The translations under genes were made by a program, and so were the position numbers. This document shows, in pieces, positions 1 through 39,677 of a stretch of DNA of 39,677 nucleotides. Under the pieces are notes generated by a model. The model saw only the letters and a program-made list of their open reading frames with translations. It made no database searches and had not been told where the DNA came from. Each line of letters opens with the position of its first letter. The stretch's first letter is position 1. The stretch comes from Dehalococcoidales bacterium (GTDB lineage: Bacteria > Chloroflexota > Dehalococcoidia > Dehalococcoidales > UBA5760): the NCBI GenBank assembly GCA_021161775.1, contig JAGGZY010000023.1, forward strand, positions 1 to 39,677. Reading direction: 5' to 3'.

Positions 1-97
1 AAGCCAGCACCTTAGGCTTGACCATAACAATAATCCCGAAAACGATAGCTATGATTGCCGCCACCAGACCAGTGGTAGATAAAAACCCGATTCCCAT
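1..97 (-). CDS. Small membrane protein, 3' part cut by window edge (DUF3096-like)
   Basis: An open frame runs off the left edge. The visible 32 residues are a short N-terminus, one hydrophobic segment (GLVAAIIAIVFGIIVMV) and then a KPKVLA motif. This layout resembles the small two-helix DUF3096 family, where a helix is followed by a Y/K-P-K-x-L-x turn. A strong ribosome binding site (AAGGAGGG, 105-112) precedes the ATG at 97, and a GTG one codon upstream is also possible. The function of this family is not known to me. The call rests on a fragment. Confidence 0.5.
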   Translation of the reverse strand, partial: MGIGFLSTTGLVAAIIAIVFGIIVMVKPKVLA

Positions 98-140
98 CAC
101 TATTCCCTCCTTACTTGAATGCTTACATTATAACTATTCC

Positions 141-170
141 GTCAACTGACACAAGGAAATGTGCTATAAT
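141..170 (+). promoter_or_regulatory. Promoter placing the start site at the ATG of the Trm112-like gene (leaderless)
   Basis: A perfect TATAAT (165-170), preceded by TGTGC, lies 6 nt before the ATG at 177. A weak -35 (GTCAAC, 141-146) has an 18-nt spacer. Transcription should begin at about 177, the A of the start codon, so the mRNA would have no leader. No ribosome binding site precedes 177, which fits. Confidence 0.55.
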
Positions 171-176
171 CCAGTT

Positions 177-359
177 ATGAAGAAAGACCTAATGGACATT
201 CTGGTGTGCCCGGTGTGTAAGGGAAGGCTGGAACTCAGTGTCGACGAGGAGAACGAAACCGAGGTAGTTAGCGGTTCCCTGTATTGCCCGCAGTGTAAGG
301 TGCGCTACCCTATTTCGGAGACTATCCCCAATCTGTTGCCCCCCGACCCGTCGGACTAA
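177..359 (+). CDS. Trm112-like / UPF0434 zinc-ribbon protein
   Basis: A 60-residue protein with two CxxC knuckles: CPVC early, in the context MDILVCPVCKG, and CPQC about 25 residues later. It ends with YPISETIPNLLP. This is the standard Trm112/YcaR layout, with a zinc ribbon and the I-P-x-L/M-L tail. Eukaryotic and archaeal Trm112 activate methyltransferases, while the bacterial role is poorly defined. An in-frame ATG at 159 would add six residues, but it lies upstream of the predicted transcription start, so 177 is preferred. The TAA stop interlocks with the queD stop on the other strand (356-359). Confidence 0.85.
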   Translation: MKKDLMDILVCPVCKGRLELSVDEENETEVVSGSLYCPQCKVRYPISETIPNLLPPDPSD

Positions 360-727
360 TCAGGGGAGTAGCTTACCCTACTCTGGGGAGACTCCCACAC
401 CTCCACACTGGAAAGGGAGACCGGGGCATTACCTAATCTGGGCTGAAGCTCATTATAAATAGTAACAGCGATATTCTCTGAAGACGGGTTCAGGCTATCA
501 AAAGGTGGCACATCATTAAGACAGGTGTGGTCAAACCGGGCTAGAATATCCCGTAACTGCCCCCGCAATCTGGTGAAATCATAGGCGATACCAATCTCGT
601 TGACCACCGCCACCCGCAATTTAACCACCACCTGAAAACGATGTCCGTGCAGCGCTTCACACTTACCCTGATAACCCCGCAGGAAATGGGCGGCATCAAA
701 ATGCTCGGCTACCGATACATAATACAT
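356..727 (-). CDS. queD: 6-pyruvoyl-tetrahydropterin synthase family, probably 6-carboxytetrahydropterin synthase QueD
   Basis: 123 residues, the normal size for QueD. The zinc ligands are visible as His14 (FDAAHFL), His27 and His29 (LHGH). The catalytic Cys23 sits in GKCEALHGH, a spacing typical of QueD rather than mammalian PTPS. A DH pair and a C-terminal VEVWES glutamate complete the T-fold active site. QueD converts 7,8-dihydroneopterin triphosphate to 6-carboxytetrahydropterin in queuosine/deazapurine synthesis. The start has AAGGAG six bases upstream. It lies 9 nt after folK on the same strand, so the two pterin enzymes are probably co-transcribed. Confidence 0.9.
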   Translation of the reverse strand: MYYVSVAEHFDAAHFLRGYQGKCEALHGHRFQVVVKLRVAVVNEIGIAYDFTRLRGQLRDILARFDHTCLNDVPPFDSLNPSSENIAVTIYNELQPRLGNAPVSLSSVEVWESPQSRVSYSPD

Positions 728-736
728 CCTGTCTCC

Positions 737-1231
737 TTAATCATCCCCCAGTTTAAGCACCCCCTGAGTCTCGGTTACCCCCTCTAGTAACTGACTAGCC
801 GTCTTATCAGTTACCGGATGCCTGAGGTCGGGGGCAATCTCCGCCAGAGGGATAAGAACAAAGGCTCGCTTGGTCAGCCGAGGATGAGGGACAACCAACT
901 GGGGGGTATCAATAATCTGGTCACCATAAAACAGGATATCAATATCAATAGGCCGTGGGGAATTAGGTCGGCGTGAGGTCCGTCCCAGCTTATTTTCAAT
1001 CCCCTTAGCCAGAGCCAGTAATACGGCCGGTGCCAGACCGGTATAAGCCTGGCACACCAGATTGAGAAAGCGAGGCTGCTCAGCGTTGCATAGCGGCTCA
1101 GTATCATACACCGATGAAACCCTACCCAGCTGTAATCTTTGGGAGAGGAAGTCCAACGCCTTATCCAAATTCTGCTGACGGTCTCCCATATTTGAACCCA
1201 GACTAAGATACACCTCTACAGCATTAATCAT
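737..1231 (-). CDS. folK: 2-amino-4-hydroxy-6-hydroxymethyldihydropteridine pyrophosphokinase
   Basis: 164 residues. The N-terminus VYLSLGSNMGDR is the FolK start motif, and PRPIDIDILFYG is the magnesium/ATP-binding signature with its two aspartates. HPRLTKRAFVLIPLAEI is the conserved C-terminal block. The enzyme transfers pyrophosphate from ATP to hydroxymethyldihydropterin in folate synthesis. The frame extends nine codons upstream, but the ATG at 1231 gives the usual family N-terminus and has GAGGAGG upstream, at a rather long 11-nt spacing. It is the first gene of a folK-queD pair. Confidence 0.93.
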   Translation of the reverse strand: MINAVEVYLSLGSNMGDRQQNLDKALDFLSQRLQLGRVSSVYDTEPLCNAEQPRFLNLVCQAYTGLAPAVLLALAKGIENKLGRTSRRPNSPRPIDIDILFYGDQIIDTPQLVVPHPRLTKRAFVLIPLAEIAPDLRHPVTDKTASQLLEGVTETQGVLKLGDD

Positions 1232-1293
1232 AACCCAGTTAGCCTCCTCACTACACAATCCTCAGCCCTAATTAGTTTGACCGCTCTACCCAG

Positions 1294-1322
1294 ATTGTAG
1301 CACAGTTAAGCCTGTCTTGAAA
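1294..1322 (-). promoter_or_regulatory. Probable extended -10 promoter of folK-queD
   Basis: On the minus strand, TACAAT (1294-1299) is preceded by TGTGC, giving an extended TGn -10. TTTCAA (1317-1322) sits 17 nt upstream as a weak -35. The predicted start near 1287 leaves a leader of about 56 nt. The same TGTGCTAnAnT core occurs before the Trm112-like gene and the small XRE gene. Confidence 0.5.
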
Positions 1323-1395
1323 CCGAAAATGGTTCTATGCTAGAGTTAATCGTTCGCCACTTTAAACACCAAAGCAGGAAGGGGAAACTCTGATA

Positions 1396-2955
1396 ATGCC
1401 GACCGACGAAGAACTTATCCGGGACCTGGAAGCCAGAGAAGCCAAGATTAAGCAGATGGGCGGACCAGAGCGAATTAAAAAACAGCATGCCTTAAACAAG
1501 CTAACCGCCCGGGAGAGGATTGCTCTGCTTATTGACCCCGGTACCTTTGAGGAAACCGGGATGCATGTCAAACATCACTGCCCTCACTTTGGCCTGGATA
1601 AGGTTGATATTCCCGCTGACGGCGTAGTAACCGGCTTTGGTCGAGTAGATAGCCGAACGGTATGTTGCTATGCCCAGGACTTCACCTCTCAGGGTGGCAG
1701 CTTAGGTGAGATGCACGCTTGGAAGATAGCCAAGATTATGGACCTGGCAGCCAAGATGAGGGTGCCTATAATCGGCTTGCTGGATACCGGGGGCGCCCGT
1801 ATTCAGGAGGGAATGAGTTCCTTGGACGGTTATGGTCAAATCTTTCACCGCAATACCCTCTATTCAGGGATCATCCCTCAGATAACGCTAAGTATGGGAC
1901 CCTGCGCTGGCGGCGCTGTCTATTCCCCAGCGCTTACCGATTGGATACTTATGGTCAAGGGTTCAAGCCATATGTATGTTACCGGTCCAGAGGTAGTTAA
2001 AGCCGTCATGGGAGAGGAGGTCACTCATGATGAACTCGGTGGGTTCGCCATCCATACCACGAAGAGCGGGGTAGCCCATTTTGCCTATAATAGTGATGCC
2101 GAATGTATCGAGGGTTGTAAACAGCTACTAAATTACCTTCCCCAGAGCGTCTATGATAAACCTGATGCCACCTATCACCCGCCGACCGATTCCCCCGACC
2201 GTATCTGCCCTGAATTGGATAACATTATCCCGGAGAACCCGCGTCAGGGCTACGATATGAAGCAGGTAATTAAGGCTATCGTTGATGATGGTAGGTTCTG
2301 TGAACCCCATAAGCACTATGCCCCGAATATGATTGTCGGTTGGGCCCGTTTCAACGGGCATGTAGCCGGCATTATTGCTAACCAGCCTAACTATATGGCT
2401 GGGGTGCTTGATATCAACGCCTCGGATAAAGCCGCCCGATTTATTCGCTTTTGTGATGCCTTCAACATCCCGCTGGTTACCTTGATTGATGTTCCTGGCT
2501 ATATGCCCGGCACCCATCAGGAGTCGGGCGGAGTCATTCGTCATGGCGCTAAGGTTCTTTTTGCCTACTCCGAAGCCACTGTACCCAAGATTAGCATCTG
2601 TACCCACAAGGCTTACGGTGGGGCAGAAATTTCCATGTGCTCCAGGTCAATTGGTGCCGACATTTATATGGCTTGGCCCACTGCCCAGCTAGCCGTAATG
2701 GGAGCCGAAGGTGCTGCCGCCATTATCCACCGCCGTGAAATTGCTCATGCCGCTAACCCTCAAGCCAAACTCGAGGAGGTAACCGAAGGCTATCGTCAGA
2801 TGTTTTACAACCCCTATGTTGCCGCCGCCGGCGGCTATATCGACAAGGTAATCAAAGCCCGAGACACCCGCCAGGAGATCATTGCGGCGCTAGAAGCCCT
2901 GCTGAATAAGCAAGAGGACCGGCCATGGAAAAAGCACGGCAATATTCCTCTGTAA
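1396..2955 (+). CDS. Acyl-CoA carboxylase carboxyltransferase subunit (propionyl-CoA carboxylase beta / methylmalonyl-CoA carboxyltransferase 12S type)
   Basis: 519 residues, the usual length for PccB/12S proteins. There are two crotonase-fold halves. The N-terminal half carries KLTARERIALLIDPGTFEE, VVTGFGRVD, DTGGARIQEG and GPCAGGAVYSPALTD, with the GG oxyanion turn that binds the acyl-CoA carbonyl. The C-terminal half carries NQPNYMAGVLDINASDKAARF, DVPGYMPG, YGGA and the MGAEGAAAI biotin-side motif. It moves a carboxyl group between biotin and an acyl-CoA. The next gene encodes a 5S-like carboxyltransferase, which together suggest a transcarboxylase or decarboxylase. The substrate (propionyl/methylmalonyl) is inferred from family resemblance only. 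Confidence 0.9.
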   Translation: MPTDEELIRDLEAREAKIKQMGGPERIKKQHALNKLTARERIALLIDPGTFEETGMHVKHHCPHFGLDKVDIPADGVVTGFGRVDSRTVCCYAQDFTSQGGSLGEMHAWKIAKIMDLAAKMRVPIIGLLDTGGARIQEGMSSLDGYGQIFHRNTLYSGIIPQITLSMGPCAGGAVYSPALTDWILMVKGSSHMYVTGPEVVKAVMGEEVTHDELGGFAIHTTKSGVAHFAYNSDAECIEGCKQLLNYLPQSVYDKPDATYHPPTDSPDRICPELDNIIPENPRQGYDMKQVIKAIVDDGRFCEPHKHYAPNMIVGWARFNGHVAGIIANQPNYMAGVLDINASDKAARFIRFCDAFNIPLVTLIDVPGYMPGTHQESGGVIRHGAKVLFAYSEATVPKISICTHKAYGGAEISMCSRSIGADIYMAWPTAQLAVMGAEGAAAIIHRREIAHAANPQAKLEEVTEGYRQMFYNPYVAAAGGYIDKVIKARDTRQEIIAALEALLNKQEDRPWKKHGNIPL

Positions 2956-2995
2956 AAAATAAACCGAATCAAGAGTAACTGAGGGAAACTTAAGA

Positions 2996-4408
2996 ATGAC
3001 TATAGAGAACCCGTTAAAGATTACCGATGTTACCTTCCGTGACGGGCACCAATCCATATTAGCCACCCGAATGCGGACCGAGGATATGGAGAAGATAGCC
3101 CACGAGATGGGGCAGGCTGGTTTCTACTCTATGGAGGTCTGGGGTGGAGCCACCTTTGACGTAGCAATCCGATTCCTTAACGAGGACCCCTGGCAGAGAC
3201 CGCGCGTCCTCAAAAAATTAATGCCCCATACCCCATTACAGATGTTACTCCGAGGGCAAAATCTGGTCGGCTACCGCCACTATGCCGACGATGTAGTTAC
3301 TGCCTTCGTCCACCACGCCGCCGCAGTGGGGATTGATATCTTCAGGGTATTTGATGCCCTAAATGACGAACGCAATTTTGAAACCTCTCTTAAAGCAATT
3401 AAGGACTGTGGCAAACACGCCCAACTCTCCATATGCTACTCCCTCACCGAACCCAAGATGGGGGGTCCGGTATACAATCTTGATTATTATGTCAACAAAG
3501 CCCTTATCCTTCAGGAAATGGGGGCTGACAGCCTGTGTATTAAGGATATGGCTGGGCTTATCGCCCCCGATGATGCCTATAAGTTAACCAAAGCTCTCAA
3601 GCAGGTACTAAGGATTCCGGTACAGCTACACACCCACTACACCAGCGGCATGGCATCAATGAGTTGCCTCAAGGCTATTGAAGCCGGGGTGGACATTATT
3701 GATACTGCCCTGTCCCCGTTTGCCCTGCGCTCATCCCACCCAGCTATCGAACCGATTGTCGTTGCCCTTCAGGGGACACCTCGGGACACCGAGCTTAACC
3801 TGGCTCACCTGTTTAAGCTAGGTCAACGCCTTGAGTCCATCGCCCCCAGGTATCAGAAGTTCCTTAATAGCACCCGAATGTCAGTTATTGACACCGGGGT
3901 ACTGATGCACCAGATTCCGGGAGGGATGATTTCTAATCTGGTAAACCAATTGCGGGAGAACGATGTTCTGGATAGAATTGATGAGGTGTATGAAGAAATA
4001 CCCCGGGTGCGGCAAGAGCTGGGTTACCCCCCTCTGGTTACCCCAACTAGCCAGATTGTGGGGGTTCAAGCCGTTCAGAATGTTATCGTCGGTAGATATA
4101 AACTGATATCGCGCCAGGTACAAGATTATGTCTACGGACTCTACGGCAAACCACCAGCCCCGATTGACCCTAAAATCCAAGAACTAGCGCTCAAGCACTA
4201 CCCGCGGGGCAAAACCCCAATTACCTGTCGTGCCGCCGATGTGCTCGAGCCAGAATTAGACAAAGCCCGAGAGGTAGTAAAAGGCTTCACTCAGGATATT
4301 GGTGATGTGCTTACTGTCGCCCTCTACCCCATCACCGGGCTAAACTTTCTCAAACGGAAGTACGGGCTGGAGACTCCGCCCCCAGAACCTAAAAACTCAA
4401 CACCCTAG
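2996..4408 (+). CDS. Pyruvate/oxaloacetate carboxyltransferase subunit (transcarboxylase 5S / PycB-OadA N-terminal type)
   Basis: 470 residues. An HMGL-like TIM barrel starts at TDVTFRDGHQSILATRMRT (metal ligand Asp and the RDxHQ motif). Lys183 in LCIKDMAGLI is the expected carboxylated lysine, and His212/His214 in LHTHYTSG are the metal ligands. The conserved carboxylase domain follows (PGGMISNLVNQL, FPxT-like block). It ends in a proline-rich tail with no biotinyl domain: there is no AMKM motif, and it is shorter than OadA/PycB of about 600 residues. It therefore resembles the transcarboxylase 5S subunit. It lies 40 nt after the 12S-like gene. A separate biotin carrier is needed and none is in the window. 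Confidence 0.9.
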   Translation: MTIENPLKITDVTFRDGHQSILATRMRTEDMEKIAHEMGQAGFYSMEVWGGATFDVAIRFLNEDPWQRPRVLKKLMPHTPLQMLLRGQNLVGYRHYADDVVTAFVHHAAAVGIDIFRVFDALNDERNFETSLKAIKDCGKHAQLSICYSLTEPKMGGPVYNLDYYVNKALILQEMGADSLCIKDMAGLIAPDDAYKLTKALKQVLRIPVQLHTHYTSGMASMSCLKAIEAGVDIIDTALSPFALRSSHPAIEPIVVALQGTPRDTELNLAHLFKLGQRLESIAPRYQKFLNSTRMSVIDTGVLMHQIPGGMISNLVNQLRENDVLDRIDEVYEEIPRVRQELGYPPLVTPTSQIVGVQAVQNVIVGRYKLISRQVQDYVYGLYGKPPAPIDPKIQELALKHYPRGKTPITCRAADVLEPELDKAREVVKGFTQDIGDVLTVALYPITGLNFLKRKYGLETPPPEPKNSTP

Positions 4409-4467
4409 GTTATTAAAATTTCAGAATACGCCCACCAGACTAAAATCAGGCGGAAAGGGGAAGGGAA

Positions 4468-4809
4468 ATGGATTGTATTTTCTGTCAGATTATCGCCGGT
4501 AAACTACCCTCCGAAATCCTCTATCAGGATGAAGAGGTGTTTGCCTTCCGCGACATTAGTCCTCAGGCACCAACCCACTTGGTCATTATCCCTAAAAAGC
4601 ATATCCCGTCCCTAATCGATTTAACGGGAGAGGAATTACCCCTTATCGGACACATGGTAGATGTTGCCTACAAACTAGCCCAAAAAGAGGGTATTGCGGA
4701 AAGTGGCTACCGACTGGCGATAAACTGTGGTCCCTGGGGGGGGCAATTAGTCCCCCACCTTCATATGCATCTTATCGGTGGACGGCAGCTCTCCGGCAGG
4801 CTAGGTTAA
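4468..4809 (+). CDS. HIT family (HINT-like) nucleotide hydrolase
   Basis: 113 residues. It starts with DCIFCQIIAGKLPSEILYQD and has FRDISPQAPTHLVIIPKKHI. The histidine triad is His97, His99 and His101 in HLHMHLIGGR, with Asn86 upstream. HINT enzymes hydrolyse phosphoramidates such as AMP-lysine or AMP-NH2. The first cysteines (C3, C6) may bind zinc, as in some HINT proteins. The start has an AAGGGGAAGGG purine tract. Its TAA stop and the TAA of the opposing Nudix gene share one TTAA palindrome (4806-4809). Confidence 0.92.
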   Translation: MDCIFCQIIAGKLPSEILYQDEEVFAFRDISPQAPTHLVIIPKKHIPSLIDLTGEELPLIGHMVDVAYKLAQKEGIAESGYRLAINCGPWGGQLVPHLHMHLIGGRQLSGRLG

Positions 4810-5351
4810 TCCAGATTAGCCCCTTTTTGATATTCCAGAAAGGTAAGCAACCCGGCAATACTCTTAGCATCACAGATACTGCCTGAGGTTATAAGCTCTA
4901 CAATCTGCTCTGGTGACACCTGAACTAAACTAATGCCCGCGGTATCCTCAGCAAATAACCGACTGGGGATAAGGTCTGTCGCCAGATAGAGATAGAGATA
5001 TTCATTGCCATAGCCGGGTACCGAGTAAAAACCGCCCAACCGAACTATTTCTTGGGGCAGGTAACCAGTTTCCTCCTGTAGTTCACGGCTAACCGCTGCC
5101 TCAGGAGTTTCCCCGGGGTCAAGGCTACCCGCTGGTATCTCTAGCAGGTCCATCCCTACCGCTTCCCGGAATTGCCTGACCAGAAGTAGCTTGCCATCAG
5201 TATCAACGGCGATAATGGCAACGCACCTATCATGCTCCACCACCTCCCGGGTAGTCTGCCGACCATCGGGCAGCTGTACCGTATCCACCCGTAGTTTAAC
5301 CACCCTACCTTCATAGATTAAGCGACTGGACAATGTTTTCTCCTCGGTCAA
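4806..5351 (-). CDS. Nudix hydrolase, ADP-ribose pyrophosphatase type
   Basis: 181 residues. The Nudix box is complete: Gly75, Glu81, Arg89-Glu90, Glu93-Glu94 and Gly96 (G-x5-E-x7-RE-x2-EE-x-G). The upstream QFREAVGMDLLEIPAG and the downstream YSVPGYGNEYLYLYLA are typical of the NudF/ADP-ribose pyrophosphatase group. It hydrolyses nucleoside-diphosphate-linked metabolites, probably ADP-ribose, to AMP and ribose-5-phosphate. It starts one base after the upstream GNAT gene and is the last cistron of the nadK-GNAT-Nudix set, which suits an NAD-metabolism or housecleaning link. Confidence 0.9.
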   Translation of the reverse strand: MTEEKTLSSRLIYEGRVVKLRVDTVQLPDGRQTTREVVEHDRCVAIIAVDTDGKLLLVRQFREAVGMDLLEIPAGSLDPGETPEAAVSRELQEETGYLPQEIVRLGGFYSVPGYGNEYLYLYLATDLIPSRLFAEDTAGISLVQVSPEQIVELITSGSICDAKSIAGLLTFLEYQKGANLD

Positions 5352-5352
5352 A

Positions 5353-5811
5353 CTAAACCTCCGGATGATAGATAAGGGCTACTGCATCACAACTAGGGAA
5401 CTTGGGGCAGTGGTAACACTCGGTCCAGACCTTCTGAGGCAACTCCATTTTATCCACTCGGGAAAAGCCGACTCGCTCAAAAAAAGCCGGCTTATAGGTC
5501 AGGCAAAAAACAGTGGGGATACCAATCTGTTTCGCTTCCCCAAGACAAGCCCTAACTAGTTGATCACCAATTCCCTGGCTCTGACTGTCCTCAGTTACCG
5601 CCAGCGACTTTATCTCCGCCAGGTCGGACCACATAATATGTATTGCCACACAAGCCACCACCTGCCCATCCTGCCTGACTACAAAGTAGTCCCTGATGTT
5701 CTCATATATCTCGCTTAAGGGGCGTGCCAGCATTTCCCCTTGGCTAGCAAAGTGATTGATTAGCCGTTGCATTTGGGTAGCATCCCTAATTTTAGCCTTT
5801 TCTATCTTCAA
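5353..5811 (-). CDS. GNAT N-acetyltransferase, short ArgA-like (putative N-acetylglutamate synthase)
   Basis: 152 residues with a single GNAT fold. The acetyl-CoA loop is QSQGIGDQL (about 77-85), preceded by IKSLAVTEDS, and FFERVGF is the C-terminal motif. The tail LPQKVWTECYHCPKFPSCD has Cys132, Cys135 and Cys141. This tail is seen in short stand-alone ArgA-type enzymes that acetylate glutamate for arginine synthesis. That substrate assignment is inferred, since no arg gene is nearby. The start overlaps the end of nadK by 20 bases, indicating coupled translation. Confidence 0.8.
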   Translation of the reverse strand: MKIEKAKIRDATQMQRLINHFASQGEMLARPLSEIYENIRDYFVVRQDGQVVACVAIHIMWSDLAEIKSLAVTEDSQSQGIGDQLVRACLGEAKQIGIPTVFCLTYKPAFFERVGFSRVDKMELPQKVWTECYHCPKFPSCDAVALIYHPEV

Positions 5812-6646
5812 CCTGATGTTTTCCTTTCAACCTTCGTTCCAGAGAACCATAGAAGGAATCACCCCGATGAATCCTTAAAAATCGCGTGGTATTACGACTC
5901 CGCTTTATGGTAAGCGTATCTCCGCTAGCCAGCGGTAGATTTATATGACCATCAATACTCAGCGTGGCTTGACGAGCTGCACTAATAGCCAGCTTGACCA
6001 CCGCGGCAGGCGGCAACACCAGCGGATAAGCTGAACTGAGGTGAGGTAATATAGGCAACAGCAGAAACTCCTTAGCCTGAGGGTGAAGAATGGGACCGCC
6101 AGCAGATAACGAATAGCCGGTACTGCCGGTAGCGGTAGCCATAATTACTCCGTCCGCCCAATAGGTAGTCATCGGCTCACCATCAATACTAGCCTCGATA
6201 CAGACCATCCGGGCTACCTCACCGCGAGCCATAACCACATCATTTAAGGCAAAAAACTTGGCGGAGACTTTCTTGTCCGATGCTGAAAGCTCCACCTCAA
6301 GCATTGCCCGTTCATCAAGCCACCCCTCCCCCCTTAGCAGGACAGGTAGCTCCACCTTCAATTCATCAACGCTAAGCTCAGTCATAAACCCCAGCCGCCC
6401 CAGGTTTATCCCGGTAATCGGGATAGAACGGGAAACCACCACCTGAGCCGCCCGTAGGACGGTACCATCACCACCAATACTAAAAATTAGCTCCGTACCA
6501 TCTAACTGACCCCTTGCCTTATCCTCCTCCCATGCTGAGCATAGCCACACCGAGAGCCCCTGGGAACTCAGCAAACCCTGTAGTTCCTCCGCTAAGGGAT
6601 AGGCAACCCGGTTCATCGGGTGATAGAGAATACCAACCTTCTCCAC
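5792..6646 (-). CDS. nadK: NAD kinase
   Basis: 284 residues, full length. GGDGT (58-62) follows LIFSIGG, with GINLGRLGFMTEL, ALNDVVMARG (the conserved NE/ND turn) and TGSTGYSLSAGGPI. The C-terminal SIDGH also matches the ATP-NAD kinase fold. It phosphorylates NAD to NADP using ATP or polyphosphate. It begins 36 bases after the upstream membrane-protein gene and overlaps the GNAT gene downstream. Confidence 0.96.
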   Translation of the reverse strand: MEKVGILYHPMNRVAYPLAEELQGLLSSQGLSVWLCSAWEEDKARGQLDGTELIFSIGGDGTVLRAAQVVVSRSIPITGINLGRLGFMTELSVDELKVELPVLLRGEGWLDERAMLEVELSASDKKVSAKFFALNDVVMARGEVARMVCIEASIDGEPMTTYWADGVIMATATGSTGYSLSAGGPILHPQAKEFLLLPILPHLSSAYPLVLPPAAVVKLAISAARQATLSIDGHINLPLASGDTLTIKRSRNTTRFLRIHRGDSFYGSLERRLKGKHQVEDRKG

Positions 6647-6682
6647 AACTGCTCTCCAATAATAAAAGTTCTATTTAGGAAA

Positions 6683-7150
6683 CTAGGTAACTACCCTGGA
6701 TAACCGGCGCTGAATAAAGAGCCGGATAATAATCAGACCAACGATACCAAGAAAGAACACCGCACAGAAGGTGCCCGCCGCTCGGATTCGGCCACCAGTT
6801 TCGGCTTCAATACCCTTGCTAAATCTCCATAACCAGACATAGTTACCCCCTGGGGCAACATAGCGCCAACCGTCCGGTATTGGAACACCCATGGCTACCA
6901 TCCCCTTCACCGGGCGCGCCACACACTGTTCCCACATCTTGCCTATCGCCCCGAGGACAAAACCGACAGGGACAACAAAGAGGGCAATAATGAAAAAGAC
7001 AGGTTCATCACCTTGACCCCAAAACTCCCAACCGAAGAGGCTAATGAACAGGCCATAAATGAGATTATGCCATAACACCCCCAGCCAGAAAGCCTCTGCC
7101 GATAATGACAACAACAGCAAAAAGTGCTTAGGGGAATATTTCTCCAACAT
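6683..7150 (-). CDS. Unknown membrane protein
   Basis: 155 residues. I do not recognise the family. An N-terminal helix (HFLLLLSLSAEAFWLGVLW), a second (PVFFIIALFVVPVGFVLGAIG) and a C-terminal one (GTFCAVFFLGIVGLIIIRLFI) flank a hydrophilic stretch rich in W, G and P (PIPDGWRYVAPGGNYVWLW). The frame opens seven codons earlier, but GGAGGT five bases before the ATG at 7150 makes that the start. It lies between the micro-ORF and nadK on the same strand. Confidence 0.7.
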   Translation of the reverse strand: MLEKYSPKHFLLLLSLSAEAFWLGVLWHNLIYGLFISLFGWEFWGQGDEPVFFIIALFVVPVGFVLGAIGKMWEQCVARPVKGMVAMGVPIPDGWRYVAPGGNYVWLWRFSKGIEAETGGRIRAAGTFCAVFFLGIVGLIIIRLFIQRRLSRVVT

Positions 7151-7226
7151 CTCACACCTCCGAAGAGCCAATCAGGCTACTATCCTGAGGATAGCCTAAA
7201 CAGCCACTACCCTTCAGACAGGAAGA

Positions 7227-7316
7227 CTACCTAAACTGAAACCAGAAGATCAAGCCAACCACCAGTAAGGCAATGCCCACCCCTAACAAAACATACAGAC
7301 GGCGTCTTTGCCCCAT
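7227..7316 (-). CDS. 29-residue single-helix membrane peptide
   Basis: A micro-ORF with a clear AGGGGGTTAAT ribosome site before the ATG at 7316. The product starts MGQRRRLYVL, continues as one hydrophobic helix of about 20 residues (LLGVGIALLVVGLIFW) and ends QFR. Positive residues come first, so the N-terminus should stay in the cytoplasm. Function is unknown. The support is the ribosome site plus a sensible one-helix protein. It sits between rmuC and the 155-residue membrane protein on the same strand. Confidence 0.5.
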   Translation of the reverse strand: MGQRRRLYVLLGVGIALLVVGLIFWFQFR

Positions 7317-7436
7317 ATTAACCCCCTAACCTCTTTCGCTTATTATCACCTCTATAGTATAACGACTTCTCGAGCTTTTTGATAGCTTTTCCTGATTTGA
7401 ATCGATTCTGATTAATAAACCCGTGGGGCCGCTTCA

Positions 7437-8396
7437 TCATAACCTGTCATCCTCGAGGGTTTTATCACTCTCTTCAGGTAACTTCCCCACCGGAGTCTTA
7501 CTGGCTAGTCTCAGTTTATCCTCAAATCTATCCAGCTTTCGGCTCGACTCATCATATCGGTGAGCCGCATTCCGAATATGGGTACCCACTATCCTATAAT
7601 CATCCTGAAAATCCCCAAGGTCACCCTGCAGACGCTCCAGATAGCCCAGGATTTCCCGAGCCGTCTGCTCAATGTGGAGTCCCTTCAAACCCTGAACAAT
7701 GACCTGCAAATAGGCATAAAAACTGTTCGGCGACACCGGGATAACCCTCTTGCGGAGGGAGTAAGAATATATCTCCCCTTCCTCAGCATGACCGCGCAGT
7801 ATCGTCTCATAATAAACATTCTCTGCCGGGATATACATCAGAGCAAAGTCAAAGGTATCTTCATCGGGCAGTATATATTTAGCCACGCTATCAATATGCC
7901 CTTTAATCGTCCGCGTAAACTGCCCCCGGAGGGCTTCCCGCTCTTTCTCACCTTCGGCATTAAGTATCCGCTTGAAATCCTCTAGAGGAAACTTAGCATC
8001 AATCGGAACTAAATGTCCGCCAATATGAATAATAGCATCCACGATTTTACCATTTTGAAATCCATACTGGAGAGAATAATTCTCCCGGGGCAGAACATCA
8101 GCTAATAACCTCTCCAGCAACAGCTCGCCAACACCTCCCCGGAACTTCGGCGCTCGCAACAGCTCCTGCAAACGGGTAACATTCTTACCTACCTCCTGAA
8201 TACCCTCCGCCTGCCGAGTCAACTCACCCAGTCGCTCCCGCACATCACCAAAAACCTTTATGCCCCCCTCCAGCTTCTCCCCTAATGTCTTCGACAAGGT
8301 ATCACTCTGCTCCCGGAATACCTTCCGCTGATGAACCCTACTCGCAATAAGTAGCCCCACCAGGACTACCAGCAGAACTATTATCGCTATCTCCAT
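7437..8396 (-). CDS. rmuC: RmuC family DNA recombination protein
   Basis: 319 residues. An N-terminal membrane anchor (IAIIVLLVVLVGLLIAS) is followed by a short coiled coil (about 25-80). The RmuC domain then carries FRGGVGELLLERLL, the nuclease-like DAIIHIGGHLVPIDAKFPLEDF (D, DxK pattern), DFALMYIPAENVYYE and PVSPNSFYAYLQVI. E. coli RmuC limits inversions at short inverted repeats, and the domain has a PD-(D/E)xK-like fold. The coiled coil is much shorter than in E. coli RmuC (about 475 residues), as is common in short RmuC forms. Confidence 0.93.
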   Translation of the reverse strand: MEIAIIVLLVVLVGLLIASRVHQRKVFREQSDTLSKTLGEKLEGGIKVFGDVRERLGELTRQAEGIQEVGKNVTRLQELLRAPKFRGGVGELLLERLLADVLPRENYSLQYGFQNGKIVDAIIHIGGHLVPIDAKFPLEDFKRILNAEGEKEREALRGQFTRTIKGHIDSVAKYILPDEDTFDFALMYIPAENVYYETILRGHAEEGEIYSYSLRKRVIPVSPNSFYAYLQVIVQGLKGLHIEQTAREILGYLERLQGDLGDFQDDYRIVGTHIRNAAHRYDESSRKLDRFEDKLRLASKTPVGKLPEESDKTLEDDRL

Positions 8397-8434
8397 TCCT
8401 ACCCCGCTTAATCAAGATTCCCTCTTACTACCTC

Positions 8435-8440
8435 ATTATA
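8435..8440 (-). promoter_or_regulatory. Extended -10 element upstream of rmuC
   Basis: On the minus strand TGGTATAAT (TATAAT at 8435-8440) matches the extended -10. No good -35 sits 17 bases away. The predicted start near 8428 gives a leader of about 32 nt containing a purine-rich tract. Confidence 0.45.
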
Positions 8441-8667
8441 CCATCAGGACTGGCTAAATAAACACAACTAGCTCCGAGGGTGAGCATCTACTGAGCATAT
8501 GAACGAACAAGCTTCCCTATTTCGTTGAGGAGGTTTATAATTAGAGAGTTTTATTTGGTACCAGGCAAAGACTCATTAGAACAAACCCAATAAATGCGAG
8601 ATTCAGATAGAAGCTGAGTTTAATTCTACTAAAAGCAAGACTTCAGGACCCCGCCTGTTGAGACCCT
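8441..8667. other. Non-coding stretch between rmuC and tRNA-Ala
   Basis: No frame with a ribosome site and no strong hairpin was found. An AT-rich patch (TTTATAATTAG, about 8535) resembles a -10 box but leads to no gene. A weak 4-bp hairpin followed by T residues just past the tRNA 3' end (8640-8660, minus strand) could help end the tRNA transcript. Confidence 0.35.
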
Positions 8668-8743
8668 TGGTGGAGCTGAGGGGACTCGAACCCCTGACTT
8701 CCTCCGTGCAAGGGAGGCGCTCTCCCAGCTGAGCTACAGCCCC
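8668..8743 (-). tRNA. tRNA-Ala (anticodon UGC)
   Basis: The reverse complement folds as a standard cloverleaf. The 7-bp acceptor stem is GGGGCTG/CAGCTCC with one G-T pair, the D arm is GCTC/GAGC, and the anticodon stem CCTCC/GGAGG encloses the loop CTTGCAC (anticodon TGC). The T arm is AGGGG TTCGAGT CCCCT and the discriminator is A. CCA is encoded at 8668-8670. There is no intron. Confidence 0.97.
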
Positions 8744-8756
8744 ACTGGCTAGAGCT

Positions 8757-8786
8757 ATTATAAACAATAAACAGCCTTATTCGCAA
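8757..8786 (-). promoter_or_regulatory. Promoter of tRNA-Ala
   Basis: On the minus strand TTGCGA (8781-8786), an 18-nt spacer and a perfect TATAAT (8757-8762). The predicted start near 8750 is about 7 nt upstream of the mature tRNA 5' end. Confidence 0.7.
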
Positions 8787-8806
8787 TTTGAGAGGTAGTC
8801 ATTCCG

Positions 8807-9619
8807 ATGACACTAGCTAATCTACTCAGCCTGCTGGGAACAGGGCTAGGCGCTGGCTTTGCCAGTGGTCTCCTCGGAGTCGGCGGCAGCTTCATTATGA
8901 CCCCGGTTCAGTATATGGTGTTTACCCAGATGGGTATCCCAGCTGACCTCGCCGTCAGGCTAGCTTTCGGCACCAGCCTAGCGGTTATTCTACCTACTGC
9001 CGCCAGCGGCACCTGGAGACATCATAAACAGGGAGCCGTAAGATGGAAAACCGCCCTCATTATGGGTAGCTGTAGCCTAGCCTGCGCTTATGGCGGAGCC
9101 ACCCTCGCCAGTTACCTCCCCGGAGCCATCCTCAAGATAGTCTTCGGCGTTGTCGTTATCGCTACCGGTATCAGAATGCTTATCCCCAAATCAGCCAAGG
9201 CTAATGAAACACCAAAGACCAACCCTTGGCTCTGGGCCGCCTGGGGAGTACCCATCGGCTTAATCAGTGGCTTGTCTGGAGTGGGAGGCGGGATACTAGC
9301 TGTGCCGATTATGGTAATGGCCCTCAAATTCAGGATGCATAACGCTATCGCTACCTCACTAGCCGTGGTGATGATTACCAGTATTGGGGGCATCATCGGC
9401 TATATTACCCACGGACAGGGGGTCCCCGGACTGCCGGCTCATTGCCTGGGCTATGTCAATCTAGAAGCTTGGGCTCTGCTGGCGGCGACCAGCATTGGTA
9501 TGGCTCAACTTGGTGTCAAAACTGCTCATCGGCTTCCCGGTAGGCAGTTAAGATACATCTTTATCGGGGTTGCGTTTTATATGGGTCTCAGGATGCTGGG
9601 AGCCTTTGGCATAGGCTGA
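8807..9619 (+). CDS. TSUP family (TauE/SafE) permease
   Basis: 270 residues with about eight hydrophobic segments in two homologous halves. Each half opens with the family glycine motif: GLLGVGGSFIMTPV near residue 20 and GLSGVGGGILAVPI near residue 156. Both are followed by a second re-entrant motif (FGTSLAVILPTA and IATSLAVVMITS). TSUP proteins export or import sulfite, sulfoacetate or related anions; the substrate cannot be read here. Start by a GAGAGGT site upstream of 8807. It converges on the iron operon, from which the hairpin at 9640-9666 separates it. Confidence 0.9.
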   Translation: MTLANLLSLLGTGLGAGFASGLLGVGGSFIMTPVQYMVFTQMGIPADLAVRLAFGTSLAVILPTAASGTWRHHKQGAVRWKTALIMGSCSLACAYGGATLASYLPGAILKIVFGVVVIATGIRMLIPKSAKANETPKTNPWLWAAWGVPIGLISGLSGVGGGILAVPIMVMALKFRMHNAIATSLAVVMITSIGGIIGYITHGQGVPGLPAHCLGYVNLEAWALLAATSIGMAQLGVKTAHRLPGRQLRYIFIGVAFYMGLRMLGAFGIG

Positions 9620-9630
9620 GCTACCGGGGC

Positions 9631-9666
9631 TAAAACCAAAACTGCCCGACTTTTCGCCGGGCAGTT
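9631..9666 (-). terminator. Rho-independent terminator of the fur-feo operon
   Basis: A 9-bp stem (AACTGCCCG at 9640-9648 with CGGGCAGTT at 9658-9666) and a 9-nt loop. On the minus strand it is followed by TTTTGGTTTTA, and it sits 6 bases after the last feo-operon stop. On the plus strand the tail is A-rich, so it is less likely to end the TSUP transcript. Confidence 0.7.
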
Positions 9667-9672
9667 AAAATT

Positions 9673-10155
9673 CTATTCCTCGACTAAATGCTCGCTACTG
9701 GTATTCGGGGAGGCACGATGCCTCTGGCGAATAAAGTAGATTATCACCAGCGATACCGGCAGCAGGAATATTGCCGGCGTAAATGGCGGTCCACAGCCAG
9801 CCAGAAAATCCGCCGGTGGGTTAACCCAGACTTCTTCCCCAGGGATAGAACCAGCCACCTTATCAAATATCGCCATCCCGGCCATAATCCATATCATAAT
9901 ACTTGCCACCACCGACTTAGCCAACTGATGAATATTACTCTCGAAGTTATTGGCACTGGACATATACATTATGCCAGCACCGACCAGGATAATCCCGGTC
10001 CACCATAGCCACATCCCTGACATCTCCAGCGGGCCCCAGCAAACCCCCTCTACCCCATACCGCCCCAGCACCACGAACTCCATAATCCCAAAAACTAGAA
10101 CGATGATGCCAAAAACAGAAACAAATACCGAGCCTGCAGTTGATATTTTCCTCAT
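9673..10155 (-). CDS. Unknown four-helix membrane protein at the end of the feo operon
   Basis: 160 residues. Four hydrophobic segments lie at about 8-28, 47-66, 82-100 and 125-145, the last before a basic, polar tail. Loop 3-4 contains a conserved-looking AGCGPPFTPA and the first loop contains CWGPLEMSG. I do not recognise a named family. The ATG directly abuts the feoB C-part stop (TAAATG), and the only terminator of the operon follows it. It is therefore translated with FeoB and is a candidate accessory subunit for iron transport; this role is inferred from position alone. Confidence 0.7.
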   Translation of the reverse strand: MRKISTAGSVFVSVFGIIVLVFGIMEFVVLGRYGVEGVCWGPLEMSGMWLWWTGIILVGAGIMYMSSANNFESNIHQLAKSVVASIMIWIMAGMAIFDKVAGSIPGEEVWVNPPADFLAGCGPPFTPAIFLLPVSLVIIYFIRQRHRASPNTSSEHLVEE

Positions 10156-11391
10156 TTAAGCTACCCCCAATCCCATTCCTATTAAGCGGAGAATACCTCC
10201 GTAAGCGAACACGGTAACAGCCAGAACCCCTAGGGTAGCGCCAAACTCCTTGGCATTCTGCTCCTTTATCATCAGCACAAAGGTAGCCAAACAGGGGAAG
10301 TAGACAGAAAGCAACACCACCGAGCTAAACATCTGCCAGCCGGTTAGCTGTATACCCCCCAGCAGCCCCACCGCCAAATCCTTTCTCAAAAAGCCTGCCA
10401 CCAAAGGAGCTACTGTCTCTTGAGGTAAGCCAAATCCCCCGCTTATCACCGGAGATAAGGCATGACCTAAGTGAGCCATACCCCCGGTTAGATACAGCAA
10501 TTGAACAATCACGCAACCCAGCAACATAAAGGGTACCGCCACCCGCAGGAAACTGGTGGTCCTCATCCATGTCTTTCGCCATACATTCCCCCGGGTGGGC
10601 ATCCGATACGGGGGTACATCTATTAGCATCTCCGGCGACTGCCCGGGCCAAATCTTGTTAAGGATGTAACCGACCACAAAGTAGCCAATAATCAGCGCGA
10701 TGAAAACAAAACCTATCTTCTCCGGTATCAACTCCTGCATCATCCCGATTTGGGCCCCACAGGGAACAAATACCCCCAGCAGCACCATCATCATAAAACG
10801 CTGTTTCCTGGTCTCCAACGCCCGGGTTGCGGCTACCCCAGGGACATTACATCCCAGGGAGAGAATGGTCGGTACAATAGCATAACCGTGAAGTCCAATC
10901 TTGTGTAGCACGGTATCAATCAGCACGGCTAGCCGCGGCAGATACCCGATATCCTCCAGGAACGCCATTACCAGATAGAAGGCAATTATCGCCGGCAGGA
11001 CGACAGCTATCGGCATAAAAAGACCGGTGGTCAGCACCCCTCCCGCCTCAAAACAGATATCACCAGCATAGCCTGGCTGGAATACCGCCGGGTTACCGGC
11101 AAAGATGTTAAATAGCCAGGTCCCCTTCCCCGGGAAGACCGAGCCTAACCAGGGGATATAGTGGTCACCAAAAACCTTGACCAAAAAACCATCAGTAAAG
11201 AATCCGGCAAAGGTGCTGAAGAACATCCAGAAGCCGTAGATAACCGCAATAGCAAACGGGATACCTGTCTTGGGCCTAACGGTAATATCAGCAATAGCAT
11301 CCTTCAGGGTATGTTTATAAGCCCCAACCTCAACGGTCTCCTTGGTTATCCTATCGACTAGGTCCCATCTCTGGTCAATAGTGAGTTCCAC
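10156..11391 (-). CDS. feoB: FeoB membrane (permease) half, separate gene
   Basis: 411 residues. After a short N-terminal helix (RWDLVDRITKET) come the two Gate (nucleoside-recognition) modules and the FeoB C domain. The FeoB signatures present are EDIGYLPRLAVLID (146-160) and SLGCNVPGVAATRALE (178-192, with Cys181), repeated partly as LRKDLAVGLL and FPCLATFV in the second half. It forms the membrane channel of the ferrous iron transporter. The start is a GTG with GGGGGGTG upstream, inside the last 34 bases of the GTPase gene and in another frame. The usual FeoB is one chain of about 650-770 residues, so here it is split. Confidence 0.9.
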   Translation of the reverse strand: MELTIDQRWDLVDRITKETVEVGAYKHTLKDAIADITVRPKTGIPFAIAVIYGFWMFFSTFAGFFTDGFLVKVFGDHYIPWLGSVFPGKGTWLFNIFAGNPAVFQPGYAGDICFEAGGVLTTGLFMPIAVVLPAIIAFYLVMAFLEDIGYLPRLAVLIDTVLHKIGLHGYAIVPTILSLGCNVPGVAATRALETRKQRFMMMVLLGVFVPCGAQIGMMQELIPEKIGFVFIALIIGYFVVGYILNKIWPGQSPEMLIDVPPYRMPTRGNVWRKTWMRTTSFLRVAVPFMLLGCVIVQLLYLTGGMAHLGHALSPVISGGFGLPQETVAPLVAGFLRKDLAVGLLGGIQLTGWQMFSSVVLLSVYFPCLATFVLMIKEQNAKEFGATLGVLAVTVFAYGGILRLIGMGLGVA

Positions 11392-11918
11392 TTTTCACCC
11401 CCCGTTCGCTTAATAACCCCCGCTACTTTTACCGGGGCTGCCTCACTTATTCGGGACACCAGTTGCTTAATCCCCTCCCCTTGCACCGCTACTGTCGGCA
11501 CTACTGGCACCCCTAGAATCTGCTCTAGCCTCTTAGCATCTATCTTCACCTTGCTATCCCTAGCCACATCCCACATATTTAAGGCAACAACAACCGGATA
11601 ACCCCGCTCGAGAATCTCCAGAACCAGATATAGCCCCCGCTCTATTTTAGAAGCATCAAGAACACATATCACCGTAGCCCTCTTCTCCTCCTCAAGCATC
11701 CTTACAGCGACCTCTTCAGCTCCATCCTTGGGCTCAAGGGAGAAGGTGCCAGGAACATCCACCAGCTCTACATACTCCCCATCAACCAGCATCCGCCCCT
11801 TCTCATAATCAACCGTGGTTCCCGGATAGTTGGATTCAATAACCCTGGCTCCGGTTAACCGGTTAAACAGGGCTGATTTACCGACATTAGCCTGACCCAT
11901 CAGTAGTATCTTATCCAT
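11358..11918 (-). CDS. feoB: FeoB GTPase half, separate gene
   Basis: 186 residues forming a G domain. G1 is GQANVGKS (8-15), G2 is in NYPGTT (30-35), G3 is DVPG (54-57), G4 is NMWD (114-117, the FeoB form of NKxD) and G5 lies near TVAVQGEG. It ends about 25 residues after G5, so the helical GDI domain that normally links the G domain to the membrane part is missing. It overlaps feoA by 8 bases and the permease gene by 34. It hydrolyses GTP to gate Fe(II) import together with the permease half. Confidence 0.92.
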   Translation of the reverse strand: MDKILLMGQANVGKSALFNRLTGARVIESNYPGTTVDYEKGRMLVDGEYVELVDVPGTFSLEPKDGAEEVAVRMLEEEKRATVICVLDASKIERGLYLVLEILERGYPVVVALNMWDVARDSKVKIDAKRLEQILGVPVVPTVAVQGEGIKQLVSRISEAAPVKVAGVIKRTGGEKWNSLLTRDGT

Positions 11919-12141
11919 CTTTCATCTCTACCATAATTTTATTAGCCAGTCCCCGACCAATCGAGGCATTACTTCTATCAACCATAATTACCACCGGCCC
12001 CTTGAGCGGTTGCTTGCTCATCATCTTAACCTCCTTGCCCTCCCTGATACCCATACCAGCGACCTGCGCCCGCAAATCGGAACCAATGCTTTTAATCACC
12101 CCAGTCTCTTCATATTTCATCTCGGACAGCTTTTTCTTCAT
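11911..12141 (-). CDS. feoA: FeoA domain protein (second copy, adjacent to feoB)
   Basis: 76 residues with an SH3-like FeoA domain: IKSIGSDLRAQVAGMGIREGKEVKMM followed by PVVIMVDRSNASIGRGLANKIMVE. The MGIREG turn and the IGRGLAxKI block are the family hallmarks. FeoA is a small cytosolic partner of FeoB. It overlaps the GTPase-half gene by 8 bases and follows the other feoA after 68 bases. Confidence 0.9.
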   Translation of the reverse strand: MKKKLSEMKYEETGVIKSIGSDLRAQVAGMGIREGKEVKMMSKQPLKGPVVIMVDRSNASIGRGLANKIMVEMKDG

Positions 12142-12209
12142 TCGTTACCTCACTATTAAATACTAATGCCTCTCATTTGCAACAATCCCTACAAAAAAAT
12201 TTTCTAGCC

Positions 12210-12419
12210 CTACCTCACTTCTATCTTCTGGGCCATACCACGACCGATAGCTATCACATTCCTATCTACCTCAACTGCTACCGGTCCATAATTAGACACT
12301 ATCCTTACCGTTCTGCCCTCAAACAAACCCCTCAGGAATAGCTTTTGCCTTAAACCACGTCCCCCCCGGATAGCCACAATCCGGGCTCGTTCCCCAACTC
12401 CAACCTGACTCAATACCAT
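12210..12419 (-). CDS. feoA: FeoA domain protein (first copy)
   Basis: 69 residues. LSQVGVGERARIVAIRGGRGLRQKLFLRGLFEGRTVRIV and VEVDRNVIAIGRGMAQKI match the FeoA SH3-like fold. An upstream GTG at 12443 is in frame, but ATG 12419 lies two bases after the fur stop and gives the typical N-terminus, with AGGGAAG from the end of fur as ribosome site. Two tandem feoA genes suggest a FeoA heterodimer or two separate contacts with split FeoB. Confidence 0.88.
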   Translation of the reverse strand: MVLSQVGVGERARIVAIRGGRGLRQKLFLRGLFEGRTVRIVSNYGPVAVEVDRNVIAIGRGMAQKIEVR

Positions 12420-12421
12420 AA

Positions 12422-12868
12422 TTATCTTCTTCCCTGACGGCACTTAGCACAATAGCCAGTCATAGTAACCTCTACCCCAGTAATATCAAATCCCTCTTTA
12501 CGAGCTACATCTTTTCTCATCTCCGGGCATAACCGGCATTTAAACTCCACAACCTTACCACAGCCCAAGCACACCAGATGATGATGCTCCACGGCTGACT
12601 TTATCTCATAGTGGTGGCGCGATTCACCAAAGCGAAGTTCATCAATTACCCCTGCCTTCTTGAGCATCTGCAGATTTCGGTAAACCGTGGACAAGCTAAG
12701 ACGAGGGTCCTTCTTGCGTGCCTGGCGATAAATCTCATCAGCATCCAGATGCTCATGCCCCCGGCCGATAATATCCAGGATTAACGCCCGCTGGCTGGTT
12801 ATCCTTAACCCCGACGAACTTAATGCCTGACGCTCGGTCAGCAAGGCTTTTTCTTTAGTTGCCATCAT
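12422..12868 (-). CDS. fur: Fur family metal-responsive repressor
   Basis: 148 residues. A winged helix with RITSQRALILDII and the recognition region SLSTVYRNLQML (58-69) precedes a dimer domain with HHHLVCLGCGKVVEF. Three CxxC pairs are seen: C100/C103, C111/C114 and C140/C143. Two of these would form the structural zinc site, and C111/C114 is extra. Family members are Fur, PerR or Zur; the position at the head of the feo genes argues for Fur. It probably represses its own operon. No convincing ribosome site precedes the ATG. Confidence 0.9.
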   Translation of the reverse strand: MMATKEKALLTERQALSSSGLRITSQRALILDIIGRGHEHLDADEIYRQARKKDPRLSLSTVYRNLQMLKKAGVIDELRFGESRHHYEIKSAVEHHHLVCLGCGKVVEFKCRLCPEMRKDVARKEGFDITGVEVTMTGYCAKCRQGRR

Positions 12869-12901
12869 TATTCTACACGCTAACGCTTATTATTCGCAGA
12901 A

Positions 12902-12930
12902 ACTATAACACATCGCTATTCCGTTGTCAA
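12902..12930 (-). promoter_or_regulatory. Sigma-70-type promoter of the fur-feo operon
   Basis: On the minus strand TTGACA (12925-12930), 17-nt spacer, TATAGT (12902-12907). The predicted start is near 12895, 27 nt before fur. The AT-rich stretch just downstream (GCGAATAATAAGCG, about 12880-12895) is a possible operator, but it is not a clean 19-bp Fur box. Confidence 0.7.
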
Positions 12931-13000
12931 CACCCTGTACTCATTCATATGATTAGTAACACGTTGTTGTTCTATTTTATTGTTGAGAGCCGCTCTTCTT

Positions 13001-13087
13001 TGTCATTGCGAGCCGAAGGCGTGGCAATCTCCAGCAATAAAGCCTATAGTAAGATTGCTTCGGCTCCTGGCGCTCCTCGCAAAGACA
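13001..13087. repeat. Imperfect palindromic repeat, MITE-like
   Basis: It starts TGTCATTGCGAGCCGAAGG and ends CTCCTCGCAAAGACA. The arms are imperfect inverted repeats (TGTCATTGCGAG against CTCGCAAAGACA; GGCAATCT against AGATTGCTT), about 87 bp in total. The TGTCATTGCGAG...CTCGCAATGACA pattern is a well-known non-coding dispersed repeat in several bacterial phyla. It lies between fur and the patatin gene and has no coding frame. Confidence 0.75.
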
Positions 13088-13167
13088 GGTAGGATTGTTA
13101 GAGTTTTCTCGAACCCGCAATTAAAAGTGTTCCCTATCTAAACTAGCTCACACCCAATAGAGGGATT

Positions 13168-13977
13168 TTAGCTCCCGAGTTGCCTCTTTATCTCGGCGAT
13201 AGCGTGACGAGCCGCCCGCTGTCCCCGCAGAATACTCTCCTCAGCACGATGAAAATCACCCTGACGAATCGTCCCCGGATGGGGAGCAATAACGATATCG
13301 GCATCCCTAATCCCGGCTATCGCTACTTGATACCCCATAATCGAAAGCGTCTGCATCAATACACTAAAAACATTAGGCTTCCTTAGATTTTCGGGATTAT
13401 TACCCTGATTACGGTAGTCTAAATAAGGTATCACATTAACCGCAATAACGAAATCAGCCCCCATTTCCCGAGCTACCCTCACCGGTACCGGATCTACCAA
13501 AGCACCATCAACCAGATACCGACCGTGCCATTTAGCTGGTGAAAATATTACCGGGATAGAGGCACTGGCACGAACCCCATCGACCACCGAACCCTGATTA
13601 ATTACTACCTCTTCACCACTATTTATGTCGGTAGCCACACAGGCAAACGGTATTCCCAAATCATCAAAGCTAGCATCACCAATAACGGATTCCAGCCATT
13701 TTTCCAGTCTTCCCCCCTTAGCGAAACCGGTTCTGGGTAGTGTTATATCCGCTACTAGTGATAGTGTTTTCCTGCGGCTGAGATTCATTACAGCATCGGT
13801 TATTTGATTAACATCCTTACCCGCCGCGTAAAATGCCCCGATTATCGCCCCCATACTGGTGCCAGCAATTATATCAACAGGAATACCCTCCCTCTCCAGA
13901 ACCGCCAGTACCCCAACATGGGCAATCCCTCGCGCCGAGCCACTACCCAGCGCTAAGCCAACTTTTCTCTGATTCAA
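13168..13977 (-). CDS. Patatin-like phospholipase (RssA/NTE type)
   Basis: 269 residues. The oxyanion loop is GSGSARG (11-17), the nucleophile elbow GTSMG has Ser41, and the catalytic dyad aspartate is Asp157 in VDGALVDPVP. RASASIPVIFSPAKWHGRYLVDG is also typical. It is a serine lipid hydrolase of the inner membrane face or cytosol. There is no signal peptide. It is the last gene of the nurA-herA run, 28 bases after herA; a functional tie to DNA processing is not evident. Confidence 0.9.
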   Translation of the reverse strand: MNQRKVGLALGSGSARGIAHVGVLAVLEREGIPVDIIAGTSMGAIIGAFYAAGKDVNQITDAVMNLSRRKTLSLVADITLPRTGFAKGGRLEKWLESVIGDASFDDLGIPFACVATDINSGEEVVINQGSVVDGVRASASIPVIFSPAKWHGRYLVDGALVDPVPVRVAREMGADFVIAVNVIPYLDYRNQGNNPENLRKPNVFSVLMQTLSIMGYQVAIAGIRDADIVIAPHPGTIRQGDFHRAEESILRGQRAARHAIAEIKRQLGS

Positions 13978-14005
13978 TTAACCTGCCTTTCTGCTCACTA
14001 AATAC

Positions 14006-15625
14006 TCAACCCCAGAGTTCCTCAATATCCTGTTCTGCCTGCTTGGTAATATCGGTTTTGCTTGGGGTGAACCTCCGGTAATAAGTTTCACCGTAATCAC
14101 AGGGCTTAAACGAGACCGGCATCGGCACCGCATAACCAAAGATAAGCGCCTGTTGTTTGGAAGCTAGCTTAGCCAGCACCGTTTTTAACTCACCCTTGCC
14201 CGATACCCCGGACAGCACACTATCAATATCCCGGTCATTATCTAACGAAAATGCTATCTTGCTCCCCAACTGGGACATAACTTCATCATCAATCCCGCTG
14301 GGGCGCTGGTCAATCACCAGCAGGGTAACATTATACTTGCGCATCTCACGGGCAATTCTGCCGAAAATAGTCTGTGAGGCTACCTCAGGATTAAGGAACT
14401 TGTGTGCCTCCTCAATGCTTATTACTAGTGGGGTAGGCTTAGCCGAATCCTCAGCCATCGCCACCTCTACCCTCTCCTGATACCTATCGTAGATGCGGCG
14501 ACTGAGCAGATTAGCCACCAGCATATAAGAGGTAATATCCTGATACCGACCAAACTCCAGAACCACATTCTTGCCCTGCTCAAGATAACCCAAAATTCTA
14601 CCTACGGTATCCCCCGAAGCCTGAGGCTGGAGGAAACCAAGCCGACTAAGCTTAGCCAGTCCTCGCTTCAGATTCTGAAAGGTGCTCTCGTGAATGCTCA
14701 GCTCGCCCAGCAAATCCTTGGTCTCATCCACCCCCTTTAAGGCAAGGGTATTCTTTAGCCAGTTCTTACCGAATCTCCGGTGTAATTCATATACCGCATT
14801 AACCGCCGGCTCGGTAAGATTTAGGGTCTGACGAAGCAGTGCCATAACCGCCGGCTCTATCTCATCATAGCCAATCCTGACCACAAAATCGGGGGTCAAT
14901 CCCTTCCGCAGGGAACTCTTCTCATCAAGCGCAAACACAGCTACCTGAGATGGGAAAAGCTGCTTTAACCCCTTCACAAACCGCTGTTTACCCTCATCAG
15001 TGCCCTTCCAGCCATACTCGCTGTGCATATCAAAGATAAGGTTCACCGCCTTTGATTTCTGAAGCATCCCGATGAGCAATTGACGGGTAAAGAAGGTCTT
15101 CCCAGTGCCACTCTTACCGAAGATGCCACTGGAACGCTCAACAAATCTCTCCATATTGAGGCAGAGTTTGATTTCCATATCCAGCGGATTACCAATATGA
15201 AACCTCTCCTCATCCTCCTTACCGAAGACCTGCTCAAACTCATCCTGAGATGCCAATTTGACCTCGGAGAAGTGGCTGGGTATTGTCTTTACCGGTTGAG
15301 AGCCTTTAGTTTTAGCATCAGCCTGGCCGCCAATAACCTGATAGGGGGTAACCTGAAGGGTTCCATAGGTGCTGGTGCCCGTCAGCACCTCAGCCACAAA
15401 GGAGTCCGAGATATCGGGGGGAGTAATCGTAAGCCGAGGGTCAACCACCCCCAGGCTGATATCGGTTATCATCCCCAGGAAACACTGTTTTCGCCCGTAA
15501 ATGGTGACATATCGCCCCACCACCATATCCTCAACCGAAGCTGAGCTATCCAGTCTAACCTCAACCCCCCTTGTCAAGGAACCACCGGTCACAATACCTA
15601 ATCGCTGATTATTCGTCGGGGTCAT
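14006..15625 (-). CDS. herA: HerA-type hexameric DNA translocase/helicase
   Basis: 539 residues. An N-terminal HAS barrel (about 1-100, with VVGRYVTIYG) precedes a FtsK/HerA RecA-like ATPase. Walker A is GIFGKSGTGKTF (167-178), Walker B is PLVISIEEAHKFL, and a downstream block (FGRIAREMRKYNVTLLVIDQRPSGI) carries the sensor residues and arginine finger. HerA pumps double-stranded DNA and, with NurA, resects DNA ends. Its ATG overlaps the preceding HAS-barrel gene by 4 bases (ATGA). nurA starts the same gene run, so a NurA/HerA machine is likely. Confidence 0.9.
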   Translation of the reverse strand: MTPTNNQRLGIVTGGSLTRGVEVRLDSSASVEDMVVGRYVTIYGRKQCFLGMITDISLGVVDPRLTITPPDISDSFVAEVLTGTSTYGTLQVTPYQVIGGQADAKTKGSQPVKTIPSHFSEVKLASQDEFEQVFGKEDEERFHIGNPLDMEIKLCLNMERFVERSSGIFGKSGTGKTFFTRQLLIGMLQKSKAVNLIFDMHSEYGWKGTDEGKQRFVKGLKQLFPSQVAVFALDEKSSLRKGLTPDFVVRIGYDEIEPAVMALLRQTLNLTEPAVNAVYELHRRFGKNWLKNTLALKGVDETKDLLGELSIHESTFQNLKRGLAKLSRLGFLQPQASGDTVGRILGYLEQGKNVVLEFGRYQDITSYMLVANLLSRRIYDRYQERVEVAMAEDSAKPTPLVISIEEAHKFLNPEVASQTIFGRIAREMRKYNVTLLVIDQRPSGIDDEVMSQLGSKIAFSLDNDRDIDSVLSGVSGKGELKTVLAKLASKQQALIFGYAVPMPVSFKPCDYGETYYRRFTPSKTDITKQAEQDIEELWG

Positions 15626-16221
15626 CGTTTAATCCTTTCTAGAATAGCCTTAAGCTGATTAAAATCATGACTCAGCAGGATAGCCAGTTCCTTACCTGCG
15701 GTTACCAGAAAGTGCCCCCGGTCGTCGTCGCTACGCACCTTACCCATCTGACGCAGCGAGGCAGCGATAAGCTCACCAGTCGGGACAGAAAGCTGCCGGT
15801 CAATCAGGATGGTCAGAAAGTCGAACGACTGGCTAAACTCCCTGACCTCCTCAGGCAGGCACTGGTAGACAAAGCCGTGAATTCGGGCTGGTTTAGGCGG
15901 CAGGTATTGACATAGCTTACCCTCTCGCCGATGCCCCACCACCGCTACCTCAAACTCGCTCCTCAGCAGTTTTAGCAGTTGCGGATTTGATTGATAGATT
16001 GCCGTCTCACTAGCTTCATCCTTGCCCCGAGCAATAGGTCGCCGCCCCGGTTCAACACCACTGGTAGTGGCATTATAGACAATCCCGTATAATTCCCCAT
16101 CCGAGTCTCCGGTCTTTACCAGACTGCCCAGCGGCGGTAACTCATAGAGCTCATAACACTGGGCAATAAAATCTGTAGTGCTGGATTCAATAACCTCGCC
16201 AACCCTCTGGGTTTCACTCAT
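15622..16221 (-). CDS. HAS-barrel domain protein, partner of HerA
   Basis: 199 residues. The first third (RVGEVIESSTTDFIAQCYELYELPPLGSLVKT and later YGIVYNATTSG) matches the small beta barrel found at HerA N-termini. The rest is helical with DRGHFLVTAGKELAILLSHD. There is no nuclease or ATPase motif. The 4-base overlap with herA indicates a fixed stoichiometry. Similar proteins are annotated as ATP-binding or HAS-barrel proteins beside herA; the role as adaptor is inferred. Confidence 0.75.
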   Translation of the reverse strand: MSETQRVGEVIESSTTDFIAQCYELYELPPLGSLVKTGDSDGELYGIVYNATTSGVEPGRRPIARGKDEASETAIYQSNPQLLKLLRSEFEVAVVGHRREGKLCQYLPPKPARIHGFVYQCLPEEVREFSQSFDFLTILIDRQLSVPTGELIAASLRQMGKVRSDDDRGHFLVTAGKELAILLSHDFNQLKAILERIKR

Positions 16222-16879
16222 CTTTCACTTCTCCGAGTTTTTGTTGGGGAGAGCTAATCAATCTATACTTTGCCTCCTGGAACCGACTGATTTCCCTCAC
16301 CATCAGAACAGTTAGCACTATAAAGACAATAGTTGTGATATAACTCGCCATATAAGTGCGAGATACCGTAAGTGAATCTACTTGACCACTTAACCACATA
16401 GAAGGCAGTTGCCCGGCAACTAGTGTGGTAATGCTGGATATCAGACAAAGTGCCCACCACCATCCTACTATAGGTAAAGTCTTTACCCTTTTCCAAGACT
16501 CAGCATCCGATATATCTGCCGCCGGGTAGCTAGCCCGCCACGCCTCGGAAACTACCTGATAGGGACGGAAGAGGTTCATAATGGGGACGAAGAACCAACC
16601 TACCGACCACCCCGGGGTAAACCTTAAGCCCTTCACATCTAGATGAGGAAGATTCTTATGTGTTCGATATACCCAAATAAGAAATAGAATAAACGAAATA
16701 ACCACCACTATAGTTTGAACAGTGGCTATCCTGCCCACCAGCCTAGCGTGAGCTTTATCTAATACAACGTAGACAATAATCACTATAGCCGATGTAATGT
16801 ATAGCCCAACTACCCATTGAGCCAGCTTATCAACCGGGGTAAATTGCCCCTGCTTTTCACCACTCGTATTCACCGGCAT
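16214..16879 (-). CDS. DUF4328 membrane protein
   Basis: 221 residues from ATG 16879 (a GTG at 16903 is also in frame). About six hydrophobic segments. The family hallmark is LFLIWVYRTHKNL followed by FTPGWSVGWFFVPIMNLFRPYQVVSEAWRAS and a later WWWAL. The DUF4328 function is unknown. It overlaps the HAS-barrel gene by 8 bases, so it is co-translated with the HerA partner. Confidence 0.8.
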   Translation of the reverse strand: MPVNTSGEKQGQFTPVDKLAQWVVGLYITSAIVIIVYVVLDKAHARLVGRIATVQTIVVVISFILFLIWVYRTHKNLPHLDVKGLRFTPGWSVGWFFVPIMNLFRPYQVVSEAWRASYPAADISDAESWKRVKTLPIVGWWWALCLISSITTLVAGQLPSMWLSGQVDSLTVSRTYMASYITTIVFIVLTVLMVREISRFQEAKYRLISSPQQKLGEVKDE

Positions 16880-16957
16880 TTGTTTAAAATCCCCTTTAAG
16901 CACCCAGAAAAATCTTTGATTTCCCTGGGAACCCGCTTTATCCCCTTCTAACTTTCC

Positions 16958-17029
16958 CTATTTCTTCGGTTCCTTTTTCCCCTTGTCTTGCTTGGGCTTT
17001 TTCACATTCTTTCTGCCTTTAGTACCCAT
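16958..17029 (-). CDS. 23-residue lysine-rich peptide
   Basis: A micro-ORF with GGGGAGG 9 bases before ATG 17029 and a TAG stop. The product begins MGTKGRKNVKKPKQDKGKK; about 11 of its 23 residues are lysine or arginine and it has no hydrophobic core. Such a peptide could bind nucleic acid or act as a short leader. It sits between the flavodoxin and the DUF4328 gene in the same direction. Confidence 0.4.
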   Translation of the reverse strand: MGTKGRKNVKKPKQDKGKKEPKK

Positions 17030-17073
17030 CGCTTTTTGCCTCCCCTTTTTACTTCCTAATCTTACCCCGTTGC

Positions 17074-17493
17074 CTATTCCGACTCAAGATTCTTCATCCT
17101 GCAGGCAAACCCTTTGGCATTCGCCAGCTCATCAACGGTAGGATGACCCCGGTTGATGATAAACCACCTGCCCTTACAATGAAAGCTACCCCTGATGAAT
17201 GCTCCAGTTGGCTGTAGTAATTTCTTCATAGCTTTTATCTCATCACCCCAGCCCTTCGCTGAGGTGCCAAATAGTGCCACCGACCTCCCCTTAAAATTAT
17301 TCTCCTTAATAAGTTCCTCTAGCCCCTTGCCCTGCTTATTTGCGTAGCAGCCAGAGCCTATGAAAACGAAAGAGCCTTTAGCTAAGTCTTTCTTCTGCTT
17401 AACATCCACTGCCCTAACCCCCAGCTCCTCGGCAATGGCTGCAGCCAGCTTTTGGGTGTTTCCTGACCGAGAATAATAGATAACCTCAAACAT
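17074..17493 (-). CDS. Flavodoxin-like protein
   Basis: 139 residues. The FMN phosphate loop is YYSRSGNTQKLA at the N-terminus, with IGSGCYANKQGKGL in the place of the second FMN loop and VALFGTSAKGWGDE as the third. It probably transfers electrons with FMN as cofactor. It lies 33 bases after nurA; there is no obvious functional link to DNA repair. Confidence 0.85.
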   Translation of the reverse strand: MFEVIYYSRSGNTQKLAAAIAEELGVRAVDVKQKKDLAKGSFVFIGSGCYANKQGKGLEELIKENNFKGRSVALFGTSAKGWGDEIKAMKKLLQPTGAFIRGSFHCKGRWFIINRGHPTVDELANAKGFACRMKNLESE

Positions 17494-17526
17494 TCTATTT
17501 ACCTCCTTATTGCCCCTGAGTCCGGT

Positions 17527-18726
17527 TTACAACCACCGTGTCCGCTTACTTCGACTTTTCGCTGAGCTGGTACTTGGTAGATGCTCCTCGATTAACCATG
17601 ATTCCACCAACTGCCAGAAGTTCTCCCTGTCGGCACCGGTCACCACTGCCTGCTCGTGGGCTTCGCTCAGGGCTACCGGGTAGCCCTGTCCCCGACGGCA
17701 CTGGTCTAGAACCAGGGAATGAACCAGATTAAGCTGAGCCTCATCCATTGCTACCCAGCGAGGTACCTCCACCCGGGCAACCTCATCATCTATCTTGAGA
17801 TAGAAAAAGTAAACCTGATGCTCGCCATACCGCTTGATTATCTCTGAGCGGCTGATAAACAGGTCAGAACGCTCCCCCGGTTCCAGCAGACGGAGAAATA
17901 TATCCCGGTCCCGAACCCCAACTACTGCCTCACACTCACGGGTAGTACAGTCTCTACAATTGCGGTCGGTATCCAGAACCCGATGCGGACAGAGTGCTAG
18001 CCGCAGCGTATTGACTACCTCAGTACTGCCGGGAAAGCTAATATAGCTGGCAACAGCTACCTGCCGACCATTATTATTCAGCCTTTTTATCTGGCTAAGA
18101 TAGCTAAGAAAGCCTTTATCCAGTAATGCCTCGATAACAAACCCGGGGTATTTCACCAGATTCCAGTGAACCAGGGTGCCATCGAGCAGCGCTACCGCCG
18201 GTATCGCCTCCGGAAGTCCTGAGGCTAATCTGGCTAACTGACCACACTCAGCTACATCACGCTTGATACCCAACAGGGTACCTTCTATTATCTGCTCCTG
18301 GATCCCATCGCCACTTGGGGGAATAACCATCTCCTCATCCCCGGAATAGAGATAGGGCAGGCTATCTAGAGTAGCCCCCGGGGAACTACCATAGCGGAGA
18401 GTCACCGCACCAATGTTTATCAGATAGCATCGGGGGGACCGATGGCGGTCGACATCAACATGAGAGCCATCGGTAGCCAGGACAGCAAACTCATCGGGGA
18501 TCGGTGGCGGGGGGTAATGCCCCCCAACCCCATCAGTTAGGCCCGCCACTAGCCAGGTGACCTTGCTCAGCTCTATCTTGGTAGCTAGCGCACTAACCTG
18601 GTCAGCCTGCTTACTAAGGGTATCTAAAGCATTCTGGAGATGCTGTTGCCTTTCCTGCCTACCCACCTTGAGGGTGGCTATCATTCTTTCAACCTGCGAG
18701 GCTACCTTACCTAAATCTAATGACAC
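17527..18726 (-). CDS. nurA: NurA nuclease family protein
   Basis: 399 residues from a GTG. After an N-terminal coiled region come ATDGSHVDVDRHR (catalytic Asp86), VALLDGTLVHW (Asp182) and, near the end, YPVALSEAHEQAVV (His357); these are the RNaseH-like NurA motifs. Four cysteines (246, 257, 260, 265) form a possible metal site in the middle. NurA is the 5' end-resecting nuclease partner of HerA in archaea. It heads the gene run that ends with herA and patatin, and a promoter precedes it. Confidence 0.88.
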   Translation of the reverse strand: MSLDLGKVASQVERMIATLKVGRQERQQHLQNALDTLSKQADQVSALATKIELSKVTWLVAGLTDGVGGHYPPPPIPDEFAVLATDGSHVDVDRHRSPRCYLINIGAVTLRYGSSPGATLDSLPYLYSGDEEMVIPPSGDGIQEQIIEGTLLGIKRDVAECGQLARLASGLPEAIPAVALLDGTLVHWNLVKYPGFVIEALLDKGFLSYLSQIKRLNNNGRQVAVASYISFPGSTEVVNTLRLALCPHRVLDTDRNCRDCTTRECEAVVGVRDRDIFLRLLEPGERSDLFISRSEIIKRYGEHQVYFFYLKIDDEVARVEVPRWVAMDEAQLNLVHSLVLDQCRRGQGYPVALSEAHEQAVVTGADRENFWQLVESWLIEEHLPSTSSAKSRSKRTRWL

Positions 18727-18763
18727 TCTGTCTTTCTCTATCGAATCTTCTAATTTGGTCTCT

Positions 18764-18792
18764 ATTATATCGGCTTAGAAGGGTAAAAACAA
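18764..18792 (-). promoter_or_regulatory. Promoter of the nurA-herA run
   Basis: On the minus strand TTGTTT (18787-18792), 17-nt spacer, TATAAT (18764-18769). The predicted start near 18757 gives a leader of about 31 nt before the GTG at 18726. Confidence 0.6.
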
Positions 18793-18834
18793 TTGCTCGC
18801 CAGCTTGGCGATGGGTATTAAACATCATCAATGC

Positions 18835-18840
18835 TATAAT
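18835..18840 (+). promoter_or_regulatory. -10 box overlapping the upstream ATG of the LysE gene
   Basis: TATAAT lies directly over the possible ATG at 18839 and follows ATGC. No good -35 is found at the normal distance. If it is the -10 box, the transcript begins near 18847 and the gene must start at ATG 18881. Confidence 0.35.
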
Positions 18841-18880
18841 GAAACTCAAAAAGCCATCTCTTAGACCTATTAAGGCATTA

Positions 18881-19510
18881 ATGGTTCCATTTTTACTTAG
18901 CGTAGCGATAGTCTCATTATCCGGGGTAATGATGCCTGGACCCGCCTTTGCGGTTACCGTAGCCAAGGGCTACCGGTCGCAGTTTGCCGGCACCAGGATA
19001 GCCCTGGGACATGCTATAGTCGAGGTTCCCCTGATGCTACTCATCTACTTCGGGCTGGCTCGCTTCTTTGACCAACCTCCAGTTCAGATTAGCCTGTATC
19101 TGGGCGGCGGCGCCATACTGATAGGGATGGGTATTATGATGTTCCGCTCCCGAAGGAGGGTCGTTGAGCAGGGAAAAGATCTTCCCTATAACTCGGTGAT
19201 AGCAGGGATAATCACTACTGCCGCTAACCCCCTGTTTATCTTGTGGTGGCTAACCGTAGGCAGTATGCTGATTATGAAATCGCTGAGCTTCGGCAGGATA
19301 GGGTTTGCCTCGCTTATTACAGTTCACCTGCTGTGTGATTTTGGCTGGATGTCTTTTGTCTCATCCATCGTTTACCGCACCAAATCACTCCACCAGAGCA
19401 AATTTCAACGGGGGTTTTTCATTGCCAGTAGCTGGTTACTCGTCGGCTTTGGCAGCTGGTTTTTAGTATCAGGCATTAAACTAGTAGCGCAACCATCTAC
19501 CATAATGTGA
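18881..19510 (+). CDS. LysE family amino-acid/metabolite exporter
   Basis: 209 residues. The N-terminal helix VPFLLSVAIVSLSGVMMPGPAFAVTVAKG carries the LysE/RhtB PGP motif. A central ITTAANPLFILWW corresponds to the second conserved N-P turn. About six helices are seen. It exports amino acids or similar compounds; the substrate is not readable. The frame opens at 18839, but that ATG overlaps a TATAAT and lacks a ribosome site, whereas 18881 has AAGG six bases upstream. Confidence 0.85.
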   Translation: MVPFLLSVAIVSLSGVMMPGPAFAVTVAKGYRSQFAGTRIALGHAIVEVPLMLLIYFGLARFFDQPPVQISLYLGGGAILIGMGIMMFRSRRRVVEQGKDLPYNSVIAGIITTAANPLFILWWLTVGSMLIMKSLSFGRIGFASLITVHLLCDFGWMSFVSSIVYRTKSLHQSKFQRGFFIASSWLLVGFGSWFLVSGIKLVAQPSTIM

Positions 19511-19517
19511 GGTGCTA

Positions 19518-20444
19518 TCACTGACCCTCGGCTTTAGCAGCTAATTGAGGATGCCGTTCGAAAAGCCTGCTCCACTTCCCCTCCTCCCAGATAATCAGTA
19601 GATTAGGCGCCAGACCTATAGAGCTATAGGTCCCTATAATAATGCCAATCAATAACACCACCGCAAAATTCTGAATTGATGCCCCGATGAAGAGTATTAG
19701 GGCAAGATCAACAAACAGCGTGGTCAGGCTGGTATTCAGGGAGCGGTTGAGGGTTTCCACCAGGCTATTATTAACGACAACCTTGAAATTTGAGCTTACC
19801 CCTCTCCTCAGATTCTCCCTTATTCTATCAAAGATGACTACGGTATCATTAATACTATAACCCGCCACGGCGAGGATACCGGTAATGAACATTAGATTAG
19901 TCTCCCAACCCAGAAAATGCCCAATGAAGGAGAAGAGTCCCAACGCAATCAGGATATCATGCCCCAGAGCGATTATGGCGCAGGTACCATAGCGAAATGG
20001 CTTGGGCATCTTGCGGAACGCCCAGGTAACATAAAGCAGTATGCCAACCGCCGCCACCGCAATAGCTATCCCGGCATTCCGCGCTGTCTCCGAAGCCACC
20101 ATTGGCGATACCGAACTGAACTGGGATTCGGTTATCTCCCCAAACCTGGCAGTTAAGCCCTCCTCTAGGGTCGCCTTGGCTTCGTCGCCTAATTCAATGG
20201 TGCGAATCAGGAAGTCATCCCCCCCAGTTCGTTGCACAATGGCTTTGGGATAACCCAGCTCAGCTAACCCCTGCTTCAGACTAGACTCGTCTACCGTCTG
20301 TTCAAAATGAACCGTCATCATCGAACCACTGCTAAGCTCTATCCCCGATTTGAGCCCAAAAGTTGCCAGCGAGACAATACTAAACACGATAAGTATTCCC
20401 GAGACGAGAAAGAACCAGAATCGTTTACCGACAATATCCGTCAT
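19518..20444 (-). CDS. secF: Protein translocase subunit SecF
   Basis: 308 residues. FFLVSGILIVFSIVSLATFGLKSGIELSSG is TM1 with the family GIDFxxG-like motif (here GIELSSG). A periplasmic loop follows, and then a five-helix block with GYSINDTVVIFDRIRENLRR and SLNTSLTTLF. It acts with SecD to pull secreted proteins using the proton or sodium gradient. ATG 20444 overlaps the secD stop by 4 bases (ATGA), preferred over an upstream TTG. It ends 7 bases from the convergent LysE gene. Confidence 0.95.
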   Translation of the reverse strand: MTDIVGKRFWFFLVSGILIVFSIVSLATFGLKSGIELSSGSMMTVHFEQTVDESSLKQGLAELGYPKAIVQRTGGDDFLIRTIELGDEAKATLEEGLTARFGEITESQFSSVSPMVASETARNAGIAIAVAAVGILLYVTWAFRKMPKPFRYGTCAIIALGHDILIALGLFSFIGHFLGWETNLMFITGILAVAGYSINDTVVIFDRIRENLRRGVSSNFKVVVNNSLVETLNRSLNTSLTTLFVDLALILFIGASIQNFAVVLLIGIIIGTYSSIGLAPNLLIIWEEGKWSRLFERHPQLAAKAEGQ

Positions 20445-21790
20445 TTTCCCTTTTCCCAATAGATCTTAAATAGCGAACTTTTTTGTGCCAGACGAGTCCC
20501 CACCAGTACCCGCAGGAAGGTACGAGTAACTACCACGGCGCTAAACATACTTATGGCTACCCCCAGGAACAGGGTTACCGCAAAGCCCATTACCGGAGCG
20601 CTGGCGATAATACTACTCCCCAACCAATAAAGGATACCACAGGCAATAAAGGTGGTAATATTACTATCCCTGATAGCGGGCCAGGCCCGATTAAAGCCGG
20701 CCTCAATCGCCGCCCCCAACGTCCTCCCTAACCGCAGTTCCTCCTTCATCCGCTCAAAGATGAGTACATTAGCATCAACCGCCATCCCTATCGATAGTAC
20801 AAAACCACCAACCCCCGCCAGATTAAGGGTAACCGGTATCAGCTTGAACAGCGACATAACCACCGCTATATAAAATATCAGGGCGCCACTAGCCATAACC
20901 CCCGGCAAACGATAAGCAACCATCATAAATACCAGCACCAATATTAGCCCAATTATTCCTGCCTTGAGACTCATATCAATAAAACCAGCCCCCAGAATAG
21001 GGGATATGGTTTGCTCGTAGATAGAGGTTAGGGGAACGGGAATACGCCCCGCATTAAGCAGTTTAGACAGCTCGGTAGCCTCACTATAACTCAAGCCCTC
21101 AATCTGTCCCCGGTGAGTAATCTGAGCCCGAACCACTGGAGCAATTGGCTGTCCATTATCATCCAGCAGGGATTCATCCCCCATAAAGATGCCCAGACGC
21201 TTATTCATCAATCGCCCGGTAATCTTCTTGGACAGCTCGCTCCCCGTTTTATCCCACTCAAACATCAACTGTATCCTGCCGAAGTCATCCCGGCTTACAT
21301 AGGTATTCTCCTTAAAGAAGGCACTGCTCAGGGTCTCTTCCTTACCATCAATTATCGCCGTGGCTGGCTTCCACTTGCCCAGTACATTAGTCCACCTGGC
21401 TTCCTCAGAGTCATCGGCTACCCGTTCGCCGAACTCCAGCAGTGCCGTCTGTCCAATGAGCTTCTTTGCTTCCCCCACCTTACCGATGCCGGGTAGCTCT
21501 ACCACTATGCGGTCTTCACCCAGCCGCTGAATAAGCGGCGAGGTTACCCCCAGAATATCAACCCTTTTCTCAATAACTGCAATGGCACCATCGAGAGCCT
21601 CCGTCTCCTTACCCGATTCTATTTCGGACAGGTCAGCCTGATATACCAGATGAGTGCCCCCCTGCAAGTCAAGCCCCAGTTGCATCCCTTTATGGCCCAC
21701 TATCCCCCGGTCCACCGGTATCACTACCAGTATCGCCAGAACAAAAAGAGCCATAACTACGATAAATAATGGCCTATTCTTTCGGCTCAC
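20441..21790 (-). CDS. secD: Protein translocase subunit SecD
   Basis: 449 residues, a short SecD. After TM1 come GLDLQGGTHLVYQ (the D1/D4 motif), IEKRVDILGVTSPLIQRLGEDRIVVELPGI (P1 ferredoxin-like domain) and, in the membrane, GFVLSIGMAVDANVLIFERMKEELR and AWPAIRDSNITTFIA. It starts at a GTG that overlaps the end of the upstream nucleotidyltransferase gene by 17 bases. It forms the SecDF complex that completes Sec export. Confidence 0.96.
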   Translation of the reverse strand: MSRKNRPLFIVVMALFVLAILVVIPVDRGIVGHKGMQLGLDLQGGTHLVYQADLSEIESGKETEALDGAIAVIEKRVDILGVTSPLIQRLGEDRIVVELPGIGKVGEAKKLIGQTALLEFGERVADDSEEARWTNVLGKWKPATAIIDGKEETLSSAFFKENTYVSRDDFGRIQLMFEWDKTGSELSKKITGRLMNKRLGIFMGDESLLDDNGQPIAPVVRAQITHRGQIEGLSYSEATELSKLLNAGRIPVPLTSIYEQTISPILGAGFIDMSLKAGIIGLILVLVFMMVAYRLPGVMASGALIFYIAVVMSLFKLIPVTLNLAGVGGFVLSIGMAVDANVLIFERMKEELRLGRTLGAAIEAGFNRAWPAIRDSNITTFIACGILYWLGSSIIASAPVMGFAVTLFLGVAISMFSAVVVTRTFLRVLVGTRLAQKSSLFKIYWEKGK

Positions 21791-23294
21791 GACTACCCCG
21801 CTTTAACCAATGTCGACGAATATAAGCCAGCGCTTCCTCTCTAGTTTCAATCTCGCCTGATGCCTGAGCTTCACGCACCGCCTCCAGCAACTCCCCAATC
21901 TCAGGCCCCGGCTTCATTCCTAAAACAGTAATTAAATCATTGCCATTAACCAGCATGGGAGGGGCTATCACTCCCTCAGGCTCAAGGTGCTTCGCCAACA
22001 CATAATTTACCGTCTGAACATGCCCTCGCCACTCATCTAAATCCAGATGAGAGCCCCTGGCAGCTAAATGGTCAGCCAGACTCAGTAGCAGTACATCAAT
22101 GCCCGCCTCACCGGTATCCCGAAAGTAGCGGTAGATAGCCCGGCGGGAAGGAAGCCCACTCTGGCTCAACTGGGTTGGCCTAAGATGATGCTCTACCATA
22201 GCCTCTACCAGTTTTATCTCCTTAGTACTAAACCTCAACCTTTTCATAATGCTCGCCGCCACAACAGCTCCCTCCAAAGCATGCCCCAGAAAACGCATCC
22301 TGCCACTGGCATCGATAGTCTTTGTCTGAGGTTTAGCAATATCGTGAAGCAGCGCCGCTAGCTTAAGCAGTAACCCTCTAGAGCTACCACTACTGACTTC
22401 AAGGTTAAAATGCTCACTTAGTGCCGACGACCAGGGAACCTCAGCTAAGACTGACTGGTCAGTATAATCCCAATCCCCCCGCCGGAGCAGAAAATTAACC
22501 GCCGATACTGTCTTAAGCGAGTGGTTAAAAACATCCCAGGAGTGCTCTTTGGGCTGCTCAACCCCCTTTTCTTGAGCCAACTCAGGAATGATGCTAGTCA
22601 GCAAACCCACCTTATCCAGATAGCGTAACCCTCCCTCGGTCTGAGGGACCGCCAATAACCGCAGTAATTCCTCCCTTATCCGTTCCCCAGCAACACTGGT
22701 TATGGAGGAGCAGTAGCGCTGAACTAAAGCCTCGGTCTGGCTATCAATACTGAAACCAAGTTCATAAGCCAGCCGCACCGTCCGCAGTAATCGGACTGCA
22801 TCTGTCTTGAAAGCGGTGGGAGTAACCACCCTGATTACCCTTTGATGAAGGTCATCCCAGCCATTAAAGGGGTCAATAACCCTGATATCACCTAGCCCCT
22901 GGCTAAACTGCCCCAGTTCCACTGCCATCGCATTCAGGGTAAGGTCACGCCGCTCGAGGTCCTGCTCAATACTACCCGTAAATGAAGAAAAATCAAGCTC
23001 GTAGTCAGCTGTTACCACCCTGCCTACCCGGTTTAGCTCATCCAGCAGGACATACCTACCACCAAGGGCATCAGCCACCCTAGAAGCTACCTCCAGAGCA
23101 TCACCAGCAACCGCAATATCAATATCAGCGGTAGCCCGGTTAAGCAATGTGTCACGCACCAAACCACCGACTACATATGCTCGAATGTTCTGGCGGATGA
23201 GGAAATGGCTTAATCTGACCAGCAATAATGAGGCAGTAGGCTCAACTAACCGGCTGGAAAAGCTCCGCGAAGCCTTCTCAGCAACATTCATCAT
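21774..23294 (-). CDS. tRNA nucleotidyltransferase / poly(A) polymerase family with HD domain (CCA-adding type)
   Basis: 506 residues from ATG 23294 (AGGA five bases upstream); a TTG at 23306 is less likely. The class II nucleotidyltransferase head has VVGGLVRDTLL, ADIDIAV (the DxD metal pair) and ERRDLTLNAMA. An RNA-binding neck follows, then an HD domain (LAALLHDIAKPQT, with VEHHLRP). It adds or repairs tRNA CCA ends; with an HD domain it may also have phosphatase/phosphodiesterase activity. The nearby tRNA-Ala already encodes CCA, so repair is a likely role here. It leads into secD. Confidence 0.9.
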   Translation of the reverse strand: MMNVAEKASRSFSSRLVEPTASLLLVRLSHFLIRQNIRAYVVGGLVRDTLLNRATADIDIAVAGDALEVASRVADALGGRYVLLDELNRVGRVVTADYELDFSSFTGSIEQDLERRDLTLNAMAVELGQFSQGLGDIRVIDPFNGWDDLHQRVIRVVTPTAFKTDAVRLLRTVRLAYELGFSIDSQTEALVQRYCSSITSVAGERIREELLRLLAVPQTEGGLRYLDKVGLLTSIIPELAQEKGVEQPKEHSWDVFNHSLKTVSAVNFLLRRGDWDYTDQSVLAEVPWSSALSEHFNLEVSSGSSRGLLLKLAALLHDIAKPQTKTIDASGRMRFLGHALEGAVVAASIMKRLRFSTKEIKLVEAMVEHHLRPTQLSQSGLPSRRAIYRYFRDTGEAGIDVLLLSLADHLAARGSHLDLDEWRGHVQTVNYVLAKHLEPEGVIAPPMLVNGNDLITVLGMKPGPEIGELLEAVREAQASGEIETREEALAYIRRHWLKRGSREPKE

Positions 23295-23359
23295 CGTTTC
23301 CTGCAATCTTAATCCCCGCTAAAAATCACCATTCCAATGGTCCTTATCAATTAACTCAA

Positions 23360-23389
23360 ACTATACTACACAATCACGATATTTAGCAA
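23360..23389 (-). promoter_or_regulatory. Promoter of the nucleotidyltransferase-secDF operon
   Basis: On the minus strand TTGCTA (23384-23389), 18-nt spacer, TATAGT (23360-23365). It predicts a start near 23353 and a leader of about 60 nt. Confidence 0.6.
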
Positions 23390-23475
23390 GGACGCCTACA
23401 CAGAGGTAAAGCTTGCTAGATGACACGAACCAACCGTATCAACTATCCTAACTACCCTTAACGGAGACCAATAGT

Positions 23476-23504
23476 TTGACAAGTGGCATATATTGTGCTA
23501 TACT
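23476..23504 (+). promoter_or_regulatory. Near-consensus promoter of the small XRE gene
   Basis: TTGACA (23476-23481), 17-nt spacer, TATACT (23499-23504), with TGTGC before the -10. The predicted start near 23511 leaves a 24-nt leader that carries the ribosome site GGGGGATT. Confidence 0.8.
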
Positions 23505-23534
23505 GATGCCACCTGTCGTTGAGGTCGGGGGATT

Positions 23535-23750
23535 ATGCTAATCAAAACCAGGATTTTCGAGTTGAGTCAAAGTCGCTACCAGAATCTCGCTGAGCTAGCC
23601 AAGGCGATGGGCATATCCTTAAGCCAGGTTTACCGGGTTAGAGAGGGTAAACGCCGAGTCAATCAAAAATTCATCGTTGGGGCGATGCGAGCCTTTCCCG
23701 GATACAAACTTGACGAGCTTTTCTATCTGGTTGCTGACAAAGAAGAATAG
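23535..23750 (+). CDS. Small XRE-family helix-turn-helix protein
   Basis: 71 residues with one HTH domain. YQNLAELAKAMGISLSQVYRVREGKRRVNQKFI is a typical XRE helix-turn-helix (about 16-48), followed by KLDELFYLV for dimer contact. GGGGG sits just before the ATG. It has a near-consensus promoter of its own and stands alone between cca-like and priA. Its target is unknown. Confidence 0.85.
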   Translation: MLIKTRIFELSQSRYQNLAELAKAMGISLSQVYRVREGKRRVNQKFIVGAMRAFPGYKLDELFYLVADKEE

Positions 23751-23766
23751 CTCATAGACTAAATCA

Positions 23767-26214
23767 CTACACCAATCCAATAGGGTCAATATCTATTGTC
23801 CATCCCTGAGGAAAAGGCACTCGGGAGAGGAAATCGGAGAGCCCGGTGCCACGGAGGATAATCTGCCAGCGAAATCTTCCCCGCCGCCGTTGAATAAAGG
23901 CCGGGGCGGGCCCAATCAGGCCAATATTATCTATCCCCCTAGCAGCTATCGTTTGACTAAGCAAGTCCTTCATCCTGGCTGCCTCATGCTGGCAACGGGC
24001 ATTGTTAGTGTGGACATAGACCAATCGAGCAAGCTGGCTAAACGGTGGATTACGCAATCGGCGACGATAATCAATTTCCTGCTCGTAGAAACGACTATAA
24101 TCGTGCTTGGCAGCCGCCAAAATGGCGTAATGGGTTGGGGAATAGGTCTGGATGATAACCCGCCCCCCCAAAATACCACGCCCGGCTCTCCCCACTACCT
24201 GAGATAGCAGCTGAAAGGTCCTTTCCCCAGCCCGAAAATCGGGCAGGTTCAGGCTGATGTCGGCATTAACCACCCCTACCAGAGTAATGGAAGGGATATC
24301 CAGCCCCTTAGCCACCATCTGGGTACCAATAAGGATATCCGCCTGATGGGTACGAAAGCTGGTTAATATCCGCTGGTGAGCACCCCTCTTCCGGGTAGTA
24401 TCACTGTCCCAGCGTAGCAGTCTAGCCTGGGGGAAATAATGTCCCACCTCCTGCTCCAACTTCTGGGTACCGATACCCAGAAACTTGATGCGGCGGCTCC
24501 GGCATCGTGGGCAAACCCTTGGGACCGGCATCCGATAATTACACTGATGGCAAATCAGGGTATCCTCGACAAAATGATAGGTGAGGGGAACATCACAACG
24601 CCGACAACGAAGGACCAAGCCACAATTACGACACTGAACAAAGGTAGCCCCCCCCCGCCGATTGAGAAATAGAATCACCTGCTGGTTATTGGCAACGGCC
24701 TCAGTTATCGCCTGGGATAATGAGCGACTAAAGATACTGCGATTGCCCGACCTAAGCTCCTCTCTCAAATCAACTACCTCAACATCGGGCAGTGGCGAGC
24801 CTTCATTAGGAACCACCCGCTGGGGAAGCTGAAGCAAACGATAGTCCCCTCGCTGAGCATGATAGAAGGTTTCCACATCAGGGGTCGCACTACCCAATAC
24901 CACTACAGCTCCGGTTAGCTTAGCCAGTTTTAGGGCAACATCCCGGCAGTGATAGCGGGGTAATTTATCCATCTGCTTATAGGTCCATTCATGCTCCTCA
25001 TCAATAATGATGAGACCCAACTCTGGCTGGGGGGCAAAAATAGCACTCCGAGAGCCAATAACCACATCAAACTCGCCGTTTTTGATACGTTGCCACTCGT
25101 CAAACCGCTCCCCCAGGGAGAGTTTACTATGTAAAACGGCCACCCTATGGGGAAAGCGAGCCGCAAATCGCTCTATCGTTTGGGGGGTAAGAGCTATCTC
25201 GGGAACCAGGACAATACCCCGCTTACCCTGCTTTACTGCTGCCGCCAGCGCCTGAAGGTAGACTTCGGTCTTACCACTCCCGGTAACCCCGTGAAGCAGA
25301 AACACCCGTGATGATGCCTCAGCCCCGCTATCTGACAACAGGGCATGGCTAATTGCCGTTAGGGCAGAACGCTGATAGCCAGTAAGGTGAAGCGGCTTTT
25401 GAGGGATAATCCTCTGGTAGGAGATAGGCTCACGGATTACCTCAAGCTGGCTGACTTCGGCAAAGCCCCTGTCCACTACCGCCTTAATTACTGAAGATGA
25501 GCAATTAACCTGCCTCCTCACCTCAATCAGTGGCACCGGTTGAGTATTCTGGGAAAGAAACCCCAGAAGAGCGGCTTGCTTAGTTGCTCGGCCACGGCTC
25601 TGTAATATAGCTGCCTCTTGCCGAACCTCATCAGGCGATATTATCAGCCTTAAATGGGCCATCCTCCTCGGTTTAACCCTGAGCGGTTCCAGCTCACTGC
25701 CCTTAACCACTAATCCCTGGCTAATCAGTTGACCTGTAATCAGCCTGGTTTGCCTTGTTCCCAAGCTTTTTTCTAGCTCCCGGAGATTAAGTTTCCCTCG
25801 CCTTGTGACCAGCTGGAGAACATAACGCTGCTCCCGGGTAAGTGAAGCTAGATTAAATTCCGGGGGCGCTGGCAGAGCTGAAATATAGGTAATGGCGTGG
25901 CGCTCAAAGCCCGGCGGTAATATCAATGCCACGGCATCAAACAGGGGTGACAGATAATACTCGCTTATCCAGCGAGCCAGTAAGAGATGATAGGAAGATA
26001 ACACCAAGCGAGGTTCGATAATCCCAGCGATGTCTCTGGTCTCTTCCACTGCAGGATAATCGGTTAGCTCTAAAACAACACCCTGAAGTAGCTTATTGCC
26101 AAAAGGAACCCATACTGCCTGCCCAACCTCAACAGTTAAGCTAGCGGGTATGGCATAACTAAATGTCCGGCGCTGGGACAGCGGGGAGTTAACACTAACC
26201 TCAGCATATCCCAT
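23767..26214 (-). CDS. priA: Primosomal protein N' (PriA), replication restart helicase
   Basis: 815 residues. N-terminal 3'-DNA-binding domain (YAEVSVNSPLSQRRTFSYAIP). Helicase motifs: Walker A HGVTGSGKTEVYL, Walker B IIDEEHEW, and GSATPDVET (motif III). A zinc region has four CxxC pairs starting at CRNCGLVLRCRRC and ending at CPRC. Then come IGTQMVAKGLDIP and QVVGRAGRG (motifs V and VI). It reloads the replicative helicase at stalled forks. A nine-G run lies at 24648-24656 in the frame. It follows rplS after 24 bases. Confidence 0.97.
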   Translation of the reverse strand: MGYAEVSVNSPLSQRRTFSYAIPASLTVEVGQAVWVPFGNKLLQGVVLELTDYPAVEETRDIAGIIEPRLVLSSYHLLLARWISEYYLSPLFDAVALILPPGFERHAITYISALPAPPEFNLASLTREQRYVLQLVTRRGKLNLRELEKSLGTRQTRLITGQLISQGLVVKGSELEPLRVKPRRMAHLRLIISPDEVRQEAAILQSRGRATKQAALLGFLSQNTQPVPLIEVRRQVNCSSSVIKAVVDRGFAEVSQLEVIREPISYQRIIPQKPLHLTGYQRSALTAISHALLSDSGAEASSRVFLLHGVTGSGKTEVYLQALAAAVKQGKRGIVLVPEIALTPQTIERFAARFPHRVAVLHSKLSLGERFDEWQRIKNGEFDVVIGSRSAIFAPQPELGLIIIDEEHEWTYKQMDKLPRYHCRDVALKLAKLTGAVVVLGSATPDVETFYHAQRGDYRLLQLPQRVVPNEGSPLPDVEVVDLREELRSGNRSIFSRSLSQAITEAVANNQQVILFLNRRGGATFVQCRNCGLVLRCRRCDVPLTYHFVEDTLICHQCNYRMPVPRVCPRCRSRRIKFLGIGTQKLEQEVGHYFPQARLLRWDSDTTRKRGAHQRILTSFRTHQADILIGTQMVAKGLDIPSITLVGVVNADISLNLPDFRAGERTFQLLSQVVGRAGRGILGGRVIIQTYSPTHYAILAAAKHDYSRFYEQEIDYRRRLRNPPFSQLARLVYVHTNNARCQHEAARMKDLLSQTIAARGIDNIGLIGPAPAFIQRRRGRFRWQIILRGTGLSDFLSRVPFPQGWTIDIDPIGLV

Positions 26215-26238
26215 CGGTAGCCCCCGCAGATGGCTTAA

Positions 26239-26640
26239 TTAGCTACCTTCACCAGCTGCTACCGGCGGTGACTCCGCCATTACTGATGATTCTGCTTTGT
26301 CTAAACGCTTCTCCCTGAGACGCGCTGCTTTACCGCTACGCCCGCGCAGGTAATAAAGCCTCGCACGCCGCACCTTGCCGTGTTGCACCACGATTACCTT
26401 GTCTACCAGCGGTGAGCTAAACAGGAAGGTACGCTCAACACCAATACCATGACTGACCCGCCTCACCGTAAAACTCCCCCCATCAGCACCATGGCGAATC
26501 TTAATCACTACCCCCCGGAATGCCTGAAGACGCTCCTTTCCCCCCTCCACAACCTTGGTACTAACCCTTACCGTATCGCCCGGAGATAGGGTGGGAATAT
26601 TGGAATTTACTCTTGCCTCAACTAGCAATGCCACATCCAT
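26239..26640 (-). CDS. rplS: 50S ribosomal protein L19
   Basis: 133 residues. IPTLSPGDTVRVSTKVVEGGKERLQAFRGVVIKI and SFTVRRVSHGIGVERTFLFSSPLVDKVIVV are the L19 core, followed by RRARLYYLRGRSGKAARLREK. The C-terminal tail of about 20 residues rich in A, S and P exceeds the usual 115-120 residues. It lies between trmD and priA, the common trmD-rplS order. Confidence 0.97.
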   Translation of the reverse strand: MDVALLVEARVNSNIPTLSPGDTVRVSTKVVEGGKERLQAFRGVVIKIRHGADGGSFTVRRVSHGIGVERTFLFSSPLVDKVIVVQHGKVRRARLYYLRGRSGKAARLREKRLDKAESSVMAESPPVAAGEGS

Positions 26641-26698
26641 TCAACAAAAACTCCTTGCAATATCTAAGAATAAACTATACCTCTTAGCGACCAATTTA

Positions 26699-27445
26699 TC
26701 AAGCTGAGTCTACTGAGCTTCCTGCCTCGTCCACCAATCGCCTTTCTACTGAACTCAGGCTAGCCTTACCTAGCAACTCCGGGCGTCGCTTAAGGGTGCG
26801 TAAAATAGACTGCTCTCGCCGCCACTGGGCAATCTGGGCGTGGTTTCCTGACAGCAGAACCTTAGGGACTCTCCAGCCCCGATATACCTCAGGACGGGTG
26901 TACTGGGGATACTCCAGCAGTCCAGCAGTATGGGAATCTTCCTCCGTAGCTGCCGCTGAACCAATCACCCCAGGCAATAACCTGACCACGACATCAATGA
27001 CCACCATCGCCGCCAGGTCACCACCCCCCAGTACATAATCACCAATACTAATCTCATCGCTGGCTAGATGCTCCCTAACCCGCTCAGCAACCCCTTCGTA
27101 ACGGCCACAGATAAGTACCAGATGAGGATATGCCGCCAGCTCCCCGGCTAGCTGTTGATTGAACAAGCGCCCCTGAGGGGTAAGCAGGATAACCGGCACT
27201 TTAGCTTCCTTAATAGTTGATGTTACGGCAGCGACAGCCTCAAAAATAGGCTCAGGCTTAAGAACCATCCCTCCGCCGCCACCATAGGAGTAATCATCAA
27301 CGGTATGATGCTTATCATCGGTGTAGTCCCGAATGTTATGGATATTTAGCCTAACCAGATTACGCTCTACCGCCCGTCGGAAAATGCCAACACTGAACGG
27401 TCCTTGAAATATCTCTGGGAACAGGGTTAAAACATCAATCTGCAC
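26699..27445 (-). CDS. trmD: tRNA (guanine37-N1)-methyltransferase
   Basis: 248 residues. Starts [16 protein letters not shown], with [28 protein letters not shown] and [20 protein letters not shown] forming the trefoil-knot S-adenosylmethionine site, and then [10 protein letters not shown] and [15 protein letters not shown]. It methylates G37 next to the anticodon and so prevents frameshifting. It overlaps the molybdopterin gene by 11 bases and precedes rplS. Confidence 0.97.
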
Positions 27446-27953
27446 CGGAGGTCTCCTTGCTGTCGGGGGTAATATGTTCGGTTACCTCACCCCTAATAAT
27501 CGCTACCGCATGGGGGATTACCGGTAGTACTACTGCCAGACATTCCCGAACTGCCTGGGGGCTTCCCGGCAGATTGATAATCAGGCACCTTCCCCTGACC
27601 CCCGCCACCGCCCGACTCAATGCCGCAAAGGGGGTTACCTTAAAGGTTTCTCCTCGCATCGCCTCAGCCAACCCGGGAACAAGCCTATCCACTACTGACA
27701 GGGTCGCCTCCGGGGTAACATCACGCCGAGCCAGCCCAGTGCCTCCGGTGGTCAGGATAACATCCACCTTTCCCTCATCTGTCCACCGGGTAAGCCGAGC
27801 CGCAATGATATCGGCTTCATCGGGGACTACCTCATAGCTAGTAACACGACTGTCGACTAAAGACAAGCTATCTCTGATTACCTCACCACTCTTATCATCA
27901 CGCTGGCCATGCCACCCTTTATCACTGATAGTGAGAATACCAACCCTAAACAT
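27435..27953 (-). CDS. MoaB/MogA family molybdopterin-binding protein (molybdopterin adenylyltransferase)
   Basis: 172 residues from ATG 27953, chosen because GGGGGG sits five bases upstream; the open frame runs about 95 codons further without coding character. [32 protein letters not shown] (the GGTG motif) and [12 protein letters not shown] (second binding loop) mark the MoCF_biosynth fold. It activates molybdopterin by adenylation before metal insertion. It is the first gene of a unit with trmD, rplS and priA. Confidence 0.9.
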
Positions 27954-27978
27954 ACTTGCCCCCCTTACCGAGTATTTT

Positions 27979-27984
27979 ATTCTA
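27979..27984 (-). promoter_or_regulatory. Possible -10 box of the mogA-trmD-rplS-priA unit
   Basis: TAGAAT on the minus strand (preceded by TGTGG), with a weak TTAGTT 17 bases upstream. It predicts a start near 27972, 19 nt before the ATG. Confidence 0.4.
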
Positions 27985-28041
27985 CCACACCTAAAATAGC
28001 CAACTAAACCGACTATCGGGGATAAATTTAATGAAAAGGTA

Positions 28042-28070
28042 TTGACAAGAACCGAATCATATGGTATAGA
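28042..28070 (+). promoter_or_regulatory. Sigma-70-type promoter of the mraZ division cluster
   Basis: TTGACA (28042-28047), 17-nt spacer, TATAGA (28065-28070). The predicted start is near 28077. The -10 box lies inside the first of the 10-bp MraZ-type repeats. Confidence 0.8.
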
Positions 28071-28110
28071 ATGGTAGTAAGTGGTAAAAAACGGTAAGAT
28101 GGGGGATGGA
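28061..28110 (+). promoter_or_regulatory. MraZ operator: tandem 10-bp direct repeats
   Basis: GGTA recurs at 28063, 28073, 28083 and 28093, exactly 10 bp apart (ATGGTATAGA, ATGGTAGTAA, GTGGTAAAAA, ACGGTAAGAT), and is followed in register by GGGGGATGGA. E. coli MraZ binds TGGGN repeats with the same 10-bp period upstream of mraZ, so these are read as the autoregulatory operator. The repeats cover the -10 box and the transcription start. Confidence 0.7.
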
Positions 28111-28116
28111 GGGGAG

Positions 28117-28542
28117 ATGTTTTTTAGCGAATTTGAATATAAGCTCGATGAGAACGGTCGGACACCGGTCCCACCCAAGTTCAGAGCCATCTTAAAAGAG
28201 GGAGTAATATTAACCCCAGGGGTAGAAAAGTGCATCATTGCCTACCCAGTATCGGAATGGAAAAAGCTAGCCACCAGTCTGGATAATGGCTCGGTCTCTC
28301 CCAGCAAATTAAGACGGCTAAAGCGAGCTATTTTCGCCACTGCGTTTGCAGTTGGTATTGATGGGCAAGGCAGGCTAGCTGTGCCAGCGTCACTACGGAG
28401 GTATGCCGGCATTGATAACGAGGTAATTATTGCCGGGGTTAATAACTATCTTGAGTTGTGGAATAAGGAACAGTGGGAAGCCGAGAAAACGATTAGTCAG
28501 GAGCAAGCCGGGCAGATTATAGAAAGTCTTGAGAGCCGATAG
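28117..28542 (+). CDS. mraZ: Transcriptional regulator MraZ
   Basis: 141 residues with two SpoVT/AbrB-like half domains: FFSEFEYKLDENGRTPVPPKFR and GIDGQGRLAVPASLRRYAG, each with the D-x-x-G-R turn. It forms a ring that binds direct repeats in its own promoter and controls the division cluster. The frame extends 12 codons upstream, but those codons fall in the operator repeats; ATG 28117 with GGAGGGG upstream gives the conserved MFF start. It precedes rsmH by 12 bases. Confidence 0.95.
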   Translation: MFFSEFEYKLDENGRTPVPPKFRAILKEGVILTPGVEKCIIAYPVSEWKKLATSLDNGSVSPSKLRRLKRAIFATAFAVGIDGQGRLAVPASLRRYAGIDNEVIIAGVNNYLELWNKEQWEAEKTISQEQAGQIIESLESR

Positions 28543-28554
28543 GGGATTATAAAG

Positions 28555-29541
28555 ATGTCAATCTTAACCCATACCCCAGTGCTACTTAATGAAGTTATTC
28601 AGGCGCTAGGCGTCCAGCCCGGTGGTCGTTATGTTGACAGCACGGTAGGGGGGGGTGGTCATGCAGCAGCTATCCTGGAGCATAGCTCTCCCGGCGGGCA
28701 GCTACTAGGCATTGATGCTGACCCTGAGGCAATACAGGCGGCTCAGGAGAAACTTCGCGCCTACCGCAACTCCGTCCGTCTGGTTAATGATAACTTCATT
28801 AACCTGGAAGCAATCTGCCTTAAATATAACTTCCAGCCAGTTCACGGCATTCTGCTCGACCTCGGGCTTTCCTCACTTCAGCTCAGTGAGAGCGGTCGCG
28901 GATTTAGCTTCCGGTATGATGCGCCACTGGATATGCGCTTCAGCCCTCATCAGGAGCGCACTGCTGCTGATATTATTAACCGCTCCTCGGAGACCGAGCT
29001 GGCTCACCTCATACGAACCTACGGTGAAGAAACCCGCTATCATCAGATAGCCCACCGCATTGTAGAGCAACGTCCTTTGCAGACTACCCTCGAGCTAGCT
29101 CAGACGATAGAGCGGGCTACCGGTGGTCGAAGAGGTAAAATTCACCCCGCTACCAGGACCTTTCAGGCATTGAGAATAGCGGTTAATGACGAACTCAAGC
29201 ACCTGGAACTGGCTCTAGAACAGGCGGTTAATTTACTCGGGTTTGGCGGCCGATTAGTGGTCATCAGCTATCACTCGCTTGAAGACCGCATTGTGAAGCA
29301 ATTTACGCGACGGGAATCCCTAGGTCGGATAAGGCTGATTAACCGTAAGGTAATTACAGCTTCCCCCGCTGAGGTTCAAGCTAATCCCCGTAGTCGTAGC
29401 GCCAAGTTAAGAGCCGCCGAGCGTATTATTCCTCCGGTCAGCTATTCCAGGGTAACCGAAGAACTACATTTCCTGGTTGATAATAAAGAAGATGGAAGGG
29501 GGGGACCAGAGCTATGGGAAAAGCTAAGCGTAACCTTCTAA
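28555..29541 (+). CDS. rsmH: 16S rRNA (cytosine1402-N4)-methyltransferase
   Basis: 328 residues. [14 protein letters not shown], the SAM motif [46 protein letters not shown] and [15 protein letters not shown] are all RsmH hallmarks. It methylates C1402 in the ribosomal P site. It belongs to the mraZ cluster. In walled bacteria ftsL and ftsI follow; here ftsA comes next. Confidence 0.97.
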
Positions 29542-29558
29542 TACCCTGGACCAAATAG
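29514..29558 (+). CDS. Possible 14-residue peptide overlapping the end of rsmH
   Basis: ATG 29514, preceded by a GGGGGGG tract, encodes [14 protein letters not shown] and a stop. It sits where ftsL normally lies. It might be an ftsL remnant, a small translated leader, or chance. The evidence is only the ribosome-like site and position. Confidence 0.2.
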
Positions 29559-29645
29559 CTCAGCCTTCCCGCACTAAGGGGGTACTATAAATGTGAAAAT
29601 ATACCATAATTCTAAGGGTCAAGAACTAATAAAAGGGGGTGGCAG

Positions 29646-30854
29646 GTGAAGAAGCGAACTATTTTAACCTCTATTGATGTTGGCACTACCAAGGTATGCA
29701 CCATCACAGCCGAGGTAAATGGTGGGGGAGGCTCACGGGTGATTGGGGTAGGTATTGCCCCGTCCAACGGACTACATAAGGGATTAGTAGTCAACATCAG
29801 TGAGGCCAGAGAATCAATCCGTGAGTCGGTAAGAAAGGCAGAGCAAGCCAGCGGTTGCCGGGTAGAGTCAGCCTATATTGGGGTGACCGGGCGGCACGTT
29901 AGTTCAATGAATAACCGAGGCGTAGTCGCTATTACCCATAATGACCGACTGGTACGTCCTGACGACCTGAGGCGCGTTCTCTCCTGCGCCCAGAATATCA
30001 AGGTTCCCAACGAGAGAAAACTACTCCATGTAATTCCACGAGGCTACACTGTTGATGGGCAGGTAGGCGTCAAGAACCCCGTGGGGATGCATGGCTTCAG
30101 ACTGGATGTGGAGACGCATATTATTACCGCGGCAGTAACCTCAGTCCAGAATCTGGTGAAGTGTATTCGCAGCATCGGTATCGATATTGATGACCTTATC
30201 CTGGAACCATTAGCCAGCAGTGAAGCCGTATTGACCGAGGATGAAAAACAGGTCGGGGTTATATTAGCTGACATCGGTGGCGGAACGACTGATATTGCTG
30301 TCTTTAAGGATGGTAGTATCTGGCATACGGCTATTCTGCCGGTGGCTGGCTACCAGCTTACCCGAGATATTGCCATTGGATTAGGACTACCATTTGATGT
30401 AGCCGAGGAAATGAAGAAGCGATATGGTAGTGTTATGCCTGTATATGAGAGCAAGGCAGAAACTACCAGTGCCATATCCGCCGATGGGCATGGCGTTTCC
30501 TACCAGGACCTGTGTGATATCATCCGAGCCAGGGTTGAGGAAATCATCAGGCTTATTATGCTTGAGATGCCACGCTCTGACTATGAAACCTTCATTCCCG
30601 CCGGGCTGGTACTTACTGGCGGAAGCTCCAACCTCTCCGGCATCGAAGCCCTAGGGCGGGATATACTGAAACTCCCGGTAAGGGTAGGTATCCCTACTGA
30701 TATGTCGGGTATCACCGATGTTCTTCGTGATCCAGCTCACGCTACCAGCGTCGGACTTCTCCTCTGGGGAGAAAGACACGAAGGTAGACGGCTATGGAAA
30801 TCCCGAGGACTCTTACAAAGATTGATTTCCCGAATAAAAAATCTGTTTCACTAA
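29646..30854 (+). CDS. ftsA: Cell division protein FtsA
   Basis: 402 residues. The actin-like ATPase has SIDVGTTKVCTI (phosphate 1), LADIGGGTTDIAVF (phosphate 2) and GLVLTGGSSNLSGIEAL (adenosine). The SHS2 1C domain includes YIGVTGRHVSS. The C-terminal amphipathic helix (about LLQRLISRIKNLF) is the membrane anchor. It tethers FtsZ to the membrane. GTG start with AAGGGGG upstream. Directly followed by ftsZ after 43 bases. No ftsQ, murein or ftsW genes are near. Confidence 0.96.
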   Translation: MKKRTILTSIDVGTTKVCTITAEVNGGGGSRVIGVGIAPSNGLHKGLVVNISEARESIRESVRKAEQASGCRVESAYIGVTGRHVSSMNNRGVVAITHNDRLVRPDDLRRVLSCAQNIKVPNERKLLHVIPRGYTVDGQVGVKNPVGMHGFRLDVETHIITAAVTSVQNLVKCIRSIGIDIDDLILEPLASSEAVLTEDEKQVGVILADIGGGTTDIAVFKDGSIWHTAILPVAGYQLTRDIAIGLGLPFDVAEEMKKRYGSVMPVYESKAETTSAISADGHGVSYQDLCDIIRARVEEIIRLIMLEMPRSDYETFIPAGLVLTGGSSNLSGIEALGRDILKLPVRVGIPTDMSGITDVLRDPAHATSVGLLLWGERHEGRRLWKSRGLLQRLISRIKNLFH

Positions 30855-30897
30855 TCAGCACTAAACGAAAACCAATAATACCGAAAGGAGGATTAAG

Positions 30898-32049
30898 ATG
30901 GCGAAATCAAGCTTTCTGGCTAACCCGGCTAAGATTAGAGTCATCGGACTGGGTGGTGGCGGTTGCAATGCAATAACGCGCATGGTGCAGGCAGATATTC
31001 AGGGGGTGGAATTCACTGCGATGAATACCGACGCGCAAGCTCTGGCGATTACTGAGGCTCCAGCACGTCTCCAGCTCGGAGAGAAGCTCAGCAAGGGGTT
31101 AGGGGTCGGTGGTGACCATATTTTGGGCCAAAAAGCCGCCGAGGAGAACCATGACGACATTAAGGAGCTTGTCTCCGACGCTGATATGGTGTTTATCACT
31201 GGCGGTATGGGTGGTGGTACCGGCACCGGAGCTGCTCCCGTAGTTGCCGAGATAGCCAAGCAGAGTGGCGCCCTTACCATTGCTGTGGTAACTAAACCGT
31301 TCAGCTTCGAAGGTTGCCGCCGTACCCAGGTAGCCAATGAGGGCATTGCTAATCTGCTGGGTAATGTCGATACCCTTATCATCATCCCCAATGACCGTTT
31401 ACTCGAACTCTGCGATCAGAAAACGGAGGTGGATAATGCCTTCAGGCTCGCCGACGACGTATTGATGCACGGGGTTCAGGCTATCTCTGAGGTCATCACT
31501 GTTCCTGGGTTGATTAACCTTGACTTTGCCGATGTCAAGGCAATAATGAGGAATGCTGGTCCCGCCTGGATGTCCATAGGTACTGCTTCAGGCAAGAACC
31601 GCGCTGTTGACGCCGCTAAAGAAGCCCTATCTAGCCCGTTACTAGACGTCTCGATAGCTGGGTCAAAGGGGGTGCTATTCAATGTTGTCGGCGGAAGCAA
31701 CCTGTCACTGTTTGAAGTTAATGAAGCCGCAGCGCTAATTCAGCAGGCAGTAGACCCCGAGGCTAACATTATTTTTGGGGTAGGCAAAGACCCTCGTATG
31801 GAAAACGATGTCAGGATTACCCTGATTGCCACTGGTTTTGCCGCCGCCGCTGGAGTAAAGGATAAAGAAGAGGACGAAATTACTCAACTGTTGAAAAGTC
31901 TGAAGAATGAAGAGGAATTGGATGTCCCCTCCTTCTTGCGCCAACCGCTATTTAGCCATCGGCGTCAGACAATAACCTCATCGACCAAGACTATCAATAC
32001 TCATTCTCATCCGGCACTTCGTGAGAGCTCTCGAGGAAGACTAGAATAA
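30898..32049 (+). CDS. ftsZ: Cell division protein FtsZ
   Basis: 383 residues. The tubulin GTP-binding motif GGGTGTG is at 105-111, and the T7 loop is NLDFADVKAIM. The FtsA-binding peptide DVPSFLR is at about 342-348, followed by an unusual 31-residue basic, Ser/Thr-rich tail. It polymerises at midcell with GTP. A strong AAAGGAGG site precedes the ATG. It ends the cluster, with a terminator at 32083-32120. Confidence 0.97.
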   Translation: MAKSSFLANPAKIRVIGLGGGGCNAITRMVQADIQGVEFTAMNTDAQALAITEAPARLQLGEKLSKGLGVGGDHILGQKAAEENHDDIKELVSDADMVFITGGMGGGTGTGAAPVVAEIAKQSGALTIAVVTKPFSFEGCRRTQVANEGIANLLGNVDTLIIIPNDRLLELCDQKTEVDNAFRLADDVLMHGVQAISEVITVPGLINLDFADVKAIMRNAGPAWMSIGTASGKNRAVDAAKEALSSPLLDVSIAGSKGVLFNVVGGSNLSLFEVNEAAALIQQAVDPEANIIFGVGKDPRMENDVRITLIATGFAAAAGVKDKEEDEITQLLKSLKNEEELDVPSFLRQPLFSHRRQTITSSTKTINTHSHPALRESSRGRLE

Positions 32050-32082
32050 CACCGTAGCCCCCCAAAGCCTCGAGACCGATGT

Positions 32083-32120
32083 AAGGCTGTAGGTAATCTT
32101 AACCTACAGCCTTCCTGTTT
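32083..32120 (+). terminator. Terminator of the mraZ-ftsZ cluster
   Basis: A perfect 12-bp stem (AAGGCTGTAGGT at 32083-32094 with ACCTACAGCCTT at 32102-32113), a 7-nt loop and a CCTGTTTTC tail. It separates ftsZ from the convergent ABC permease gene. Confidence 0.85.
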
Positions 32121-32127
32121 TCTGGGA

Positions 32128-33102
32128 TTAAGTAGACCTAATCTCCTCACGCATAAACTTGGCGTAGGAGATAACAAACAGCACCGCCGTAGTGGCAATC
32201 AGGGTTACGATATGGGGCCAGATAGTAAGTATCGTCTGCCCCAGAGGCAACGCCCCCGGCATCCACAAGGCACCCGAGGCAGTTTGAAGCTGAAGGTATT
32301 CGCCCATCGTCCTCGCCCCCGGCACGAGGAGAACCGTAGTTGCCTCTTGGAAAAGTCCAATTGGAGACGCCCGCATCGCCGAAACATGAATCCTCAGGTT
32401 CCTCATTACCTCCTGCTGGCTCGAGGCAGCATCAACCGGAGCTATAGTATTAGCAATAAACCCAGTAATCATCGTCATGAAGAAGATAAAGAATACCCAG
32501 ACAGCGATTGAGGCTAGAGCCGAGGTTGCCACCCGACGCAACAAAACGGAGAACAACATCGCTAATCCCAACCAGAATGCCCCGTAAAGGGTGCCTAACA
32601 CTAGAAATAAAAATATCCGGAACGCCTCTTCTGAGCTAGGGGGAACCCCAATTATCCTGAGCCCTAAACCCGAGATTAGCAGGGTAATGGTACTCAGCAT
32701 AATACCGATGGTAACTGTCCCGGCGAGGAACTTACCGTTGAAAACAACATCCCGGTATATCGGCTGGGACAGCAGCCGCCCCAGTGTACCGTTATTCTGT
32801 TCATTATTTATGGCATCAAAACCAAGGGTAATGCCCAATATAGGCACCAGGAACATCGTGATAAAGTAAAGGAAAGAGGGAGCTCCCTGACCAGAGGTAG
32901 TAAACAGTCTGAGGAATACAAATTCACCAACTCTATATTGAGTCGGCGTATCCAGCGCTTGCCGAATATTCTGTAACGCCCCCGAGGGACCAAAAACGGC
33001 AAATACGGTAGTCAGCAATACTGCCGCAAACAGTATTATCCCCCGCCAACTAAGGAGATAGTCAGTCAATTCCTTAGTGAATACGGTTACCAGTCCCTTC
33101 AT
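32128..33102 (-). CDS. ABC-2 type transporter permease
   Basis: 324 residues with six hydrophobic segments: one near the N-terminus (GIILFAAVLLTTVFAV), FLYFITMFLVPILGITLGFDAINNEQNNGTLGRLLSQPI (the ABC-2 signature loop), three in the middle and one at the end. A large outer loop lies before the last helix. It works with the adjacent ATPase, 2 bases upstream. The substrate is unknown. Confidence 0.88.
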   Translation of the reverse strand: MKGLVTVFTKELTDYLLSWRGIILFAAVLLTTVFAVFGPSGALQNIRQALDTPTQYRVGEFVFLRLFTTSGQGAPSFLYFITMFLVPILGITLGFDAINNEQNNGTLGRLLSQPIYRDVVFNGKFLAGTVTIGIMLSTITLLISGLGLRIIGVPPSSEEAFRIFLFLVLGTLYGAFWLGLAMLFSVLLRRVATSALASIAVWVFFIFFMTMITGFIANTIAPVDAASSQQEVMRNLRIHVSAMRASPIGLFQEATTVLLVPGARTMGEYLQLQTASGALWMPGALPLGQTILTIWPHIVTLIATTAVLFVISYAKFMREEIRST

Positions 33103-33104
33103 AA

Positions 33105-34052
33105 CTAAGCCTCTCTAAAATACTTCAGATAGATATCCTCTAAAGCGTAGCTCCGAATTTTCATCCCCACCAGTAAGCCACCAGCCTCGATAACCACCCT
33201 GGCTATCTGGGATCTAACATCTCGTGAGCAACTGATAACCAGTAATTCCACGGTTCTTTCCACATTAATTACGCCATCAATTCGCTGGATAGCCTCAACA
33301 ATATCTGAGGTGATTTCGGTTAGCTTAATCTCAATCTTAAATTGACCACCGCCAAGGGCATCCTTACCCAGTTGACTCACCGTCCCCTCAACCACCAACC
33401 GCCCGTTCACCAGTATGCCGACACTGTCACAGATTCGCTCAACATGGTTCAATTGATGTGAGGACATCACCACGGTCATCTTTCTCTCTCTGGCGATATC
33501 GGCTATCAGGTCGAGTATCTGGCCAGCCCCCTCAGGATCAATCCCCGCGGTCGGCTCATCCAGAATAGCCACCCGGGGCTTTTTAACCAGAATATCAGCA
33601 AACGCCAGCCGCTGTTTCATCCCCTTAGAAAACTCCCCCACCTTCTTCTCAGCTACATCGGTTAAGCCAACCACCTCCAACGCCTCATTTACCCTTTGCG
33701 CTACCATCTTTTCAGGAAGCTCGTTTAACCTTGCTATGTAAGCCAGATTATAAGCCGCTGTCAAACCTTCATAAAACCCCACCCTTTCCGGAACATAGCC
33801 GGTAATTCGCTTAACCTGAAGTGGCTCCCGAGTGGAATCATAACCACACACATAGGCTTTACCCGAGGTTGGTTCGGTAAGCCCAAGCAACATCAATATG
33901 GTGGTGGTTTTGCCGGCTCCATTGGGACCAAGAAAACCAAAGATATCACCCTCGGCAATATGAAGATTTAACCTGTCCGCTACTGTGGCCTGACCATAGA
34001 CCTTGGTCAGGTTCACTGTCTCTACGGCTAGTTGTTCAGTCAACGCACTCAC
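33105..34052 (-). CDS. ABC transporter ATP-binding protein
   Basis: 315 residues from GTG 34052, which overlaps the upstream stop by 4 bases (GTGA). Walker A GPNGAGKTTT, Q-loop-like VPERVGFYEGL, signature FSKGMKQRLAFA, Walker B RVAILDEPTAGIDPEG and H-loop SSHQLNHVERI. A C-terminal domain of about 90 residues follows, common in ABC-2 exporter ATPases. The frame opens further upstream, inside the preceding gene, and that part is not used. Confidence 0.93.
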   Translation of the reverse strand: MSALTEQLAVETVNLTKVYGQATVADRLNLHIAEGDIFGFLGPNGAGKTTTILMLLGLTEPTSGKAYVCGYDSTREPLQVKRITGYVPERVGFYEGLTAAYNLAYIARLNELPEKMVAQRVNEALEVVGLTDVAEKKVGEFSKGMKQRLAFADILVKKPRVAILDEPTAGIDPEGAGQILDLIADIARERKMTVVMSSHQLNHVERICDSVGILVNGRLVVEGTVSQLGKDALGGGQFKIEIKLTEITSDIVEAIQRIDGVINVERTVELLVISCSRDVRSQIARVVIEAGGLLVGMKIRSYALEDIYLKYFREA

Positions 34053-34966
34053 CGCTTGCCTGCCCGCCGGAACCAGATTACCACGCCAGCGATAATTGCT
34101 GCCGCAATGCCAATACCGGCCCCTCCCCAACGGGTAGAACTTAGCACCGTCGTCCTAAGCTCTAAAGTCTTATTTACCTTCTCAGCGGTAGCTTTCAGAC
34201 TAATATTATAGTCGCCGGGTTCAGCATCAGGAGGCGGCTTGATTACTACATCTACTTCCGGCTTAACCCCTGGTTCCAGGGACCCTACATCGCTCGGGGT
34301 AAATACCACCTCCCAGCCGCTAGGGACTTCCGATGACAGTACCACATCGTCAAGAACCCCTGTCCCTGAGTTCGCCACGATAAGCGACAGATGGTTATCT
34401 TCACCAGCCTTCACTTGAATAAAACGAGTATCAACATACAGGCCCAGAACATACCTAGGCAGCGCGGCTACTACCTCTGCTTTGAGTTTAATGCTGTCCC
34501 TAAGGTCACCGGAGGCAGCTTCAAAGGTGAACTCATATTCGCCCAACTCGGGAGGCTTTTCCAACACCGGACTGACGATAACCTTAACATTTTGCCTCTC
34601 CTTCTCTGGCTCCGGCTCGAAGGCAGATATCTCCACCTCAGGGTACCCACCCTTAATTATCCCCACCCACCCCGGTGGGGTTACTAGGTTAAGGTCAAAT
34701 GCCCTACGGCTACTACCCTCATAATTGAAGGTAACGTCGAACGCAAAGCTCTCACCGGGGGTATTAGCCAAAACCGGATACTTAGAGAAAAGCTCCAATT
34801 TCTCCTCAGCCGGGGGTGGTATCTCATCCAGTGGTAATAACCAAGATGGATTACTCTCTGGCTGAGATTGGGATGCCAGTACTACTCGCTCCCCAAACAA
34901 GCCACCAAGACCCCCCCAGAGTAAACCAAAACAAAGAAGCCAAGAGATTACCCTAAATCTATTCAT
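34049..34966 (-). CDS. Exported NEW3-domain protein with C-terminal anchor
   Basis: 305 residues. An N-terminal signal peptide (ISWLLCFGLLWGGLGGLFG) is followed by about 110 residues of beta-rich sequence with VTPPGWVGII. A second repeat has LIVANSGTGVLDDVVLSSEVPSGWEVVFTPSDVGSLEPG and the NEW3/alpha-galactosidase-associated pattern. A C-terminal helix (GIGIAAAIIAGVVIWF) is followed by RRAGKR, which would anchor it. NEW3-ABC ATPase-permease gene trios are common in this type of bacterium; the exporter substrate is unknown. Confidence 0.85.
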   Translation of the reverse strand: MNRFRVISWLLCFGLLWGGLGGLFGERVVLASQSQPESNPSWLLPLDEIPPPAEEKLELFSKYPVLANTPGESFAFDVTFNYEGSSRRAFDLNLVTPPGWVGIIKGGYPEVEISAFEPEPEKERQNVKVIVSPVLEKPPELGEYEFTFEAASGDLRDSIKLKAEVVAALPRYVLGLYVDTRFIQVKAGEDNHLSLIVANSGTGVLDDVVLSSEVPSGWEVVFTPSDVGSLEPGVKPEVDVVIKPPPDAEPGDYNISLKATAEKVNKTLELRTTVLSSTRWGGAGIGIAAAIIAGVVIWFRRAGKR

Positions 34967-35073
34967 ATTTTATCCCCTTGTGTCAACAGAATCACTTACC
35001 CTAACGGTGAGTTTATCGCTGCTTCTAGAAGAAAATCAGAGGAATTATTTCCAGATTCCCCACCTAATTTCCT

Positions 35074-35102
35074 ATTATATCTTGTGACAAGCAGTAAATC
35101 AA
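35074..35102 (-). promoter_or_regulatory. Promoter of the NEW3-ABC operon
   Basis: On the minus strand TTGATT (35097-35102), 17-nt spacer, TATAAT (35074-35079). The predicted start near 35067 gives a leader of about 100 nt, which ends with AAGGGGA before the ATG at 34966. No clear folded RNA was recognised in the leader. Confidence 0.7.
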
Positions 35103-35165
35103 CCGTAGATACTCGTTCATCTGATTAGCGATAATTCAAGGTTTCTAGCGTTATTTACTACCCTT

Positions 35166-35888
35166 TCATATTCCAAGGATAAGTGGTCTCTTGGCAGGCA
35201 TGCCGGGGCGGCGGGGATAACGCTTGGGGGTAAGGGATATTTTATCAACGATTACTAGCTCTCGTTCTCCAGTAAATTCGGCTAAAGCGACTCTCTTTAC
35301 CTCTCGTAGTTTGCCCCCTAGTAGTTCTATTGCCTGGCTAGCTTGGCTTATTTCCTGACCGATGGCTCCCTTTTTGTGGGCGATAAAACTGCCGCCGATA
35401 GCGCAGAAGGGCAGGGTCAATTCCACCAGAGTAGCCAGGGGGGCAACTGCCCGGGAAAGCACGATATCAAAAGCCTCTCGATAGAGCGGCTGATGGGCGA
35501 TTTCCTCAGCTCGACCGACCACAATGTCAACATTATCCAGCCCCAGTTTGCTGGTCAGGTGATAGAGAAAGTTGGCTCTCTTGGCAGTAGCATCGAGCAG
35601 CACCAATCTCAGGTCAGGTAGCAGAATTTTGATGGGGATACCAGGAAAGCCAGCGCCGGCGCCGACATCAATAAAGCGGGCGTTGGGCTTCCGGAGTGGC
35701 CAAGCTAGGGTTACAGTGAGGGAATCAAGGAAGTGCTTTATCTGCACCTCCTGGTAGTCGGTGATGCGGGTAAGGTTCATTCGCTTGTTCCAATCGATTA
35801 ACGCTTCATAGTAGCTCTGGAATTGCTCCCGCTGCCTTGAGCTAAGCCTCAGTCCTAGCTTTATTGCCCCGGCATTAAGCTGCTGCAT
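35166..35888 (-). CDS. rsmG: 16S rRNA (guanine527-N7)-methyltransferase RsmG
   Basis: 240 residues from ATG 35888 (a GTG one codon earlier also fits). YYEALIDWNKRMNLTRITD, FLDSLTVTLAW, FIDVGAGAGFPGIPIKIL (SAM site), LLDATAKRANFL and VLSRAVAPL are RsmG motifs. It methylates G527 of 16S rRNA. A basic C-terminal tail (KRYPRRPGMPAKRP) is typical. Divergent from the thiC operon. Confidence 0.96.
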   Translation of the reverse strand: MQQLNAGAIKLGLRLSSRQREQFQSYYEALIDWNKRMNLTRITDYQEVQIKHFLDSLTVTLAWPLRKPNARFIDVGAGAGFPGIPIKILLPDLRLVLLDATAKRANFLYHLTSKLGLDNVDIVVGRAEEIAHQPLYREAFDIVLSRAVAPLATLVELTLPFCAIGGSFIAHKKGAIGQEISQASQAIELLGGKLREVKRVALAEFTGERELVIVDKISLTPKRYPRRPGMPAKRPLILGI

Positions 35889-35916
35889 CACTTTATTGTC
35901 TTCAGGTATTTTCTGG

Positions 35917-35922
35917 ATTATA
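35917..35922 (-). promoter_or_regulatory. Extended -10 element of rsmG
   Basis: TGATATAAT on the minus strand (TATAAT at 35917-35922) without a recognisable -35. The predicted start near 35910 is about 20 nt before the gene. Confidence 0.5.
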
Positions 35923-35935
35923 TCACTAAACCGCT

Positions 35936-35964
35936 TTGTATTTTAGTCAGGGTTGTGTTACACT
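35936..35964 (+). promoter_or_regulatory. Likely promoter of the thiC-thi4 operon
   Basis: TTGTAT (35936-35941), 17-nt spacer, TACACT (35959-35964). It predicts a start near 35971, about 20 nt before the TPP aptamer, which is the expected place. Confidence 0.45.
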
Positions 35965-35990
35965 TAGCAGTGAAGTTTAATTAGGATAGA

Positions 35991-36074
35991 CCGCTAGGGG
36001 TGCCTAAAGGCTGAGAGGTGCTATAATACCAACCCTTGAGACCTGATCTTGGTAATACAAGCGCAGGGAAGCGG
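35991..36074 (+). ncRNA. TPP riboswitch (THI element)
   Basis: The conserved cores are present: AGGGGTGC, GGCTGAGAGG, ACCCTTGAGACCTGAT, GGTAATAC and GCGCAGGGAAGCGG. The P1 stem pairs CCGCT (35991-35995) with AGCGG (36070-36074). Thiamine pyrophosphate binding here should turn off thiC and thi4 downstream. Confidence 0.95.
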
Positions 36075-36085
36075 CAGAGACTTAA

Positions 36086-36125
36086 ACCAAGGATCTGCTC
36101 TCAAGCCGGGGTTCTTGGTCTTTTC
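36086..36125 (+). terminator. Riboswitch-controlled terminator before thiC
   Basis: ACCAAG (36086-36091) can pair with CTTGGT (36114-36119), followed by CTTTTCTTT. A shorter alternative hairpin, CAAG (36102-36105) with CTTG, ends at the same T tract. This fits transcription attenuation by the TPP aptamer, with the ribosome site of thiC just downstream. Confidence 0.65.
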
Positions 36126-36142
36126 TTTATAAGGGAGTAGCT

Positions 36143-37441
36143 ATGACTCAACTTGAATTGGCAAGAGAGGGAAATATCTCCCCACAAATGGAGATAGTGG
36201 CTCAGCATGAAGGGATAGATGTTGAGCTGGTTAGGCAGGGGGTGGCTAACGGCACTATAGTCGTCCCGGCGAATCGAAGACACCAGAACCTCATTCCCTG
36301 TGGCATTGGAAAGGGGCTGACCACCAAGGTTAATGCTAATATCGGCACCTCCTCTGACTTGAGTAGTATTGATACTGAGCTAGAGAAGTTACGGGCGGCG
36401 ATTGATGCCGGGACGGATGCGGTGATGGATTTGTCTACTGGGGGTGACATCTCGGCGGTGCGGCGGGCGGTGATTAACGCCAGCTCGGTGCCAGTAGGAA
36501 CGGTGCCAGTTTATCAAGCGGGGATTAAGGCAATAACCCAGCGTGGGGCAATTGTTAAAATGACCGTTGATGACCTGTTTGCCTCGATTGAAGACCACAT
36601 TAATGACGGGGTCGATTTTCTGACGATGCATTGCGGCGTAACTCAGGCGACAGTAGACAGACTCAGGAAACAGGGTAGAGTCACCGATGTTGTCTCCCGG
36701 GGGGGGGCTTTTCTCATCGGCTGGATGCTCCATAACGACCGGGAGAATCCTCTCTACGAGTATTATGACCGCCTGCTGGAGATAGCTGAGGAGGCAGATG
36801 TAACCCTGAGCCTGGGGGATGGGTTGCGTCCCGGTAGTCTGGCTGATGCCAGTGACCATGCCCAGATTGAGGAATTGCTTACCATTGGGGAGCTGGTGCA
36901 GCGGGCACGTCAGGCAGGGGTTCAGGCAATGGTGGAGGGTCCAGGACACCTGCCCCTGGACCAGATTGAGGCTAACGTGGTGATGGAAAAATCTATCTGC
37001 AAAGGGGCTCCTTTCTATGTATTGGGTCCGTTAGTAACCGATATTGCCGCTGGCTATGACCATATCACCTCTGCCATCGGGGGGGCGATTGCGGCGGCGG
37101 CCGGTACCGACTTCCTGTGTTATGTAACCCCCGCCGAGCATCTTTCCCTGCCTGATGCTGAGGATGTGCGGGAGGGAGTAATCGCCTCGCGGATTGCGGC
37201 TCATGCTGGGGATATCGTTAAGGGGGTTAAGGGGGCCAGGGAGCGGGATAGAGAGATGTCGCTGGCTCGCAAGAGACTGGATTGGGAGGAACAGATTAGA
37301 TTAGCCTTGGACCCGAAGCAGGCTCGCCGAATTCATGGTGAACGGGCTTCAGCAGGAGCGGCTTGTAGTATGTGTGGCGAGTTTTGCGCAATGGAACTGA
37401 TGGAAAAATATCTTGGCGTCTCAGCGCCTAAGGGTTTATAG
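36143..37441 (+). CDS. thiC: Phosphomethylpyrimidine synthase ThiC (radical SAM)
   Basis: 432 residues, the shorter form without the long N-terminal domain. [62 protein letters not shown] and [11 protein letters not shown] are ThiC blocks. The C-terminal cluster is C408, C411 and C415 (spacing x2, x3). It converts AIR to HMP-phosphate for thiamine. The TPP riboswitch and following thi4 support ThiC over the related benzimidazole synthase BzaF. A nine-G run lies at 36699-36707. Confidence 0.93.
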
Positions 37442-37462
37442 ATATAGAGAGGAGAAATTAGC

Positions 37463-38239
37463 ATGGCACTGTTTCAACCGGTAAGGGAGGTAGCGGTAGC
37501 TAGAGCCATTGTAGGTAGCTTCTGGCGTCAGTTTGAAGAGTATGCCGAGAGCGATGTGATTGTTGTTGGGGCGGGGCCCAGTGGACTGGTCGCCGCTAGA
37601 GACCTGGCTAACGCCGGGATTAAGGTTCTGGTTATCGAGAGTAATAATTACCTGGGGGGTGGCTTCTGGCTGGGGGGGTATTTTATGAACAAGCTCACCC
37701 TGAGGGCCCCGGCTGAGCAGATGTTGGCTGAGTTGGGGGTGCCTTATGAGCTTGCCTCTGATGGTCTCTATGTGGCTGATGCCCCTTACGTCTGTGCTAA
37801 GTTTATTAGCGCTGCCGGTGATGCCGGGGTGAGATTTTTAAACCTGACCAGAGTTGAGGATTTGGTGGTCCACGATAGCCGAGTAGCCGGGGTAGTGATT
37901 AACTGGAGTGCGATTGACCACCTGCCTCGCGAGGTTGCCCTGCTTGACCCCATACCATTGGAATCCAGGCTGGTTATTGATGGTACTGGTCATGATGCTA
38001 ATATGGCTAGGAAATTAGAGCAGCGTGGGGTCCTCAAATTGGCTGGGGAGGGGATGCTGTGGATTAATGAATCGGAGGAGGCTGTCGTAGAGCGTAGCGG
38101 TGAGGTCTACCCGGGATTAATTGTCACTGGTATGGCAGTGGCGGCGGCTTATGGTTTGCCCCGTATGGGTCCCACCTTTGGCGGGATGCTTCTCTCAGGG
38201 AGGCGGGCAGCGGAGATTGCCATTAAACAGCTGCTCTAG
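37463..38239 (+). CDS. thi4: Thi4-type thiazole synthase (sulfide-dependent ADP-thiazole synthase)
   Basis: 258 residues. FAD/NAD Rossmann motif VIVVGAGPSGLVAARDLA (32-49), GGGFWLGGYFMNKL, then VINWSAIDHLP and VALLDPIPLESRLVIDGTGHDA, and the C-terminal MAVAAAYGLPRMGPTFGGMLLSGRRAA. It makes the thiazole part of thiamine from NAD, glycine and sulfide. By hand alignment, the yeast suicide Cys205 corresponds to Leu160 here, so sulfur must come from elsewhere. It follows thiC by 21 bases under the same riboswitch. Confidence 0.93.
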   Translation: MALFQPVREVAVARAIVGSFWRQFEEYAESDVIVVGAGPSGLVAARDLANAGIKVLVIESNNYLGGGFWLGGYFMNKLTLRAPAEQMLAELGVPYELASDGLYVADAPYVCAKFISAAGDAGVRFLNLTRVEDLVVHDSRVAGVVINWSAIDHLPREVALLDPIPLESRLVIDGTGHDANMARKLEQRGVLKLAGEGMLWINESEEAVVERSGEVYPGLIVTGMAVAAAYGLPRMGPTFGGMLLSGRRAAEIAIKQLL

Positions 38240-38346
38240 CACCTATCCACTGGGCAATTTATCAGACTAAGATTCGCTTTCCATTACTGGCTTTCTAAGG
38301 TAAGTTTTTAGGCTTAGCTGAGAGCGTAACCGAACCGAGAGATAAT

Positions 38347-39201
38347 GTGGCAGTAACAATAGTTAATCAGCGAAGGAATATACTGAAACCGGCGGCTGGT
38401 TACCTGCTGGCTATCGCCGCAGTTGAAGCAGTTACCATGTTTCCCCTTCCTCTACTGGGGGTAGTAGGTCATACCGGGTTTTCCTTTCCCTTACTGGGGA
38501 TAGTTGGCTATACCGAGTTTTCCCATCCATTATGGGGGGTAATCGGGCATGCCAGTATATTAGCCGCTGTCATTATCAACGCTGCACGGAGCAATGAACA
38601 GGTCTACCGGCAGTTGGTGCTGTCTCTGGCGCTAGTGCCTTTAATCCGGATAGTAGACCTGACGATGGCTTTTGTTCCGGTTGCCCCGATGTGGCGATGG
38701 CTTATTGTCTACGCCCCGTTACTGGTGGCAACGATAGTCGTAATGCGTTTCCTGGGTTATTCCAAGCCGGAGGTGGGGCTTAGGGTTACCCTACCCCCAG
38801 CCCAGTTCGGGATAGCGATGTCGGGATTTTTGCTGGGCTGGGTAGAGTATCTTATCCTGAAGCCGGAGGCGATGGTTACCCAGTTCACCTGGGTGGAAGT
38901 AGCACCGCTAGCAGTGATACTGGCAGCGACCACCGGGTTTGTGGAGGAATTTACCTTCCGCGGGGTATTTCAGCGTAGTGCGGTGGAGGCGCTCGGGGGA
39001 TGGCCGGGGATTGCCTACGTCAGCTCGCTATTTGCTATCATGCATATGGGTTTCCACTCCTGGATAGATGTGGTATTTGTCTTCGGGGTAGCGATGTTCT
39101 TTGGCGGAATGGTTAAAAAGACGGGGTCACTTTTGGGAGTGGTCATAGCTCACGGGATAACTAATATAATGTTATTCTTAGTATGCCCCTTCTTCTTCTA
39201 A
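38347..39201 (+). CDS. CPBP family membrane protein (Rce1-like protease fold)
   Basis: 284 residues from GTG (an ATG two bases earlier hits a stop). About eight helices. The Abi/CPBP motifs are Glu200-Glu201 with Arg205 (VEEFTFRG), His233 in FAIMHMGFH and His269 in IAHGITNIML. Such proteins cleave CAAX-like substrates or act in bacteriocin immunity; the target here is unknown. Residues 35-73 hold three 13-residue repeats (see repeat entry). Confidence 0.85.
   Translation: MAVTIVNQRRNILKPAAGYLLAIAAVEAVTMFPLPLLGVVGHTGFSFPLLGIVGYTEFSHPLWGVIGHASILAAVIINAARSNEQVYRQLVLSLALVPLIRIVDLTMAFVPVAPMWRWLIVYAPLLVATIVVMRFLGYSKPEVGLRVTLPPAQFGIAMSGFLLGWVEYLILKPEAMVTQFTWVEVAPLAVILAATTGFVEEFTFRGVFQRSAVEALGGWPGIAYVSSLFAIMHMGFHSWIDVVFVFGVAMFFGGMVKKTGSLLGVVIAHGITNIMLFLVCPFFF
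38449..38565 (+). repeat. Three 39-bp tandem repeats inside the CPBP gene
   Basis: Three in-frame copies encode PLLGVVGHTGFSF, PLLGIVGYTEFSH and PLWGVIGHASILA. DNA of copies 1 and 2 is still similar (TACTGGGGGTAG against TACTGGGGATAG; GGTTTTCC against AGTTTTCC), and copy 3 has diverged. Confidence 0.85.
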
Positions 39202-39218
39202 CCAAGCATCTGAATGAC

Positions 39219-39437
39219 CTAGGTAGCTATAAGAACACCAAAGGCAATCGCTAATGGCAAGACACCTACATTCAGGAGTTGGGATATTCGGGTTGATGAA
39301 GCCAGGTGATTAACCCTCACCAATTCCTTGGCGCCTAAGAAAATCCCTAGACTGACTACAGCAGCAATACCGATAGCAGTAACCAGCCCTTGGGCAATTA
39401 TAGTGATTACTATAGTCGTTACTACGATGCTAATCAT
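39219..39437 (-). CDS. Small two-helix membrane protein, unknown
   Basis: 72 residues. A long first hydrophobic segment (IVVTTIVITIIAQGLVTAIGIAAVVSLGIFLGA) and a second near the C-terminus (LLNVGVLPLAIAFGVLIA) with a short charged loop ELVRVNHLASSTRISQ. AGGG lies just before the ATG. No family recognised. It is convergent with the CPBP gene. Confidence 0.6.
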   Translation of the reverse strand: MISIVVTTIVITIIAQGLVTAIGIAAVVSLGIFLGAKELVRVNHLASSTRISQLLNVGVLPLAIAFGVLIAT

Positions 39438-39598
39438 CAGCCCTTTTCCTTAATCCGATCTAGAGAGTGAATTTTATCAACCAATCGCTGGATAAAGGTT
39501 ACCCGTAATTCTAAAATAATTAGTCGGGGATAGTTACCTCTGATATAAATGGTGTATGATAGGTTGGTCTTTAGGGCATTGGGGCAGGAGGACTAAGG

Positions 39599-39677
39599 TT
39601 GTATGATATAGCTGTTATCGGCGGCGGGCTGGTGGGGAGCTATGTAGCCTATAGACTGGTGGGGATGGGGTATGGGG
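39599..39677 (+). CDS. FAD-dependent oxidoreductase (geranylgeranyl reductase-like), 5' end only
   Basis: A TTG start with GGAGG seven bases upstream opens a frame that runs off the window end. The first residues form the Rossmann FAD motif YDIAVIGGGLVGSYVAYRLV (GxGxxG). The nearby ATG at 39603 meets a stop at once. Only 26 residues are visible, so the subfamily is a guess; the YDxAVIGGGxxGSYxAYxL start resembles geranylgeranyl reductases. Confidence 0.6.
   Translation, partial: MYDIAVIGGGLVGSYVAYRLVGMGYG

Follow-up and report, generated by a model that had tools for sequence, protein, structure and literature searches.

A probable two-subunit FeoB encoded by separate genes in Dehalococcoidia and methanogenic archaea, with a four-helix membrane protein as its companion

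Introduction

FeoB combines a G protein with the channel to which it is tethered, and the way they communicate is still unsettled. The canonical protein (TIGR00437; E. coli, P. aeruginosa, T. maritima) is one polypeptide, in which a 90-residue helical GDI domain (PF17910) is placed between the GTPase (G) domain and the membrane (TM) part with its two Gate domains and FeoB_C. In P. aeruginosa FeoB, conserved cysteines were located in gates 1 and 2 (Cys429 and Cys675; PMC4847171). Rearranged forms have been reported as well: FeoAB fusions occur in Bacteroides, and a few of them (under 3%) are without the GDI domain (PMC8980893). In the open-access papers searched we found no description of a split FeoB, of the fixed five-gene set presented here or of the protein X.

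In the window (the whole stretch of 39,677 nucleotides analysed here, from a Dehalococcoidales bacterium), the G domain and the membrane part are encoded by separate genes in the order fur-feoA2-feoA1-feoB_G-feoB_TM-X. The features are as follows:

9640..9666, minus strand: terminator-like hairpin 3' of X, lying between the feo operon and the convergent tauE
9673..10155, minus strand: X, 160 aa, four-helix membrane protein directly 3' of feoB_TM, no Pfam or NCBIfam family
10156..11391, minus strand: feoB_TM, GTG start, 411 aa, FeoB membrane subunit
11358..11391, minus strand: overlap of feoB_G and feoB_TM, 34 bases, different frames
11358..11918, minus strand: feoB_G, ATG start, 186 aa, stand-alone FeoB GTPase subunit, G1-G5 complete
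11395..11403, minus strand: GGGGGGTGA, read directly from the sequence, putative Shine-Dalgarno-like site for feoB_TM
11911..12141, minus strand: feoA1, 76 aa, FeoA 1.2e-17
12210..12443, minus strand: feoA2, 77 aa, second FeoA paralogue, FeoA 4.7e-16
12422..12868, minus strand: fur, 148 aa, upstream gene, FUR 7.8e-35

The window pair is similar to canonical FeoB in its G domain, two Gate domains, FeoB_C and gate cysteines, and FeoA neighbours and a nearby fur are also common to both. However, it differs in being two polypeptides, in missing the GDI domain and in being followed by X. The compact one-piece FeoBs (mostly 563-611 aa; most of L098-L127; found in many phyla, Dehalococcoidia among them) share a short linker, the missing GDI and the gate 2 LRKD motif with the split form at about 38-43% identity, whereas they are single polypeptides without X and usually with one feoA seen. 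The Bacteroides FeoAB proteins are also a natural rearrangement of Feo, but by fusion and not fission, and X is not described for them. The components of the window system are those of FeoB; what would be new is their heteromeric form, the fixed set of five genes and X.

Results

Re-reading of the open reading frames confirmed the original prediction in the positions and lengths of both genes, the GTG start and the 34-base overlap in different frames. GGGGGGTGA lies 3 bases 5' of this GTG. Because a TGA stands two codons upstream in the same frame and the next ATG, GTG or TTG comes only 165 bases further in, the GTG is the sole plausible start of feoB_TM. The G1-G5 set of the 186-residue G domain was complete as predicted: FeoB_N of Pfam matched at 5.4e-51, and GxxNVGKS, SNYxGT, DxPG and NxxD were invariant in the alignment of feoB_G, which has orthologues at about 45 loci. 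Its best PDB match was an archaeal FeoB G domain (2wjg, 1.4e-33). For feoB_TM, Pfam matched Gate in two stretches (7.2e-29) and FeoB_C (4.6e-14). Three of its cysteines (Cys181, Cys211 in PCGAQ and Cys367 in FPCLATF) were invariant in the TM alignment (A4); compared by eye with the published motifs (PMC4847171), the latter two are the counterparts of the P. aeruginosa gate 1 and gate 2 cysteines. Scored alone, neither protein reached the TIGR00437 cut-off of NCBIfam (182.1 bits for feoB_G and 158.8 bits for feoB_TM against 315.65 bits). The pair keeps everything FeoB needs except the covalent tether and the GDI domain. A second FeoB was not found in the window genome (G000, 98.9% complete), where the other FeoB_N matches were weak (1.9e-14 or worse), lay in longer frames and were taken to be other GTPases.

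The feoA-feoB adjacency typical of Feo operons was present, with two feoA genes upstream. At most loci an orthologue of feoA1 lies just 5' of feoB_G, while feoA2 forms a separate orthologous line. The region around the hairpin (9615-9680) folded at -28.1 kcal/mol (z -3.9).

The same split was sought in related genomes. Among 40 relatives it was present in G013 (77% identity) and G010 (64%), close relatives with the split lying at 77% and 64-68% identity. It was also seen in L048 and about 40 other loci, and no uninterrupted FeoB of normal domain content was seen in these close relatives, which are split too. In a wide search with one genome per species (84,980 species), the best 80 loci included about 50 at 51-68% identity, most of them across the whole TM protein, and below these split-type loci the identity dropped clearly to 39-43%. 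Mapping of the reading frames revealed feoA2-feoA1-feoB_G-feoB_TM-X as the standing order of split loci; about 45 named loci had it, mainly those of ANME and methanogenic archaea with some bacteria. Altogether, the G-TM pair was seen at about 80 loci besides the window, most of them in methanogenic or methane-oxidising archaea, and X comes next at nearly all of these. Many of the relatives are metagenome-assembled genomes (MAGs), and the bacterial labels of the short contigs L058 and L061 may be binning errors. In the cultured methanogen Methanogenium marinum (G041) the split system was the only FeoB found, and several methanogens carry it beside another FeoB.

The junction between the two genes was variable. 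Relative to feoB_G, the frame of feoB_TM was -1 in the window, +1 in L029, L030 and L048, and 0 in others, among them loci where an in-frame stop is directly followed by ATG (L057, L069, L084); the Methanosarcinales split has an ATGA-type junction with ATG starts. The genes overlapped by at most 34 bases, touched, or lay further apart in Altiarchaeota (L094 and L100), where feoB_G ends more than 160 bases before the homologous TM start. Since every possible frame relation is found, translation of each subunit starts separately. All five genes are under purifying selection, with dN/dS well below 1: between the window and L029 the ratios were 0.11 (feoA2), 0.06 (feoA1), 0.14 (G), 0.11 (TM) and 0.12 (X), a pair in which synonymous sites are near saturation and with which closer pairs agree. 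Other pairs mostly gave 0.04-0.25, with a maximum of 0.40, reached by the short feoA genes in one comparison. In L029 (7116-8327, minus strand), the feoB_TM start has no ATG, GTG or TTG; the place of the window's GTG is taken by CTG, a possible start codon.

Only three members of the clade do not have feoB_G and feoB_TM as separate genes. These are one-piece G-TM fusions (L061:1255-3018, L079:3315-5084, L086:3452-5218) with X still downstream, and L061, nested among split members, is probably a re-fusion. Close-by second copies of the split system, about 5-6 kb apart, were seen in one genome each on G046 contig C83, G148 contig C10 and G045 contig C188. In G047 (contig C1:1392601-1394111), the membrane subunit adjoining X lies in two frames (profile positions 1-230 and 278-403), which appears to be a frameshift or a further split. 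Stand-alone G subunits of Methanomicrobiales (L077, L083, L085, L089, L092, L095) carry a Cys/Gly-rich C-terminal tail, e.g. GCGGCGGC; this tail could bind a metal or an Fe-S cluster and act as an iron sensor on the GTPase.

The GDI domain had been predicted to be absent from both proteins, and this needs one amendment. FeoB_Cyto (PF17910) of Pfam matched neither feoB_G nor feoB_TM, while it was detected in the canonical L018 (1.2e-23); however, the last GDI helix (DQRW..I.KETV) is kept at the N-terminus of feoB_TM and lines up with the final part of the canonical linker. Its near-invariant D-x-R-W is also kept in the compact one-piece proteins, the two tested of which gave no FeoB_Cyto match either. 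From the last helix of the G domain to TM1, the linker counted 123-129 residues in canonical proteins versus 46-63 in compact one-piece ones. Because one-piece compact FeoBs are also without GDI, its loss came with the compact form and not with the split, and the idea that it was lost because of the split was rejected. Whether split or not, the compact lineage either lost the domain or never had it. The original prediction of a true two-subunit FeoB therefore holds as to the two-gene split, which the relatives carry, but not as to its argument from the missing domain. It had also not recognised X as the conserved partner of the pair, nor the mainly archaeal spread of the system.

X is the steadiest companion of the split FeoB. 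Among 149 genomes of the class of M. marinum, the 33 with a strong match to X were exactly the 33 with a strong match to the split TM, and X adjoined the split FeoB_TM in 35 of 35 loci at a distance of 3-66 bases; in G096 and G169 the X matches were only short and weak. Such identical sets would have a chance probability of about 1e-33 if the genomes were independent, a figure that is overstated as they share ancestry. X was not found adjoining the compact one-piece FeoBs among L098-L127. Its structure model (pLDDT 86) has four long helices, the first followed by a beta hairpin and the fourth preceded by a conserved ESIPGxE...FNSL...PPYxPA stretch. The best match of this fold in the PDB was not significant (E 0.61). 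X has no family in Pfam or NCBIfam. FeoC and the FeoB-associated Cys-rich protein were considered as identities of X and dismissed: for 41 X proteins, neither family was among the Pfam matches and nothing exceeded an NCBIfam cut-off.

In a phylogeny of 84 TM domains, the X-associated split FeoBs came together in a single clade (99/100) that has a long stem and excludes the compact one-piece FeoBs. The window grouped with G013, G010 and L048 (Dehalococcoidia/Chloroflexota), sister to ANME-1/Syntrophoarchaeum (99/99). X was present in 5 of 197 genomes of the window's class, the four others also having split G and TM, and this sporadic presence fits lateral transfer. From the tree and the spread of the clade, the direction is inferred to be from archaea to Dehalococcoidia, which probably acquired the operon of the window from the ANME/methanogen clade.

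The flanking genes, in contrast, are native. The order of tauE, fur, the patatin-like gene and the HerA-like ATPase was kept in genus mates at 57-75% identity; fur, the same neighbour there, is native to the window locus. The genus mates hold a different FeoB at the same tauE-fur site, and the more distant relatives L035 and L036 have a one-piece compact FeoB there, so that three types occur at this locus: canonical split, compact one-piece and archaeal split with X. As the flanks are native yet FeoB differs, the feo genes look to have been replaced in place, and repeatedly. Comparison of window positions 8807-16221 with L035, L036, L040 and L041 showed that tauE-feo-fur-patatin-HerA is syntenic across the order. 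This synteny secures the window against a binning error.

Discussion

Our results make it quite probable that the window encodes a genuine two-subunit FeoB, in which G and TM from overlapping genes form, with FeoA and X, one importer of divalent metal, most likely Fe(II). feoB_G and feoB_TM would be translated separately. FeoB_G may then dock non-covalently on the retained DERW helix and the cytoplasmic face of FeoB_TM, the last GDI helix being the natural candidate docking site, and would gate FeoB_TM on GTP binding or hydrolysis. FeoA may help as in other Feo systems, X is expected to lie next to FeoB_TM in the membrane and to be an additional subunit there, and the family together with the neighbouring fur points to Fe(II) as cargo. 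That G and TM belong together is indicated by the natural G-TM fusions inside the split clade. No PDB sequence relatives of feoB_TM were found, and when the natural fusion L061 was used as query for a fold search, the structures listed were NFeoB G domains only.

Overlapping frames in a MAG contig resemble an indel, and splits seen in one genome elsewhere (e.g. L045) could indeed be errors. Nevertheless, the same split recurs at about 45 named loci as well as at the 35 of the M. marinum class (sets that are partly shared), all three relative frames occur, and selection is purifying. On these grounds the idea that a normal FeoB was broken by a frameshift, by gene decay or by misassembly is ruled out as extremely improbable; even if joined, the frames would still lack the GDI domain, as the fused relatives do. 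Programmed frameshifting or stop read-through, giving one fused FeoB, would find a possible slip site in the G GGG GGT at the window junction and some encouragement in the CTG of L029. A -1 slip at GGGGGG, however, runs straight into a TGA, the slip site is not conserved, and the frame relation (-1, +1, 0 or ATGA-type) and the spacing, with the Altiarchaeota gaps as the extreme, vary so much that a conserved frameshift signal is excluded; we consider this explanation very improbable.

Other readings accept two proteins and dispute what they do. FeoB_TM might be a permease alone, with FeoB_G acting elsewhere as a free regulator and no single complex formed, as the separate proteins and the Cys-rich G tails of Methanomicrobiales, which hint at a separate sensing role, would allow; the constant gene order and the G-TM fusions within the clade make this unlikely. 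A minor but real chance remains that the same architecture carries another cargo (Mn(II), Ni(II) or Co(II)), be it in every member or only in part of them. For P. gingivalis, a Mn(II)-specialised FeoB lineage has been discussed (PMC8749426), and several methanogens have the split system beside another FeoB, whereas it is the sole FeoB in the window genome and in M. marinum, fur adjoins it and both gate cysteines are kept. The suggestion of the original prediction that the FeoA proteins and the four-helix protein replace the missing linker or GDI drew on their shared operon and now seems decidedly unlikely, because X persists in the three fused members and GDI-less fused compact FeoBs do without it. 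By the same fusions, X follows the split clade and not the split itself, and is more than a bridge.

Returning to the two-subunit FeoB, a stronger form of it is about evenly balanced in our judgement: an obligate multi-subunit Feo class (FeoB_G, FeoB_TM, X and FeoA1/FeoA2) with an exchangeable soluble GTPase and a required X, which would have originated in methanogenic/ANME archaea, or close to them, and later passed to bacteria. In a two-protein FeoB, the free subunits allow direct tests of the communication between G protein and channel, such as nucleotide-state binding, subunit swapping and FeoA titration. X would add a new component to Feo, recognised here by its strict co-occurrence.

Division of FeoB into two genes has happened repeatedly. 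In three genus mates of the window organism (L040:1223-3240, L041:1280-3297, L042:1635-3655), a canonical-type FeoB lies in two genes with an ATGA-type overlap, and the cut, tested in L040, falls inside FeoB_Cyto (positions 1-46 on G and 48-90 on TM). This system has the same fur...tauE locus and G and TM on two genes as in the window; however, it is of canonical type, with 29% TM identity and without X, and is an independent fission. Further split FeoBs were noticed in L043, L045, L111, L119 and L125, some of them single and possibly sequence errors. All observed cuts fall between G5 and TM1.

Surveys of archaeal iron genes that use one-piece FeoB queries may misread the split system. For example, a survey of methanogens searched with FeoA and FeoB of Methanosarcina acetivorans; the consulted sections of that paper report Methanothrix thermoacetophila to be without FeoB and do not mention a split system (PMC8351635). 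In our search, both of the two genomes examined from the genus of L069 had a strong match to the split system.
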